In this document: positions 1 to 64,000 of the stretch, one piece after another
Numbering within the stretch: position 1 is the stretch's first letter
Layout: each line of letters opens with the position of its first letter
Assembly: GCA_033439295.1 (NCBI GenBank)
Contig: JAVTLE010000014.1
Coordinates: 930,001 to 994,000, forward strand
Length of the DNA stretch: 64,000 nt
Reading direction: 5' to 3'
Source of the DNA: Deuterostichococcus epilithicus
Taxonomy: Eukaryota; Chlorophyta; Trebouxiophyceae; Prasiolales; Stichococcaceae
Made by a program: the position numbers and the translations under genes
Notes under the pieces: model-generated
What the model saw: the letters and a program-made list of their open reading frames with translations, nothing else
The model's database searches: none
What the model was told of the DNA's origin: nothing

Positions 1-206
1 CGCTTCCTGGGTCTGCACGCTTCAATAGCGGCATAGGGCATGGGCGTGCGCCTAGTTAGGCAGCGGCCGCAGCGGCCAACCTCCCCTGGGACGATTCTAG
101 TTGTTGCGAAGGGCACAATCGCTGCAGGGCTCCCCATGCTAAACCTGCAGCGGTTCTGAGGCTGCGGTACCGGCAAGTGCCACTGGTGGCTGTAACGACG
201 CACTCA

Positions 207-3200
207 ATGCATTTCACTGAGGGATGCCACGCTCCGCAGGGGTGGCTGCGGGCAAACTCCAGCAGGTCGCCACTGAACAGCGGGCCGGCGGGCACTCAGA
301 GCAGCCGGCGGTCCTTTCCTTCAGGGACGCTGTCGGCTCTGCCGCCGTCGGTGCCAGAGGTTGATGAATCCAACCTAGGTGGGTCGTCAGCCCAATGTCT
401 GTGCGCCGCATCGTCGAAACCTGGCATGGCAGAAGCAGCGCCCTATTGCATGTATTTGGAAGCCCTGCAACGCGATTTCATCTGCCGCGCCAGTTCCAAA
501 GGACTGGCTCACGGACTGCGCTGGCGAAAGCTGCAGATGGGCACGACGAGCCGGGGCCGAGCAACAAGGGGTCAGCGGGCGGGCGGACGTGGGACAAAAA
601 GGACATGCCGCTGTCGGACTGGGAGATCAAGGAAGAGGACATCGAGATCTGCAAGCGCCCGGACGGCAGCCTTTGGCACCTTGGGGCCGGCTCGTACGGC
701 CAGTGAGTCATCAGCTCGTCAACCAGTGTCGGGCTCTTGTCTGGCGGGGTCTGTCTCCCAGGCACCCAGTCGTACCCTGGTGGCGACTTGGCCATCGTAT
801 CGATGCTCAGCCTGCACATCGGCGCTGCGATTGCTGAGCCGCTCCCTTGCCGGCTGCAGGGTGTTCAAAGCGCTGCGCGACGGCGTTCAACCCGTAGCTG
901 GTGCGGTCGTTCACATTGTTCACATTGTTGACATAGTTCATATTGTTCTTTTCCAGTTTTCACATTGTTCACATTGCTCACATTGTCCTTGGATTTGAAG
1001 CTGCCACTGCACAAAGGGGATCAGGTGTTGCTGTCTTTTGCAACTCAACAGAGCGCCCTTGACATGGCGCGCTGAGACAATGCGAACGAGACGCTGACTG
1101 GCACAGCTCTGCTGCGCCGCAGTGAAAGTGTTCCCCTCCAACGCGACGGACGTGCAGATGGCAGAGTTTCAGAAGGAGGTCGTCATCCTCAAGTCCTGCC
1201 GCGACCGCAACATCGTGCAATTCCTGGGCGCGTGCATCACCGACACACAGACGTGCCTCGTCACAGAGTGCGCGTCCTCCCTCAAATGATGCACCTTGGC
1301 TTGTTGTACGCCTGCAGGCTGTCCACTTTGCTAGGATGCCGATAAGGGAAATATTGTGGTGCTGCTGGCAAGTGGAGAGGAACCAATGCCGTCCTGTAAG
1401 CAGCTGAAGTCTGGCCAACGCTGCAGATACATGGAGGGTGCTGACGTGTTTTCATGATGCTGCAGGTACATGGAAGGTAATCCTAAGTCAATATCTTCTG
1501 TCTGAAAATAGGTTGGTGCCTTTCATCATGCTGGTGCCTTCCATGGAGGGTGACCGCCAACGCCAGCAGCGCTGCTGCTAGCAGCCCTGCCGCTTTCGAC
1601 TATACAATCATCTGCCTGCTTGACTAGTTGCAGGCACTTTCCTCCGAGAGACGTCCGAAATGTCGTGCATCTCGCTGCCCCCACAAGCACACCTGCCGTG
1701 CCACATATGCACAAACTCTATGAAACTCGCTCTGGCTCTGCCACATGGAGGCTTTTCCCTTTGAAACGAAGGCGGGGACCTCTTCAATGCGCTGCACCGT
1801 GAAAACAAGGGCAACCTCACCTGGTTCAAGAGGTGGGCGGGCCTTGCGCGCTGCTGCCATGCTGCATCGTGCCGGTCGGGTCACACGCGGCACGTGTGTG
1901 GCAACCCCAGCGCAGCCGGGGGCTGGTGTGCAGTGACCTTGCTGCTCCTTCAAACCTGGCCGCCGTTCGTCGCTGGCTTTGAGGCGGCCAGGCATGACGC
2001 CCCCTCGCGAGCATCTCAGCCCGTCCGTGCTCGAGTGGCTGCAGCCTTACCGCTGCTGTCTGGCGCTGCAGGAGCTCCGACCCGCACGCGCAGATGCCGG
2101 CAGTCCCGGTGCCGGGCCTGGGCAAGCGCATTGCACTGGACATCGCGCGCGGCCTCCACTTCCTGCACACCCACCGCATCGTGAGCTCCCTCGCCACCCG
2201 GGCTTTGCCCTCCCTGAGCTTTGCCGCCCCAGGTGGACGGACGACGACAGACGCTGCCGGGGGGGGTGCTGCACAGCAACGCCGCGGTGGTGGCGCGAGG
2301 TGCACCCTGCTGTGCAGACGCAGCAACACATGCCACACAAGAGCGCAGCAAGGAGCGTTGCTTGGGTGCCCATTCCCCTTCACGAGTGCATGGTCGCCTG
2401 TGTGCAGGTGCACATGGATGTGAAGACCCCGAACGTGCTGCTGGGGCGAAACAACTGTGCCAAGCTCGCGGACGTGGGCCTTGCGAAGTTCCTGCACAAG
2501 GACTACCTTTCTGCTGCAAAGTCTGTGGTGAGCGCTGTAGCTCTGCTGCTGGACCGCTTGCGCAGTGCTGCAGCGTGTGGCACAGCGCATGTTGCTCTAC
2601 GCTCGAGTCGTGGCCAATGGCGTCTGCTGAACGATTTCGCCGCTGATGCAATGCAGGGCACCTTCGCCTGGTCGGTGAGTTTCCTCCCACACCTTGTCCC
2701 ACCCTGGCACCATGCGCAGCGGCATTGCACAGATACGTATGCCAACGAAAATCGAGGAGACCAGGGCTCGGCCGGATGGGACTGTCAGGCTCCTTCCCTA
2801 TGACCTGGGACCTGGATGCTTGTCAACAAGAGGCCGGCGCACCAGGCGCTGCGCATCGCCGCCACGGCGCCCGACACTGGTTGCTGGTGTGCACAGGCGC
2901 CCGAGGTCCTCATGGGCGGCCGCTGCTCCGAAAAGGTGGACATCTTCTCGCTGGGCGTGGTGCTGTGGGAGCTGGTCACCGGGGAGTCGCCCGCACGCGG
3001 CCGCCTGCGCCCCGTCAAGTGTGTGCGCCGACGTGCACTTTGTTTTTACCCTTTGCATTTACAGTTTTATGGATGGGCTTTTGTCCAGAGCCTTTCTTAG
3101 ACTTCAGCCTCTCCCCTGCAGCGGCAGCGGCGCGCCAGCGCCGGCAGCTGTGCTCGCTCAGCCAGCGCTCCTTCCTGCGCCTGCATTGAAGCGGGCAACG

Positions 3201-3626
3201 CCGCGCCAGTCGCTGCTTCGCACCTGCCGCCCCCCCGGGCGCCGCCAACACAGAGCGCCTNTGCCGGAGCCGTGCGCGGTGTGCTGTGCGTCCGGGCGGG
3301 AGCGGGGCCGGGTGGACGGAACCAGCGCTGAGCGGCCGTGCACTGCGCCACCACGTGCGCTGCCCCCGCCGTGCAGGGTGCCGCAGGAGTGCAGCGAGGC
3401 GGTGGCGGACCTGATAGCGGCGTGTATGGAGGCGGAGCCCGCGGACCGGCCCTCGGCGCGCGACGTGGTGGACATGCTCAGCCAGCAGGCCGAGCGGCCG
3501 CTGCAGGCGGGCCGCCGCGCCCGCAAGCAGGAGGTGAGGAGGCGGCCGGGGGGACGCGGGGTCAGCCAGCGGTGCCGTCCAGGGCACGCCCGGGGAGGGG
3601 GGCTTTGCCCTGGGCTGCGAGGCTGA
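207..3626 (+). CDS. Raf/MAPKKK-like (tyrosine-kinase-like group) protein kinase
   Basis: Serine/threonine kinase of the TKL group, presumably a cytosolic signalling kinase. Exons can be chained with phase-consistent GT-AG introns: to 378, 537-703, 860-900, 1123-1267, an 11-nt microexon (1427-1437 or 1466-1476), about 1773-1834, 2071-2180, 2409-2528, 2658-2673, 2900-3018 and 3379-3533. They spell, in order, a glycine loop (LGAGSYGQVFKAL), the VAIK-type lysine (AVKVF), EYMEGGDLF, the catalytic loop HMDVKTPNVLL, DVGLAK in place of DFG, GTFAW, APEVLMGG, DIFSLGVVLWEL and a closing PADRPSA. HMD for HRD and DVG for DFG also occur in plant and algal Raf-like kinases. The ATG at 207 is only a candidate; the gene may start left of the window. 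Its end is also open: reading through 3533 gives a stop at 3626, while splicing at GAG|gtgagg (3533) could join the exons from 3840 onward. Confidence 0.85.
910..986. repeat. Imperfect TTCACATTG minisatellite in a kinase intron
   Basis: About eight copies of a 9-bp unit (ttcacattg and variants) lie in the intron that follows the exon ending at 900. The array is interrupted in the middle by a pyrimidine-rich stretch with a cag. No coding potential is seen. Confidence 0.8.
1427..1476 (+). repeat. Tandemly duplicated 11-nt microexon
   Basis: Two copies of an 11-nt exon-like unit lie 39 bp apart, 1427-1437 (atacatggagg) and 1466-1476 (gtacatggaag). Each is preceded by ctgcag and followed by a gt donor. 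Between the flanking kinase exons (phase GA| ... |GC GGG GAC) either copy gives Glu-Tyr-Met-Glu-Gly-Gly-Asp, so either restores the conserved hinge region after LVTE. Only 28 nt separate them, so inclusion of both is unlikely and would also shift the frame. Confidence 0.75.
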
Positions 3627-3839
3627 AAAGCCACGGAAGTCTGCGCAGCAGTGCGGGGTGGAGTGCGGCGCGGGCCGAACACGATGCGCCGTCGGCCGCG
3701 AGGAGGGTCGGGGTGGAAGAGAATGTGCCCTGACCTGCTGTCGCCTCCGTTTGGCGGACACACCCCGCTGCGCAGTCGGCGCCTGGCTCAGATACCATGT
3801 CGGAGAGGTCCATTTGTGACGCACTGCTGCAGCCAACAG

Positions 3840-6793
3840 CATCAGAGTGCCAGCGAAGCCGCGGAGAGGCGCACCCAACAGTGGCAACACCAGCTGGCGC
3901 AGGTTTGACCAGGCCTCAAAGATGACCTGACTGGCTGGCAGCGCACGCCCTTCTCAAATCCCACAACTCCACGCTGCAGGTGGACGCGACCAGCGGCAAG
4001 ACGCTGGACGAGATTATCCGCCATGCGCACGTGTTGGGTTTCAAAGACTTCACGCGCTCCGAGGCGCTTGCGGCCGCCCAGTACCAAGATGAGCTCCGGG
4101 TGTACAAGTGAGCGGACGCCGCTGCCGCCGCGGCCGTGGCTGTGCCCCTGCATTCAAGGCTGAGCATGCGTGCATGACCTGCGCAGCTGGCTGCTAGCTA
4201 TCAGCAGGGAACATCCTGCTGGGATCTCGGTGGCTCATGGGTCGAAACACGTGTGAGCTGCACGCAAACCACCGCATTGCTCGGTAGCTTGTGGATTGAT
4301 CTGCAGCGTATGGTTGGGTGTTTGAGTGCACATCCCCAGCGGCTGCTGTCGCCGGGGTCTCGGGCAGAAGTGGAGCGATGCAGCAGCCTGAACACATTGC
4401 AGCCGAGCTGCTGCCGCGTGCCAGGCAACGCCTAAAAACTCACACTTTCGGAGCTGGCCCCGTAGCCCTTGATTCACAGCGCTGGGCACTGCTGCTTCCC
4501 CCGCAGGAGGTACGTAGCGGAGATGAGGGCGGTGTGGGGCGATGGCGACGACCCACCGCAGAAGGGCACCCCGCAGCATGCACGGCTGCTGGAAGTAGTG
4601 GCCTCCTTCCGGCAGATGCTGTGCGTCTTCCTGGCGGAGCACACCGACACATCCAGGTGCGGTCCTGCTGCGTGTCCAAGCGGGGCAGGGGTGAGGCGTA
4701 GGAGGTATGCTGCGGCACGGTTTGCCCTCCAGTAAGTGCAGACAGGCGGCTCCTCATGCTGCGACACGGTATGCCCTCCAGTAAGCGCAGACAGGCGGCT
4801 CCTCGCTCGACAGCCGGCGTCCATAGTCAGCGGTCAACGCCGGCAGCCGCCCAGGGAGTGATGTCATCGCGCACCTTCGTGTGTCCTTTGCCGCTTCAGC
4901 CAGACCCTGGGTCCGCCCAGCATGTGTGCCTTTATGGCGTCCTGCAGGGAGCTGCGGAATGTGGACCTCACCAAGGCGGGGCGGTCAAAGGACGCCGGCC
5001 CGCAGGAGGCTGTGAACAAGGGCAAGGATGTGGGCGCCAGCACCGTGGTGCGTTCTTCGAGGCTCCTTGTCGTGACTGGACCACCCTTCGTGGCTGAAAC
5101 TTCTGGGCTTTGGCCATGTGCCCCTGGCGACGGTGTGGCCCTGGGCTCCAGCACCATGGCGACTTGCCCCTAGCTCACCACTTTTTAAGGGGCCCTCCTG
5201 CGATTGAACTCCTAACCACACCTCCCGACCACGGTTGCCGCTAAGGCGCGATTGCCGCCTGGTTTTGCATGCCGCAGCCGCGCCCGCGCCCGGCTCCGCA
5301 GCCCTGGCCCCCACTGAGCATGCCAGAGTCGCTGGCCGCATTAACATCATTTGTCTCCTGGAGGCAACAACTCGTGCAAGGTTGATGGAGCACCTGGCAC
5401 CTCACTGATCGGGTGTCGATCAGAGAGGTACTGCGCAACCTGCGGGCGCCTGTCTCACCCGTTCCGAAGCCTTTTCGGCTGCCAGGGCAAGCGCGAGGAG
5501 GGTGTGGACTGGCGGCCGGCGCTGGTGTCCATGCGCATCACGCCGGCGCAGGCGTCTGCCATCGTCGACGCGCGCGCCCAGGTCACCATCAAGCTCGAAC
5601 AGTGCGCGCCTCTCTCTGGGCGCCTGCCGCTCTTCCGTGTCTGGCAGGCCCCTCTGTGACACTCTTCTGCATCTGGCAGGCCCTTCCGTGGCGCCCCTGC
5701 CATTGCTGCCTGCCGCACGGTTCACCACCCTGCCGCCGCGCCTCTCACACCAACACGAAGTGGGCAGCGCTGCCAGGAAATGCCGGCCTCCAGCCCCTCT
5801 CCGTGCACGACCCAGTGCCAGGTACCAAGGTCCAGCACCCTGAAGCCCGGTCAGCCCACCCAGCCAGTGCGCGGGAGCTCAGCGGTGCAGTGGGACCGAC
5901 CCTGCTGTGGGCTCGTTCTCCCCGCAGGCTGACGCGGCAGCGGCGGGAGATCATAGCGTCGCTGCAGAGCCTGGCGCTGTCGGGCGATGACGGCTACGGC
6001 ACTGCTGTCGACAAGACAGACGAGCTGCGCAGCAACATGGCTGAGGAGGCATGTCCCCTTTCGCTTCGGGGTGTATGGGTGTCGTTGGCTGCAGGCCCAC
6101 CTGCCTGCCTGCCTGCCTGCTTGCAGATGCGGGCCCGCCTCATAAGGAACCCGTCCCTGCTGCGCATCCTCTAGCAGCCGATAGGCCAGGGCCGTGGGTC
6201 AGTGTGCACGCAGCTGCGCAATCCCCCCTCGGCAGCTAACTGACGGCGCGGTTCCGCCACACTGCCGCAGGGCGTCATCCTGCACGAGTACCACTACTGG
6301 TTCTTCGCGGTGGTGCTGCGCCCGGAGCAGGAGGCGGCGGTGGAGCTGACGGCATTCCCCTTCTTCCCGGTAAATAGTAATAAGAATAATAATAAAAACC
6401 TTCTTCCCAGTGCGAAGCCGCTCTGCCGTGGAATTCATACATGTTGTGAGTGTGACCGGGTGAGCAGCAGTGTGTCCAGAAGCGACCGTGTTTGGTGAAT
6501 CGAGGCCCTGGCGGCGCCACCGGCGCGCTGCCCCGGTTTCAGGCCCACCTCGCGGCGTTGCGCAAGGTCGTTCCTCGGTGCTGCTGGTGGCCACCTTCTG
6601 TATGCACCTTTCTCCAACCCTCCTGCACAAATCTGATGTGAAACTGTGCACTATACACCCCTTCCTTGATGCACTGCAGGACCCAATGGCGCTGTCAGAC
6701 CTGGTGGTGAAGGATGCAGTGCATGCTGTGGCAAATGCGCGGCACAGCTTGTCGACCGATGTCTCCGAGAACCCCGACGAGCCCACCCTGTAG
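3840..6793 (+). CDS. Green-algal bZIP-associated C-terminal region (separate gene or 3' part of the kinase gene)
   Basis: A chain of exons on the same strand as the kinase: about 3840-3904 (ends in WQHQLAQ), 3979-4108 (VDATSGKTLDEII, then YQDELRVYK), 4507-4656 (RYVAEMRAVWG, then SFRQMLCVFLAEH), 4948-5047, 5488-5570 (VDWRPALVSMRITPAQASA), 5927-6048 (LTRQRREIIASLQ), 6272-6370 (HEYHYWFFAVVLRPEQEAA, then AFPFFP) and 6680-6793, ending in NPDEPTL and a TAG. The order of these segments (xVxxLR, WRPAL..L.P.Q, RRxI..LQ, then a hydrophobic HxxxxxF..VL.P.Q stretch and P[WF]xPD) recalls, from memory, the region downstream of the zipper in Chlamydomonas/Volvox bZIP factors. No basic region or leucine zipper was found, so DNA binding is not supported. 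Phase is compatible with splicing from the kinase exon ending at 3533. The 5' end is unresolved. Confidence 0.45.
4707..4804. repeat. 49-bp direct tandem duplication in an intron
   Basis: Two adjacent 49-bp copies (4707-4755 and 4756-4804) differ at only a few positions. Each contains ccctccagtaag followed by gcagacaggcggctcctc, so each carries a cryptic acceptor-donor pair. They sit in the intron between the exon ending near 4656 and the one starting near 4948. Confidence 0.9.
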
Positions 6794-7499
6794 CTGCACT
6801 GCTTGCCACAGCCGGGCAGCAACCAGTGCACGCCGTGCGCCCCAGCCGGCAGCTGCGCTGGCGGCGTGCGTCACGCTTGGAGCGCAGCCTCGTTGCTTTC
6901 AGCGATGGGCGGCCTGGCGGCGGGGCGGCAACGCATTTTGGCCGCTGATTGGATATGGCCCAGCGCCTCTGACTGTTCCGTTGCCAGGAAGTAAAACTGG
7001 CGCTGCAAGCACAACAGGGCCTGCAATGCGCGGACTGACCCTGCAACGGAAGATGGGTCGACAAGATGCACAACTAAAGCACAATCGATGACAGTCTCTC
7101 TTATCAGATCTGTATCGTCTTTGCCTCTGGCATTTAGCCGCTGCGTGCTTCTGCGCAACGTGTCTCCGGTCCATCCTGATGCTCACGTGTCAGCATTTAA
7201 AGTCGAGCTCTCGAAAGGTCTTCATGTCAAAAATGGTACCGAAGTTTCATCACGGAGTGTGTAGCGGTACGTCTCACATGGGCGGCATCACTCATCGAGT
7301 CTCTATTGCAGCTGCGGCCTATTTCTGCGGCTGCTGGCATGACTCACCCCACATGTCCGAGCCGAGCTGCAGTCCATTCATTGAAGTACTATGAGGCTCG
7401 GTAGTCCAATAGCTTTAACTTAGCTCCGGCAGAAAATTGGCGCAATCGTGCCTAGGGTGACGTCTGTGCAAATGATGCCATCGGCCTCTCAGCCACTTG
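6794..7499. other. Intergenic stretch, nothing recognised
   Basis: Between the TAG at 6793 and the decayed repeats behind the transporter gene. No conserved motif or splice-consistent reading frame is seen on either strand. Confidence 0.6.
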
Positions 7500-7985
7500 C
7501 AGCGGCCACCTGGCCAGCGTTGCGTCGCTGACCGGTGACAACGGTCCCACCAAGGCAGCGCCGCAGAAGAGATGACATCAGGCTCGGCCGCTCCAGCTTT
7601 CAGGTCACTGGGACAACGTCGACTCGCTGCCCCAGCAGCGGGGGCGCTGTCGCGAGCAGCGCTGTGGGCTGCCATTGCGCCGGGCCCGGCCGCTTCAGCT
7701 TTAGAGTCAGTTCTGCAGCTTCGCAACTGTCCGGCGAAAGTGGCGCTGTCGCAAGCAGCGCCAAGGGTCTCTGCGCCGCGGCTCGTCCCATCCGGCTGCA
7801 CATCACCTGGGCAACTTCGCATCGCTGCCCAGCGGCGGCGGCGGCGGCGGCGGCGCCAATTCCAGCTGCGTCAAGAGCCGCCATGACGCCAAAGTCGTCC
7901 GATCCAGCCTCGAGTCACTTGGGCAGCTTTGCATCGCCGCCCGGCTGCGGCGGCGCCGTTGCGAGCAGCGCCGAGGGCGGCAGGT
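7500..7985 (-). repeat. Decayed tandem copies of the transporter gene's 3' end
   Basis: Read on the minus strand, the last ~70 nt of the transporter CDS with its stop (around 7975-7913) recur about every 100 bp downstream, near 7860-7795, 7765-7690, 7670-7595 and, weakly, 7565-7500. Shared elements are GCGCTGCTxGCGACAGCGCC, then GGGCAGCGATGCGAAG, then TGCCCAxGTGA at the stop. Divergence grows with distance from the gene. The nearest copy also holds a GCC/CCG triplet run. None of the copies reads as an independent gene. Confidence 0.7.
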
Positions 7986-10648
7986 AGTACAGCAGCAACG
8001 AGATGCTGGCGGTGGCAATGCCCAGCCCCAGCTGCAGGGTGGGCGCAAGGCCGAAGAGCGCAACCGATGCCAGCATAGTGACCAGCATCGCCATCGAGGT
8101 GGCATACACCTGCGAGAGCGGCAGCAATGCAATCATGCCGTCTTGCATGGACTCTGCAATGGGCACATGCGCTGGGCTCCTTGGCCGGGCGCACTGCGGC
8201 GACATCCAGTCGAGCCAATCACGCTGCCTAACGGCAAGTCGCCCATGTGGAAGACTGGCACAGCAGGAAGTCGTCACGTTGTGACAGCTCCGACCGACAC
8301 CCGGGTGTGGGGTTCACGCCTTCGCAGCTTGCAGCAGGGACCGGGCGCTGCCGCAGCCCCTGCGAAACCCCAGCCCCGCCACCGCAGGAATCAGAGAAAA
8401 CAACAAGTCACGACAACATGTCACCTTCATGATGGAGTCTGCGAACTTCATGACCCAGCTGACCAGCAGCCCCGTGAAGCCCAGGTTGGCGACCACCAGG
8501 TAGGTTACGGGGCTGTACCCATGCGTGAGGCCCGCAGCGCCGCCCCCGCCGCCGCCGAGCGCGCCCGACACCGTAAGGCCCAGCCCGTTGAACAGCACGC
8601 CAAAGGCGTACAGCTGGATGTTCTGCGAGGCGGGCAGGGCGCTGGGAGTCAGAGGCTGGTGGGGGCGATCACACGGCTGGCGGCGGGCCTGCGGGCGCTG
8701 GAACACCATGGAAAATCAAGTGCAGAAGCGCATGCACGTCCTGCAGGTTTCGCTCGAAGCTCTCAACACGGCCGTGCACCTGTAAGGATGCAGGCCAGGC
8801 GGATGCCACCCCCACCNCCCCCCTCCCCCTCTTCTCTTCTCCGCCACCCGTAGTACACTGAACACACGCAGCTGCGCAAGTAGCAGCAGGAAAACCATGC
8901 CTTTGTTCAGCAGACTGCTGTAAAGGAAACGCGCCTGCCAGTAGAGGGAGTCGTTGTTGCGCTTCATGACCCACTCGGTGTACACGGCCGCCAGCGCAGA
9001 CAAGAATGCGCTCAGAAGCCCGAACAGGTAGCCCTGCATTTGCATGCCACATCAAAGCCTCTGTGTCGACTGAAACACGCTCAGCAGCCTGAACAGGTAC
9101 TGAAAATTTTAGAAATGGCGTAAACCATCCAGTCTTGCCATTCCATTGTGCTTTCCGTCTCACCTGATTCATGTAGCATTGCCGAGAAACAAACACTGCA
9201 CTGCAAGCTTTTCAATACCAAGAGGCATTTGCATAATGGGCATCTTTGCTGAGCCGCACCTCGAGCGGTGCTGAGAAGATGCTGGCTCCGTCTGAAGCCA
9301 CGGTCGTCTTCAACTGCGACGACAAGCGGCGACATAAGGAATCTCGCTGCATTGCGGCATCTCGCAATGACGGCCCTCAAGGTGCACATCCGCTGCGTCT
9401 GCAGACGACTGAGACTGCACCAATGAAGAAGGCAGTCTGCTGGCCCGACCTGATGCGCTTCCTTGGCTGGGCGTCATGCCAACGACCAGACACCGATGCA
9501 ATGCAGTCGGGCATGGCGCAGACGGCAGCGCACCTGGCTGGTGGTGGCACCAATCATCAGCAGCACCAGCGCGATCCACTGCAGCATGCTGAGCCGGCGC
9601 TGCAGCAGCAGACGGAAGAGGACGCCCGTCGTGACGATCTTCAGGTTGCCCAGGATCTGGTATGTCGCCGGGTCCACATACCTCAACGTCCAGAACTGCA
9701 ATGCGGTGAACCACTGTCATCACACAACACCCAAACGACCGTGTCGACTGGGTATCCATGGTGGAACCTAACCCAACCCAACCCAACCAACNACCCGTGT
9801 GTGTGGCTTATGGATGCATAAACATGAGACTTGTTATGAGCAGTGAGCAATTAATGATGTGCTAGGGGCCAACATGGCAGACAGAGGGCCTGCAATGTGC
9901 TGGGCAGGACCCCGAAGGGGGCCGGGAGCAGATGGGGACGGCTGTGGGCAACGCAGCGCGCCTGCACGTTATTGTGCACCCAGTAGATGATGGAGGGTAT
10001 TGGGAACAGCGCGATGCTCTGCCACGTGCGCGTCATCCGTGCCGCCTGCGGACAATGCGAGTCAACAAGGTGGTTGCCACATGGAGTGGTGCGCATGCCT
10101 GCACCCCTGCAGCCATGAAAGCTGAGCGGGTCTGCTCCATGGCATCACAGCATTCAAAACAAAATGCAAAACGCCCACATGTGTGGCGCCAAACATCAGG
10201 CCAGGACCCCAGGCGCTCGCTGCAAGCATATGCTGAGAGCCACACGCCTCTGGGTTGCTGCGCATCTGGCTGCGCAGCAGGTAGGCGCTGACCGCCAGCT
10301 TGAGGCACTCCGCCAGGAAGGGCACAGTGGCGGAGTTGTAGGCGTAGCCACCATCGCTTGACTTTGATGCCGTCGTCAGCAGGCCCAGGGAGCTGGTCAG
10401 CAGCGTCAGGCCGCCTGCAAGATGGCGCGCAACATGACGACAGGATGATGAGATGAGATTAGGTCTGACCGGGGTTGCCGGACCCCTTCGAAGGCTTGCA
10501 AGGCATGCAGCGTGTGGTGGCGCCGCTGCTTAGCTGTGTGCTGTTCAGCTGCGGCGTGCTCCCACTCAAACGAACCGAGTTGCTGCGCATTGCACCGCGT
10601 CTCACTTGCGGCGACGATGGACTTTGTCGTCAGAGCCGGGGCGGCCAT
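7915..10648 (-). CDS. Nucleotide-sugar transporter, SLC35A (CMP-sialic acid/UDP-galactose) type
   Basis: Golgi/ER membrane antiporter that exchanges a nucleotide sugar for the nucleoside monophosphate. The ATG at 10648 begins MAAPALTTKSIVAA, spliced to GLTLLTSSLGLLTT. Next come YNSATVPFLAECLKL..AYLLRSQM (about 10380-10250), FWTLRYVDPATYQILGNLKI and TTGVLFRLLLQRRLS (9700-9540), GYLFGLLSAFLSALAAVYTEW with MKRNNDSLYWQ (9033-8930), a Gly-rich membrane segment ending SWVMKFADSIMKV (8620-8430) and YATSMAMLVTMLAS with ATASISLLLYYLPPSA (8104-7980). The ALAAVYTEWVMK and LYWQ motifs and the strongly hydrophobic helices fit the SLC35A family, which usually has ten TM helices and ~320-400 residues. The sugar cannot be inferred: algae carry SLC35A members without sialic acid. 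The gene ends GDAKLPK with a TGA at 7915. It shares a ~500-bp upstream region with XRCC4. Ambiguous bases at 8817 and 9792 fall in introns. Confidence 0.88.
9009..9100 (-). repeat. Duplicated acceptor/exon start in the transporter gene
   Basis: The exon beginning at 9033 on the minus strand (GGCTACCTGTTCGGGCTTCTG) has a near copy 69 bp upstream at 9099-9078 (TACCTGTTCAGGCTGCTGAGCG), also directly after an AG. The copy would read YLFRLLSVFQS against YLFGLLSAFLS in the real exon. Confidence 0.75.
9764..9792. repeat. CCAAC microsatellite in a transporter intron
   Basis: About five 5-bp units (aaccc/ccaac) end at an undetermined base at 9792. The run lies in an intron of the minus-strand transporter gene. 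Confidence 0.8.
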
Positions 10649-11152
10649 GGCCACTGCCGACCGCTGTCGGGAGCTTGAGCTCAGCTACATGCTAGCAGAG
10701 CGCCATGCGCAGCAGGACATGAGTGCTTGCCGGCGCTGTTGGGAGCCGCAATGAAGTCGGACCGAGGATCTATCTGCTGATTCGGCGTTGCAAGCTTTGT
10801 ACGTGAGCTGTACGACGGCAAAGTCGTGTGTTGCCTGATCTTTGAGTTCAATCTTTGACTTCGAAATTTGTTGATTGGCGGTCTGCTGAGCAAACATGGG
10901 GCTGAACCACCGGTAGCACTCTGTTGGAGCCAGATCCTGTGGTCTGACTCTCTGGCGCCGCTGCATAGCTGGCTCTTGAACGAGGTGATTAGTCAGGCTA
11001 CAGCAAAGCACGCTGAGCATGCTTCAATTTGCAGTCTCCCTTCTCCACAAACATTCACAAAGTGAACGAAGTCGCATTGTTCTTGCAACATCCAAATTAA
11101 CGCCAGAGCAGCGTCGGGCCGCTCTGATCGGCATCTATCGTGCGTTGCATCC
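10649..11152. promoter_or_regulatory. Shared upstream region between the transporter (-) and XRCC4 (+)
   Basis: 504 bp separate the two divergent start codons, so both core promoters should lie here. No TATA box or other element was identified with confidence. The stretch is lower in GC than its flanks (for example 10800-10880). Confidence 0.45.
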
Positions 11153-13790
11153 ATGATGGACACTGACATGCAACCTGCAGAAACGGACCCGCAGGCCAGC
11201 TGCATCCGCATCACAGACAGAAACGGCGGCAAAACATACTATGTCTCCTCCGCGTTCCGTGAGGACGGCGATGGCGAGCCATGCTTCGACCTCAGGGTCA
11301 CGGACCTGAAGCGTGCTTGGACCGCCACAGGTGCGGCGGTCGTGCTTGCAGCCATTACTGCCCTTCTGCTTTGTTTACGTGCTTTCTGCAGCTGAACCTG
11401 TCTCCTTTGAAGCCTGGGACAGGAGCCTGCATCGTGCGTCACTGGCCAGCGGTGAGGCAGCATGACTTGCACACCGCAGCGGCGGCAGCAGCAGGCCGAA
11501 ATGGAAAACTGCGAGCCGTTCCTCCAGCTGGACATACCCATGCCACGAAACCAAATGCATTATCATGCATCGCAGGCCACCGGAGGCCGAAGTCCAGCCG
11601 GTACCTCGACAGGTGGCTGGCGGTGGCACGGGAGGCGCTCACGGGCATGCGGGATGATGCGCTCGACACCAGGAAGCCTGTGGCACTGGACGAAAGCCCC
11701 TACACATGGGAAGTCGAGCCAGAGGACGGCAAGGTCAAGGTGGGCACGCCCGACCCTCCGACCATTTGGAAAGGCACATGACGACACCGGCTGCGGCAAC
11801 TTGGGCGTGACTGTGCACGCATGTCTGCGGCGCTGGCGGATCCAGTCTTCGACCACGTGTGCAGTGTTCTGCTACACATACCTCAGGCGGCGAAATTGGC
11901 AGCCCCGATGGCGGTCCCACATGTGTGAGTAGCGCTGCGCCGCAGCTGGCCTGGGAGTTCGGCCNTATGGACGTGACCATGGGGAAGTACACGACGTGGA
12001 AGGGGAAAGCGGAGGCGGCCGAGGCGGAAGATGCCGGCGAAATTATTGAGGGGTTGGTCAGCCAGCTGGTCGCCAACGCAAACAGCTACAAGGTGCCCCG
12101 TGTGCTGCGCTGCGCCATCGCGCCAGCCAGCCACCAGCCGCGCTGCGGTTCGCAAGCGCTTGAGCCGGCCGCAATTGACTGGTCGTTTCCGCGTCGCACG
12201 CGTCACGCTGAGCAGCTGCGAATCTGAGCATTCTGTGTGCTGAGCATTCTGTGTGCTGGCGGAACGTGGTTGTCATGTTGCGCTCGAACAGTCTGTTGGA
12301 AGCGCAGGCGTCCTGCCTCAGCCTGCAGAAGACAGTGACTGGCTTCCAGAAGGAGACAGAGTTTGCGCAGGTGACGCCTGTTGAACTTCGATGCCTGCTG
12401 CCAGGACGATTCATGCCAGACTGCTGTGCATAACACTGCTGTGCATTACACTGCTGTACACTGCCGCTGACATTACACCTTGTTCGTCACATGCAACTAC
12501 CAGCAGCTGAGCACGATGATGTTCAGAGGGTGCCATAAGCAGTGACCAGCATCAGTTTAATGCTGAGCTCTGCTGCAACGACATTTGGTAGGCGGCGCTC
12601 GACAAAGAGTTGACAGAAAGGGAGCAGCGGGAGCAGGACCTTTACATCAAGGTTGGACTGATACACTACGCGTGCAGCCTTTCTGACGTGTGTGCTGCTG
12701 TACACAGCTGGTTGAAGCTCCCTTAGTCCGGTTGAATTTCCTGCGTCATCTGCAATCCTGATTCTCGTTGGTATCGCTCAACAACAGTTTGCGGCGGTGC
12801 TCAACGAGAGCAAGAAGAAGTGCCGGGAGTGGCAGGAGAGGGCCGAGATGGCGCAGCAGCGACTGGACGCGGTGTGTGTGTGTGTGTGGGGGGGGGGGGC
12901 TCTGTCGCTGGCGCAAGGCGATCTGCGGAAGGTCCACCGTAATGCAAGCTGTTGCACGCTGCGGTTTGTGTTGTTCTCTTCGCCTGGACTAAAATGCCTT
13001 CACTGCACGCGAAGGCAGGCATCAGAGGAACAGCCTCTGAGATGGTGATCCGGGAGATCGTGCCACATGCGATGTGCTCGGCTGCAGGAGGAGGCAACGC
13101 CAACGGAACACTCCACCTCCGAAGCCGAAAGCACAGACATGGGCGATGGCGGCGACGTCGGCAATCTGGATGATGTGTCCTCCACGCCAGGTGCGCGTCT
13201 CACTCATCTCCCTGACCTCCATCGGCAAGGCAAAGCTGCCCATTGCGGCGAGCACTCGGTGCAGCAGAACAGGCCAGCACATCAGAGCTTGAATTGAATT
13301 GGACAACGGTTCCAATCTTCCTGGGCAAGTTGTTTCCACTTGTGCCTTATTGAAGTGTCCCTTTGGTGCCGGTCGCATTTGTCCATATGGCTGATGCGCA
13401 GTGGCCGCGCACGATCTTATGGACGCGGAAACGCAGCCGATATCGGCGCCCGATGCGAAACCCGAGCCGGCACAACACGCCCCAGATTCAGGTAGGCACG
13501 GCTCTGTGCATTCGCCACTGGTTGTCCGGAGCAGGGTTATACAATGGTTTCTGTGGGAACTCTCCTGATGCACTCTTGGCAGTATCTTCTCGTTTTATGC
13601 CAACATTTTGGGCATGTCACATACAGTTTACAGTGATGGCGTTGGAAGCAGGCTGCTCCAACTTGCATCGTGTGGTGCAGAGTCCGAGCCAGAACCTGAG
13701 ACAGTGCCAAAGCGGCGAGTTGCCGCGAAGAAGCGGCGCGTGGCAGGCCCCAACAAGGAGACCTCAACGACAGATTCATCAACTCGGTAA
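11153..13790 (+). CDS. XRCC4: DNA double-strand-break repair protein XRCC4
   Basis: Scaffold of non-homologous end joining that dimerises through a coiled coil and stabilises DNA ligase IV in the nucleus. Exon 1 (11153-11330) opens MMDTDMQPAE, then CIRITDRNGGKTYYVSSAF and RVTDLKRAW, matching the beta-rich head. Then come LDRWLAVAREALTGM with DESPYTWEVEPEDGKVKVG (11600-11740), LAWEFG..MDVTMGKYTTWKG and IIEGLVSQLVANANSYK (11946-12092), and the stalk: SLLEAQASCLSLQKTVTGFQ (12294-12355), ALDKELTEREQREQDLYIK (12594-12650), FAAVLNESKKKCREWQERAE (12789-12848). DLYIKFAAVLNESKKK aligns with the human segment around DLYKRF..VLNEKK, next to the ligase IV binding site. The acidic, low-complexity C-terminus ends in a basic cluster (PKRRVAAKKRRVAGP), a likely nuclear localisation signal, before the TAA at 13788-13790. 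An undetermined base at 11965 lies in the head-domain exon. Confidence 0.88.
12227..12470. repeat. Short direct repeats in an XRCC4 intron
   Basis: A 16-bp unit (gagcattctgtgtgct) occurs twice in tandem near 12227-12258. A second set, three copies of cactgctgtgcat or a close variant, lies near 12427-12465. Both flank the exon at 12294-12370. Confidence 0.7.
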
Positions 13791-14923
13791 CAGGAGAGTA
13801 CTGGGGCTTGCACACTGAGCAACATGTCTAGCAGATCACTGGCTGACGTCGTTGATGTATTTGTGGCGCTGCTTTTTATCGCCAACTGAGTCTCCTTTGC
13901 TCGGGCGCCGCCATCAGCCAAGACCCCGTATTCCAGGAGCACCGTGTTGAACAGTAATAATCACGTTCCACGCCAGATCTGCAGGCTGGTTTCGGTCCAC
14001 CTGCATCCACACGATATCCTGCTGCGTCAATGATGATTCGAAGGAATAGCAGTGCGGCCAAGGAATGGGAGGATTTATTTTGAAGTTGCTGTGGTGATAG
14101 CCTCAGATTAGCATGACACTGTATTATCAGCCTGCAGCCCAAATGGCCGTCTGAATAAGTTTGAGAAGTTGAGTGTTCGTCACCGGCCATCACTCTCACA
14201 TGCACATCCGCTTGAGCATGCAATGCGGCATGAGCATGCATGTCATGCTTGCGATGTCGCCGATCACCTTGCGTCAAGAAGCTCTGGACGGCGTTTACGC
14301 TCCGCTGTTCATTGCATGTTCACCAGCCGCCTCTGTTGACGGCTTGGCCGACACTGCGTCTGCCGCTATGTGCTTGTTGCCGCCAGAGATACCTGCGGGC
14401 AGCCACACGCATTTACGTCAGTTGTTCTGTTGCGCCTGTGTCTGAAGGTCTGACCACCTATTAGCAGCGGAGCTTGGTCTGTAAACGGCTGCGCCCGTGC
14501 CACACGACTGCACATGAACACGAAGCACTGTGCCGCGGCCGGAAGAGATCGCAACATCCCTGAACGCAGCGATGGAAAAGGCAAGTTGCAGATGAGAAGC
14601 GAGGAGTGAGGGGACAGAAATGGCACTACTTGAGCTTGTACAATTGGCAGGGGACGGCACCACGATTGCAGAGTCATCGCCGAAGTTTCGCAGCACACTA
14701 CACAGGCATCAGCACACTCATTCAGTCTCACGCTTCAAAGTGGACGCGATCAAACGCAGACTGTGGTCCGACACATTGCAGTCGACGCTGTGCATCCCTC
14801 CGTTTTGAAGGACGAACAAGCTTAACTTCTTCAGAGCGATACATTCTTATTCTCAATAGTGTTGACATCTGCGTGTGTCAAACTTCTTCCGTGCGGACTG
14901 ATCATCCCGTCAAGGATTTGCCC
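13791..14923. other. Intergenic stretch, no gene supported
   Basis: About 1.1 kb between XRCC4 and the next gene. Several open frames exist on both strands but none shows a recognisable motif or a splice-consistent chain. An untranslated leader of the 14924 gene may lie within it. Confidence 0.5.
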
Positions 14924-17900
14924 ATGCCGCCGGCGCGGCCTCAGGAGTACACTGTGGAAGAGCCACCAGAAACGCTGCGGCGCCTCGCGGCTCTACCGGG
15001 CACAGATGAGTCAGGTACAGATATATGTATTGCGTCACTAGACCGCATCTGCAACACAGCCACATGCCCGCATCACAGCGTGCGGCTACACTTGGCTGAG
15101 GGCAGGCCTCGACTGTCACGCCCGTCCTTGCGGCGCAGATGCTCCACCGTGGGCGGGCGCGTGGTGGGAGGCCAACGTCACGAGCCGTGTGCGTGCGAAC
15201 AGCGAGAGGTGCCACAGCCGTGCTCGTGCGCATGCAGAAGACACGCATGCTGGAGCTGACGAGCGATTGGGCCAGCTGCGATGTTCAAGAGACATGGCTT
15301 GTACAAAGCAGAGGCTGCAGCTGTCGTAGCCAGCTGCAGCCGCAGCCGCAGCCGAAGCGGCAGCTCCCGCCGGCATCGGACATGTGCTGCAGAAGACGGC
15401 AGCCGCCGTGTGCAGGTGGGATCGGCAGGCGCAGTGGCAGCGGCGGCTGCAGCGCAAGCAGCCGGTGGAGGTGGCGGCTACATACCCGCGCGGCATTGAG
15501 GCCAGCCTGCGGGTGCACAAGGACCCAGTGCACCCCGTATTCCCGCACCGACGCCAGGTCGGGCCCGCATGTAGGAACCCTGTGTCTGGAGCAGGCTGTG
15601 GGACGGCCGCTGTCACCAGGGTGTGCACGTTATACTCCTGCCCAACAGCATCCTGCAACTGAGACTCGTATACTTTACAATTAAAAGCAGTCAGTCCTGA
15701 AGTGCCGCCTCCGCGCCACCACGATTGCTTGAGCGGAGGCTGCGCAGTCTCGTGTGCTCTGGCAGCACCGTTTGCTCCGATCAGCTGCAGAGGCCGCTGC
15801 TGCTGCTGCCGCCCAGGAGTATGACGTGGGGTTGGCAGCAGCGTGGCTATCATGGCTGGGCAATGGACTCACCGTCGACCTAAACGCCAGCAGCCGCAGT
15901 GGGCAGTACGGCTGCCTCACTGCGACCGCAGCGATGGACCCTCAACGCCACTCCATTGGTGCGTCAGATGATGTGCAGGGTCGTGTCTGCCGCACATGCA
16001 GCGCCCGTCAGAGGTCGTCTCAAAGACACAGTCTGCGCCTAGGCAGCAGTGCTGATGTTGTTGCTGCACAAGGATTCGCTTGGCTTCTGACGGCGCTCAT
16101 TCCGGGTGCACAGGCCAGGCCACGGTGCAGGCCGGCTCGCTCGAGCCGCCTAGCATCAAGCTGGACTACTCCAAAAGGTGCACAGCCATGCCATAGTTTC
16201 TGGGGTGAAACGCCTTGGCTGGCTCCCATGGCTCGCGCCGACTCGCTGACTAGCTGCCTGCTTGCATTGGAGGCATCTCCGCAGTGCAGAGGCCACAGTC
16301 CTGCAGCAGGGAGCTGCATGTTCCTGACGCGGCGGCTGACTGGCTCATGCGGCGGCGCAGGCAGCACAACCTGCTGCTGTCACGGCCGGTGGAGCATTGT
16401 GTGGTGGCCGCGTATGACTGGGCCGACGGCGCCTGCCAGCTCAGCAGCACCACCAGCGTCAGGTTCGCAGGCCACTGGCTTACCATGCATCGGCAGTCTC
16501 CTTGCATCTCCGGACTTGAGTCGATACTCCTGGATGATGGGGAGCTATCGCCTCTCCCGCAAGTCAACGTGGCAAGGAGCATGTTGCCGGAGCGCTGCGG
16601 CGCAGCAGAAAATGCAGCGACTGCTCGGTGTCGTACACCAAGAGTTGTGCATCAAAAGCGCATCAGAGACCAATGGCGGCTCCGAAGCGCCTGAGCCCGA
16701 CCCAATGTGGCAGCCACGCCTGCGCAGGTGTTGTGGCGACACGCTGACGCTGTCTGCGCTTGCGGGGACGGACCTCACCCACACGGACGCTGGGTTCGAG
16801 GCAGTGCTCACGCCACAGGCGCCGTTGCCGGCCATGGCAGTGATGGCAGCTGAAGGCAGTAGTAGCGGCGGCGGCGGCGCGAGGCGGGGCCTGCAGCGCG
16901 CAATGCTTGCGGCAGTGTCATCTCTGGACGGCTCCGGCAAGAGTCTGTCGATCGACAGTGCGCCCCTGACTGGCTTGCCAAGGAGATGCGCCATGTCGCT
17001 CCCTAGCATGTCATGCGGAAGCTTTCCCTGACGGCGAGCTTGCCTGCGCAATGCCTCTGAACAGCGTGCTATCCAGCCTGAGTCTGCCACGTCGGTGGCA
17101 CTCAGAAGCCCAGCGCAGCTGCGAGGCAGCCACCAGTCACAGGCTGCGGCACCGACGCGCAGGCTCCCACTGCGTGTCGGAAAATGGCGCCAGGTTGGAG
17201 GCGAATCTCGAATCCAGGGAGGCTGGGGGCATCAGGGCCCTGCTCCGCCCCGAGGCCTGGGGCCTGAGGCTGACCTCGCCCGCATTCACAGGCAAGGTCC
17301 CTGTCACTGTGCACGTGTCAGCATGTCAGCATGCCAGCACGAGTCGGTTGCTTTTGTTCTTTATGTGCAATCTCGGGCCTGCAAGCCAGGCACACATGCC
17401 GCTCGAGGCCATTGGGCAGAGCGCTGCGCTTAACTGCCAGAGTACGGCACTCGGCCACCGACGTGGCAGCGGCCCCAGCGTTCGCTCGCAGCCACTGCCT
17501 CCGATCAGAGCAGCTGTTACATCCCCGCAGACGCCAAGGCGCTGTGCATTAGCCTGCGTGGCGGTGGCGCCGAGCTCGCGCCGTCCCTCTCAGCGCGGCT
17601 CAGCCCCGGGACTGACGCGGAGAACAATGGCCTGTCGCTGGGCGCGTCCTGCGGCCTCGGCGGCGGCGGCGGCGGCGCGAGGCCGGCGCTGGAGGCCGAG
17701 TGGCGCAGCGGTAGCGAGGAGGTGCGACTGGCTGAAACGTCGCCTGTCAGTGTTGCTCCTTGCACTTGTGATCTAGGCCCCTGCCTGGCCCAGCTTTCTG
17801 GTTGCTTGCTGGTCTGCTGCGGCAGCAGGGCGTCGCGGCGCATCGGTCGCACTCTTGGCATGCCATGTCGGAGCATGCATGCGAATTGTTTGACTCCCAG

Positions 17901-18072
17901 CGGTTGGGTGCTGTGGCTGGGTCGTCTGGCACTCAAGCCAGACTCTGACCATGCTAGCACCATCGTGCAGGATTGGATCACTGGCGGCAGCAGGATGCTG
18001 GCGGTCTCGGCAGAGCTGCGGCGGGACTGGGCTAGCAGCCGTGCCAACTTCGACGTGCTGCTGACACATTGA
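14924..18072 (+). CDS. Unrecognised protein, strand-rich in its second half
   Basis: Not recognised. The ATG at 14924 begins MPPARPQEYTVEEPPETLRR and ends its exon at TDES|gtacag. A phase-compatible exon from 15139 starts DAPPWAGAWWEANVTSRVR. Further plausible exons are about 15360-15560 (VEVAATYPRGIEASLRVHKD), 15820-15900 (GNGLTVDLNASSRSGQYG), 16104-16171 (ATVQAGSLEPPSIKLDYSK), 16280-16460 (LLSRPVEHCVVAAYDWADG), 16735-16990 (GDTLTLSALAGTDLTHTDAG), 17512-17719 (YIPADAKALCISLRGGG, then GLSLGASCGLGGGG) and 17968-18072 (DWITGGSRMLAVSAELRRDW), ending in a TGA. The alternating polar/hydrophobic runs around aromatic residues could be beta strands of a barrel, such as an organelle outer-membrane protein. 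That is only an inference from pattern, and the exon chain is tentative. Confidence 0.4.
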
Positions 18073-18516
18073 GGTAATTGTAGCTTGTACGAGAGGAGTG
18101 GTAGAGTAGGTCGACCATGATGCAGCGGCGCAGGATCGCAGTATGTGCTTGCAAGGCTCAAAATCTAAAAAAACCTGCCAAGGGCCAGCATGTTTAGATG
18201 CAAAGGCGCCTGGCGGTCATGAGTTTACGATTGCAGTTCGTCTTGCAGTTGTGAATCATATGACTGTCTCGCTGTGCGCTCGGATGGCGTCAACTGTTCC
18301 ACAGGAAGTGTCCAAAGAGAGTCAATCCACAAGACAAAAATTTCTGGCAGCCAGCAACAGCCACAGACGTTGGGCAAGACCGCGCAGCAACAGAGTTCGC
18401 ATCGTGCAGCCGAGAAAGTTGCGGAATCACCGCCGGTTTAAGGCAGGAACCTTTGGTGGCAGCTCAAGCACGACTGCGGTGCCCAGGCCCCAATTGTCTC
18501 CTTCGGAGCCCGCCCT
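18073..18516. other. Convergent 3' intergenic region
   Basis: About 440 bp between the TGA at 18072 (+) and the RFC1 stop at 18517 (-). It should contain both 3' untranslated regions. No coding signal is seen. Confidence 0.55.
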
Positions 18517-21500
18517 TCACTTCTTGCCGCGGCCGCCGCGCCCAGCGCCCCGCCCGGCACCGCAGCCGGCGCCCTTGCGGCCCTTGGCACCACCGCCGGC
18601 GGCCGCAAAGTTGAGGCCCCCGCCGGCAAGCCGCGCCTGCACTGTCGTATCGTCCTCCTCCTCCTCTTCTTCGGCTTCCTCCTCCCCCTGCATGGTGCAT
18701 GTGTTTCAAGGTGGGAGAGCGTTTCGCTGAGCAGCTCACGTCCATGCTCAGACGGGGAAAGGCGCTCAGACTGGCGACAGTTGACGACCCAGGAGAGGCC
18801 AAGCAGATGCACACGTGCGCGGCAACAACACTTGGCCATGTTCAGCAGGGGTTCCGACACAGCCGAGTCCCCCAGCGGAGCAGTCAGTGCGCCATACAGC
18901 GGCGTGCATCTCATGCGGGTGGTTTTCGTGTGGCGGCAACCTCCAGCCTCCTGGGCTGGTGCCTGCGCTCTCGACCACTTCCCTGCTCATGGACCTCTGT
19001 GGCTGGGTCCACCTTGCATTCTCTGGCACCTCTGCCGCGGACTCCAACACTAGAGAGCGAGGCATGTGGTGTGCAGACGCCGCCTGCTTGCATGCCAGGC
19101 GCACACCTTTGCGGCCGCGACGGCCTCCGCAGCCTCCTCCTCGCTCTCGCGCAGCCCGCCGACGTCGCCCCCGCCTGCAGCGGCGGCCTTCGTCCGCCCG
19201 CCGGCAGCCTTCTTCCCGCCGCCGCGCCCCGCCTTGAACTCCTCCACCATGATGTTCGTCCGCGGCGCCACCTTGACCTTGTTGAAGGCCCTGCAAAGGG
19301 TTCAAGTTGTGGTGCACACTGGTTGGTTGCGTGTTGTTTCGGCAAGCAAGGGTGCTGCTGAACACGGGGCGCCATCTTGCGTCCTTTGTTGTACGCCCTG
19401 CAGGCTTCAGGGTACAACATTACAGTCTGCCCTTGTCACGGCCTGAGAGACGTGTGTGGATGTGCCTGGGTGTACATCCTGCGCACGTTGCTGAGTGCCT
19501 CAGCCGGTGCGCGGCCCCGCATCAGCTGTAGGATCTTGGTGGAGCGGGTGGCCAGTGAGGCACGAGGTCACCATAGGCCATGGCCCCTGCAGGGCCCGTA
19601 CGTCACGAGCCACTGACGCCGCTTGCCCCCTGCGCAACCTGCCACCGCACGGTCACTGTGAGGTGCTGCTGCTGCTGCTGCAGCTGCTGCCTCCATCCCT
19701 AAACCTGGAACAAAACCCTTGGGCGCGCTCACCGGGTGAAGGCGGACTTGAGGGCCGTGGGCACGCCCCTGAGCGGGTCCTCGTTCCAGGTGCCCTTGGT
19801 CTTGAACTTGGTCACGTCTAGCACATAGTCCAGGTCGTCACGCGCCATACAGTACTCGTGCATCGTCTGCAAAAGTTTAGAGAAAAAGCGCTTGAAGCTT
19901 CAAATGCGGTAGCCAAGTCTGGTATATTCTATTAAGCATTGTCAGAGCGCCGACAGGCAAGCCTGTGCTTCTGCAGACTCAGTCCCGTTTTCTCGACCGG
20001 GATGGAACGCGCAGGACGCAACCATGCAGCGTACGCTTTGCAGCACCGTTGCACTGTCTGAGGTGTGCAGCGCTGGCACGATGCAGGCCCCGTGTGCGCC
20101 GTCCTCAGGCGTCGTTGACAGGGTGCAGGCCCAGCTCACATGCTGTTGTCTTGTGTGTTGCTGGGCTCCCTGTTTAGGGTTTTAGGGTCACACCCAAAGC
20201 AGGAAATGACCGCTAGGTAGCGGGGAATTGCAGGAGGCCGTGCACGAGGCTGTGCGCACCTCGATGACAAGGTTGAACCCTAAAAGGTGCGCACCTCGAT
20301 GACAAGGCTAAACCCTGAACAGTGCGCACCTCGATGACAAGGATTAATCCTTAAAAGCACCTCTTTTGACAAGACTAAACCCTGGACACTGCGCACCTCG
20401 ATGACGGCGGGTATGCCAGCGTCCGCCTCCGTGAGCAGCGGCTTGACCAGCGTCCGCCGCAGTGCGCTGGCATATTGCAGCCGCAGCGTCGACCTGCACG
20501 CCACATCTCGGCTGGGTCTGAGGCACTGCTCGGAAAGAGGCTGGTCTGGCGTGCTGGGGCGGCTGTGGTCAAATGCCGGAACAGCACGGTCCAGCAGACA
20601 GCTGGTGCTGGATGGCTTGACGCAGTGACATCAGGGCGGGCACTGAGCTCAAGGGCGGAAACCCAGCTCGTAGGCGGGAAATGCTTTCGAGGGTGGTAAG
20701 TGAATGCGATGTTGCAAAGCAACATCGCTGAGAATGAGGTCCCAGCCGCACCGGTCGGAGTGGAAGTTGCCGGAGGCGGCGAGGCGGGTGTGCAGCTCGC
20801 CCAGCAGCCGGCGCTGCTTCCCAGAGCTGCTGTTGGCACCGAACCAGGCGCTGAAGCGCGGGAAGTTGGTCTCGCCTGCCGCACCGAGGACGGCGTCAGC
20901 ACTGATATCACTCTGGCACCGCTAGACAGGCACCAATAAACCTCCACTGGAAAGTGTCGTGTCTTGTGGAAAACAGCGCAGGTGCGGCCCCCTGCAGCAT
21001 GAACCGCCATGCGCGGCGGCCTGCGGCCCGCAAAGGATGGCAACTGATGCATGGAGGCTGGTCTGCAGAGGTCGGAGGACATGCGCACCCGGGTACAGGC
21101 CAAAGCCGAAGCGGGAGCCGCGCACATAGGTGGCCGGGTACACGCTGCCGATGACCGCGGCGAACGGCATCAGGCTCCAGTTCTGGTACTGTCGCACCTG
21201 CGGCATGACCGCGGGGACGCCTTGTGCATGTGAAACTGCCAGGTCTGGCATAGCAGCAGTGCAGACAGGGCGCCACCGGCTATGTTGCACAGGGTCGTGA
21301 TTGAGATCACATTGCTGGTACTGGCGGATGAGACGCGGGGCGCATCTGGACTAAGTCGTGTGCCTCAACAGGCAGCAGGAAGGGGCAGGGCTGGATTCGG
21401 GGTGAGAGCGGGGGGCTGGCGGGCTCGTCGCACCTGCCGCGTCACGCAGTCGCCCGTCGACAGCGCGTCCGCCGCCTTGGCCACCAGCTGCAGGAAAATA

Positions 21501-24500
21501 AATGCATTGTTGAATCCTGTGTAGGTGACTCATACGAGGGAGGGGCACGCCTCAGGACCTCCTCGTGTGGGGGGAGCAGGCACATAAGACGCGCAAACGT
21601 ACAGGGATCCAGCAGCCGCTGGTGTGTGCCGCTGGTCATCCGTCATGCCGAATCCCAGGGCACCGCCTGAACTCAGAGCCACAGCGGAGCGTGCCAGCTC
21701 GCCTGCATCTGCTGCGGCTCGTCTCCGCGCAAGGTGGGCGGACAAGGGACCACACAGGGGCCGCGTGACCCGCTGCGGCCCCGCGCACACCTGCATCTCC
21801 CGCAGCTCACTGCCGCTGGGGGAGGGGCGGCGGCTGTCGCAGCACTTTACTACAGAATCCTCCTCCAAGGCCATGCAAGGCCTAGGCCCCCACCCGCATC
21901 TGCTGCAGCTCGCTGCCGCAGGCGGCGGGGCGGCGGCTGTCATAGCGCTCCAACCACAGCAACCTCCTTCCAGGCCATGCAGCGCCAGAGCCCCCACCTG
22001 CATCTGCTGCAGCCCGTTGCCGCAGGCGGCGGGGCGGTGGTTGACGTAGTTCTCCTGGATGAGCAGCGGCACCAGGTCCATGTCCTGGAACACCAGCTCC
22101 GCCTTGTCGCCCAGCGACAGCCGCGCCGAGTCGCCGTCCAGCAGCTTGCGCGCCGCCTCGAAGGGGCTCATGTCCGCGTCCTGCGGCGCCCAAACCAAAC
22201 CAGTAGAGCTTTGACATGGTGTTTCACGGTGTTGGCGAGCCGCTTCCAGCCTGCCGCCCAGTCCAGCAGCCTGCGCACCGCCCCCGAGGGTCCTCCTTGA
22301 CGAGTTCATGCCAGCAAATTGGGACGAGAAGGCGATTCGTATTCGACGCTCGCCATCCCAGTGCACATCCGGTGGCTTCCTAGCGCTGAGCAGATGCAGG
22401 GTTTTGCACACAGCAGCTCAGAGCCGCTTTTGGGGACTCTCATGCCCGTGCCCTGGGCGCACAAGAGCCCCCAGGACCTCGTCGCCGAGCGGCGGCCCCT
22501 GCAGCGCCTCCCGCACGCCCGTCCGCGCGCCCGCAGGGCCGCACGCACCTTGGCGTTGCGGGCCTGGCGCTTGATGTCGTCGTAGTGCATGGACGCCGCG
22601 GACAGCCGGATCATCTGCAGCTGGCCCAGCAGCAGGCGCAGGTCGCCGTGCGCTCCCTCCACCAGCGCCTTCATGGACGCGTCGTTGATGGCCAGCCGCT
22701 CCGTGCGGGCCACGTTCATCATGCGCGCCACAATCTGCGGCGACGTCGGCCGCCTGCGTAGCAGCAGCCGGGGCGTGGCTCGATGACCGCGTTGTGCAGC
22801 CTGATCGGGCAGCCGTTCGACGTTGGAAGTTGCGCAGGTCCACTGGACAAAGACCCCGCAAAGCCTGTGGTTACGACCTGGGCCGCAACTGGCACGGCAG
22901 ATGGTGTGCTCGGTGGCACCGCGCATCCGCATTGCAGCGCATCAGCGCACAGGCTTCCTGCAGCCACAGACACGCTGCAACGCTTGAAGGGTGACACGCA
23001 GCCCAACACAACGTCGAAATACGGGAATGCATCATGCAGGCTTCGCACCGGTACTCCAGCTCCAGGCAGTGGTTGCGCAGCGACTTGAGCTTCTGGTTGT
23101 ACTTGTCGTTGCAGATGGCGATGATGGGGATTTTGGACTTGGCGATGGTCACGATGAGGTCCGCTACGCCGCCGCGGTCGCCCGCAGACATGCCGTCCAC
23201 CTCGTCCATGATCAGCACCGTCTGCGGGCCACCAGAGCTAGTGTTGGTGAGGCTTGGTCGCAGTCGACGCTGGTTGGGGTGCAGGAAACGAACAGTGGAG
23301 GTGGGCGCTTCTGCCACAGCAAGCAGGGCCCCCGCCCGCAGCGGGCATGCAGATGGCGTAGTAGCTGACTGGAGACATGTGTCACTCGGCCAGGGCATCA
23401 CTGGCCGACAGACAGGCGTCGCAAACGGTCACAAAAGCCAGGACGAGGCAAGGTCGCCCCCTCTTGTGCACGGTGGCGCACCCGCTTGGGCTTGCCGTCA
23501 GAGCCGGGCCCGATGGAGGAGTTGGTGGCCAGCTCCCGGATGGCATTGGAGAGCTTGCCAGCGATGCCCGCCTTGACCTTTGCATCGGACTTGTTGCGGG
23601 TGTCGCTGGCGTTGACCTCCACCGGCAGGAAGCCCAGCTCCCTGCACGGTGGTGGCCGGTGCTGAGGCAGCGCGGACATGTGCTCGCTCGACGTGTCCGC
23701 TTCCGTCGGCTGTGTGACGATGGCCGTACGCGCGATCGGGCGGTGGCAGCGCGCAGGCTCCGCAGCCCGGTCCAAGCCTGTCCATGCGGCTCAATTGAGC
23801 TCGAGGCTGAAGAGCTGACTCGAGTGGGAGTCAGCGGAAGCGCAACAAGAGGCTCTCGTGCCTGCGTCGCCGCACCTGGTGATGATCATCGCGGAGCTGG
23901 ACTTGCCAATGCCGGGCGGCCCGCTGAGCAGCACTGCCTTCTTGGACATGTCCTTGTTCTTGCCCTTGGACTTGGCCGCCTCTGGCGTCTCACCCTTCAG
24001 GTTCACCGACTCCCTGCACAGAAATCTGCGATGAGGCCGCAGCAGCACAGCAGGGGGCACTGCCGAGGACGCGGCAGCCATGCCGACAGGTGTCAGCGGA
24101 TTGGCCCGATGCGACAAGATGGCATGCTGCCATGCTGCGACAGCGACCGTGTCTCAGACCAGGGCAGCCCTGGATCCTGCTCAGGCTGGGAGGCAAGCTA
24201 GCCTGCAGTGGGCCCCAGGGACCCAAGACCGCACCAGTTCTGCAGCCACTGGCGCAGTGTGGCGATGAGGGTGCCGTTACCGACCAGCTCTCGTGACTGC
24301 TTGGGCTTGTGCTTCTCCACCCACAGGTCGCCGCTCGAGGGGCCTCGTTGCACATGCGCTACCGACGCAGTGACGCCTGTACACGAAAACAGCACAAAAC
24401 GCCATTCATGCAAGCGTATCATCAAAACCAGCAACCTGCCGTCTTGTCTGCACCATTTGCTTGCTTTGGAAAGCTGATGCGTTCGTAAGACGAACGCGCA

Positions 24501-24557
24501 GGGTTGAACACTTGAGAAAATCGGGCAGCGGGCGGCGCTGTTGTCGCCAGGCCAACC

Positions 24558-24614
<57 letters not shown>

Positions 24615-27600
24615 TGCTGCTGCAACAGGGCCAGCCACAGTTAAAGCATCGGTGCGCTGACCGTTTGGCGCGCCGCGCAGTGCCGCCGCGGGCTGCGAGG
24701 GGCCTGCTCCCGCTCCCGACGGCCGCGCCGGCTGCGGCGCAGCGGCTGCGAAGGGCGCAGGGGCTGGGGGCGCTGACGCGGGGCCTGGCTCCGCCGGAGA
24801 CGCCTCCTCGGCCTCGCCTGCGAGGTGCGACGTCGCCTGGATGAGCGCCAGCAGGCCATCCTCGTCGATGACCTTGGTCCCCTTCTCCTTGGCCTGCGCA
24901 GCAGGCAATGCACACATGAGCGCGGCCTCCGGCCGGGAGGCTGCTTCCTGTGGGCCGGCAGCATCAGATGCACGGCAGACGCAGCTCTGGCCCGTGCCGC
25001 GCCAGCGATCACCAAACCCGGCAACGACCGCCCAGGAGCCTGACGTGGCACACGACCAACACGAGATGCTCCATGCCTGCCTTGCGGCTTCGGATCACCG
25101 CAATGCGGTGTGCAGGTACCAGATTGCACGCCTGTCACGCGTTCAGGGAAACGATGTTCAAACGGCCTACGAGACGGCCTCGTACCGCGTTGAGCTTGGA
25201 CTTGCCGCAGTTGGTGCCCACGACCAGGAAGTTGGTCTTGCCGCTGACGGAGCCGGTCACACGGCCGCCGTGGCGCTTCACGACGTCCTCCGCCTGGTCC
25301 CGCTGCAGCGAGTCCAGCACCCCCGACAGCACGAACGTCTTGTTCGTCAGGCAATCGGGGTGCCCCCGCGGCACCTCCTGCAGAGTTGCAATTTCAGGCA
25401 GCACCGTCTGAGCAGATTCTCAGGAGGAGGGTCCCACTGCTTGAGTGAGCCGGACCAGAGCATGCTTCATAGGCGTGCTCAGCGGCAAGCACTGCACATC
25501 CTTCTTGCCTCGGCCTTGCGCGCACGTAGCGAACGGCCTAAGATGCCATGTCAGGGTGTCGTGCACGGCAGCTCCTGCGAACAGATCCCACTGCCACTGC
25601 CGCCCGCGCTCACCTTGGCGCCGGCGTTGGGCGGGTCATCGGGCGGCCGCTGCCCAAAGCCGCCGGCATCACCCTCCATGACGCTGAAATCCAGCTCCTC
25701 CTCCGGAGGCAGGGCTGCTGCCGCCTTGTCGACCGCCGCCACCGCGGCGCGCGCATCGTCCGACAGGTGCTCGTAGGGATCCTTCTTGCCCTGCACGGCA
25801 GACGCCTCCGAGGATGGGAGCAAGGCGACGGTGCGGCGCCATGTGCAGCGCCATCTGGCACGCACTGGAACACGATAAGGCAAAGTGACAGACAGGCAAG
25901 GACATTGGTCGGGCTTCAGCCGCCAACATTCTGCCTCAGACCACACACCTGGAGGCGCACACGCTGTGCTCACTGCGGCCTGGTCTGGCAACAGTATACT
26001 CCACAAAGAGCACAATGAGGGGCAAGACCACCTTCGGCGTGCGCTTCGCCGCGGGCTTCTTCGCAGACGCGGGCCTCGCGGCCTTGGCCGCAGGCTGCTT
26101 CTCTGCTGGCGGCTCCTCCTCCGCGGGCCCCGCGGCTGCAGATGGCGAGAAGCTCTTTGGCAGCGCGCGCTTGCCTGCTGCCGGCGGCGTGGAGGCCGTG
26201 GCTGCGGCGGCGGCTGCCGGCCTGGGAAGGGGGGCGCACTTGTCAGATGGTCGTGAGAACCAGTCCCTACTGCCTAACAATGCTCTGCTGGCGCGCGACT
26301 GTCGGACATCGCCTTTCATTCTGCCAGCCGAGCTTGACTTCAAATACGAGGCGGCGTGCGCCCCGCGCGCGACATGCCTAACGATCGCACAGTTGTAGCA
26401 AATTCGCCGGAGCTCACAGCAGATGCAGCCTGCCGAAACCTCCTGAACATGCGCACAAGCTCGTGGAACGAAGTGGACACTCACTTTGGTGAGTGCGGCG
26501 TGATGACGACCTGCGGCCGGTCAGCCTTCTTGCCGCGCGGCTTCTTGGCCGGGGGCTTTGCCGACGGCGCGGCCAACTTCGCGGGCTTTGCGCGCGTCGT
26601 GGCCGGCTGCTCCTCATCATCGCTAGTGACCAGGTCGATCTCGAAGTCGCTGCCGTCACCCGCCTCGTCCCCGCTGCCTGCCTGCCACTGCGGCATTGAG
26701 CATGCTGCAATCACTTGCAACACCATTCTTCACACGTCTGGGCGCAGCTGCAGCCTGCCGACCCTGAGACGTGCGTCGTTGATGTGGGCCGCTGGGTGCA
26801 AGGCCGAGCCGATGTCTCGTGCAATGCTCATTGCAAGGCGAGGGCATGAACCCAGACTCACGTCATCGGACGACTCCTCTGCCTCGCTGTCACTCAGCAC
26901 CACGGGCCGCTTCTTGCTGCGACCCGCCGACGCGCCCGTCTTGGGCTTGCGGGCTGCCGTCGATGCCTGCACCAGTCTTCTGTCATGCTCTGCCCGAGGA
27001 CTTGAATTAGAGGGTTGGCTGCCACCGTATGTGCAACCAAAGGCAAGCTAGCATTAAATTGCATGGGACTGGTGATCGAGTCCAACCCGAATGCTGCTCT
27101 TTCATTTCAGTTCACCAGCACGTGCTTGTGCTGAGGCAAGCCATGTGAGTTGCATTGCATGCCTTGGCGCCTCTGCTCGGGCTCTTGCTCGGCGTTGTAG
27201 CCGGCTTGCGCTGGGCGCTGGATGCTGCAGCAGCGGAGCCATCTGACGCCTTGCTCTTCTTCTGCGCTGGCGCCTCACTCGCAGCTCCTTCAGGGGCGCG
27301 CTTCTTGCCTGCAGCCGGGTCAGCTATATTTTCGAAAGGCAGCCACACCATTGCACTGCAGCACAGGAAAAATCTGGCAAGATTGCGTGGCAGGTGTGTC
27401 GCCTGGAATCGTGGCCGAGGGCAAAGCCACCCCGTGTGTGCGGTGCGCGCAGAAGCTTGCGTGAGCATTCAAGGGTGCGCACGGTGGCGCCTTGCTCACC
27501 GTCGCCGCCACCTGGAGGCTTGAAGAATTTTCGTATGTCCTGCAAAGAGCGATACGGGACATGAATTCAAGGCCCACAAACCAGGCTCGACATGGTTGCG

Positions 27601-27644
27601 GTGCCGCAGTGCGCTGATGTGTAGGCGGTGGGTGGGCGTACCAT
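18517..27644 (-). CDS. RFC1: Replication factor C subunit 1 (large clamp-loader subunit)
   Basis: Large AAA+ subunit of the RFC1-5 complex, which loads PCNA onto primer-template junctions in the nucleus. The start ATG (27644-27642) is followed at once by gtacgc. The next exon at 27539 begins DIRKFFKPPGGG, giving the family's conserved MDIRKFF start. A Lys/Ala/Pro-rich linker with acidic patches (SDSEAEESSDD; IDLVTSDDEEQ) follows. A BRCT domain lies at about 25404-25190 (CLTNKTFVLSGVLDSLQRDQ, then HGGRVTGSVSGKTNFLVVG). The AAA+ core has LWVEKHKPKQSRELVG (24320), Walker A GPPGIGKSS (23915), LPVEVNASDTRNKSD (23620), Walker B LIMDEVDGM (23210) and ICNDKYNQKLKSLRNHC (23110). The C-terminal domain has DMDLVPLLIQENYV (22090), YQNWSLMPFAAVIGS (21190) and YCMARDDLDYVLDV (19850). 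It ends in a Gly/Arg tail and a TGA at 18517-18519. It holds several exon-edge repeats. Confidence 0.93.
20173..20188. repeat. Interstitial telomere-like motif
   Basis: Two tandem TTTAGGG-type units (tttagggttttagggt) lie in the RFC1 intron just downstream, in gene sense, of the five-fold splice-donor array. TTTAGGG is the telomere repeat of many green algae and plants. Confidence 0.7.
20250..20410 (-). repeat. Five-fold tandem array of an RFC1 5' splice site
   Basis: On the minus strand the exon end CATCGAG|GTGCGCA (exon edge at 20397, after PAVIE) recurs about every 35 bp with edges at 20330, 20295 and 20260, plus a degenerate copy near 20361. The spacers contain CCCTAAA-like telomere motifs. 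Every well-preserved copy keeps the GT donor context. Confidence 0.85.
21780..22060 (-). repeat. Three 104-bp tandem copies of an RFC1 exon end with its donor
   Basis: The exon end encoding CGNGLQQMQ with its GTGGGG donor (edge at 21998 on the minus strand) is followed by two more copies with edges near 21894 and 21791. The spacings are 104 and 103 bp. Each repeats the Pro/Ala-coding stretch, the CTGCAGCAGATG box and a GT. The period is not a multiple of three, so use of a downstream donor would shift the frame. Confidence 0.85.
24559..24623. repeat. (CTG)n/(CAG)n trinucleotide run in an RFC1 intron
   Basis: About 21 CTG units with one TTG interruption. In RFC1 sense it is CAG. It lies in the intron between the exon ending near 24670 (SQPAAALRGAPNG) and the exon starting near 24380, so it is not predicted to be translated. 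Confidence 0.85.
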
Positions 27645-28130
27645 GGGCACGACTTCTGGCTCAGTGAGCCTGGCGTCACATGACGGCGTTGACAGCCACC
27701 GTCATGTCCCTGTTGCGGGAAGGCTGCTCCGGACCAGAATGGGTCGTCCCGGACTCGTATCAGACTTTGAAAACCCCGGCTGCAGGCAACCTGCAGCGGC
27801 CCGCTAATGGCCCGGTCGCTTACAGGCAAACAGCACACAGGGTCGTCTGACGATGCGGCGGAGCTCGCCATGCACCCTGGATCGAGAGTGGTGTGTTATG
27901 CATGCTGCACTGATCAGGGTTTCCGCAGCGCACGTGCGAGCAGTTGACCAGGTGCAGCTGCGCGTGGCTTCACTTCGTACATTCGCAACAAGCTTGTTCT
28001 AGCCCTTCTCGATAGTCTGCAGCCGCCTTACGCCGCGGTGCATGCTGCAGACCCGCCGCGCATGCCCTTCGGCCGCTTGGCGTGCACCCAGATCATGTAG
28101 GCACCCTGCGAGCTTTCCCGTCGAGCGACA
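27645..28130. promoter_or_regulatory. Shared upstream region between RFC1 (-) and the universal stress protein (+)
   Basis: 486 bp between divergent start codons. No specific promoter element was recognised. The tract contains no supported coding exon. Confidence 0.45.
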
Positions 28131-29025
28131 ATGGGCGGTCGAAAGGTGGTGATTGCCGCCTCTGATTCCGAGGAGAGCGAACGGGCACTGGCATGGACCC
28201 TGAAGCATCTCTACAAAAGGTGGGTGCTGGCACCTGCCCCGCGGCTGACTGGCGGGACGCCGCCGCGGCCGCCATTGCAACCTTGGTCAGTTTGAGCACC
28301 CTTGCGATCGAAGCGCTCGCGGCCCCGTCTTGGTCTGTGCTACCACACTCGCGCCCAACGCGGAGGAACAGTCTGGAGTGTTCTTTGGACGCAGCGGCGA
28401 CGAGCTGAACCTGGTGCACGTCATCGAGCGCCCGCCGCCGCCAGAGGCACACCACGGCGCGCCGCCGGTGGACTTTCTGCCGCAGCCGGCGCCGGTGCCG
28501 CACCAGCAGGTGGTGGACAACGCGAAGAAGTTCCTGCAGGAGCGGTTTGGCGGGCAGCTGCAGGAGCTGCAGCCACACCCCGTGGTGCATATCATCACGG
28601 TGAGCGGTTGTGCCTCTGACAGGCCAGGCACGGCCGCCTGCAGTGCTTACAATGTATGGGCTTGCAGCGTGCGCAGACTGCGGACCGGCCTCCTGACAGC
28701 CGCAGCAGGCGTCTGCAACCTGGGCAAGCAATCAGGTGCTTCACGGCTTGCACACCCTGCCGAGGTTTGCATGCCATAGGGTCAGTTCTGTCGTGCCCGG
28801 GCAACAGCGGCGTTTTATGCTTGATCTGTGTGTTCCTCTCTGGTACAGTCGGAGGGCAATGCGGACTCCATTGGCTCGGTGCTGTGCCGGACAGCGGACC
28901 AACTGGACGCGATCGCCATCGTTATGGCGCGCAAGAGCCGGACGAGGCTCGCGGAGTTCTTCCTCGGCTCCGTGACCAACTTTTGCACGCACCACAGCAG
29001 GCAGGCCGTGCTGGTCGTGCACTGA
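28131..29025 (+). CDS. Universal stress protein (UspA fold)
   Basis: Small soluble alpha/beta protein of the UspA superfamily, whose members bind ATP or respond to stress in plants and algae. Exon 1 starts at the ATG at 28131: MGGRKVVIAASDSEESERAL then WTLKHLYK, the classic first strand and helix. Exon 2 (about 28375-28598) has SGDELNLVHVIERPPPPEAH and a helix VVDNAKKFLQERFGG. The last exon (about 28849-29025) has DSIGSVLCRTADQLDAIAIV, then LAEFFLGSVTNFCTHHSRQA and ends VLVVH. The GSV(T/S)N..x.HH motif with a terminal VLVV strand is the family signature; the usual G-x2-G-x9-G(S/T) loop is partly kept as ARKSRTRLAEFFLGSVTN. The product would be roughly 150-170 residues, normal for the family. 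It is divergent from RFC1. Exact intron borders, especially the exon 2 acceptor, are not certain. Confidence 0.88.
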
Positions 29026-29679
29026 GCCGCCCAGCGCGCCAGCAATCGCGCGAGGCGCGGCGACTTGGCGGAGGCTCGGAGCGCGGAGCGGCGGCCACAT
29101 GATACCAGCCATATGGTTTGCTAGGGACGCTGCGGGTCTCGCAAGCCTTCCAGTGGCGGAACTGGTTGGGCTGTGCTGCTGTAAGATAGAGACGGGGATT
29201 GCCACATGTGCGTTGACATCCAGCATGCAGCTGGGTGCCTTCCCGGGGAACAATTAAGTCGATGGCGGTGCTACGCCGCGCGAGCGTCAGCAGTGCCAGT
29301 GCTGTCCCGAAACTCGACGATTATGCCCAGCGTTGTGTTGCACGACGGCGCGGTTTGGCGCCAAACTGGGCAGAAACTGTAGGGGCCAGTGGATGGCGGT
29401 AGTGTGTGGGACGCACCGATTGTGGTGATCTTTACAGGTCCCGAGGACATAACCGATCTTGAGGGAACCGATGCAATCCCGTCATTCTTTGGAGACCCCC
29501 TGAAGCAACCTGTACAGCAAGGTATAGGAACTTCATGATGCACGTCCACACCCTGAGCGCCATTGGCGCGCACATCCACACATTGATCATTTGCATGCCA
29601 CACAACTGCGGGCATCAGCAAGTTTCACTTCAACATCTTGCATCGGTTGCGGCATAGTGTCAACTTGCGCGTGGGCGAG
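29026..29679. other. Intergenic stretch, nothing recognised
   Basis: Spans the 3' flank of the universal stress protein gene and the upstream region of the methyltransferase gene. No motif or plausible exon is seen. Confidence 0.55.
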
Positions 29680-31194
29680 ATGTCTGATGACACCAGTGCA
29701 GAGCTCGTCGATCGAGGCATGAGTATTGCAAAATCTGGTCAGGCAACTCCGGTGCCAGTCCCAAGTGACGTGAAGTGACGATCAGGCTGCTTCATGGCAG
29801 TGCTCGTTGTCAAACTCAGAAGGTGCGTGTACTATGATCGGGAGTGGTCTTGGGTTGCCGCTGCAAGCTGCGCACGTGGCATTGCCAAGTATGGCCACCC
29901 CATCACGATACCATCATTTGCAGCTGGGAGGATGGACATCATGTCGAGAAGACGCTTGAGAGGCTGGACCGGTGGGATGTGCATGCCGCGGATGAGATTG
30001 ATGTGGTGGCAGGCGGCGTCACCATCCATCTGCAGCCGCAGCCGCGCCTGCTGGCTGCGGCGAAAGTCGGCGTCGGTGCCTGTCTCTGGGATAGCGCGCT
30101 CGTACTCACCGCGTTCTTAGGTGCGATCAATCTGAGCAATTTAAGAGTGTCGAGTCACTTGTGTGATGCAGTCGCGCATGAGCTCTACCTGGGCAATGCT
30201 GAGCTGCAATATTTGCGTGTCGACAGCACAGCAGGCGCGCCATCAGTTTATCGGGGCGCAGTGCGTGGAGGTTGGCGCTGGCTTGGGGCTTGTGGGACTG
30301 TTTCTGGCAATGCTTGGCGCACAGGTAGGCATCCGTCGTCAGCGTGAATACATGTTGCACGTCGTGGACAAGCGCTTCTCAATGGGCGGTATGGCATCCT
30401 GTGCACTGCAGCTCCCATCGGCCTACGGAGCAGCAGCCGTGATTAGCTTGAAAAGCGCTGCCTGCATCGAATGCGCAGGTCACGTTGACGGATTTGGCAC
30501 CGGTCCTGCCGCTCATCGACGCCAACATTGCAGGCAATGGTCTTTCGAAGTACAGGTGGGGTAGATGCGATCAAGAGCATCCCGCATGTGCACTGTGTCA
30601 TTCGGCAGTACTGCAAGTCTCTGGCATGTGCTGCAGGCCAGAGGCGGGCAATGCTTGCTCATGCGAGCTGGTCTGGGGCGCAGCGCACAGCCTGCTGGCT
30701 CTCGACAACCTAGCAGCAAAGCGTTTGGACTTTGTCCTTGCTGCAGACAGCTGCTATGACGATCAGGCGGGGCCTCGCAGTCATGAATTAAGCTCTGAGG
30801 TCCAGGAAGGTTCATCCGGCCGCTGGCAGATACACTCTCTTCACTGATGGGAGCGATTGTGACGCAGGATGGCGAAACGCCAGACCCGGAGCAATTTTTC
30901 AGCACATGTAGCGGGCTTTGCGTCCGCAAGACACGGGTCTTGATGGCAGTCGAGAGGCGCAATGATGCAACGTTCGCTACATTCATGGCTTGCGCGCGTC
31001 GACATTTTGCCGAGGTAAAACCAGAAATTCTTGATTCCTCAGCTCCATTCGCAGGCACAGCGTGTCATGAGAAGGCTGTGTGTTGTCGAGCCCAATGCTT
31101 CTGCATGTGGATGCAGGTGAAGAGGCTGCTGCATCCATCTGCGCAAATATGCAAGGAGGCGAAGCATGTAGAATTGTATGAGCTGCAGCTATGA
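29680..31194 (+). CDS. METTL21-type (family 16) protein-lysine methyltransferase
   Basis: SAM-dependent seven-beta-strand methyltransferase; family members methylate lysines of chaperones, translation factors and similar proteins. The ATG at 29680 (MSDDTSAELVDRGMSI) fits a phase-2 donor that joins WEDGHHVEKTLERLDRW and then VAGGVTIHLQPQPRLLAA followed by GACLWDSALVLTAFL (to ~30119), the family's LWxS..L..FL element. Motif I is VEVGAGLGLVGLFLAMLGA (30272-30323). Motif II is VTLTDLAPVLPLIDANIAGN (30480-30558). Post-II has CELVWG and LDFVLAADSCYDD (30660-30760). C-terminal strands are TRVLMAVERRN and FMACARRHFAEV (30940-31014), then HVELYELQL at the TGA at 31192-31194. The substrate cannot be read from the sequence. 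The gene converges on the F-box gene. Confidence 0.82.
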
Positions 31195-31587
31195 CGGCTG
31201 CGTATACTTTGCTATTGACAGCGGAGCCGTGATGAACTTAGCGAGCACTGCCTTGCCAGGCGAGATGTCAGCATGCATGTGCGCACTCAAAGTCGTTACA
31301 ATTACATGTTCCTCAATGATGCCAATGCCAATATGTGCAGCCAATGGGCAGCGATCAACGATGCTGACCCCAATTTGTGCAGCCAATGGGCAGCGACCGG
31401 GTATGACATCAAAGAAGAAGAGCCAAGACCATGCTGCAGATCTTCCATGGATCGGCAAGGTCGTGTCGCCTGGGACATCAATGAAATACAATCGTTGCCA
31501 AGCTTGACATCAGCGGCATGTCAGCCAGCGATGTCCGTGCCTATCCCGTGGACACACACTAACGGCTCCTCCTCTGATTCTTCCCAT
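31195..31587. repeat. Convergent 3' region with a ~45-bp tandem repeat
   Basis: Between the methyltransferase and F-box stops. Two copies of a unit containing tgtgcagccaatgggcagcga lie near 31336-31357 and 31376-31398, about 41-45 bp apart, with related flanks. No coding exon is supported. Confidence 0.65.
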
Positions 31588-32141
31588 TTATGCGGGAACG
31601 GGCAAATTGATGTAAATGACGCCGCCGCCAACGTTGACCAGCTTTTCAGGCCGTCTGTACATCAGGACGTTGTACAGGATCTGGTGGTTGTACCTGAGGG
31701 CAGCAAAGAGCATTTTAACGCTTTGCAGTTCGCACATCCCCGGCATCTACGGCCCGCAAGACTGGCTTGCCTGTACAATTCCTTCCAGCAGGAAGGGTCA
31801 CGGTTGCTGCTGCCGGGAGCCCCAAACTTTGCGCAGAAACACCGCTTCCACAGATGCTGCTCCCCTGCCACGCCCCTGCAGCAAGACGGGAACGAGATCA
31901 TTAGTGTCAACTGGCGGCACGCAAATGGTATTCGGTCCTGCAGCACATGCAGTCCGACCGGCAGTCACCTGCATGCGTGGTTGACGGCAGCCAAGCGGCA
32001 CAGGTCCTGCGCGTTGAGGAACTGTGCAGCGTGCAGCAGCAAGTCCAAGGGGAGCTGGTTCCAGTCTGCCCGTTTTGGGGCGTGCGGCTTCAGCAGAGGA
32101 AATCTCGGGTGGACGATGATCTGCCGGCACGAATTTGCCAT
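31588..32141 (-). CDS. Small F-box protein
   Basis: Predicted substrate-receptor subunit of an SCF ubiquitin ligase, or a free F-box protein. Three exons resolve precisely: 32141-31969, 31875-31771 and 31693-31588, together 384 nt (127 residues plus stop). The protein starts MANSCRQIIVHPRFPLLK, then DWNQLPLDLLLHAAQFLNAQ and DLCRLAAVNHACR, an F-box with the usual LP..LL..A..FL...DLCRLA..N pattern. Then come EQHLWKRCFCAKFGAP and DPSCWKELYR, the W-K-x-L-Y extension seen after many F-boxes, then YNHQILYNVLMYRRPEKLVN and a short hydrophobic end. No WD40 or LRR repeats follow, so the substrate module is missing or minimal. The second intron uses a GC donor (CAG|GCAAGC) and is 77 nt. The gene is divergent from VMA21. 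Confidence 0.82.
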
Positions 32142-32478
32142 GCCATAAAGCTCTGCAGACGAGAAGCTCGCCTCAATTCAATCCTGTGGTCAAGCCGAGC
32201 CGATAGGGGTCGCAATCCCTGCCAAAACCTTCAGATGATATACCTGCCACAGGCATGCAGCGTGCAGGCGCCTGTCAGATGGCTGCTGCGGCCCTTGCGA
32301 GCACGCTGGAGGGTGCAAGTCTTTGGAGCGAACTCGAAACAGCGCCTGCACCTGCAGGTTCCACACAGGTCAACAGCCGGTTTCGGAAGTGTCGGAATCG
32401 GTTCATCCCTGCAACAGTTCCAAACGCTGTACTTTGCAGCCAGTCATAATATCCGCATGGCCTCCTTATACTGACACG
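32142..32478. promoter_or_regulatory. Shared upstream region between the F-box gene (-) and VMA21 (+)
   Basis: 337 bp between divergent start codons. It must carry both promoters. No motif was identified. Confidence 0.45.
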
Positions 32479-32745
32479 ATGTCGCAAGTCACTCGCAGCG
32501 CCGGCACCAATCTGATCCTGTGCTCGATCGCCCTGTTCCTCATCCCACTGGCAGTGTTCTTTGCTGTGTACAACGGCGCACTTGACCTCGTTCTGCAGCG
32601 CCTGATCAAGGGCGACGTCACCAGCTGGGCTCGCTCGGTGCTGGGCGCCATTCTGGCCGTGCTGACGGTCAACGCGGTGCTCGTGGTGTTTGTGTTGACG
32701 GCCTTCAACGAGACGCCCGAAGAGGTCGCCAAGAAGGAGGACTGA
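32479..32745 (+). CDS. VMA21: V-ATPase assembly factor VMA21
   Basis: ER membrane chaperone for assembly of the V-ATPase V0 sector. An intronless 88-residue frame starts at the ATG at 32479 (MSQVTRSAG). It has two hydrophobic helices, about residues 11-33 (NLILCSIALFLIPLAVFFAV) and 56-76 (VLGAILAVLTVNAVLVVFV), joined by a polar loop, as in VMA21, whose members are ~75-100 residues. The C-terminus is EEVAKKED. Yeast Vma21 also ends in a dilysine KKED ER-retrieval signal, so localisation appears conserved. The next gene begins only 83 bp after its stop. It is one of very few single-exon genes in the window. Confidence 0.88.
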   Translation: MSQVTRSAGTNLILCSIALFLIPLAVFFAVYNGALDLVLQRLIKGDVTSWARSVLGAILAVLTVNAVLVVFVLTAFNETPEEVAKKED

Positions 32746-32827
32746 GCCATACACCTGCTGTCGATCAAGCCAGCCGGCAGCCTCTGCACCGGCCCAGGAA
32801 GCAGACTGCACTGTCGACGCCTCATGC

Positions 32828-34527
32828 ATGCAACGGCGGGGCGTTCGCAGCGTCACGCCTGACGTACTTTCGCCTGAGGAGTGCTCGGAGCTGATCTTCG
32901 TCCATCGCAGTGAGTGCCTGGCATCATGACGACCAGTGTCTCGTGTGCGACTTGCTGACTTGCTGCGCACCTGTGCTGGGCAGATGCATGGCCGCAGCGC
33001 GGCTGCCACTTTATTGCGCTACGCACACTCCCCTTGTAGGCTTGAGCGCTGCCGGCTACTCGCCGCACCTTTGGACGTCGAAGCTGAGCGACATCGCGTA
33101 CTCGGAGCCTGCGCTCCTGCTGCCACTGGTGGGTCGGCGGTTGCCTCGAGCGCTGAAGCACACATGAGCATGGACTCTGCATCTGTTTTGTTATCTCTCG
33201 TCGTCACGACTGGCTGTGCAGGACCGGCGAGGCTCACGGTGCGCGACTGCGGCAGATGTGCTCCGCAGGTCACCGCGCGCGACAAGGTAGCCGCTGCCGC
33301 TGAGAGGGCGCTGGGACACCCATACGAGCTGTGCATCGAGTTCACGGGCCTTGTCAGCTGGACAACAGGCGCCAGCATCAACTGGCACCATGACAGCAAC
33401 AGGCATGAGCTTCCTCTCGGATGTGGAGCACCCCGACACATCGAGCTTGACTGCGGGAATACATGCGCCAACTGACCCAAGTGGGATGGAGCACGGCCGT
33501 TTATCCCCCTTGTATGAAACAGGATGCCACCGAGGTCCGCTGCTGCCGCACAGGCCGTACCTGGAGCAGCGGCATGCCACTGCAGTCGCGTACCTGAACG
33601 GTCCGGGGGAGGAGTTTGGCGGTGGCGTGCTGGAGTTCAGGGATGGCGCCCCCCAAAGCGTGTCACCCGAAAGCGGAAGCATGGTGAGGAATAACCAGTC
33701 GAACAGGGAAGCATCGAAAGGCAAATCCATGACGATGCACACCCGTGCAGGCACCCTTCTCAGCCGTCAGAACGGCGCTGACACCGGCAACCCGCTGCGG
33801 GCAGGTGGCATTCCTGGCGGACGAAAGCAACACGCACCGCGTGTCGGAGGTCACCTATGGCGAGCGGCTGACGCTGACGCTGTGGTTCACGCTGCTGCCG
33901 GAGCACAGCGAAGACGCCAAGGTGCTGCGGCTGCTGCGGCAGAGCGAAGGTGGGTTTCAGATGGCTGTTCTGTGTTTCCTCCAGTACGGCAGTGCACACA
34001 GGCTCTTGGGCGCAGTGGACACAGGGTTGGACGCGCAACTTGAAAGCGAACTTCGTCTCGAGCTTGAATTAGCAGGTGACGATGCATGGCCCTTGTGTGC
34101 TGCAGGCTTTCATGGGCGGGAGCGGCCACACTCGATGTTTCAGGACTCGGGCTCGGACATCCGGGTTCAGCGCCTGCAAGCTGCGGGAGTCGCCGCGACC
34201 GGCCTGCAGCCGGCTGCCCACCCTTCTGGCCCGCTGACGCTGCGGTCGGCCGAGGGCGGGCAGCCATGCGCGTTCTGCGCATTCGGCTGCGAAACCGGTG
34301 CTCTCAGCTTCGAGAGCCTTGACAAGGCGCTGCTGGCCGTGGCATTCGCCCAGTGGCGTGCGCGAAGCATGCGGCTGCCTGCCTGCACCTGCCGGCACGG
34401 CGAGCTGCTGAGCGTGCAGGCGCGGCAACTGGCAGCCCACATGCAGGGCCTGCGGTCGGTGCTGCCGGCAGTCGCGGCTGATTGGTGCGCTGCGGGCGTG
34501 CTGTATGACACGCGTGCCAGCGCATGA
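32828..34527 (+). CDS. 2-oxoglutarate/Fe(II)-dependent dioxygenase, prolyl 4-hydroxylase-like
   Basis: Predicted 2OG/Fe(II) oxygenase with a double-stranded beta-helix core. The ATG at 32828 (MQRRGVRSVTPDVLSPEECS, then LIFVHR) ends its exon at 32907. The phase-1 acceptor before 33041 gives LSAAGYSPHLWTSKLSDIAY and PALLLPLV. Next come CIEFTGLVSWTTGASINWHH followed by DSNR (33330-33405, iron ligands in HHD), RPYLEQRHATAVAYLNGPGE and GGGVLEFRDG (33555-33650), and ADESNTHRVSEVTYGERLTL then LWF (33810-33890; distal His, and Arg for 2-oxoglutarate). A further ~140-residue segment (about 34104-34527) follows the catalytic core, with Cys-rich pieces CAFCAFGCETG and CTCRHGE. Its function is unknown. 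No signal peptide is evident, so it is not clearly an ER collagen-type enzyme. The gene lies head-to-tail with VMA21. Confidence 0.78.
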
Positions 34528-35259
34528 TGTCATTGGTGATCGGTGTTTGAGACAGTTGCAGTCGGAGCAGATGTCTGTTGAGCGCTTCGGAGCAATCGAT
34601 GCCCCAGATTCATCTAGCAGGCTCTCGGCTGTTAGGTCCTGTCCTGATTAGCGTTGGTTCAGCTCCCGGCGAATCAACTTCAATCAAGACATTGCCTCTG
34701 CATAGAATCATGGCATTTGTCCGGGGGCAGCGCCCGCCTGTCGTCGCCTCAGACCGGTGCAGCACCACGCGGCATCACAAGCTGTGCAGACGGCAGCTGT
34801 GGGCAGCGGCGCCCCACAGCGCATGGGAGCGGCAGCAGGCGGCGTCACGAGCAGCGCAGACGGTAGCTGAGGGCGGGAGCCCACTGACTTTATATGCCTG
34901 TTGATTTGGGGACACTCCTCATCGTTGCGAGGACACTGCTTTATATTCCTATCATGTCCTCATGAAAGGGGTAAACCCTAACTCCTTAAAAGCCACTTTG
35001 AAGCCAGGGGGATTGTTTAGGCCACACCCTCGCAGAACCCCAGTGTCGCCCACTGCGTTCACCGCTCGCACGTCCGTACATACAATGCAAATCATCACCT
35101 GGTTCTCATGTTGCATGTCGGAACGCTTGTAGTTCGACAGGTGCGCAATATCACGCCGTTGCTCTGGGGCGGGTTCCGATGCCCTTGAGATTCCTCCGAC
35201 ACCGTTTCCGAGCACAGCTACTCACGCGATGGCGCTAGACTGAGCTCGTCATCGATTTT
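34528..35259. other. Intergenic region with short repeats, no gene supported
   Basis: Holds two related units near 34780-34815 and 34843-34875 (xGCATCACxAGCxGxGCAGACGG followed by tagctg or cagctg) and a telomere-like taaaccctaa at 34972-34981. No coding chain is visible. Confidence 0.5.
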
Positions 35260-35493
35260 TTAGGTAGAGGTGTGCACTTGTGGCTTTGTGCGTGCGGCTG
35301 CTCCGATTGCGCCACCAACAACTGTGTTGAACATCCCATAAATCTTTTGGTGTGGCAGCATTGTGCCAGACTGCTCCGATCGCTCTTTGAGAGGCAGCAG
35401 CACGTACAGGACCTTGGCACCGTGTCTCGCGAAGGGAGAGCGGACGGTGTGGCAAGGTATGTCACCTTCACGATACTGTGGCGGTGTCAGCAT
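35260..35493 (-). CDS. Possible small hypothetical protein
   Basis: A 77-residue open frame from an ATG at 35493 (MLTPPQYREG) to a TAA. It contains GAKVLYVLLPLKERSEQ, LPHQKIYGMFNTVVGG and a short hydrophobic, Ala/Gly-rich stretch, ending KPQVHTST. It may be the last exon of a gene whose 5' part lies toward 35700, which would make it divergent from the TBC gene. No family was recognised and the frame may be a chance ORF. Confidence 0.28.
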   Translation of the reverse strand: MLTPPQYREGDIPCHTVRSPFARHGAKVLYVLLPLKERSEQSGTMLPHQKIYGMFNTVVGGAIGAAARTKPQVHTST

Positions 35494-35842
35494 GGCATCT
35501 GCGCCACCTCAAGGATTTTGCAGGGTGCCAACCATCACTTCGTGCAACCCGCAGGCAGCTGTGTGGTTCACAAGACAGCATGGCCCCAGTGCGCAAGGAG
35601 ACTTGTGCTGAGGAGGCGCCAGTCATCATGGAGCGCTCTTGCAGCCTGGCGTGAGTGTGCTTCGTGTTGCTGCTTTTTGCAATGTCCCTGCTGCGGGCGA
35701 CCTCTGATGTCTATGTGACACAGTGGAAGCAGACTGTGCATCAGGCATGTCGCCTATCGGCCTTAAGCTATTATCGTGTGACGCGGGCTGCCTGACCACT
35801 ATCAGATCGGGAGACTATGACGACTGCAATGGCGCGAACGAC

Positions 35843-38800
35843 ATGGACGTCAAGTCGCACCCGCTGCACCCGACGGCGGCTTCGCCGCCGCAGCAGAGCC
35901 ACGCGCTCGCCACCGAGCTCACGTGCACCCCGCACAGGCAGCAGAACGGGGGCGGCGCCGCCGCCGCCGACACCGCTGCCGCTGCCAGCGACGCAGAGGA
36001 TGACGGCGACTACAGCGAGGTGTCGGAGAACAACGAAACCGAGGTGGGCCGTGCGACAGTGTGATCGCAATGCTGTCTCTTGTCCTGCGCATGCCTCATT
36101 CTGTGCTGTCCATGCATGTTTGTTTGCTGCGCCTGCAGGCAAGCTGGCGATCCTTGCAAGTGCACCCGACATCACAGCAGCGGTTCACTCTTGCCGGCAT
36201 GCGGCAACTCTCCTAGCCACCAGACCCGCAATGTCCTGGCGCTCCACAGGTCATATTCGCAAAGGACGGCGTATCGATCCGGCCGACGCGCAGTGAGGCC
36301 ATCGCGGGGCGGCTGTCCATCCTGCGCCAGCAGCGCATGGTGTTCCTGACATGGCTGCCCTACAGCCAGGGCTGCCTGCAGGAGGATGGCACCTTCCAGC
36401 CGCCCGCAGATGCGGCCCGCTCCACGGCGAGCGCCGTAGGTGCGGAAGCTTGTCATGCCCATGTGCACGGGCTCACCTGAGTGACTGTCCTGCATATGCG
36501 GCAAGGTGTAGTGGTGTTGTGGCTGCTGTTGTTTCACACTTGTTGGTTCGAGGACCAATTGGCATGCAAAGTACGCCGCCCCTCTCACAAGGAGCTCGTG
36601 CTGCCACTGTACATTGCTTGTGCACCTGATACCGCAAACCATGCCGCCCGCCCTTCAGTCCTGTCTCCCACGAGCCTCTTGACATCACCTCGCATGACAG
36701 CGCAGACGTACATCAGATAAAGGTGCACTCTCCTGTGCCGCAGACCGGACGGCATACGCGGTGCACCCGCTGCCGCTGTCAGACGTACAGGCGCTGCGCA
36801 AGGCGGTGCCCTCCTTCGGTACGCACCATGTGGTGGTGGTCCTGGGCAATGGGTTGACGCTGCCGCCGCTCTTCTTCGGCCAGGGCGGCGTGCGCGCCAT
36901 GTTCTCCGCCCTCAAGCAGGCAAGGTTCTGTGTGCAACCCCTCCAGAATGCATCCGGCTTCATGCACCCATCCTTCACACCCCATGGGGCGGCTGGCTGG
37001 CCTGTCAGCATTGTGTGGAACTGCCTTGACAGCACCGCTGTGGTAACCCTGTACCGGCCTCTGATTGCTGCTGCCGCCATATTTGTTAGCGCCAACTTCC
37101 GCTCCTGCCAAACGTGCTACCAATCCTCATGCGGCGGGTGCGCACAGCACATGGCGCTGCGCACAGCTCGTGGCGCTGATCACGTCGGTCTCTGATGCCA
37201 CCACTGCTGCAACGCCGACCAGCCCGGCTTTGATTATGCCAGCCATCGGACTCCAAAGGTCTGGTCTGCGTGCAGCACGTGGCGCTGGTGAAATCGGCGA
37301 GCGACGCCAACACGTACCTGGTGAGCGACGCCAGCGACCCGCTGCAGCGCAGTCTCATGGACCTGGAGTTGAAAGACCACCTGCTCGCCTCCGCCGCGCC
37401 GCACGCAGCCCTGACAGGTATGGCTTTCCTGCTAAATTTGACGCGACCTTCCACACCTGTGACATGCATTTCAGAATTGTGGCTGTGGCGCCCCTCCCAC
37501 ACAGCTCGATCGCCACGAGCTCAGGCAGACAGGAGACGTAACTACCCAGCAGCTGGCGGCGCCTTTGACAGCGAGGAACGCACAGCTGCAGGGCTGAGCG
37601 CGGCGGAGGCGACGCCGCCGTCGGGCGGCGTCGACGGCCTGGCCGGCAGTCGCTTTGGGGCGTGGGGCCAGCTGCAGCGCGTGACGCAGCTGGCGGTGGC
37701 GCAGGCGCGAGACACCACCTCCTCCTTCTTTGCCGCCGGCCCCGAGGCGTCCATGGGTGCGCTTCTGCTTCTCGCTCGAAAATCCTCCGTGGACGGTTTC
37801 CTCAAATGGGCTCCCAACTTATAGCCGTCACAGTGTCGAGGTCAAAAGGCATTGCCAAGTGCGACAGCCGGCATCTGTCAGGGTTTTTGAAAGAGCAAAC
37901 GCGCGACAGGTTTTGGTCACCGCATGCTCATCTCTCGCGGCGCAGAGCCGGTGGTGCCAACGGACTCTGCCACGGCGCCCGGGCCGTCGCTGCTGCTGGC
38001 AACGGCAATGCGCCAGTCCAGCGGCCGGCACTCAGGTGACACGCTCTGCTTCTTGCCCTGCCTGCCGCTGGTGCTGGTGGCCACACTGACGGTGATGTCA
38101 ACGAGTTGGGAAGATACCGTCGCGCCTGTCCTGCAAGCCTCTCGAAGCGATGGCTGCATCAGCGAATCCTCTTCATGTTACGACCAAGATATAAGCCACA
38201 TTTCAGGTCCCGGCAAACTGCCCAACAAAACTGCCCCACAAACATGCCTCACTCCGCAGGCGCCACGGCGGCGGCACGGCGGGCGGCCCTAGAGGAGGCA
38301 GACACCGGCGTCGGCAAGTTCGAGATGCTGGATCGGGCGACGGCGGCGGAGGGAGGGCTCGCACGCCGCCGCGGCCTGCGGTCGCCACCGCTGTCACTGG
38401 ATGCATGGGGCGCGCTGCTCGGTCCTGACGGTGGGTGTGGGGCACACAGGCGCTGGGCGTCCTGCCTGGCAACATGCATTGGATATTCTGAGCTAGGTCC
38501 GAGAAAGGGTTGCGAGCTCTGTAGCCAGTGGCAAGACGCTGCGTCATGAAGTGCAGGAGAACTGGTGACTCGACATGTTCGGCTGCTTAGCCCGGCAATC
38601 GGCAGGCATTTCTGGCTTGCATTTGGGTGGCAGTCTGAGGGCCCTGGTGATGTGGTGTCCGCAGGGCAGCTCGTGGACGAGAAGGGCTTCCGGTCCCGCG
38701 TGTTTCACAGCGGCTGCGACACGCAGGTGCGACGCCGCACCGATGTCGACCTGATGCATGAGCCGGCAACAATATGCGCAGGCGCCGGCATGCCACGCGC

Positions 38801-41405
38801 GGCCGCCTGCACATTACACTCGGGCATCTGCCTGCGGCATCCATGGCCTCTGTGCTGCTAGAGACACAAAAGCCTGTCACCCTCCGACTGAAATCCTCAA
38901 TCCCTACTCAGTCTGCCTCGAGCAACCTGCAGGAGAGATTCCCTTCCTTGTCTCCAGGTGCGGCGGGAGGCGTGGAAGTTCCTGCTGGGGCTCTACCCGG
39001 CGGGCATGAGCGGCACGCAGCGCGCTGCGGCTTGCGACCGGCGAGCGCACGACTACAAGCGCCTGCTCAGCCAGTGGCAGAGCATCTCCGACCGTCAGGC
39101 CGCACGCTTTGCCAAGTGGCGCGAGGTGGGGCGCTTTCGAGAGCCGCTTTGTTCGAAAATGTGCACATGGGGAAGGAGGGGGAGTGCCGTCTGCGTGCGT
39201 TGACCTGCTACGAATGGTTCGCCTGCAGCAGGCAGGCACAGACATGCAATTCCGCGTTGTGCACGTCCTGGGGCCTGCATGCATGCCGTCCAAGCCGTCA
39301 AACGCAAGTCAGGCCACAGGCAGGACCTGGCAGCCGGCGCCAGACCTCTCCTCCGACATCTTTGCCGTCAGTCTGTCGCACCGTGAAAGGACACGACACC
39401 TGACTGCTGCACCAGTTGCGAACTGCAGCGGAAATCGCGCGTGGAGAAGGACGTGCGGCGCACGGACCGCGGCATACCCTTTTATGCGGGGTCCCGCAAC
39501 CCCAACGTCGCGATGCTGCGCCGCATCCTACTCACCTACTCCATCTACAACTTCGACCTCTCCTACTGCCAGGCACGCCATGCCCTTCACTGAGCGCCCA
39601 TCCCTCCCACTTCCGAATGCACCTGCCGGGCAAAAAAGCCTTTCCCTTGCATGCGGCATTGCACGACTCTCGCTTTGCCGGATGCCGGATGCCGCGCAAG
39701 CCTGTGACAGGTACTGTTGGTCTTCGGCCTGTCCCTCCTGCTGTGAGACCCTCAACACCAACACACCCAAGTCGAGGGCGTCGTCCACGTGCGCGGGCTG
39801 GTTCCGGCGAATGCGTGCCAGTGCGGCAGAGCATGAGCGACCTGGCGGCGCCGCTGGTGTACGTGATACCCCAAAACCCTAGATTGTAAACTCTAACACC
39901 AGTGCTTCAGGGCATGAGCGACCTGGCGGCGCCGCTGCTGTACGTGATGCGCGACGAGGCGGAGGCCTTCTGGGCGTTTGCGGCCCTCATGGACCGATGC
40001 GAGGCCAACTTCCACACCGACTGCACGTGCGCACATGTATCCACATTGTTGAGGGTTTAGGTGGCACACCACACATGCACCTGCGCTGCATATGTGCCTT
40101 GAAACCCGCCCGGCGAGCCGGACTGGGCGCTTTTGTGCAGTGCACCCTGTCTGCACGGGAAGCGGAAACATGGCGCAGCGGAGATGTGTGTGGCACTCCC
40201 TCTCTCTGGCAGTTTCTTCGTGCCCCTCTGGCTGTCGCGCCCCCCTGCAGTGTGGCTTGTTCGTGACGTCCCGATCGGGTCAACGACGACATGCTATCCA
40301 CAATGGTGCAGGGGCATGCACCGACAGCTGGGGGCGGTCAAGGCGCTGGTGGCGGGGCTGGACCCGGGGCTGGCCGGCTTCCTGGAAGCCCGCGATGCCG
40401 CCAACTACTTCTTCACCTACCGCTGGCTGCTCATCAGGTGCGGTTCAGCAACCGTTGGCTGCTCACCAGGCGAGGGCTGTTGCTGCGCAAGCGCAAGTGC
40501 AAGTGCAAGTGCACGCGTGCCTGTTTGCGCTTCCTGTTGTCCGCTTCGGTGTGTCTGTGGCTGGTTTGCTGTCTCCAGTGCGTTGATTGTGGTCCGCCGC
40601 TGTTGTCAAGGTGGAAGCGCGAGTTTGCTTTTGATGAGGTGCGCCTTCCATTGACTGCTTGGCTTGATGTTTCTTTTGTTGATCTGGCTGGTTTCCAGCT
40701 CGGCATTGGGTGTTGGGCAGTTCCCTGGCTGTTTCAGAGCTGGAGTGCACACATGACTCGGAGCTGCTGGGCGTTTGCTACACTTGTGTGCTGACAGGCG
40801 CCCCGCTCCCAGCTTGATATGCCCCCTTTTTGATATACCTTTTCTTTTTGCAGGTGCTGCGGCTGTGGGAAGCGCTGTGGGCGGCGCCGCACGACCACTT
40901 CCACGTCTGGGCCGTGTTTGCGGTGCTGCAGCAGCACCGGCAGCCGCTCATGGCCGCCGCGTCTGACGGCTACGACGGCCTCCTCAAGTACTGCATCCAG
41001 GTGCCCATCCCGCCATGCCGCTTTGATGTTGACGAAAAGGACCAACAACTGCGCCAGTGGTGTGCTGCGGAGGTGGTCGCGACCCAAGGCGCTCCTGATC
41101 AGCGAATAGCGCACATGCGACTGCATCCCCGACCAACGATGTCAGGCAGTTTGGACCACAATCGTTGACTCCGTGGTGCCGGGCTCAAGGCTCATGTGGC
41201 GTGCCGGCGTAGCTGGCGGGCAGGCTGAATGTAAAGGCGATGCTATAAGCGTTCTCAACCTCATGTAACATTTCTTCCGACCCTGCCAACCGTGCAGCTG
41301 GCGGGCAAGCTGGATGTGGAGGCGGTGCTGTCGCACGCAGAGGCGCTGGCGGACCTGGCCGGCGACCGCGGCCGCGCCCTGCTTGCGCCCCTGGACCTGT
41401 CCTAA
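35843..41405 (+). CDS. TBC-domain Rab GTPase-activating protein, TBC1D15/GYP7 type
   Basis: Accelerates GTP hydrolysis on Rab GTPases (GYP7/TBC1D15 act on Rab7/Ypt7-like proteins) in endosomal trafficking. The N-terminal part has VIFAKDGVSIRPTRSEAIAG and QRMVFLTWLPYSQG (36249-36372), TAYAVHPLPLSDVQALRKAV, then HHVVVVLGNG with PPLFFGQGGVRAMFSAL (36750-36920) and HVALVKSASDANTYLVS (37276-37326), resembling the family's N-terminal domain. The TBC domain has RREAWKFLLGLYPAGMS (38960-39010), VEKDVRRTDRGIPFYAG (39437-39487; arginine finger), YNFDLSYCQ|GMSDLAAPLLY (39549-39940; glutamine finger split by an intron), AFWAFAALMDR, YFFTYRWLLIR, WKREFAFDE and VLRLWEALWAAP (40853-40890). It stops at 41405 after LLAPLDLS. 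The ATG at 35843 (MDVKSHPLHP) was chosen; one at 35747 is also in frame. Several introns carry copies of exon edges. Confidence 0.88.
37148..37310 (+). repeat. Decayed copies of a TBC exon start with its acceptor
   Basis: The exon starting at 37276 (cag|CACGTGGCGCTGGTG) has copies at 37167-37199 (cag|CTCGTGGCGCTGATC, reading LVALITSVSDA against HVALVKSASDA) and a shorter one at 37148-37159 (cag|CACATGGCGCTG). Confidence 0.7.
39829..39950 (+). repeat. Near-perfect copy of a TBC exon start
   Basis: About 38 bp at 39829-39866 (reading MSDLAAPLVYVI) copy the first bases of the exon at 39911 (MSDLAAPLLYVM), again right after an AG. Between them lies a telomere-like ccccaaaaccctag and a ttgtaaactctaac tract. 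The spacing is 82 bp. Confidence 0.85.
40418..40470 (+). repeat. Copy of a TBC exon end with its donor
   Basis: The exon end at 40437 (CGCTGGCTGCTCATCAG|gtgcgg) is repeated 32 bp downstream with edge 40469 (CGTTGGCTGCTCACCAG|gcgagg). The copy has a GC instead of a GT donor. Confidence 0.8.
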
Positions 41406-41640
41406 AGTAAGCGGTGGGAGTGACGAGAGCGGCGGCTGGCGGTGGCGGCGGCGGCCGCGGAGCAGTCCAGAGCGTGAGCGTGACAGGGCGGCAGGCGCCG
41501 CGCCCTGCTCGCTCCGCTGGATCTTGAGCGCGGGCGTTGAAAGGCTGGCGGCGGAGGTGGCGGCACCGGCGACGGCTCGTTGCGGCGACCGTGGCCCGTG
41601 CCTTGCCCGCGCGCCTGGATCTGGGTTAAGTGGAAGGGCG
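41360..41640 (+). repeat. Decayed tandem copies of the TBC gene's coding tail
   Basis: The final codons (GGCCGCGCCCTGCTTGCGCC then CCTGGACCTGTCC) are echoed near 41495-41532 (cgccgcgccctgctcgctcc, gctggatcttga) and near 41590-41636 (cccgtgccttgcccgcgcgc, ctggatctgggttaag). The flanking Gly/Ala-coding tracts are also shared. Spacing is roughly 100-120 bp. Confidence 0.65.
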
Positions 41641-42403
41641 CAAGGTCCGTGGAGCAGCGACGGCGGCGGCGGCGGCGCCACCAAGGCGGTTGGGCGCCTA
41701 GCGAGCACTGGAACTGGGCATCTGCTGCCTGTCCGCTGCAGCACGTCTGCGGCGGCAGCGGCAGCGGCGCCAATTGTGCTCGATGCAATGTGGGGGCGCC
41801 CAAGCAGCAGTGGGTGTGGCCGTGGTCATAACCTGGTCGGGATTGGCCTGGCGTGTCGCCACGCGGCTGCGCCTGGGGCGGTTTGCAGGCAGCTTTCCTG
41901 AGAAACCAGCCATGCACGCGGCCAGGCTGCAAACCAATGTAGGTGTTCTCCGGAATCCTTTGTACATGTGTACATTAGCTGGCAGGTGGCTGTACAGGCA
42001 ATAGGTAGTCGTCACCCATTTGCATCCATGTGTATTGTTCGTGCCAGCGCTTTGGGTACCTATCGCATCAGCGATTGTTTGCTGCACGGTGCAAGCCTTT
42101 GCATTGATACAGAATGTAAGCGACGTCTTGTGGGTGTTTCCGTGAATTGAACGTCTTGTTCCCTGGATGAGTAAGTAGGTACTTCATCCACGTCTTGCTG
42201 TGGCAGTGGTGCAGCGGCGAAAATGTATGAAAATGGCATGCAGCAGAAAGCATCCGCTGCCAAGTCCTGTCCCAAAAGTCCCTCGGATTGCTGTTCTCAG
42301 GGCGACACCGCCCGTCTGCCACGTTGAATTGCAAGGATCTTGTGACACCCCTGCGGGCACCATTTCCGACAGGAGACCGGCCGACAAGGCGGCGCCCCTG
42401 GTG
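41641..42403. other. Convergent 3' intergenic region
   Basis: Between the TBC tail repeats and the BUB3 stop. GC-rich triplet runs lie at 41660-41690 and 41745-41775 and an AT-richer tract at 41940-42200. No gene is supported. Confidence 0.5.
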
Positions 42404-45145
42404 TCACCGCCGCTGCTTGGGTAGGACCTCTGCCTCGGCCATGCGGCGCACGTAGATGGCGTCTGCCGGGTGCTGCTTGTCTCCCTGCAGAAAATATTAG
42501 TCTTTGTCATTAGCATTAGCTGTCCTGTATGCCTCCAGTTCCGGTGCGCTGCCCTTTCCGGTTGTGTCGTTTTGCAGCACATGTGTCTGGCGCTGTGCCA
42601 AGCACCTGGCAGGCATGTGGACCAATAGCGCCGGGCTGTAGCACGGCTCAAACACGACCGTGCACCCGCGGGGCTGAGCCGCCAGGAGGCAATGCGCCCG
42701 GCTTCAGTGGAGGCGCCGCACGATGGGCAAGCCTTCGTGGTCTGCCACCTTGAGTCTACCACAAGTCGACACCGCGCTCACAGTGAAGGCGCCAGTGCTG
42801 CAGCATCGATGCGTGGCGATGCTTCTTCACTGCTTGCGCGTCAGAACCCACCTGCTCGAATGTGTAGGAGGCGGCCACGGCCAGGAGGCCGCCATTGTGG
42901 CTGAAGGCCAGCGCCGCCACGCTGGTGGAGTATGGCGCGGGCGTCTGCCACAGCCGCTTTTTGTTTGCGGCGTCCCACACGTTCACCACGCCGTCGCAGC
43001 CTGTGCACGTGCAAGACGTTCGCTCTTCGCGCCTTGATCCTGGCGGCGCTTCCGCTTTGTGAAGGAGCTTTCTTTGGACTGGAGCTTCCTCTGGACTGGT
43101 CTGACAGTTCGACTCCCAAATACCTCTCGACATCTTCGGCGTCGTCTTCCCCTCCTCCTTTCCGATTTAGGCAGGGTGCACCTTTGCGCAAAGCGTACCG
43201 CCAGTCGCGAAGGTGCCGCTAGGGTGGAAGGCCATGGCATTGATGGGGTACACCACGTCCTTTCCGTCCTCGGTTTTGCGATGGCACTTGAACGCGTACT
43301 TGCGCCCCTGCAGGCCGGCAGCAACCGGGGTCTGCACAGTGGCAGCCATGGGGATGGTCGCCAGGCTGTCCGACATGGGGTGCGGAACTTGGATCCGACG
43401 CAACCTGATCAGCCTGAGTGAGGCTGGAAGGGTGCAATCTCTCTCTCGCTCGCTCGCCAACTGAGCCGAGCAGCCGCGGCAGGGCGCTCGCAGCATCAGG
43501 CCCCCAGGCGCCATGGCGCATGCCTGGTCATCCCCCGTGCCAGCACGGGGCAACGAGACCCGCGTCCGCCGGGCTTGGCTTCACACCTGGTCAGCGTCCG
43601 AGTAGAACTCCATGGCGACGCGGCCCTCCACGGAGGAAAGCGCGTAGCCGCTGCCGTCCGGGTAGGCGCGCACGCACCGCGTCTGGTACTTGAGCGACGA
43701 CTCCCGGTGCTGCTCCGGCCGCCCGCCCTCCAGGCTGCGCGCGCGAGGGTCTGATGATCTTTCCAGGGTTTGAAGCTGCCGGACGGCGCCCCCAGGTGCT
43801 TGCGGAGCTGACAGCTCGGCTCGGCAAGGGCAAGGACAACTGCGCGGACGAGGCTGTGCGACGGCAGGAGGGGCCTCACCTCCGCACGTCGAATATGGCG
43901 ACGTGGCGGCCCGAGGTGCCCACCACCAGGCGCTGCCCCACCGCAGACATCGTGTACGCCTTTCCCGGCAGCGGCACCGCCGCCACCAGCGCATGGCCTG
44001 CAGGCGCAGCGGCGCAGCTCCTGACTACAATGCGACTAAAGACATTCGATCGCAGTGGCGGGACTGCATCACGCTGCGCCAGGCCGCTGATGGCAGGACG
44101 GCAACCGGCGCACGCACGCGCTCCTGACAGCATGAAGCTGTAAAGCTGTTGCAGCGTCGGAGTCCGGCAGGGCATGGGACGGCGCAGTGGCTGTGCGATG
44201 CACCGGGCGTCGCCCATCGCTGCCAGGCAATGCCACACGCTCAAGCGCTGTGCACTGTAGTGCTTGCAACACCTCACCACCGCCGAGTCGCGGGTCCCAC
44301 AGCTTGAGCGAGGAGTCCCAGCCGGCGGACACCAGCAGCCGCCGCTCCGGCAGCCACGCCAGGCAGCGCACCGGCCCGCCGTGCACACCCACCGTTTGCG
44401 CCGCCTGGCTGAAGAAGTCGTGCCTGGCGGCGCGCCACGGACAACCATTGCACCGAGGCGGCGTCCGGCAGTTCAATTGTTTTTGCATCCCACACACGCT
44501 CTCCGTGACCTTCGACAGGAGGCTAGCAGATGCGGCGTCAGCAGCGGCCTGCCAGAGCATGCTGTAACACTGTGAGCGGGCGGCGGGCGGCACCTCTGCA
44601 CGGTGCCCTCTAGGCCGGCACTGAAGGCGGCAGCTTCGTCCTCGAAGCAGCAGTCCAGCACCGCCTGCGCCTGCGAGTGCGTCGCGCGCAGCTGCTGCCG
44701 CTCTGCATCGTACAGCCGCGTCGCCTGCGGAGTTTGACAGAAGCGCGCATCGACGGGTTGAGTGCAGATCAGGAGGCGATTCTGGCAGCGTCCTCACAGG
44801 CCTGCAAATACCCCACGTCCCTGCTGTCGGGGATGTGCAGCAGCATGCGACGCAGTTCCAAGGCTCCTGCGTGACCGTACCCCATTGCTGGATCGAATGT
44901 TGACAAGGCTGCACGATGCCGCACTGCATTCCAGCTGACGATGTGGTGACGCTGCAAGAGCGCTTGATGATCAGATTGGTGACATCCAGAGGTTTGAGCG
45001 AGTCAGATACTGCAGCCACTCATAGACGCACCCCATCCCAGGACGACACCAGGAGCAGCTCGCTGTTGGCTGCAAACTGCAGCGCCGTAATGCCATCGGT
45101 GGGTGGCTGCGGCAGCTGCACTCCATGTGCTGCCTGGGTGTTCAT
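42404..45145 (-). CDS. BUB3: Spindle-checkpoint WD40 protein BUB3
   Basis: WD40 beta-propeller that brings BUB1/MAD3 to kinetochores. The ATG at 45145 ([18 protein letters not shown]) leads to [20 protein letters not shown], then [20 protein letters not shown] and [19 protein letters not shown] (44720-44590), [20 protein letters not shown] with [14 protein letters not shown] (44400-44280), [20 protein letters not shown] (43960-43890), [18 protein letters not shown] and [11 protein letters not shown] (43715-43600), [20 protein letters not shown] followed by [15 protein letters not shown] (43290-43210), [18 protein letters not shown] and [20 protein letters not shown] (42990-42860), and [19 protein letters not shown]. 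The YQTR..., FKCHR and NKKRL blocks separate BUB3 from RAE1. The order and ~340-residue length fit the family. The TGA is at 42404-42406. Confidence 0.92.
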
Positions 45146-45739
45146 TACGATTTCTGGCTGCTCAAGAGAATCACTGTAGCAGGGCAGGCCGGCAGATTCG
45201 TATCAGCCACGATGTGGCGCTGCGGTTGGGCAGCTATTGACCTTTACATGAATCTCGGTGAGTGCGTTGGTTGATGTGTCACCCAGAGCCCAAGGTGATG
45301 CCAAGCACGGATCCGGCAGCTGCGCCCGACTGAATTGCCGGCAGTCGTCGTGCAAGCGGGAGCTAGTACCGGAACGATCGCCAGTTTGAACTCAAGCAAG
45401 GTGCTTTCCTCGGTGCACGCAGGGCGCTCGATTATCTGCGACTTTCACACGGATGGCGAGCGCCATAGAAGATTTGGAATTGCAGAACATGCTGCAGATC
45501 CGGGGTGGCTGAGCAGTGTCAGGAGATGAAGTTCAAATACGGTGCTTCCTGCATCTACTCGCAGCGCCGACCAGCACACGCCAAACGCTCAAAACTGTGC
45601 TCTTTGCGCATTCCTGAGCAAGCCAAACCCCTGAAAATCGCTATGCCGGTTGCCCTGACGACGCCGCCGCCCGGGCGCCAAACATTCCCCAGTTGGCGAT
45701 GCGGTTACGGCACCAACATCACCCATCCAACATGCACCG
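45146..45739. other. Intergenic region between two minus-strand genes
   Basis: 594 bp holding the 3' flank of the ERD2-like gene and the upstream region of BUB3. No motif or exon recognised. Confidence 0.5.
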
Positions 45740-48094
45740 CTAGACGATGCCGGCGGGTAAGTGGATGACGCCGGTGCCCTCTGCGTACGACTTGATGTAG
45801 TACCAGCTGCGCGAAGACACATTCATCAGGGTCTTGATATGTTTGCTGTGTCAGCCACAGCGGCCCCACTGTACAACACATGCAACAGGGACCGAGTCGA
45901 TGCAGGCTGAGCAGCAGTCGAGTGCCACTGCAGCGTGGCGCTGCAGAAGAGCTCCCGAGCAATCCAACGCACCAGAAGTCTGCCAAGATGAAGGTCTGCA
46001 CGATCTCAGACAGCAACACCATGGCAGGCCACAGCCCTGAGCCGATGGCTTGCAGCAGGAACGAGTCCCCATCAATGATCTGCAGGCAGACAGCAGAGGG
46101 CGTTGAAACAGTCGCAACGACAGGTCGATGCATTGCAGCTGCCGCCGTCATTCTTGAAATGGCGAACCGGCAAACGACGGCGAGGATGGCAGGGAAACAG
46201 GCAAGCAAAGGGGTGAGAGTGCAGGGCACCGTTGAGCTCCGAGAGACAGCTCTGGAAAAAATGTGGACAGCGTGGCACCTGGAGCACCCAGTGGGCGCAG
46301 GAAATGAAGCGCGACAGCCCCAGCGCGAAGACGTAGTGTGCGGTGAACTTCTCCACCACCTTGGCATTCTGCATCATGCGCAGCTGCGGCAGTACCGACA
46401 CCGCCTCCAGGTACACGCACAGCGCCCACAGTATCTGCACGGGCATCGGCACACAGGACCAATGGGGCACGCATCATCATGAGGGCGGACGGCGTCGCAG
46501 GAGTGCTGGCCGCCTGCGACGTCTTAGCGTCTGGGACTACAGGTCTCGCATACGATGCGACCATGCAACTCCCGGTCGGCGCCTTGCCAGAAGTGGTACG
46601 CTGGTTTAACATGCCGCCACGTTGTGTATCAGACGATGCGCACCCTGAACGGCAGCGGGTGGTTAGTGCCAGGGTGCGCCAGAGCCGCCAGCGCCACGCA
46701 CGGGATGACCTGCACGCAGCCAGCAGTACGCTAGACATAGGCCACCTGTTCCTCGTTGCCATTGCGGGACTGCCACCAAGCGAAAGCGCCCCAGGCTCAC
46801 GAGGCACAAGCCATACGGTTGCAACCCAGTCCGTGCTTCTTGACGCCTCCCTGGCGGTCAGCACTGGCAGGACAGGCATGCACAGACGTGCACCGGTGCC
46901 AATCCATGCTGTGAGGGCTGCCCTGGCAGCCAGCAGTCAACATGCCATACCACGTAATAGGTCTTGACGGAGTCCTGGTCGTCCTGGTAGGTGTCCACAA
47001 GCTTGAAGCGCAGCGCATAGATCACCGCCCCCGTCGCAATCAGCGTCAGCATGTCCAGCACCGTGTGCACGTCGTACTCCATCATGAAGCTGAGTCGCAG
47101 GTGGAGGGAGAAATCTCAACTGCTCTGTGAGTTTGGCTGCCCCAACATGGCGCGGCGGAGCAGGAGCAGGAGGGGTTTGCCACCAAAATCACCTCGCCCG
47201 GCACCCTTGCAGCGACCGGCTGGAGCAGATAAAAGACGAGAATGACAACGGTTGCACTCCTAATGGTGCTGCACTGTCAACGTGACTCCAAGGCAGGTGG
47301 ATGCCTTGCCTGCAGTATAGCCGGACTGCCAGGAAGATGGCCGTGAGCTCCTGTGTGCGCAGCGACAGGCCTGCGGAAGTATGAAACCCCAGTCACGCGC
47401 GACGTGCAGGCCGGCGTTTCAGGTCTCTTGCACCGGACCTCCAGCAACGACAGGCTGTCTCGCCAATGTCTATGCGCCGCCATCGCTGCTCACCGCCTGC
47501 ATTCTGCTTCTTCAGCAGCTTCCATGCCAGCAGGCCGATGCCCAGGAAGTGGACGATTTCCGCCATGACGAACAGGTTGTCGTGGTCCTCGATGACCAGC
47601 CAGAAGGCGAGCAGAGACTGCGGCACAGCGAAAGACAGGATGGAGCAACCGCTGGGAGGCACTGGGCGCTGCCGCGAGAGGTGAAAGAATGTGACAAAGA
47701 TGATCCTGGCTGTCTGGAGCTTCTCTGAGCTCGGCTGCCAGCGTCGGGATACAACAAACTAGTATGCTAGTGTGTGCAGCAAGTCATGCACGTCCCTTTG
47801 AGATCTGCATGCCGCGCACCAGGATGGCGCCTGCCCCCGAAAGAATCAGCTTTTCCCGTGGGCTCCTCCGCTTCACCTGTTGCAGAATGCGCACTTGATG
47901 AACTGACATGCAGTAATGAAGGTTGCATGCTGCTGCATGCATTGATGCAGCGGCCCTGCTTGCAGCGCAGTGCCTGTGAAGCTCACCCATTTCACTATAG
48001 CGAGCAGTGGGTCCCTGACTTTGGACAGCTTGTCATCGGGCTTGTCATGCCCACCAATCCCCCCTGTTGGATACTGCGGATAGTTCGAATACAT
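45740..48094 (-). CDS. ERD2-like protein (ER lumen protein-retaining receptor family, plant ELP type)
   Basis: Seven-TM Golgi/ER membrane protein of the KDEL-receptor superfamily. The long plant-type subfamily has an uncertain ligand. The ATG at 48094 begins MYSNYPQYPTGGIGG, then DKPDDKLSKVRDPLLAIVKW. Next come EDHDNLFVMAEIVHFLGIGL then LAWKLLKKQNAGG (47585-47500), GLSLRTQELTAIFLAVRLYC (47370-47312), FMMEYDVHTVLDMLTL and YALRFKLVDTYQDDQDS (47085-46965), CVYLEAVSVLPQLRMMQN, then VEKFTAHYVFALGLSRFISC followed by AHWVLQ (46415-46280), SGLWPAMVLLSEIVQTFILA and DF (46040-45970), and SWYYIKSYAEGTGVIHLPAG followed by IV and a TAG. These match the hallmark ERD2 blocks (CAGLS.K.QEL.A..., YLEAVSVLPQL, FTAHYVFALG..R). 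The intron after RLYC uses a GC donor (CTGCAG|GCAAGG). The gene is divergent from the mTERF-like gene. Confidence 0.9.
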
Positions 48095-48719
48095 GCTCAG
48101 GCTCAGAGGCCTCCTGTACTTCAACCAGAGCTGATCATGCAGATCAAACCTCCCCACTGATGAGCACTGTGTGTCTCGGGACGCTGGCGCAATTCAACGA
48201 CGTTCGATTGGGGCAGCACTGTGAAGCTGGACGGGGACCGGTCATTCAGTATTTCAGTGGGTGCCTGCAAGGCGTCGTCCGTCCAAGGTGACTCGACTAT
48301 CGTTTCCGGGTTTACCTGGTAGGATGACGCAACGGGCTGCGACAGGAGGTGCAGCACCTGAAAAGCTGCTTCGCATTGACGCACTTCCCCCACAACAGTG
48401 TCCTACAGCACCGCCTTTTTGTTCCAGCGGGTTCGCGCCGGTCCTGGGCCCTGCAACTCGTGTTCGCGGCGGCGCAGTGCTGTTGCCGCGGAAGCTGGCC
48501 TGGTCAGCTGTGCTGCTCTTCCAATGGCAGGAAGCTGATGTCCGCGGCCAGCAGTGCAGCAATCACATGCAGGTCTCAGCACCCAGGCCCGTCCTGAATG
48601 GGCATATGCGCAGGCATAACCCGACGGCAGGCTGCGGGCTTGGCGCGCGACAGGTGCACCCGTGGTTCAGGCAGCTCCTGCCATTGACTGCAATGTTCAA
48701 TGTAAGCCACTGATTCAGA
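48095..48719. promoter_or_regulatory. Divergent upstream region, possible first exon of the mTERF-like gene
   Basis: Lies between the ERD2-like start and the first clear exon of the plus-strand gene. An ATG at 48321 opens a frame MTQRAATGGAAPEKLLRIDA of suitable composition for an organelle-targeting leader, but it could not be joined to the next exon with confidence. Confidence 0.35.
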
Positions 48720-50300
48720 CAGTCTTCCAACGCTTCAAAAGCTGTCATTGTGCTGGACACGCAGGGCCGTGCGGCCCCGGCATCGGTGACACTGCCTTGC
48801 AGCCGCAGCGTCGTGCGCCGCTCTTTCGGCGGAGGGAATCGGCTATTCGACGACAGATGGGTATACGAGGAACCTAATCGGTCGGATGAGGCCGGCAAGA
48901 AATTGGCGGTGATGTCGGGGGCAGCCCGCGCGGCGGACATGAGTCTGGAGCTGTTCAAGGCTCGCCTGGCGGTGCATTTGTCAGTTTGTCCGCTGTACAA
49001 TATGAACCTGCACCGCTGCACCGCATTGGCATGTGCTTATCTTGCGGTGGCCACAGCAAACTGTCAGCACAGGATGACGCCAGCGCTGCCCTTGCGCAGG
49101 AACTGAGCATCCTGCTGCCGGCCATGTCAGCAAATCGCCTGCTGCAGTTGGACCAGAAACTGCTGGCGCAACTGGTGGCGGACACCGCAGGTTCGTGAGC
49201 GGCCTGTCTTTGCAGGGGTATGGGACCTCTGAAGGCAGGCAGACTGTAGACGGTCGCATGGGATGTGCTGCGTGGGACGAGCAACTGGCTTTGACGAGGT
49301 GTGCCACTGCCCTTGTGTGCAGGCGTCGCGCAGCGGCTGGTCAGCTTGCACGGCCTCTTTCCAACCGCCAATACTGCGCAGCTCGTGTCCCGGAGGTGCG
49401 ATGCTGGGCAAGCTCAGTGCCAGCGTTCGTGTTGCTTGCTTTCCGCGGGGCGGTTGTTGTCCGGCTTCCGCTTTCCATATTGACGACACCCCCTCGCTGC
49501 TCATCTGTGGTATCATGCATTGTGCCTGCAGGCCGGCGCTGCTGCTGCACGCCGAATTCGAGCACGTGCCGGCCGCCAGGGCGGCGCTAGCGCAGCTGTT
49601 TCCCGACAGCGACATCGACGCCATGGTGCAGGTACGCAGATCGAGCGCACAGTCTCATGTTGCGCCCTACTCGGAGGTGGAACATGCCAGGAGATATATA
49701 TGGTAGGTGCAACGAGTCCGTGGCCTCGTCCTGGCGCCCGGTTACCCCGTGCAAACCCCGCAGGCGCAGCCATTGCTGTCGTATGATTCTCTTGGTCTCC
49801 TCCTGGCGCCACCTTTCTGTGTACGCATCGCATAGGCGCAGCCGCTGCTGCTGATCGAGGATGTGGGAGGCGCCATTGAGGAGCTGCGGCGCCTCATGCC
49901 GGGTGCTGATAAGTCTACTATTCTGATTCCTGTTTCAATTTTTGCCAATGTTGTATCTGAATCTCCAAACGCTGGGACAGCTCGGTACTTGGTAAAGTTT
50001 CTTTATCATCAACAGGTGTGGACCCGCTGCAGACGCTCAAGTTCAATCCGCACGTTCTGGTTTCAGGTGAGTGAGCAGTGCACCATGCAGGTCGCTCGTG
50101 TAGAGTCTGACGTGGCGGCGGCACAACACTGTTTCAGGATGCCGGTGAGCTTAACATTGACGGAGAATTGCTGGTGCATTCGCAGTGATGAGCAACAGGA
50201 AGCTGAGTCTATGGTGAGGTCAGTTGGTGGAGGATCAGCTTCGGGTGCAATTTCCGGGATGGCCAATGGAGGTGCATTTCCGCTCTGCTGGCAGGAATGA
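48720..50300 (+). CDS. mTERF-like helical-repeat protein (putative)
   Basis: Exons show tandem ~34-residue helical repeats of the mTERF kind (organelle nucleic-acid binding, transcription or splicing). About 48723-48965 reads RRSFGGGNRLFDDRWVYEEP, then LELFKARLAVHL. 49049-49194 reads ALAQELSILLPAMSANRLLQ and LDQKLLAQLVADTA. 49323-49398 reads VAQRLVSLHGLFPTANTAQL. 49531-49630 reads PALLLHAEFEHVPAARAALA, then LFPDSDIDAMVQ. 49836-49908 reads AQPLLLIEDVGGAIEELRRL and MPGAD. 50016-50066 reads VDPLQTLKFNPHVLVS. The repeating P-x-LLL...A...L..L(F/M)P..D pattern is visible, but assignment to mTERF proper rather than a similar algal repeat family is inference. The 5' end and the last exon(s) before 50300 are unresolved. 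It converges on ARFRP1. Confidence 0.55.
49764..49860 (+). repeat. Duplicated acceptor/exon start in the mTERF-like gene
   Basis: The exon at 49836 (tag|GCGCAGCCGCTGCTGCTGAT) has a copy 72 bp upstream at 49764 (cag|GCGCAGCCATTGCTGTCGTAT). A preceding ctcctggcgcc stretch is repeated as well. The upstream copy follows a better acceptor (CAG rather than TAG) but soon leaves the family pattern and hits a stop. Confidence 0.8.
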
Positions 50301-50502
50301 AATTTCACCTTTTGAGTGAGTGTGTAGGTCCATTGTTTGCTGTCGTCATTTCATCCAGCGTTGTTTGATGCAAGTGTTCATCTGCAGCAGTAGCCAGAGG
50401 CTGTGATCGCCAAGCGACTGTCACAGCAGGAAGCTGACGGGTCTTGAGTGCCACCCTGCTCGATGTTGCGGCGATAGCGAGACACGATGTGCCTGATCAA
50501 TG

Positions 50503-52054
50503 TTACATTGCCCGCTGTCTGAGCAGTACCGCCCGCTGGCTGCGCTTGATCTCCTGTATCAGCCACTGCAGCCCCTCCGCAATGCCCTCCCCTGTGTAAG
50601 CGCTCGCCGGCTGCACCCTACACAGACACAGCACGTACTAAACTTCAGGATCTGCTACACGAACTGGCTGCTGGCATCCAAAGCCGCTTCCAGCGCCGCT
50701 TCGCACTCACAGCGGACAGGCAGAACACGGCAGGCAGTGATCAGCACATGGCAGACATTCCTTCTTTAAGGTGGCAAAATGTGCAGCACCCGAAGACCCA
50801 GTAAACCATGCTTGGGACCAGCATGAACGCTGGTCTTGCCATAAGCTTATACCTGCACGGTCTGTGCGCCCGCAGCGTTGCCTCCCCAAGGTGATCCGAC
50901 ACAACGGTCCCTGACACCGCTCCGTCCTTGTCCTGCCAATTCAGTATGGAATCCGGTGACGGATTCATCACCTGGCGAAGCTCAGGGACAGTACCGCGCC
51001 ACCATAGCAGCGTGATGCACCGGCAAACAGGCTGCAGACAGCCTCGCGCAGCGGTCTCGGGTCTCCACAGCGCACCTGCTTGTTGGCAACGACCAGCAAT
51101 GGAGCGCCAAACAGCTCGCTGCTGGCCAGCGCGTGCTCCAGGGCCGCCTTGGCCTCGTCCAGCCGCCCCTCTGCCGCTGCAGGACCGCAGCAGCCAAGAC
51201 GTCAAGCAACTGCAGGTGCGGCACGCTGTTCACCTGACACACAGCGCGGCACTGTGCCACCAGTGCACCAGGGCCAGTGCAATCGGCCTGGCCATGCAAG
51301 CATGTGGCTAAGCATGCGTGTGGGCTTTGCAGAGCTTTGGATCAGCAGCGCCTAATCCATGCTAATGTATCGTTTCATTATCATTCCTTGGGCTGCTCAG
51401 CACCGCTGCATACACAGCGATCGACAGCAACAGCAGGGGCCGCGCCGCAATGTCACGCGGGCGCACCTGAATCAACGACATACAGGATGGCGTGCGACTC
51501 CGTGTAGTACTTGTCCCAGATAGAACGCAGGCCCGCCTGGCCGCCAAGATCCCAGAATATGAGCGGCGCCTGGTGCGCCTGCAGGGTGCGCACGCCAATG
51601 AGATCATGCTTGGTTACCGGCAGCGTGCTTGATGCTTGAACGTCACGGCTGATCACATTATGGATATCCGTTTGAATGGTTTCAGTATGACCGATCAAGC
51701 GTCCTCTGCGGTGAGATCATGTGCCAGATTAGGGTCATTGCAAGTCGTGCACCATGAAGCGAGCGTGCCTGCATGCGCCCAACATTCAGGCCGACTGTCG
51801 GCAGGATTTTCTCCGGATCCGTGCCCGGCAGGTCACCGTACGCCGTCTTCAGTCGCTCCAGCAGCGTGGTCTTGCCAGCCTTGTCGATGCCTGCGCATGC
51901 CATGGCGCAGTGAGGTGCCCTGACGCATGCGGCAATTAGGACCGACAGCAGTGCAGGCGTCTCCTTGGAGCAGCAGCATCTCACCAAGTATGAGTACGTG
52001 CAGCTCCTCTTTGCGGAAGAGGTACTCCCACAGGCCATACAGCAGGGAGAACAT
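50503..52054 (-). CDS. ARFRP1: ADP-ribosylation factor-related protein 1 (Golgi Arf-like GTPase)
   Basis: Arf-family small GTPase of the trans-Golgi that recruits the ARL1/golgin tethering system. The ATG at 52054 gives MFSLLYGLWEYLFRKEELHV then LILG, close to plant ARFRP1. The G1 loop is GIDKAGKTTLLERLKTAYGD (51895-51840), G2 is ILPTVGLNVGR (51815-51780), followed by LQAHQAPLIFWDLGGQAGLR with IWDKYYTESHAILYVVDSG (51590-51470; G3 = WDLGGQ). Then LDEAKAALEHALASSELFG and APLLVVANKQ (51165-51085; G4 = NKQ[D]) and VQPASAYTGEGIAEGLQWLI followed by QEIKRSQR (50605-50530), ending LLRQRAM at a TAA (50503-50505). The N-terminus lacks the Gly2 myristoylation site of true Arfs, as expected for ARFRP1. 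The exon carrying the D of NKQD and the following helix, between about 50950 and 50640, was not resolved. Confidence 0.9.
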
Positions 52055-52829
52055 GACGAATCCTCGAAAATTTTCATGGTTGTCGCATGTCTGTCGAACA
52101 CATGAAGCCCAAGAGCTGAAGCTGTTATTTTTTTGCAGGTTCTGCTGTCCTGCGCGATGCTGTCGAGGAAAGCTGGAGGAATAGAGAGTACTTGAATCCG
52201 ATCGCGAGGACAACTCTCTCAACTTGCCGCCAGGAACACTGTGCGAACAAGAGCCTTTTCGAGACGCTCTGACGGTGCGAACCCTAAACTCAAGCGCAAT
52301 GTGTGTGGAAGAATGATGGACCTTACAAATTTGCCACTGGCAAACGAATAGGCTCAAAATGGTTTCTGACCCAGACCACTGCCGAAATAATTTTCCAATC
52401 AAAAGAAGGGTATTCTGGGTGCGGTCTGCATGGCTCTGCATGTTGGTGCTGCAAGGCTTCTGTGGCAGTTTGTACGGGGGCCGTTCCCGCACTGTCGACG
52501 ACGTGTGAATGCACATCAAGGCCATCAAGGCAGGGGATAACGGAAGCCGTGGCGCAATGCTCGATAAATCACCCGCAAAAATGTCCCATAAATGCCGAAA
52601 CCACAGGAGCAGGACCAGAGCAGGACCTGACGTCTACCTACAAGTTCAGCGCGAAAAGAACTGCGAGTCCAAAAATCCCTGTAACCCTGCAGGCAAGCAT
52701 GTGCAGCCCAGCACTCGCCACTGCGCCAAGCCGATGCAATGCGCTGGGGCACGGTTCTGAATGACAACAGTGTTTGAATTTATCCCATCGACCGAGCCCC
52801 ACCCCATTGCTTGGGTCCCCAACACATCC
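52055..52829. other. Intergenic region, lower GC, nothing recognised
   Basis: Upstream of ARFRP1 and downstream of the decarboxylase fusion, both on the minus strand. It contains A/T-rich tracts around 52110-52130 and 52380-52410 and a telomere-like gaaccctaaac near 52269. No coding exon supported. Confidence 0.5.
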
Positions 52830-55800
52830 TCACGACGCTGCCAGCACGGAGTGCACATAGAAGGTGGGCGCATCGGCGGCATTGATGCCATTGAAATTGC
52901 AGGCGCCACACAGAGTGTACGCGCCCATGTCTGGGAAGGCCAGCCAGTCGCCGTTGCGCAGTTCCGGCAGCGGGTACGACTGCAGTTGAGAACAGGACTG
53001 TTACTGATGGGTCCAGCCGCCAGGGCCAGCAGCACTCGGCACCAGTGTCTCCACCCGCAACCCGCAGCTGGCGGCAAGAGCAGCGTAATACCAGAGGAAC
53101 AAGCACAAAATTCCAAAAGGAACTGCAGGTCAGGCGGCGCAAGCAGTTCGCACCTGGAACAGCGTGTCCAGGCCGTCGCACGAGGGGCCAAACACCGTGG
53201 ACGGGTACAGCTCTGCAGCCGCGCTGTCGACGGCAGGCACCGGCAGCGTCGGGCAGCGCAGCGGCCGCGTTGTCGGTGTCGCAAAGTCGTACATCACACA
53301 GTTGAAGGAGCCGTACAGGCCGTCGGTGATATAGTAATCGAACGCTGAGGGCGCCACGGGCGCCGCAGCGGCAACTCCAGTGGTGGCGGCGGCGGACTCT
53401 GTCGAGGCGGCGGCGGCTGCCGCCGCCGCCGCCAGGGCCGTGGGGCCGCGCCTGCGGCGACCAAACACCTGGCACACCAGCGTGGCGCACGCCTCCGCAA
53501 AGAACCTGCAGCAGCACAGGGGTGCGATCAACCTCCGATGCATCGTTTGCCCAGCGAACTGCTGGCTGCCTGCTGGCGACAGCGTCCGGCGCACATGCGT
53601 GGCCTTGTGCAAGGTGGCAGCGGGCAGCGGCCCCGACACCGTCTTGAAAAGGCAGAACTTGCTCATGCTGCGTTGCTCATGCTGTGACAAATGTCAGAGG
53701 TCAAAATCCCAAAACGTGCGACCAGCTATTGGATGTCGGCAAGTGATTTCACCTGCCGGGCTCGGCAATGATGTCCACGCCGCGCTCGGGCGGGAAGTGC
53801 GCCGCGAGCGCCGTATTGACGGCGGTTGGAACACGGCCCAGGTCTACGCGGCCGGCGCAGTCGATGCTGCCGCCCGGGAAGCCGCCACCGATGTCCAGCA
53901 CCCTGTGGCGAGGATGCTTGGAAGGTTCATAAGGGTTTTCACAGGCTTGGGCACCATGATGCAACGGTCTGACGATCGCTGCAGGCACCCACGACTACTG
54001 CAGGCAGCCAGGCAGCTGGAGGCAACACGGGTCGAGTTCACTGCAGTTCTTGCGAGGAGGGATCCGTTTCCTCGCCATCAGGCGGAACTATGAAACTGCC
54101 CTCACCGCATGGAGAAGCCCAGGCGCTCTGCGGAGGCAAAAACGGCAGCGGCGGCTGCGATGCCCTCCGGCAGCGCATCCGGGTTGCTGGCGCCGCTCCC
54201 AACGTGGAAGGAGACGCCCGTCAGGTCCAGCCCCAGTGCCTTTGCGACAGCCAGCAGGCCTGCGCAGTATTCAGCGGTTTTTAAGGTCATTGATGACTTT
54301 ACTTTTGCATGCATTCGCATTCTCGTAGGAAAAATGCTGGAGGTGGACGCCAGGCATGTGCGACCGGGCCCAGGGATGCGCCGCCACACACATGCAGACG
54401 ATGACTGAGGCATGCGGCTGTTGGGCTGGTAAGTTCTCAGTGATGATCGACCAGAAGGTCACCGCTGATTCAGGATGGTATTGCACCGTAAGAAGACGCA
54501 CCGTCGATGTCGCCGGGCTCTGCGCCATACTTGTTGCCCAGCTGGCAGCGGGCAGACGGGTCATCCTGCCGGATGCGCAGCAGCACCCGCGCCCCCGGGT
54601 CCAGGGCCGCAATCTTGCGCAGCTCAGACTCCGAGTCCGCCGTCGTCATTGTCACATCTGCCTCCTTGGCAGCCCTGCATTTCACAGTGTCTTCAGTTGA
54701 GGAAACGAGAAAGACAGTCACAGACAGGGCGTATCCCCACAGCGCATGCTTAGGTCTGTCCGCCCAAGCTGCGGCACGGCCAGAGGTCACATGAAGCGTG
54801 CCGGCGCGTCTGCTAAAATGTCCTGTGCATTGCGCAGTGCAGATAGAGGAATCAGGGTGGCGACGCCAGTGGAAGGACACTCGCCTGATGTCGGATGGCC
54901 GCTTGCAGGCATTGGCAAAGATGATGCGGTCAGGCGCCACACCGCAGCCGAGCACGGCGCGTATCTCTGCCTCAGAGGCGCAGTCGAAGCAGGCGCCCGC
55001 GGCGGCGAGCACCTCCAGCAGCGCCGGGTCGCTGTTACACCTATTCACATACGGAGGGGACCACGGATCAGATGGCGACTGTCACTTAGACGTTGAGGCC
55101 CTTGGGCCAATGCCTCGCCGCTGCTGCTTCAACAGATGCACCGTGCCAAGCAGCATGAGCATCTCGCACATGCTGTCCACAAGCATCCTGTCAAAATGGT
55201 TGAGGCACTGGCGAACGTAGTCCGTCAGCGACGAGAAGGGGACAAGGACTTACTTGACAGCGTAGAAGGGGCGCACACGCGGCATGAGCTGCGCCCAGGC
55301 GGCCGCCAGCGCCGCCACGACACCCAGGTCGAGCACGTAAAAGGTGTCGTCCAGGCCGTGGGCCTTGATCAGGGACCCAATGTGGGCGTCCAACGCCGCC
55401 ACGTCGACCGCCGGCACTGGCGCAGCACGGTGCTTGGCCAGGACGGCCACAACCGCCTCGCCGTGGGGGCCCACCGGCACGCTCGGCGTGGAGTCAGCGA
55501 TGCCCGCCGCCGGCAAGTGCGCCTCGAACGGCGGCGGCTTGACGACGGCAGAGAAGCTGCCGCTTAGTGAGGCGTCGCCGCCGCCGCCGTCGCCCTCAGA
55601 GTCCGAGCTGTAGGCCGACAGCTGCGCCTCCAGCGGCTGCGGCACCGGTGGGCAGGGTGCATCGCTCGCAACAGAGCACGCCGGCGACGGCGGCCGCGGG
55701 TGCGGGTCGCAGGCAGCCTCCTCGGCGGCGCCCGCCAGGGCCTGCGGCAGCGGTGCGGCCGCGGCGGCGTCGGCCGCGACGAGGGTGACAAATGTCACAC

Positions 55801-57565
55801 GGCCGCCGGCCGACACATCCTGCACAGTCTTGCTGGCGACAGCGTAGCCGCCTGGCGCAGCCAGGGCGGCGCCCCAGGAGTGGTCCCCGGCGGCGCCGTC
55901 CACGCTGGTCACAACCGCCATGTCGGCCGGGCGGAAGATGTCCGCGATGCGAGCCACCAGCCGCTCAGCGTCAATGTCGTCGAGCGCCTGTTGTGCGGGC
56001 GACGGCAAGCCGTCACAGCAGAGTACAGTAGAGACGAAATGTGCAGCGCGGACACCCCACCATGTGCACCATCAGTGGCGATCGGCACCACATCTTGACA
56101 TTGCCACAACAGACGGGCATTGCTGTACAGGACTGCAGAAGGGATCCTGCTGGGCATGCGATCGAGGGACATCGCACCTGGCATGACACCTCCACGCTGG
56201 CGTAGGAGAAGCCATCCTCGGGCGTGATGTGGATGGTGGAGCACTGCGGCCCCGCCATGCCGTTCATGGAGTAGCCGCACGGCTCGAAGCTGCACTTACA
56301 CCAGGCGACTGGTAAAGGCTGGCTGAGGGAGGAGGCTTGGTGATCATTGCAGTGGCAGGCAATCGGTGCAGCAGCCGAGCTGCAGGGACTCAAGCAAGCA
56401 ACTCTTAGAACATTCAGGCTGCTCGTGTTGCGCAGCCAGAGCCAGGCATGAACAGGGTCGGGTGCTGCTGGGGAACTCACACATAGTCGTCGATCTTGGC
56501 GGCGGGCAGCAGCGCGCGGATGCCGCTGGCCTCGGTGGTGGCCTCAGCCGAGATGAAGCCGGGCTTGCGGGCAAACTGCGCCGCCTTCTCAGGGTCCAGG
56601 CCTGTCATGCACACCTCCAGCGTGTATGCCTGCGATGTTTGAAACACGAGCGGTTGCTTTTGAAGACCGCTGGAGCGCCAGGGCACGCATGGAGTGGATC
56701 CTTCTCCAAAGATCTGATATGGCTTGGCCGTGCTCTTATAAATGCAGCGCACTGTTGACTGAGCTTGAAATGATATGTGCAATATAGTTCTCAGTAGTGT
56801 GCAGGCTCACCGGCTTGTGCCAGGCAGCAGCGGCAGCGCTGTGCGCCACGAAGACGTGCCACTGCAATCCCCTCAGGGCGTCACCCAGCACATAGGCGCC
56901 GGAGATACCGCCCATGGAGGCGAAGGCAGACTGCAGGAGGCGTGTCTCGTGCGTGAAGCTGGCGTGCATCTCTGGCTGCGCAGCAACAAGGACAACCATG
57001 TCAGCAAGGCGGATGCGTTTTCCTGCTATGGCGCCAAGTGCCTAACTCAAATGGCAAACTTGCGTGATACAGAGGCATCATGCGCTGCACACGCCCCACA
57101 GGCAACCCAGCCATGGCCCAGCCGGATCCCACGAACAGGCGCAACATGCGCACAGCGCACGATGCAGCCATCACACACCTGCTGCTCGGGGAAGAGGTAG
57201 GAGGCGCGCGTGTATTTGGCGCGGCAGGGCTGCAGGCCGGCGCCGGCGGCGGCCTCGACCAGCGCTGGCACCGCCGCCAGCAGCTTGGTGGTGCCGCATG
57301 TCTTGAGGATGGCCTTGCGCGAGTACACGAACAGGCTGCTCTCCGACAGCACGTAGGCGTCAAAGTCGGCGCCGTGGCGGGCGGACACGATGCAGCAGGC
57401 CGCCAGATCCAGGATGGCGTCCAGCTGCGGGCGGCCGATACTGCGCAGGCCGCCCAGGGCCGCAGCCGCGCCTGGCGTGTGCGCGAAGTCGATCTCGATG
57501 CGCTTCTCCGAGCCCTCGAACACGGGCGTCGGGAAGACGGGGGCAGCGGCGGCGGGGGGCGCCAT
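52830..57565 (-). CDS. Fused S-adenosylmethionine decarboxylase - ornithine decarboxylase
   Basis: Predicted bifunctional polyamine enzyme making decarboxylated SAM and putrescine. The ATG at 57565 ([14 protein letters not shown]) leads to [12 protein letters not shown] (paired Glu of the AdoMetDC site), then [16 protein letters not shown] (57355-57310; the Ser of ESSLF is the self-cleavage/pyruvoyl residue) and KTCGTTKLL (catalytic Cys). Later exons carry [37 protein letters not shown] with [13 protein letters not shown] (56290-56185). One uninterrupted exon (about 55995-55252) runs from the AdoMetDC end ([33 protein letters not shown]) through an Ala/Pro/Ser linker into the ODC N-terminus ([27 protein letters not shown]; Lys binds PLP). 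ODC then shows [62 protein letters not shown] and [19 protein letters not shown]. The TGA is at 52830. All main catalytic residues of both halves appear present. Confidence 0.9.
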
Positions 57566-58668
57566 GCCTACTGCTGACGGCTGCGTCTGACTGGCTGAAA
57601 ACAGGAGCTAGCTAATGCGACAGCGTGCTGGCGCAGCTGCGGTGCTGTCTAGGTGCGCCCGAGTCCTGTCAGCTGGGCTTCTTCACGCACTGCGAGCAGG
57701 ACGCAGCAGATAATGGTCAGTGACATGTGCACAGATCATATTCCAGCCACTGCACAACGAACAGCGGTCCTTCTTCAAAAGAGCCGGAGGCGCCTGAGAG
57801 ACAGCGATTCGATAGGTGCACGCCGGCGGCACAGCGCCGGGGCATTATCGGATGGACAGCCGCCACAAAACGCGCTCCTGTCTACCCGGCAGCTTCCCAA
57901 ACCCGGCAAACTCGGCACACTGGCTTGACATCGAAAGCGTGCCAATGGTGCAATGATCGAACGGCAGGAGGCAAAAGATCACGCACGTCGCCGTAATCAG
58001 GAGCAAACTTGCGCGAGCCACCGGGCAGCAAGTCCTCGCAGTCGTCGAGGGGCGGCGCGTGCTGGTGCGTGCGCCCGGGGTTATTCACGCTGCTAAATAG
58101 ATTACTATTACTGCCGTCTTCTGAATCTTGCATGCTGGGGTACAGGGTCGTCCAGCTTTACGTCCGGCTGAGTCAAGCGAGCGGTGCTGCTCGCTGCGAT
58201 GAGAAGGCTTGACGCTGAGAAAGCAGAGTGTGCAGTTTACGACGATAACAAAGCTGAGAATACGAGTGTCTGCTCGATGTGCTGTTTGAGCGTGCGAACT
58301 TGTGTGTGCGTACAACTGCGACTGGCTATGCGTTGCCGCCGTCGGCAATTATTGTTGCACATTGAAAAGGGTTTGGAGACAGTACTTTACTATTTACAAC
58401 ACAACAGCCGCAAGCCCCAAGCCCCCATTCACGATTGAGAGGCCTGGCCAGCACGTTCGGCTGTCGAATCCCCGTGTTTGTTTCGTCTCGAACCACTCGA
58501 ACCTGCATCACTCGAGTCCTGCCGCCGCCAGGGCAAGCGCCACCACGGCAGTCGGCACCATGCCACCATGACCCCATGTAACTGATGCCAGCAGGAGCGT
58601 GTTGACACAAACAACATGAGCTAACGATGTTTCAACTTGAATCAGCCAGGCTATGGATGGACTCATTA
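57566..58668. promoter_or_regulatory. Leader and upstream region of the decarboxylase fusion
   Basis: About 1.1 kb between the fusion's ATG and the SDR stop. It contains the uORF at 57987-58133 and probably at least one leader intron. No other coding signal is seen. The promoter was not located. Confidence 0.5.
57987..58133 (-). CDS. Conserved-peptide upstream ORF of the AdoMetDC mRNA
   Basis: An ATG at 58133 opens a short frame MQDSEDGSNSNLFSS, then APPLDDCEDLLPGGSRKFAP followed by DYGD, ending at a good donor (GAC|GTGCGT, edge 57987); unspliced, the frame runs to a stop at 57882. The core resembles the regulatory small uORF of land-plant AdoMetDC mRNAs (SSLFYEAPLGYSIEDV then RPNGGIKKF and a Tyr-Ser-Asn near the end): both share S-x-LF, AP-L, E-D-[VL], P-x-G-G-x-[KR]-KF and a Tyr-small-acid/amide end. 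In plants this peptide stalls ribosomes when polyamines are high. The match was made by eye from memory and the peptide's 3' exon is unresolved. Confidence 0.65.
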
Positions 58669-59988
58669 CTAGCCTGCGGCAGTTCCGGCAATTGTGAGGT
58701 TGCCGAACGCGGGCTTGCCGCCGATGCCGGTGAGCAGCCCTGTGTCGATCACCAAGTTCGCCCCCGTGATGGCTGCCGCCTCGCCGCTGGCCAGAAATGC
58801 TATGGCGTTGGCCACGTCCGTTGCTGCCGCTGTGTGGCCCTTGAAGCTGGATAGCTCCCCGAGCTGGCGCGTGACGTCGGCCGCCAGCGCCCCGCCCATG
58901 ATTGCGCTCGTCATCGGCTGCACGCAGAAGCCTTGAGAGGATAATGCCTGGTTCCCAGTCACACGGCGAATCCACGGATAAGCTGAAGGGTGCCGGCTGA
59001 GCAGCTGGAGAGCGCACCGTGCTGACGTAAGCTGGCGCCACTGAGTTGACACGGATGCCGTGGCCGGCAAATTCACAGGCTGCCTGCTGTGTCAGAGCCA
59101 CGACGCCTGCCTTTGAAGTGGCATAGTCTGCTGGGCTGAGGCCTCCGCGCAGACCTGCTGCGCTGGTCACATTAACAATGACACCGTGCACTCCCGCAGC
59201 CTTCATTGCTCTGTGGGCATGTGCACGACACGCTCGTCACGTGTGTATGATGCTGAGAGATAATTTCGAGAACGTCAGCGCAGCATAATAGATCCAAGCA
59301 TTATGTGGTGTGAGGAGGGACATGGACAGGGACATGCGGGTGGTTGTGCACCTGACTGCATGCTTGGTGCCGAGAAACACGCTGATCAGATTGATGCGCA
59401 AAGTCCTCTCGAAATCTGCGGCTGTAGTGTCGTCCAGGCTCGACATCGCGCCCATGACGCCAGCGTTATTCACGAACAGGTGGAGCATCCCAAAGCTCTC
59501 CTGTGCAAACGCCACCGCATCCGCGATGTCGCTCTCCTTCCTGCATGGGCAAGGGGGTCTGAATGTGTGCACTCTTGTTGTTGAGTCAGATAGCTCAGCC
59601 GAGGTGACCTGAATGCACCTCGGACCGATAAGATTGTCCTGGCTGCTGATGGACAAGGCGCCTCACGTGACGTCGCAGCGGCAGAACGATGCTGCGCTCC
59701 TCAGCTCCGAGGCGAGCGCCTCCCCCTTTCCGGTCGAAACGTCGGCTATGACGACCTTGCAGCCCTGAGCCACCAGCTTGCGGACCGTTGCCTCTCCAAT
59801 ACCTGCGCAGGGATTGCGGAGCAGCACGCCGTGTTGCGGTCGCGAGGGAAAGAATCTTGAGGCTGGGGGACCGACGAAGCTTCGAATTAAAAATTTAATA
59901 TGTTTTGTTCGAAGCAACCAGGCATCTACGCACCCATCGCTCCGCCTGTGACGATGGCGACCTTCGCGTGCAGACTGCCGTGCGGCAT
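58669..59988 (-). CDS. Short-chain dehydrogenase/reductase (SDR, classical type)
   Basis: NAD(P)(H)-dependent oxidoreductase with a Rossmann fold, probably cytosolic; the substrate is unknown. The ATG at 59988 (MPHGSLHAKVAIVTGGAM) splices in phase 1 to GIGEATVRKLVAQGCKVVIA followed by DV (59803-59740), forming the TGxxxGIG cofactor loop. The Asp after the second strand suggests NAD(H). Then come RCDVT, DAVAFAQESFGMLHLFVNNA followed by GVMGAM (59520-59450; NNAG) and LRINLISVFLGTKHAV (59410-59360), GVIVNVTSAAGLRGGLSPAD followed by YATSKAGVVALTQQA (59195-59080; catalytic Ser and YxxxK), GIRVNSVAPAYVST, and a final exon DVANAIAFLASGEAAAITGA with NLVIDTGLLTG, ending AGTAAG at a TAG. About 270 residues, normal for a classical SDR. 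It is divergent from the FHA gene. Confidence 0.88.
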
Positions 59989-60536
59989 ATTTGGCGGACC
60001 GAAACGCACGCAATGCGACCGGGAATGCAAAACAAATCATTTGTTGCGATTCTTCACTGCGAACGACTCACACAGACTCGAACGAGAAGATCCGGCCGCG
60101 AAAGCGTGAGCCGAGGCGCGAGCAGGGTCGCTGGGTTTGCCGCAAACGGGGAAAGCGGGAAACCACGACCGCAGCATGACCTGCGTGCTGCGCCTCAGAT
60201 CTATCATTTGCATGCTATTTGCACTCTGGCACACAACGCAGCTTGACCGGGTGCGGTTTGTATCGACCGTGAACCACGTCCACGACCCGCCACAGATCTG
60301 ACTGCTGCGCTACATTCAAAAGTGCCAGCAGGTTGAGTTTGAGTTGCAGGGTTTCGGCAAACAAGCTACAGCGTTTTGGAACGGGGTGACACGCCTTGCT
60401 CACCTTCAATTGCATCCATGCAACTCACCAGTGGGGTGCACCCGCACTTGTGAGCACGCATGTGATTATCTGCAGCGAGCGCGGGTCCGCACAGCGGACA
60501 GCACACATCCGCAGCACCAATCAGCCCCGCTGCCCT
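59989..60536. promoter_or_regulatory. Shared upstream region between the SDR (-) and FHA (+) genes
   Basis: 548 bp between divergent start codons. Parts (59880-59910, 60020-60060) are AT-richer than the flanks. No specific element identified. Confidence 0.45.
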
Positions 60537-63500
60537 ATGCTCTCATACCAAGCGCGCCTTCCCAGCATGTCCGGCATGGTGTCGGGGATTTTGAAGGCTG
60601 TCAGCGACCAGGCCAAGAAGAATACTGCCGCGGGAGGGCCAGACATCCCGCTGAGCGACGAGACTGCTGTCGGCCGCATGGTGCCAAAGGTCCCGGGGTT
60701 GCCCATCCCCGCCGACTGGGCACAGGTGTCCGGCAAGCACTGCCGCATCGTGTGCACCACTGCAGAGGTGCGCAATTGCTGCCACAGAATGGAACCGCCA
60801 GAAGCAAAGACCCTTGCATTTCGCGCTGCAGCATCTCCGCATGCAGCCTGGCATGCGTTGCCGCAGGCCGCAGAGGGAAGCAATCTATTTTTCCTCATCT
60901 TGAGGACAGGATTCTCGTGTGCAGGGCGGCCCGACCTTCACTGTCTTCGACACCAGCACCAATGGCACCTTCATCACTGACGAGCACGGCGGGACTGTGA
61001 GAGTGCCCAAGGGCGGGTCCTGGCCAATCCTGCCGGGCCAGATGCTGCGCCTGAGCATCATCCCTAGCAGCGGAGACACATCCACCGTCCTCGAGTGCGC
61101 TGCCTCCTCGGCGCCGCATGCCCCGTCCTGCTGCTGCCTTTGCACCCAGCCAACACCCTTCTGCGGCTCCCGAACGCCAGCGCAGAGTGCTTTCTGTTTC
61201 GCGCCGCATCAGTGCCGTCAACGTGCGCATCATGCCTGTTTGACCAGGTACCAGCTGCAGCTGGAGCGGGTGGCGGAAGACAGGAGGGTGCGCAAGGCGG
61301 ATGCGCTGCAGGATGGATCGCCCGCCAAGCGGCTGTGCTTCGCAGGCGCCGCCAACACGCCTGAGCCGGCGGGCCTGCAGAACAGCAAGGCACTGCGAGA
61401 CCTGCAGCAGATCAACAAGGTGACGCCGTCAGTACATATGGTGTCCCGATGGTTCTGCAGTCCAGATGTGGTGTGCCAGCGTGCCGCAGCCGTGAAGCAG
61501 TACAACACTGCTACGACTGCGTCAGCATGTCAACCGTCAAGAAAATCGAGGTCTGACGCTGGGGTGGGGAGCCAATCCGCAGGACCTGTGTGCGCGACTG
61601 ACGGACGCAAAGGGCGAGAACGAGGCGTCGCGGCAGCAGCTGAAGACGCAGACCGCCGAGGTGCAACGGCTGACGGCCGATGTTGCAGCCGCCCGCCAGC
61701 AGGTGGGTTTGTTGACTGTGTCATGGGCTGTTCTGCAGTCCTTGCCCGGCCTACCTTCGGCGTCCTCAAGCCTTCCACTGCAGCGCGGGCGTCGCTTGTG
61801 CGCAGTATTGCTCCCAATATTGTGGTGCGCCGCAGCAGTGCGCTGGAGAGCTACATCCTGCATGGCGGCTCCGACGTGCTTCAGCTTGGATTGAGACTGC
61901 TAGGTCTCGATGTGGAAGCCTGTTGCCTGGTTGTCACCATGCCCATGCCTCGTGTTCAACGCATCCCTGATCGTCGCGCCTCTGCTGCCACAGGCGCTGG
62001 ACGCCGCGAGCGCGGTGGAGGCGGAGGTTTTGGCAAAGTACGAGGCCAGGGTCGGTGCCATGGCGGAGGCGGCTGAGACTCTGACAAAAAACCTGAAGGC
62101 GGAGCAGCAGGCGACGCTGGCGGAGCGCAATGACAGAGCGGCCATAGCTGCGGACCTGGCCGCGTGCCGGGTGAGTGCGGATGAATTCGTGTTGCTTGCC
62201 TGGCGTTCAGGGAAGCTGCAGGCGGATGTCGTTTTCAGGGAAGGCAGGAGCAGAGATGTTGCTGCCAAAGCCGCCTCGTGTGGATGCGGTGCCTGGCAGG
62301 GCTGGGCATCGTCCAGCCTGCCTTCAGCCTCATCACGAATGGTTCAACAGAGAATCAGGCTGCTCTTAAGATGCACGATCCTATCTCCGCAAACTCCAAA
62401 CCACGAGGTAGTGCTCTCTGGGGCTGTAGGCGGAACTGGAGGGCGCACAGCAGCAGCTGGCGGAGGCGCAGCGCAGCATGAACGAGGCGACTACGGCGGT
62501 GGCAGCCGCGCGCGAGGAGCTGCAGGGCAAACTCGACGAGGCAGGCGCCGAGGCGGCGTCACTTCGGGAGCAACTGACGCAGTCCGCTGGCGAGCTGGAG
62601 GTGAGCACGAATCTGATGGGTGGGAGCCGCAAATGGCCCGAGAGCGAGTCATTGGATGCAATGCAGGGCTGCCCATGGGTCACACGTGGCGGCATGCTGC
62701 ATGGCCCTGCTTCTTGGATTCAGAGCTGCTTTCTGATTTCGAAGCTGCTAGTTCCTCCGGCTGCAGGCGGCAAAGGCGCGGGCGGAGGAGGCCGCCGGCG
62801 AGGCGGGTCGGGCTCACGACGAGGCGGTGGCACTGCGCCAGCAGCTGAGCGAGTCGCAGAGCGAGCTGCACGACGCCAGGGAGAAGCAGGTGCCTATATG
62901 TGCGAGGGCATCTGAGAAGCTGTAAAGAATCCAGCGGCAGTGGGTTTGGCGCTCCTAGGGCTGCCTGCAACAAGTACTCTACTGCGGCATGCTACCGCCC
63001 GAGCCTGCAGCGTCAATGGTGCGGCGCGCATGCTGTGCACTCGAAGCGCGCCCACGTCAACTGACACACAGAGGCGTGCAATACATGCCAGGTGCTATGT
63101 TTTAAACCGCCATCAAGGTTGACTCGCTGCTCGCAGGACCATCTCGAGATACAGCTGCGGATGGTCCAGAACGAGGTGGAGATCAACAACGACCGTGTGG
63201 CCCGGCAGCAGCGGCAGCTGGCCAAGGTGCTCGACGCCCAGCAGCGGTGCGCGCCCTGACCTTCCTCTGCCATCGCGATCTGAAAAGGGGCATGTCCAGT
63301 TCCCGTGCCAGTTACGACCTTGTGTGGTTTCACTGCCCACCAGCGGGGTGCGCCTTGAACCATTCCCCTTCCATTGTGCCATGCCGAAAGGTGCACACCT
63401 GAACAAACCGTCGGAGATTTGGGGTAGGCATCAGTCAAGTCTCGTCGCGGGGTCCTGCTGCTGTGCAGTGCCAGCTCTGACTTTCGAGGTTGTTTCGTGT

Positions 63501-64000
63501 TGCTGCAAACGCGGCGTTGTTGCAGCGCTATTGCATCAACTCCAGGCTGCCGCCCATCCGGCCGGCAGCTTGCGTGGCCGCAGAATCGACTGCCCTGCTG
63601 CAAGCCTGCATGGTGCCCAAGCGAACAGGCTTCGAAGCAAACAGGCTTCGATGTGCACTGCAAGCCATGTGCCGTGCCCACTGCAGGCGCGACCGTGCCA
63701 GGGCCCAGCTGACTCAGCAGCTGCAGCAGCTCGAGGAACAGGACCACTGCCTGGCGCATGCGACCAAGACCCTAGGCCACATGCTGGCGGAGTCCGCACA
63801 GGGTGAGCTGCTGTTCTTCAATGAGTCGGCGATGGGGGGGACCCTCGCTGAGTCTCGTGGGTCTGCATCACCGTGCCTCCAAGTGTCAAGGTCTCGTGAC
63901 AAGAGTGGCATGTTTGCAAGTCCAAGAGTTGACACCTGCACGGCTCCGTCTGAAACCCTGGGACTTGCAGATGCCCCACTGAATGACCTGATGGAGTGGT
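60537..64000 (+). CDS. FHA-domain protein with long coiled coil (partial, continues beyond the right edge)
   Basis: Phosphothreonine-binding FHA domain at the N-terminus followed by a long coiled coil, an arrangement typical of scaffold or cytoskeletal/DNA-damage proteins. The ATG at 60537 (MLSYQARLPSMSGMVSGILK) reaches ETAVGRMVPKVPG, WAQVSGKHCRIVCTTAE (exon end ~60768) and GGPTFTVFDTSTNGTFITDE (60925-60985), giving the FHA signature GR, S..HC.I and D.STNGT. Heptad-rich exons follow: about 61250-61420 (YQLQLERVAEDRRVRKADAL), 61580-61702 (LCARLTDAKGENEASRQQLK), 61993-62170 (ALDAASAVEAEVLAKYEARV), 62431-62600 (REELQGKLDEAGAEAASLRE), 62763-62890, 63137-63246 (HLEIQLRMVQNEVEINNDRV) and 63690-63800 (AQLTQQLQQLEEQDHCLAHA). 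The ATG at 60567 is an alternative start. No enzymatic domain is seen before the window ends. Confidence 0.85.

Follow-up and report, generated by a model that had tools for sequence, protein, structure and literature searches.

A single gene of the green alga Deuterostichococcus epilithicus carries both S-adenosylmethionine decarboxylase (AdoMetDC) and ornithine decarboxylase (ODC) joined in a single open reading frame, with AdoMetDC on the N-terminal and ODC on the C-terminal side, and is preceded by an upstream open reading frame (uORF) that resembles the AdoMetDC leader peptide of plants. Polyamine synthesis is regulated at these two enzymes, usually by separate means: antizyme acts on ODC in animals and fungi, and a uORF on AdoMetDC. 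The locus is probably a working bifunctional polyamine gene, in which one mRNA would deliver the fused enzymes behind the leader-like uORF, with a fusion that dates back to the green-plant ancestor or close to it. The fusion itself is known in databases and in print. The leader-like uORF is the new part, and no description of a uORF preceding a fused AdoMetDC-ODC gene was found in the accessible portions of the open-access literature. Positions are those of the window, the whole 64,000-nucleotide stretch of DNA that was analysed, and all features lie on its minus strand.

Splicing from 57565 to 52830 gives a single protein of 893 residues from 11 exons (2682 nucleotides including the stop codon) with no internal stops. 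The introns have GT-AG borders in nine cases and GC-AG borders in the tenth, which follows 54885. Pfam searches with the protein returned SAM_decarbox (E 1.7e-92, 310.6 bits), Orn_Arg_deC_N (E 8.2e-72; ODC half 242 bits) and Orn_DAP_Arg_deC (E 1.5e-17). The AdoMetDC half begins in exon 1 (57179..57565, residues 1-129), identified by Pfam and by the motifs FEGSEK (residue 16), SESS (74) and KTCGTT (88). It continues through exons 2 (56811..56975, residues 130-184) and 3 (56481..56629, residues 185-233), both placed with the alignment, into exon 4 (56178..56289, residues 234-271) with CGYSMN (238) and IHITPE (253). Downstream of the junction exon, the ODC half occupies exons 6 (54885..55040, residues 516-567, followed by the GC-AG intron) and 7 (54502..54674), again placed with the alignment, and four exons recognized by their motifs: exon 8 (54106..54259; FHVGSG, 643), exon 9 (53753..53902; GGGFPG, 682, and EPGR, 724), exon 10 (53154..53505; TDGLYG, 787, and FGPSCDGLD, 832) and exon 11 with the stop codon (52830..52979; GAYT, 863, and CNFNG, 871). 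When the model was aligned with eight related fusion proteins, none of the ten exon junctions coincided with a gap; near junctions 184, 271 and 676 gaps occur a few residues off and are common to, or due to, other rows.

The transition between the two enzymes lies in exon 5 (55254..55987, residues 272-516), defined by the spliced model and Pfam, which opens at AdoMetDC residue 272, closes two bases into the codon for K516, the PLP lysine, and holds the end of AdoMetDC, the entire linker and the start of ODC up to YAVK. A preliminary description had proposed such a fusion, AdoMetDC first, with its junction in one uninterrupted exon at about 55995-55252, and the spliced model and the Pfam domains bear this out. 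The linker, delimited by motif and domain positions (55397..55771, residues 344-468, 125 residues), is rich in Ala, Pro and Ser and devoid of Met. It is the least conserved portion of the protein, with 59/110 residues identical to the related fusion P0001 versus 258/337 in AdoMetDC and 339/419 in ODC. Its low conservation is what speaks for an assembly error joining neighbouring genes, a danger already named in the preliminary description, or for two transcripts through a promoter located in the linker. That explanation is barely credible, given that the junction sits within one open exon with 99% identity over residues 270-517, that exon junctions are free of gaps, that the same domain order is found in 126 of 126 fused database proteins examined, and that no second PF01536 locus turned up in the 46.8-Mb genome. 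Moreover, no Met was found between residues 294 and 506, which leaves the ODC half without a separate start codon upstream of its domain. Post-translational cutting of the linker could still occur.

Every catalytic motif listed in the preliminary description is present, and judged from the alignments the residues that we take to be catalytic in the two enzymes are intact. The ODC half matches T. brucei ODC at 13 of 13 compared positions, and the equivalents of K69, H197, S200, G237, E274, R277, C360 and D361 are present, as in eukaryotic ODC of the alanine-racemase fold. The AdoMetDC half was compared with a human chain that is an Ala mutant at the pyruvoyl Ser position; 12 of 17 positions match, one further position is the pyruvoyl Ser, and four differ (L13R, F111K, S113T and D174A). 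Potato AdoMetDC has R and T at 111 and 113, respectively, and no letter at 13. The SESS self-cleavage site and the equivalents of C82, S229 and H243 are those of a eukaryotic pyruvoyl AdoMetDC (PF01536). The enzyme does not conform to the human, putrescine-activated type: the equivalent of Asp174, whose role for putrescine in human AdoMetDC is treated in PMC5201418, is Ala here and Val in potato, and Asp occupies this position in 2 of 33 green rows.

The preliminary description had suggested a proteome search for single proteins with both Pfam families, and 120 of 120 among the database matches listed carry both. AdoMetDC precedes ODC in all 127 fused rows examined, which comprise the window, the 120 matches listed and six further database proteins. 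Named fused matches come from chlorophytes, streptophyte algae, a liverwort, Selaginella and a fern, as well as from the alveolates Vitrella and Cardiosporidium, the latter an apicomplexan. Among the matches listed with more than 90% coverage, fused plant and algal records (for example Micractinium, Klebsormidium, Selaginella and Ceratopteris) are 37-71% identical. Where a source name is shown for the fused records, it usually reads 'ornithine decarboxylase', 'Adenosylmethionine decarboxylase' or 'hypothetical protein', and some names are plainly wrong. By this distribution the fusion is neither Plasmodium-specific nor peculiar to D. epilithicus. The preliminary description knew the bifunctional enzyme from Plasmodium, which was too narrow a view; the legend of a 2016 eLife figure counts nine apicomplexan and three plant AdoMetDC-ODC fusions. 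Not all green algae share the fusion: a table in a 2018 review (PMC6356823) enters ODC and SAMDC under different accessions for Chlamydomonas, Volvox and Bathycoccus. The same table has no SAMDC for Chlorella variabilis and lists the Micromonas protein XP_003057072.1 under both enzymes, without comment there.

In the ODC tree, the 33 sampled green fused ODC halves and one angiosperm ODC make up one side of a 100/100 branch, and in a thinly sampled AdoMetDC tree the stand-alone potato enzyme nests among fused rows. On this comparison of sequences the fusion is old and shared within green plants, ancestral or near-ancestral there. The preliminary description had left an independent and an older shared fusion side by side; the older, shared origin stands within green plants, and the fused ODCs of alveolates, represented by Vitrella and Cardiosporidium only, lie outside the green clade of the unrooted tree. 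A single ancient fusion common to green plants and alveolates, hence including Plasmodium, and split in red algae, diatoms and dinoflagellates, appears unlikely, although the two alveolate proteins share the domain order, with linkers of 182 and 192 residues (median of the 127 rows, 104), and the green, alveolate and animal-fungal-T. brucei ODCs form three neighbouring groups, which permits the first two as sisters. Against it, two environmental ODCs without detectable AdoMetDC nest among the alveolate fused ODCs, the ODC tree is unrooted and contains no red algae, diatoms or dinoflagellates, and the table in PMC6356823 has the two enzymes under separate accessions in red algae, diatoms and Symbiodinium, which would call for several splits. 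The AdoMetDC tree is unusable for the alveolate question, as long branches meet in it. Three further ideas were discarded. A degenerate AdoMetDC domain before the environmental ODCs (P0254 and P0256) had been suspected by eye, but the profile comparison put it at a probability of 0.63%, and Pfam found nothing. Transfer from a green endosymbiont to alveolates disagrees with the position of both alveolate ODCs outside the green clade. For a viral origin, two viral-contig scans matched no relative; they comprised 6 and 2 peptide patterns and are therefore weak.

Elsewhere in the genome, a second ODC-like locus looks broken; it lies on C1, and its reading frame apparently shifts and is interrupted by an in-frame TGA. 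A locus reading by eye as arginine decarboxylase and one reading as agmatine deiminase are also present, so ODC is probably not the sole putrescine route. A search of the genome for ODC antizyme gave no match, and control genomes were equally silent.

The more informative part of the locus, which was absent from the preliminary description, lies upstream. A first exon at 57987..58133 holds codons 1-49, the start codon included, of a 55-codon uORF (MQDSEDGSNSNLFSSVNNPGRTHQHAPPLDDCEDLLPGGSRKFAPDYGD). An intron of 297 nucleotides (57690..57986, GT-AG) follows directly before the conserved Cys codon of CxxKPS, and a second exon (57669..57689), supported by alignment with plant leaders, encodes CVKKPS and the stop. 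The stop lies 103 nucleotides before the main ATG, a position that fits the 5' leader of the predicted AdoMetDC-ODC message. The splice was first spotted by eye, in a search guided by the known plant motif. Among 24736 Pfam models, the sole match of the spliced peptide is AdoMetDC_leader (PF08132; E 0.018), whereas no model matches the unspliced form or any of three further upstream ORFs. In an alignment of 12 rows (the window and 11 chosen plant leaders), its C-terminal half lines up with PL, ED, P, GG, KF, Y, C and KPS through to the stop, and the pattern ED..P.GG..KF...Y..C..KPS* is present. The KPS ending is found in 12 of 12 aligned rows and in 106 of 120 among the leaders listed.

It is improbable that the uORF is a chance open frame ahead of a fused protein under ordinary control, its enzymes merely tethered as reported for Plasmodium. 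The Pfam score of 15.3 bits does fall short of the curated cut-off of 25 bits, and a whole-genome PF08132 search, in which exons were read singly and control genomes were silent as well, gave no match, the fusion locus included. However, besides aligning with the plant leaders up to the stop, the peptide ranks first of 739 ORF or one-intron candidate peptides in the 900-nucleotide leader, with 13.7 bits, while 140 control stretches reached 7.8 bits at most. In addition, the Closterium fusion P0260 bears the PF08132 peptide (45-51 bits) ahead of the same AdoMetDC-ODC fusion, and this protein record departs from the leader at the point aligned with the uORF intron. Closterium is the only one of 126 fused database proteins in which the leader is seen, a count that says little in either direction since protein models normally omit uORFs. 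The 55-codon uORF thus seems to be a homologue of the AdoMetDC leader peptide of plants, and one polyamine-responsive uORF may, by analogy, control both enzymes.

In the arrangement favoured here, one mRNA would yield one 893-residue polypeptide, whose N-terminal half would decarboxylate S-adenosylmethionine and whose C-terminal half would decarboxylate ornithine; with both on one chain, the enzymes for putrescine and the aminopropyl donor would be made 1:1. By homology, the AdoMetDC half is predicted to cut itself at E75/S76 to form the pyruvoyl group, which would separate a beta chain of 75 residues from an alpha chain still bearing ODC. If ribosomes stall on the uORF at high polyamine as in plants, both enzymes would be lowered together, and the AdoMetDC uORF would thereby place ODC under the same translational switch. 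With slightly less than even confidence, we propose further that in the ancestor of all green plants a single gene encoded both committed polyamine enzymes under the control of a single polyamine-sensing uORF, that the stand-alone AdoMetDC found in seed plants, together with its well-known uORF, is what remained of the front half once that gene had split, and that this textbook autoregulatory switch originally arose to adjust the supply of putrescine and of aminopropyl groups jointly. The split enzymes of seed plants would then be a derived state, which would change the reading of plant evolution. The locus also makes fused enzymes from outside parasites available for linker studies.

The locus can be compared with several known systems. 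The Plasmodium bifunctional protein likewise has both enzymes in one open reading frame, AdoMetDC first and then ODC, and we know of no plant-type leader uORF at its gene. The apicomplexan Cardiosporidium has the same N-to-C order as the window; the two alveolate fusions examined differ in their longer linkers and in ODC halves that form a clade separate from that of the green fusions. In P. yoelii, deletion of the bifunctional gene blocks mosquito transmission (PMC5004602). Diatom and bacterial AdoMetDC fusions also join another polyamine enzyme to AdoMetDC, but there the partner is an aminopropyltransferase and not ODC, according to passages in PMC6356823 and PMC12803844. The plant AdoMetDC leader (CPuORF homology group 3, PF08132), published members of which include Ulva, Chlamydomonas and Selaginella in PMC2075485, likewise stands ahead of AdoMetDC and ends in KPS and a stop. 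From our interpretation of number triplets in PMC2527020, it measures 156 nucleotides in rice and Arabidopsis versus 168 with the stop here, and lies 154-179 nucleotides from the main ATG versus 103 here. Unlike the plant system, the window shows no overlapping 'tiny' uORF in the 600 nucleotides upstream of the leader-like uORF, and its downstream frame also encodes ODC, an architecture equal to that of the fused plant and algal database records.

The fused AdoMetDC-ODC gene claimed in the preliminary description was borne out by manual splicing and Pfam searches. It runs on the minus strand from 57565 to 52830 in 11 exons, spliced by hand, and encodes 893 residues that match SAM_decarbox (PF01536; residues 15-338, 310.6 bits), Orn_Arg_deC_N (PF02784; residues 495-730, 242 bits), and Orn_DAP_Arg_deC (PF00278; 64 bits). 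The junction does lie within a single exon (55987-55254, minus strand), which contains the AdoMetDC end, a linker of 125 residues (344-468), and the ODC start up to the PLP lysine Lys-516, whose codon is split by the intron 3' of this exon. In an alignment with eight other fusion proteins, all 10 exon junctions were free of gaps; gaps a few residues away at three junctions are common to, or due to, other aligned rows. A search of the genome with its own fused protein recovered the locus as exon-wise matches with 71-100% identity, the low values reflecting matches that overrun exon ends. No methionine occurs between residues 294 and 506, and therefore no ATG start of a complete ODC lies inside the linker. 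Aligned with the fusion protein P0001, the linker is identical at 59 of 110 positions, AdoMetDC at 258 of 337, and ODC at 339 of 419; the linker is the least conserved region, as expected of a tether. The exon 6 intron (54885/54884) has a GC donor (CAG/GCGAGT), the sole non-GT donor among the model's ten.

Upstream of the main ATG, the minus strand carries a candidate spliced uORF whose exon 1 (49 codons) starts with the ATG at 58133, followed by a GT-AG intron (57986-57690) and exon 2 (57689-57669), which ends in CVKKPS and the stop codon. From there to the main ATG are 103 nt with no intervening ATG. Because the splice was first spotted by eye, with the known ending of plant AdoMetDC leaders in mind, the uORF was afterwards put to profile tests. 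Among 24736 Pfam models, the spliced peptide matched only PF08132, the plant AdoMetDC leader peptide family (E 0.018), its 15.3 bits being formally under the curated cut-off of 25 bits; the unspliced version, like three further ORFs upstream, matched none of these models. All ATGs in the 900-nt leader, with no splicing or a single GT-AG intron (60-600 nt) allowed, gave 739 peptides, which were scored against a profile built from those 106 of 120 listed plant leaders that have a KPS end. The uORF peptide ranked first (13.7 bits), ahead of a runner-up with both ends identical to its own (10.0 bits); among 140 further stretches of 900 nt from the window, the top score was 7.8 bits. Of the 126 fused proteins from databases, one has the same leader peptide ahead of AdoMetDC-ODC (51 bits), namely P0260, a protein of Closterium sp. 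Naga37s-1, in which the peptide scores 45 bits with PF08132, over the cut-off. P0260, known from the protein alone, departs from the leader peptide just after AAYSN, aligned with the window's uORF intron, and at the sequence level lends independent support to the window's uORF. In Arabidopsis, polyamine-responsive arrest reportedly occurs at the AdoMetDC uORF stop codon. Members of the uORF family are reported from Ulva, Chlamydomonas, and Selaginella (PMC2075485), the last of which possesses a fused gene (P0088).

The catalytic residues noticed earlier in both halves were kept in a comparison with human AdoMetDC and T. brucei ODC, at positions that we take to be catalytic. In human numbering, 12 of 17 AdoMetDC positions are identical; the window has the pyruvoyl serine at position 68, where the human chain compared is an Ala mutant, and differs by L13R, F111K, S113T, and D174A. 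All 13 ODC positions (T. brucei numbering) are identical. By homology, AdoMetDC would cleave itself within SESS (Glu-75/Ser-76), and ODC would remain attached to the alpha chain. Human Asp-174 binds putrescine (PMC5201418). Its equivalent is Ala in the window and Val in potato, and no more than 2 of the 33 green rows have Asp there, which makes human-style direct activation of the AdoMetDC half by the product of the ODC half unlikely.

In the genome (G000; 46.8 Mb, 21 contigs, the window being C12:930001-994000), a profile search of the contigs found PF01536 only at the fused locus (4 exon matches) and PF02784 at four loci (9 exon matches), namely the fused gene and loci on C3, C7, and C1. By eye, the C3 locus reads as diaminopimelate decarboxylase and the C7 locus (C7:294104-294307) as SpeA-type arginine decarboxylase. 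The C1 locus, on the plus strand at about 3020-5450 of L013 (C1:1595000-1603000), is ODC-like (best exon 53% identity). Its reading frame apparently shifts between the stretches YAVKCNP and LGALGASFDCAS, and an in-frame TGA lies immediately 5' of TPAAFAAA, with no AG between them as splice acceptor. On these grounds it resembles a pseudogene, which would leave the fused gene as the only intact ODC found in the genome. The sequence around the TGA is telomere-like (TTTAGGG) and has an inverted partner; TTTAGGG repeats are also found terminally on C1, C3, and C5 and within C4. Telomere sequence filling a break perhaps damaged this copy. Two aminopropyltransferase loci (C12:4488k and C13:1287k) were also found. 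Given the arginine decarboxylase-like locus and an agmatine deiminase locus at C12:3127k (C12:3126527-3128730), putrescine is probably also made from arginine, in addition to the ODC route.

Protein searches of the kind proposed in the preliminary description showed that fusions are widespread in green plants and extend to two alveolates. The first returned 148 proteins; PF01536 and PF02784 occur in all 120 listed, and PF00278 in 119 of these. Named sources among the matches listed are Micractinium, Nannochloris, Trebouxia, Elliptochloris, Myrmecia, Coccomyxa, Auxenochlorella, Prototheca, Apatococcus, Tetraselmis, Bryopsis, Cymbomonas, Klebsormidium, Closterium, Selaginella, and Ceratopteris; by our reading of record prefixes, Nephroselmis, Mesotaenium, Mesostigma, and Spirogloea belong here as well. 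A second search (35 proteins, PF01536 in 16) added the liverwort Calypogeia and the alveolates Vitrella brassicaformis and Cardiosporidium cionae, an apicomplexan. AdoMetDC is N-terminal to ODC in all 127 fused rows, window included, with a median linker of 104 residues (range -48, an overlap, to 406). The predicted fusion P0093 from Prototheca wickerhamii (694 residues) keeps the AdoMetDC motifs and lacks the ODC middle (no HVGS, no EPGR), reflecting either a gene-model gap or ODC loss in a non-photosynthetic alga. By eye, low-complexity sequence of great length lies both between the two enzymes and within them in the fusions P0120 (1553 residues) and P0255 (1326 residues). In a 2018 review table (PMC6356823), ODC and SAMDC of Chlamydomonas, Volvox, and Bathycoccus have accessions of their own and Chlorella variabilis lacks a SAMDC entry, which counts against unbroken green inheritance of the fusion.

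Separate trees of the two halves, also proposed at the outset, united the green fused ODCs and placed the two alveolate fusions outside them; in both trees the closest relatives of the window's protein mark it as green-algal. The ODC tree had 48 rows, after five of 53 were dropped and one trimmed, and one side of a 100/100 branch was made up of Coptis and 33 green fused rows, the window's among them. The ODC domain of Coptis, an angiosperm, lies in a predicted protein that also contains an ATR-like kinase; it groups with streptophytes (95/87), and a tree placing it outside was not rejected (AU p 0.08). With all 53 rows, the long-branched moth and environmental env261 sequences, without listed AdoMetDC, also fell among the green rows (support of the green group 96/84). 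Outside the green clade, the two alveolate fusions group with two environmental ODCs without detectable AdoMetDC (100/96). A grouping of all fused rows excluding unfused ones was rejected (p 5e-6), probably owing to the nested unfused rows; separate fusions also fit. Since the tree is unrooted and was built without red algae, stramenopiles, and dinoflagellates, one and two fusion events are both compatible with it. The metagenome ODCs P0254 (1018 residues) and P0256 (1043 residues) grouped with the Cardiosporidium fusion; their N-terminal ~430 residues matched no Pfam family or AdoMetDC profile and are possibly a replaced or decayed partner.

In the AdoMetDC tree of 37 rows, stand-alone potato AdoMetDC lies among fused land-plant rows, adjoining Ceratopteris, a fern (99/86). 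In a 35-row version, excluding potato from a fused streptophyte clade was rejected (p 0.0076), the p value was 0.022 for excluding it from the fused greens, and its exclusion from fused land plants was not rejected (p 0.054). Potato and human being the only two stand-alone AdoMetDCs in the trees, this nesting is a lead, not a proof.

A search confined to the open-access literature found neither a description of how widely green plants share the fusion nor one of a uORF preceding the fused gene. The 2018 review table (PMC6356823) gives red algae, diatoms, and Symbiodinium separate ODC and SAMDC accessions and enters one Micromonas accession under both enzymes without remark. Of the origins first considered for the algal fusion, independent or older, the fusion is old in green plants, and for the alveolates the unrooted ODC tree fits a single shared fusion as well as two separate ones. 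The bifunctional enzyme of Plasmodium (PMC5004602, PMC3912857) has the same arrangement, and the fusion is not new as an enzyme architecture. The novelty is the candidate AdoMetDC-type leader uORF ahead of the fused gene, which is testable and would control both enzymes.
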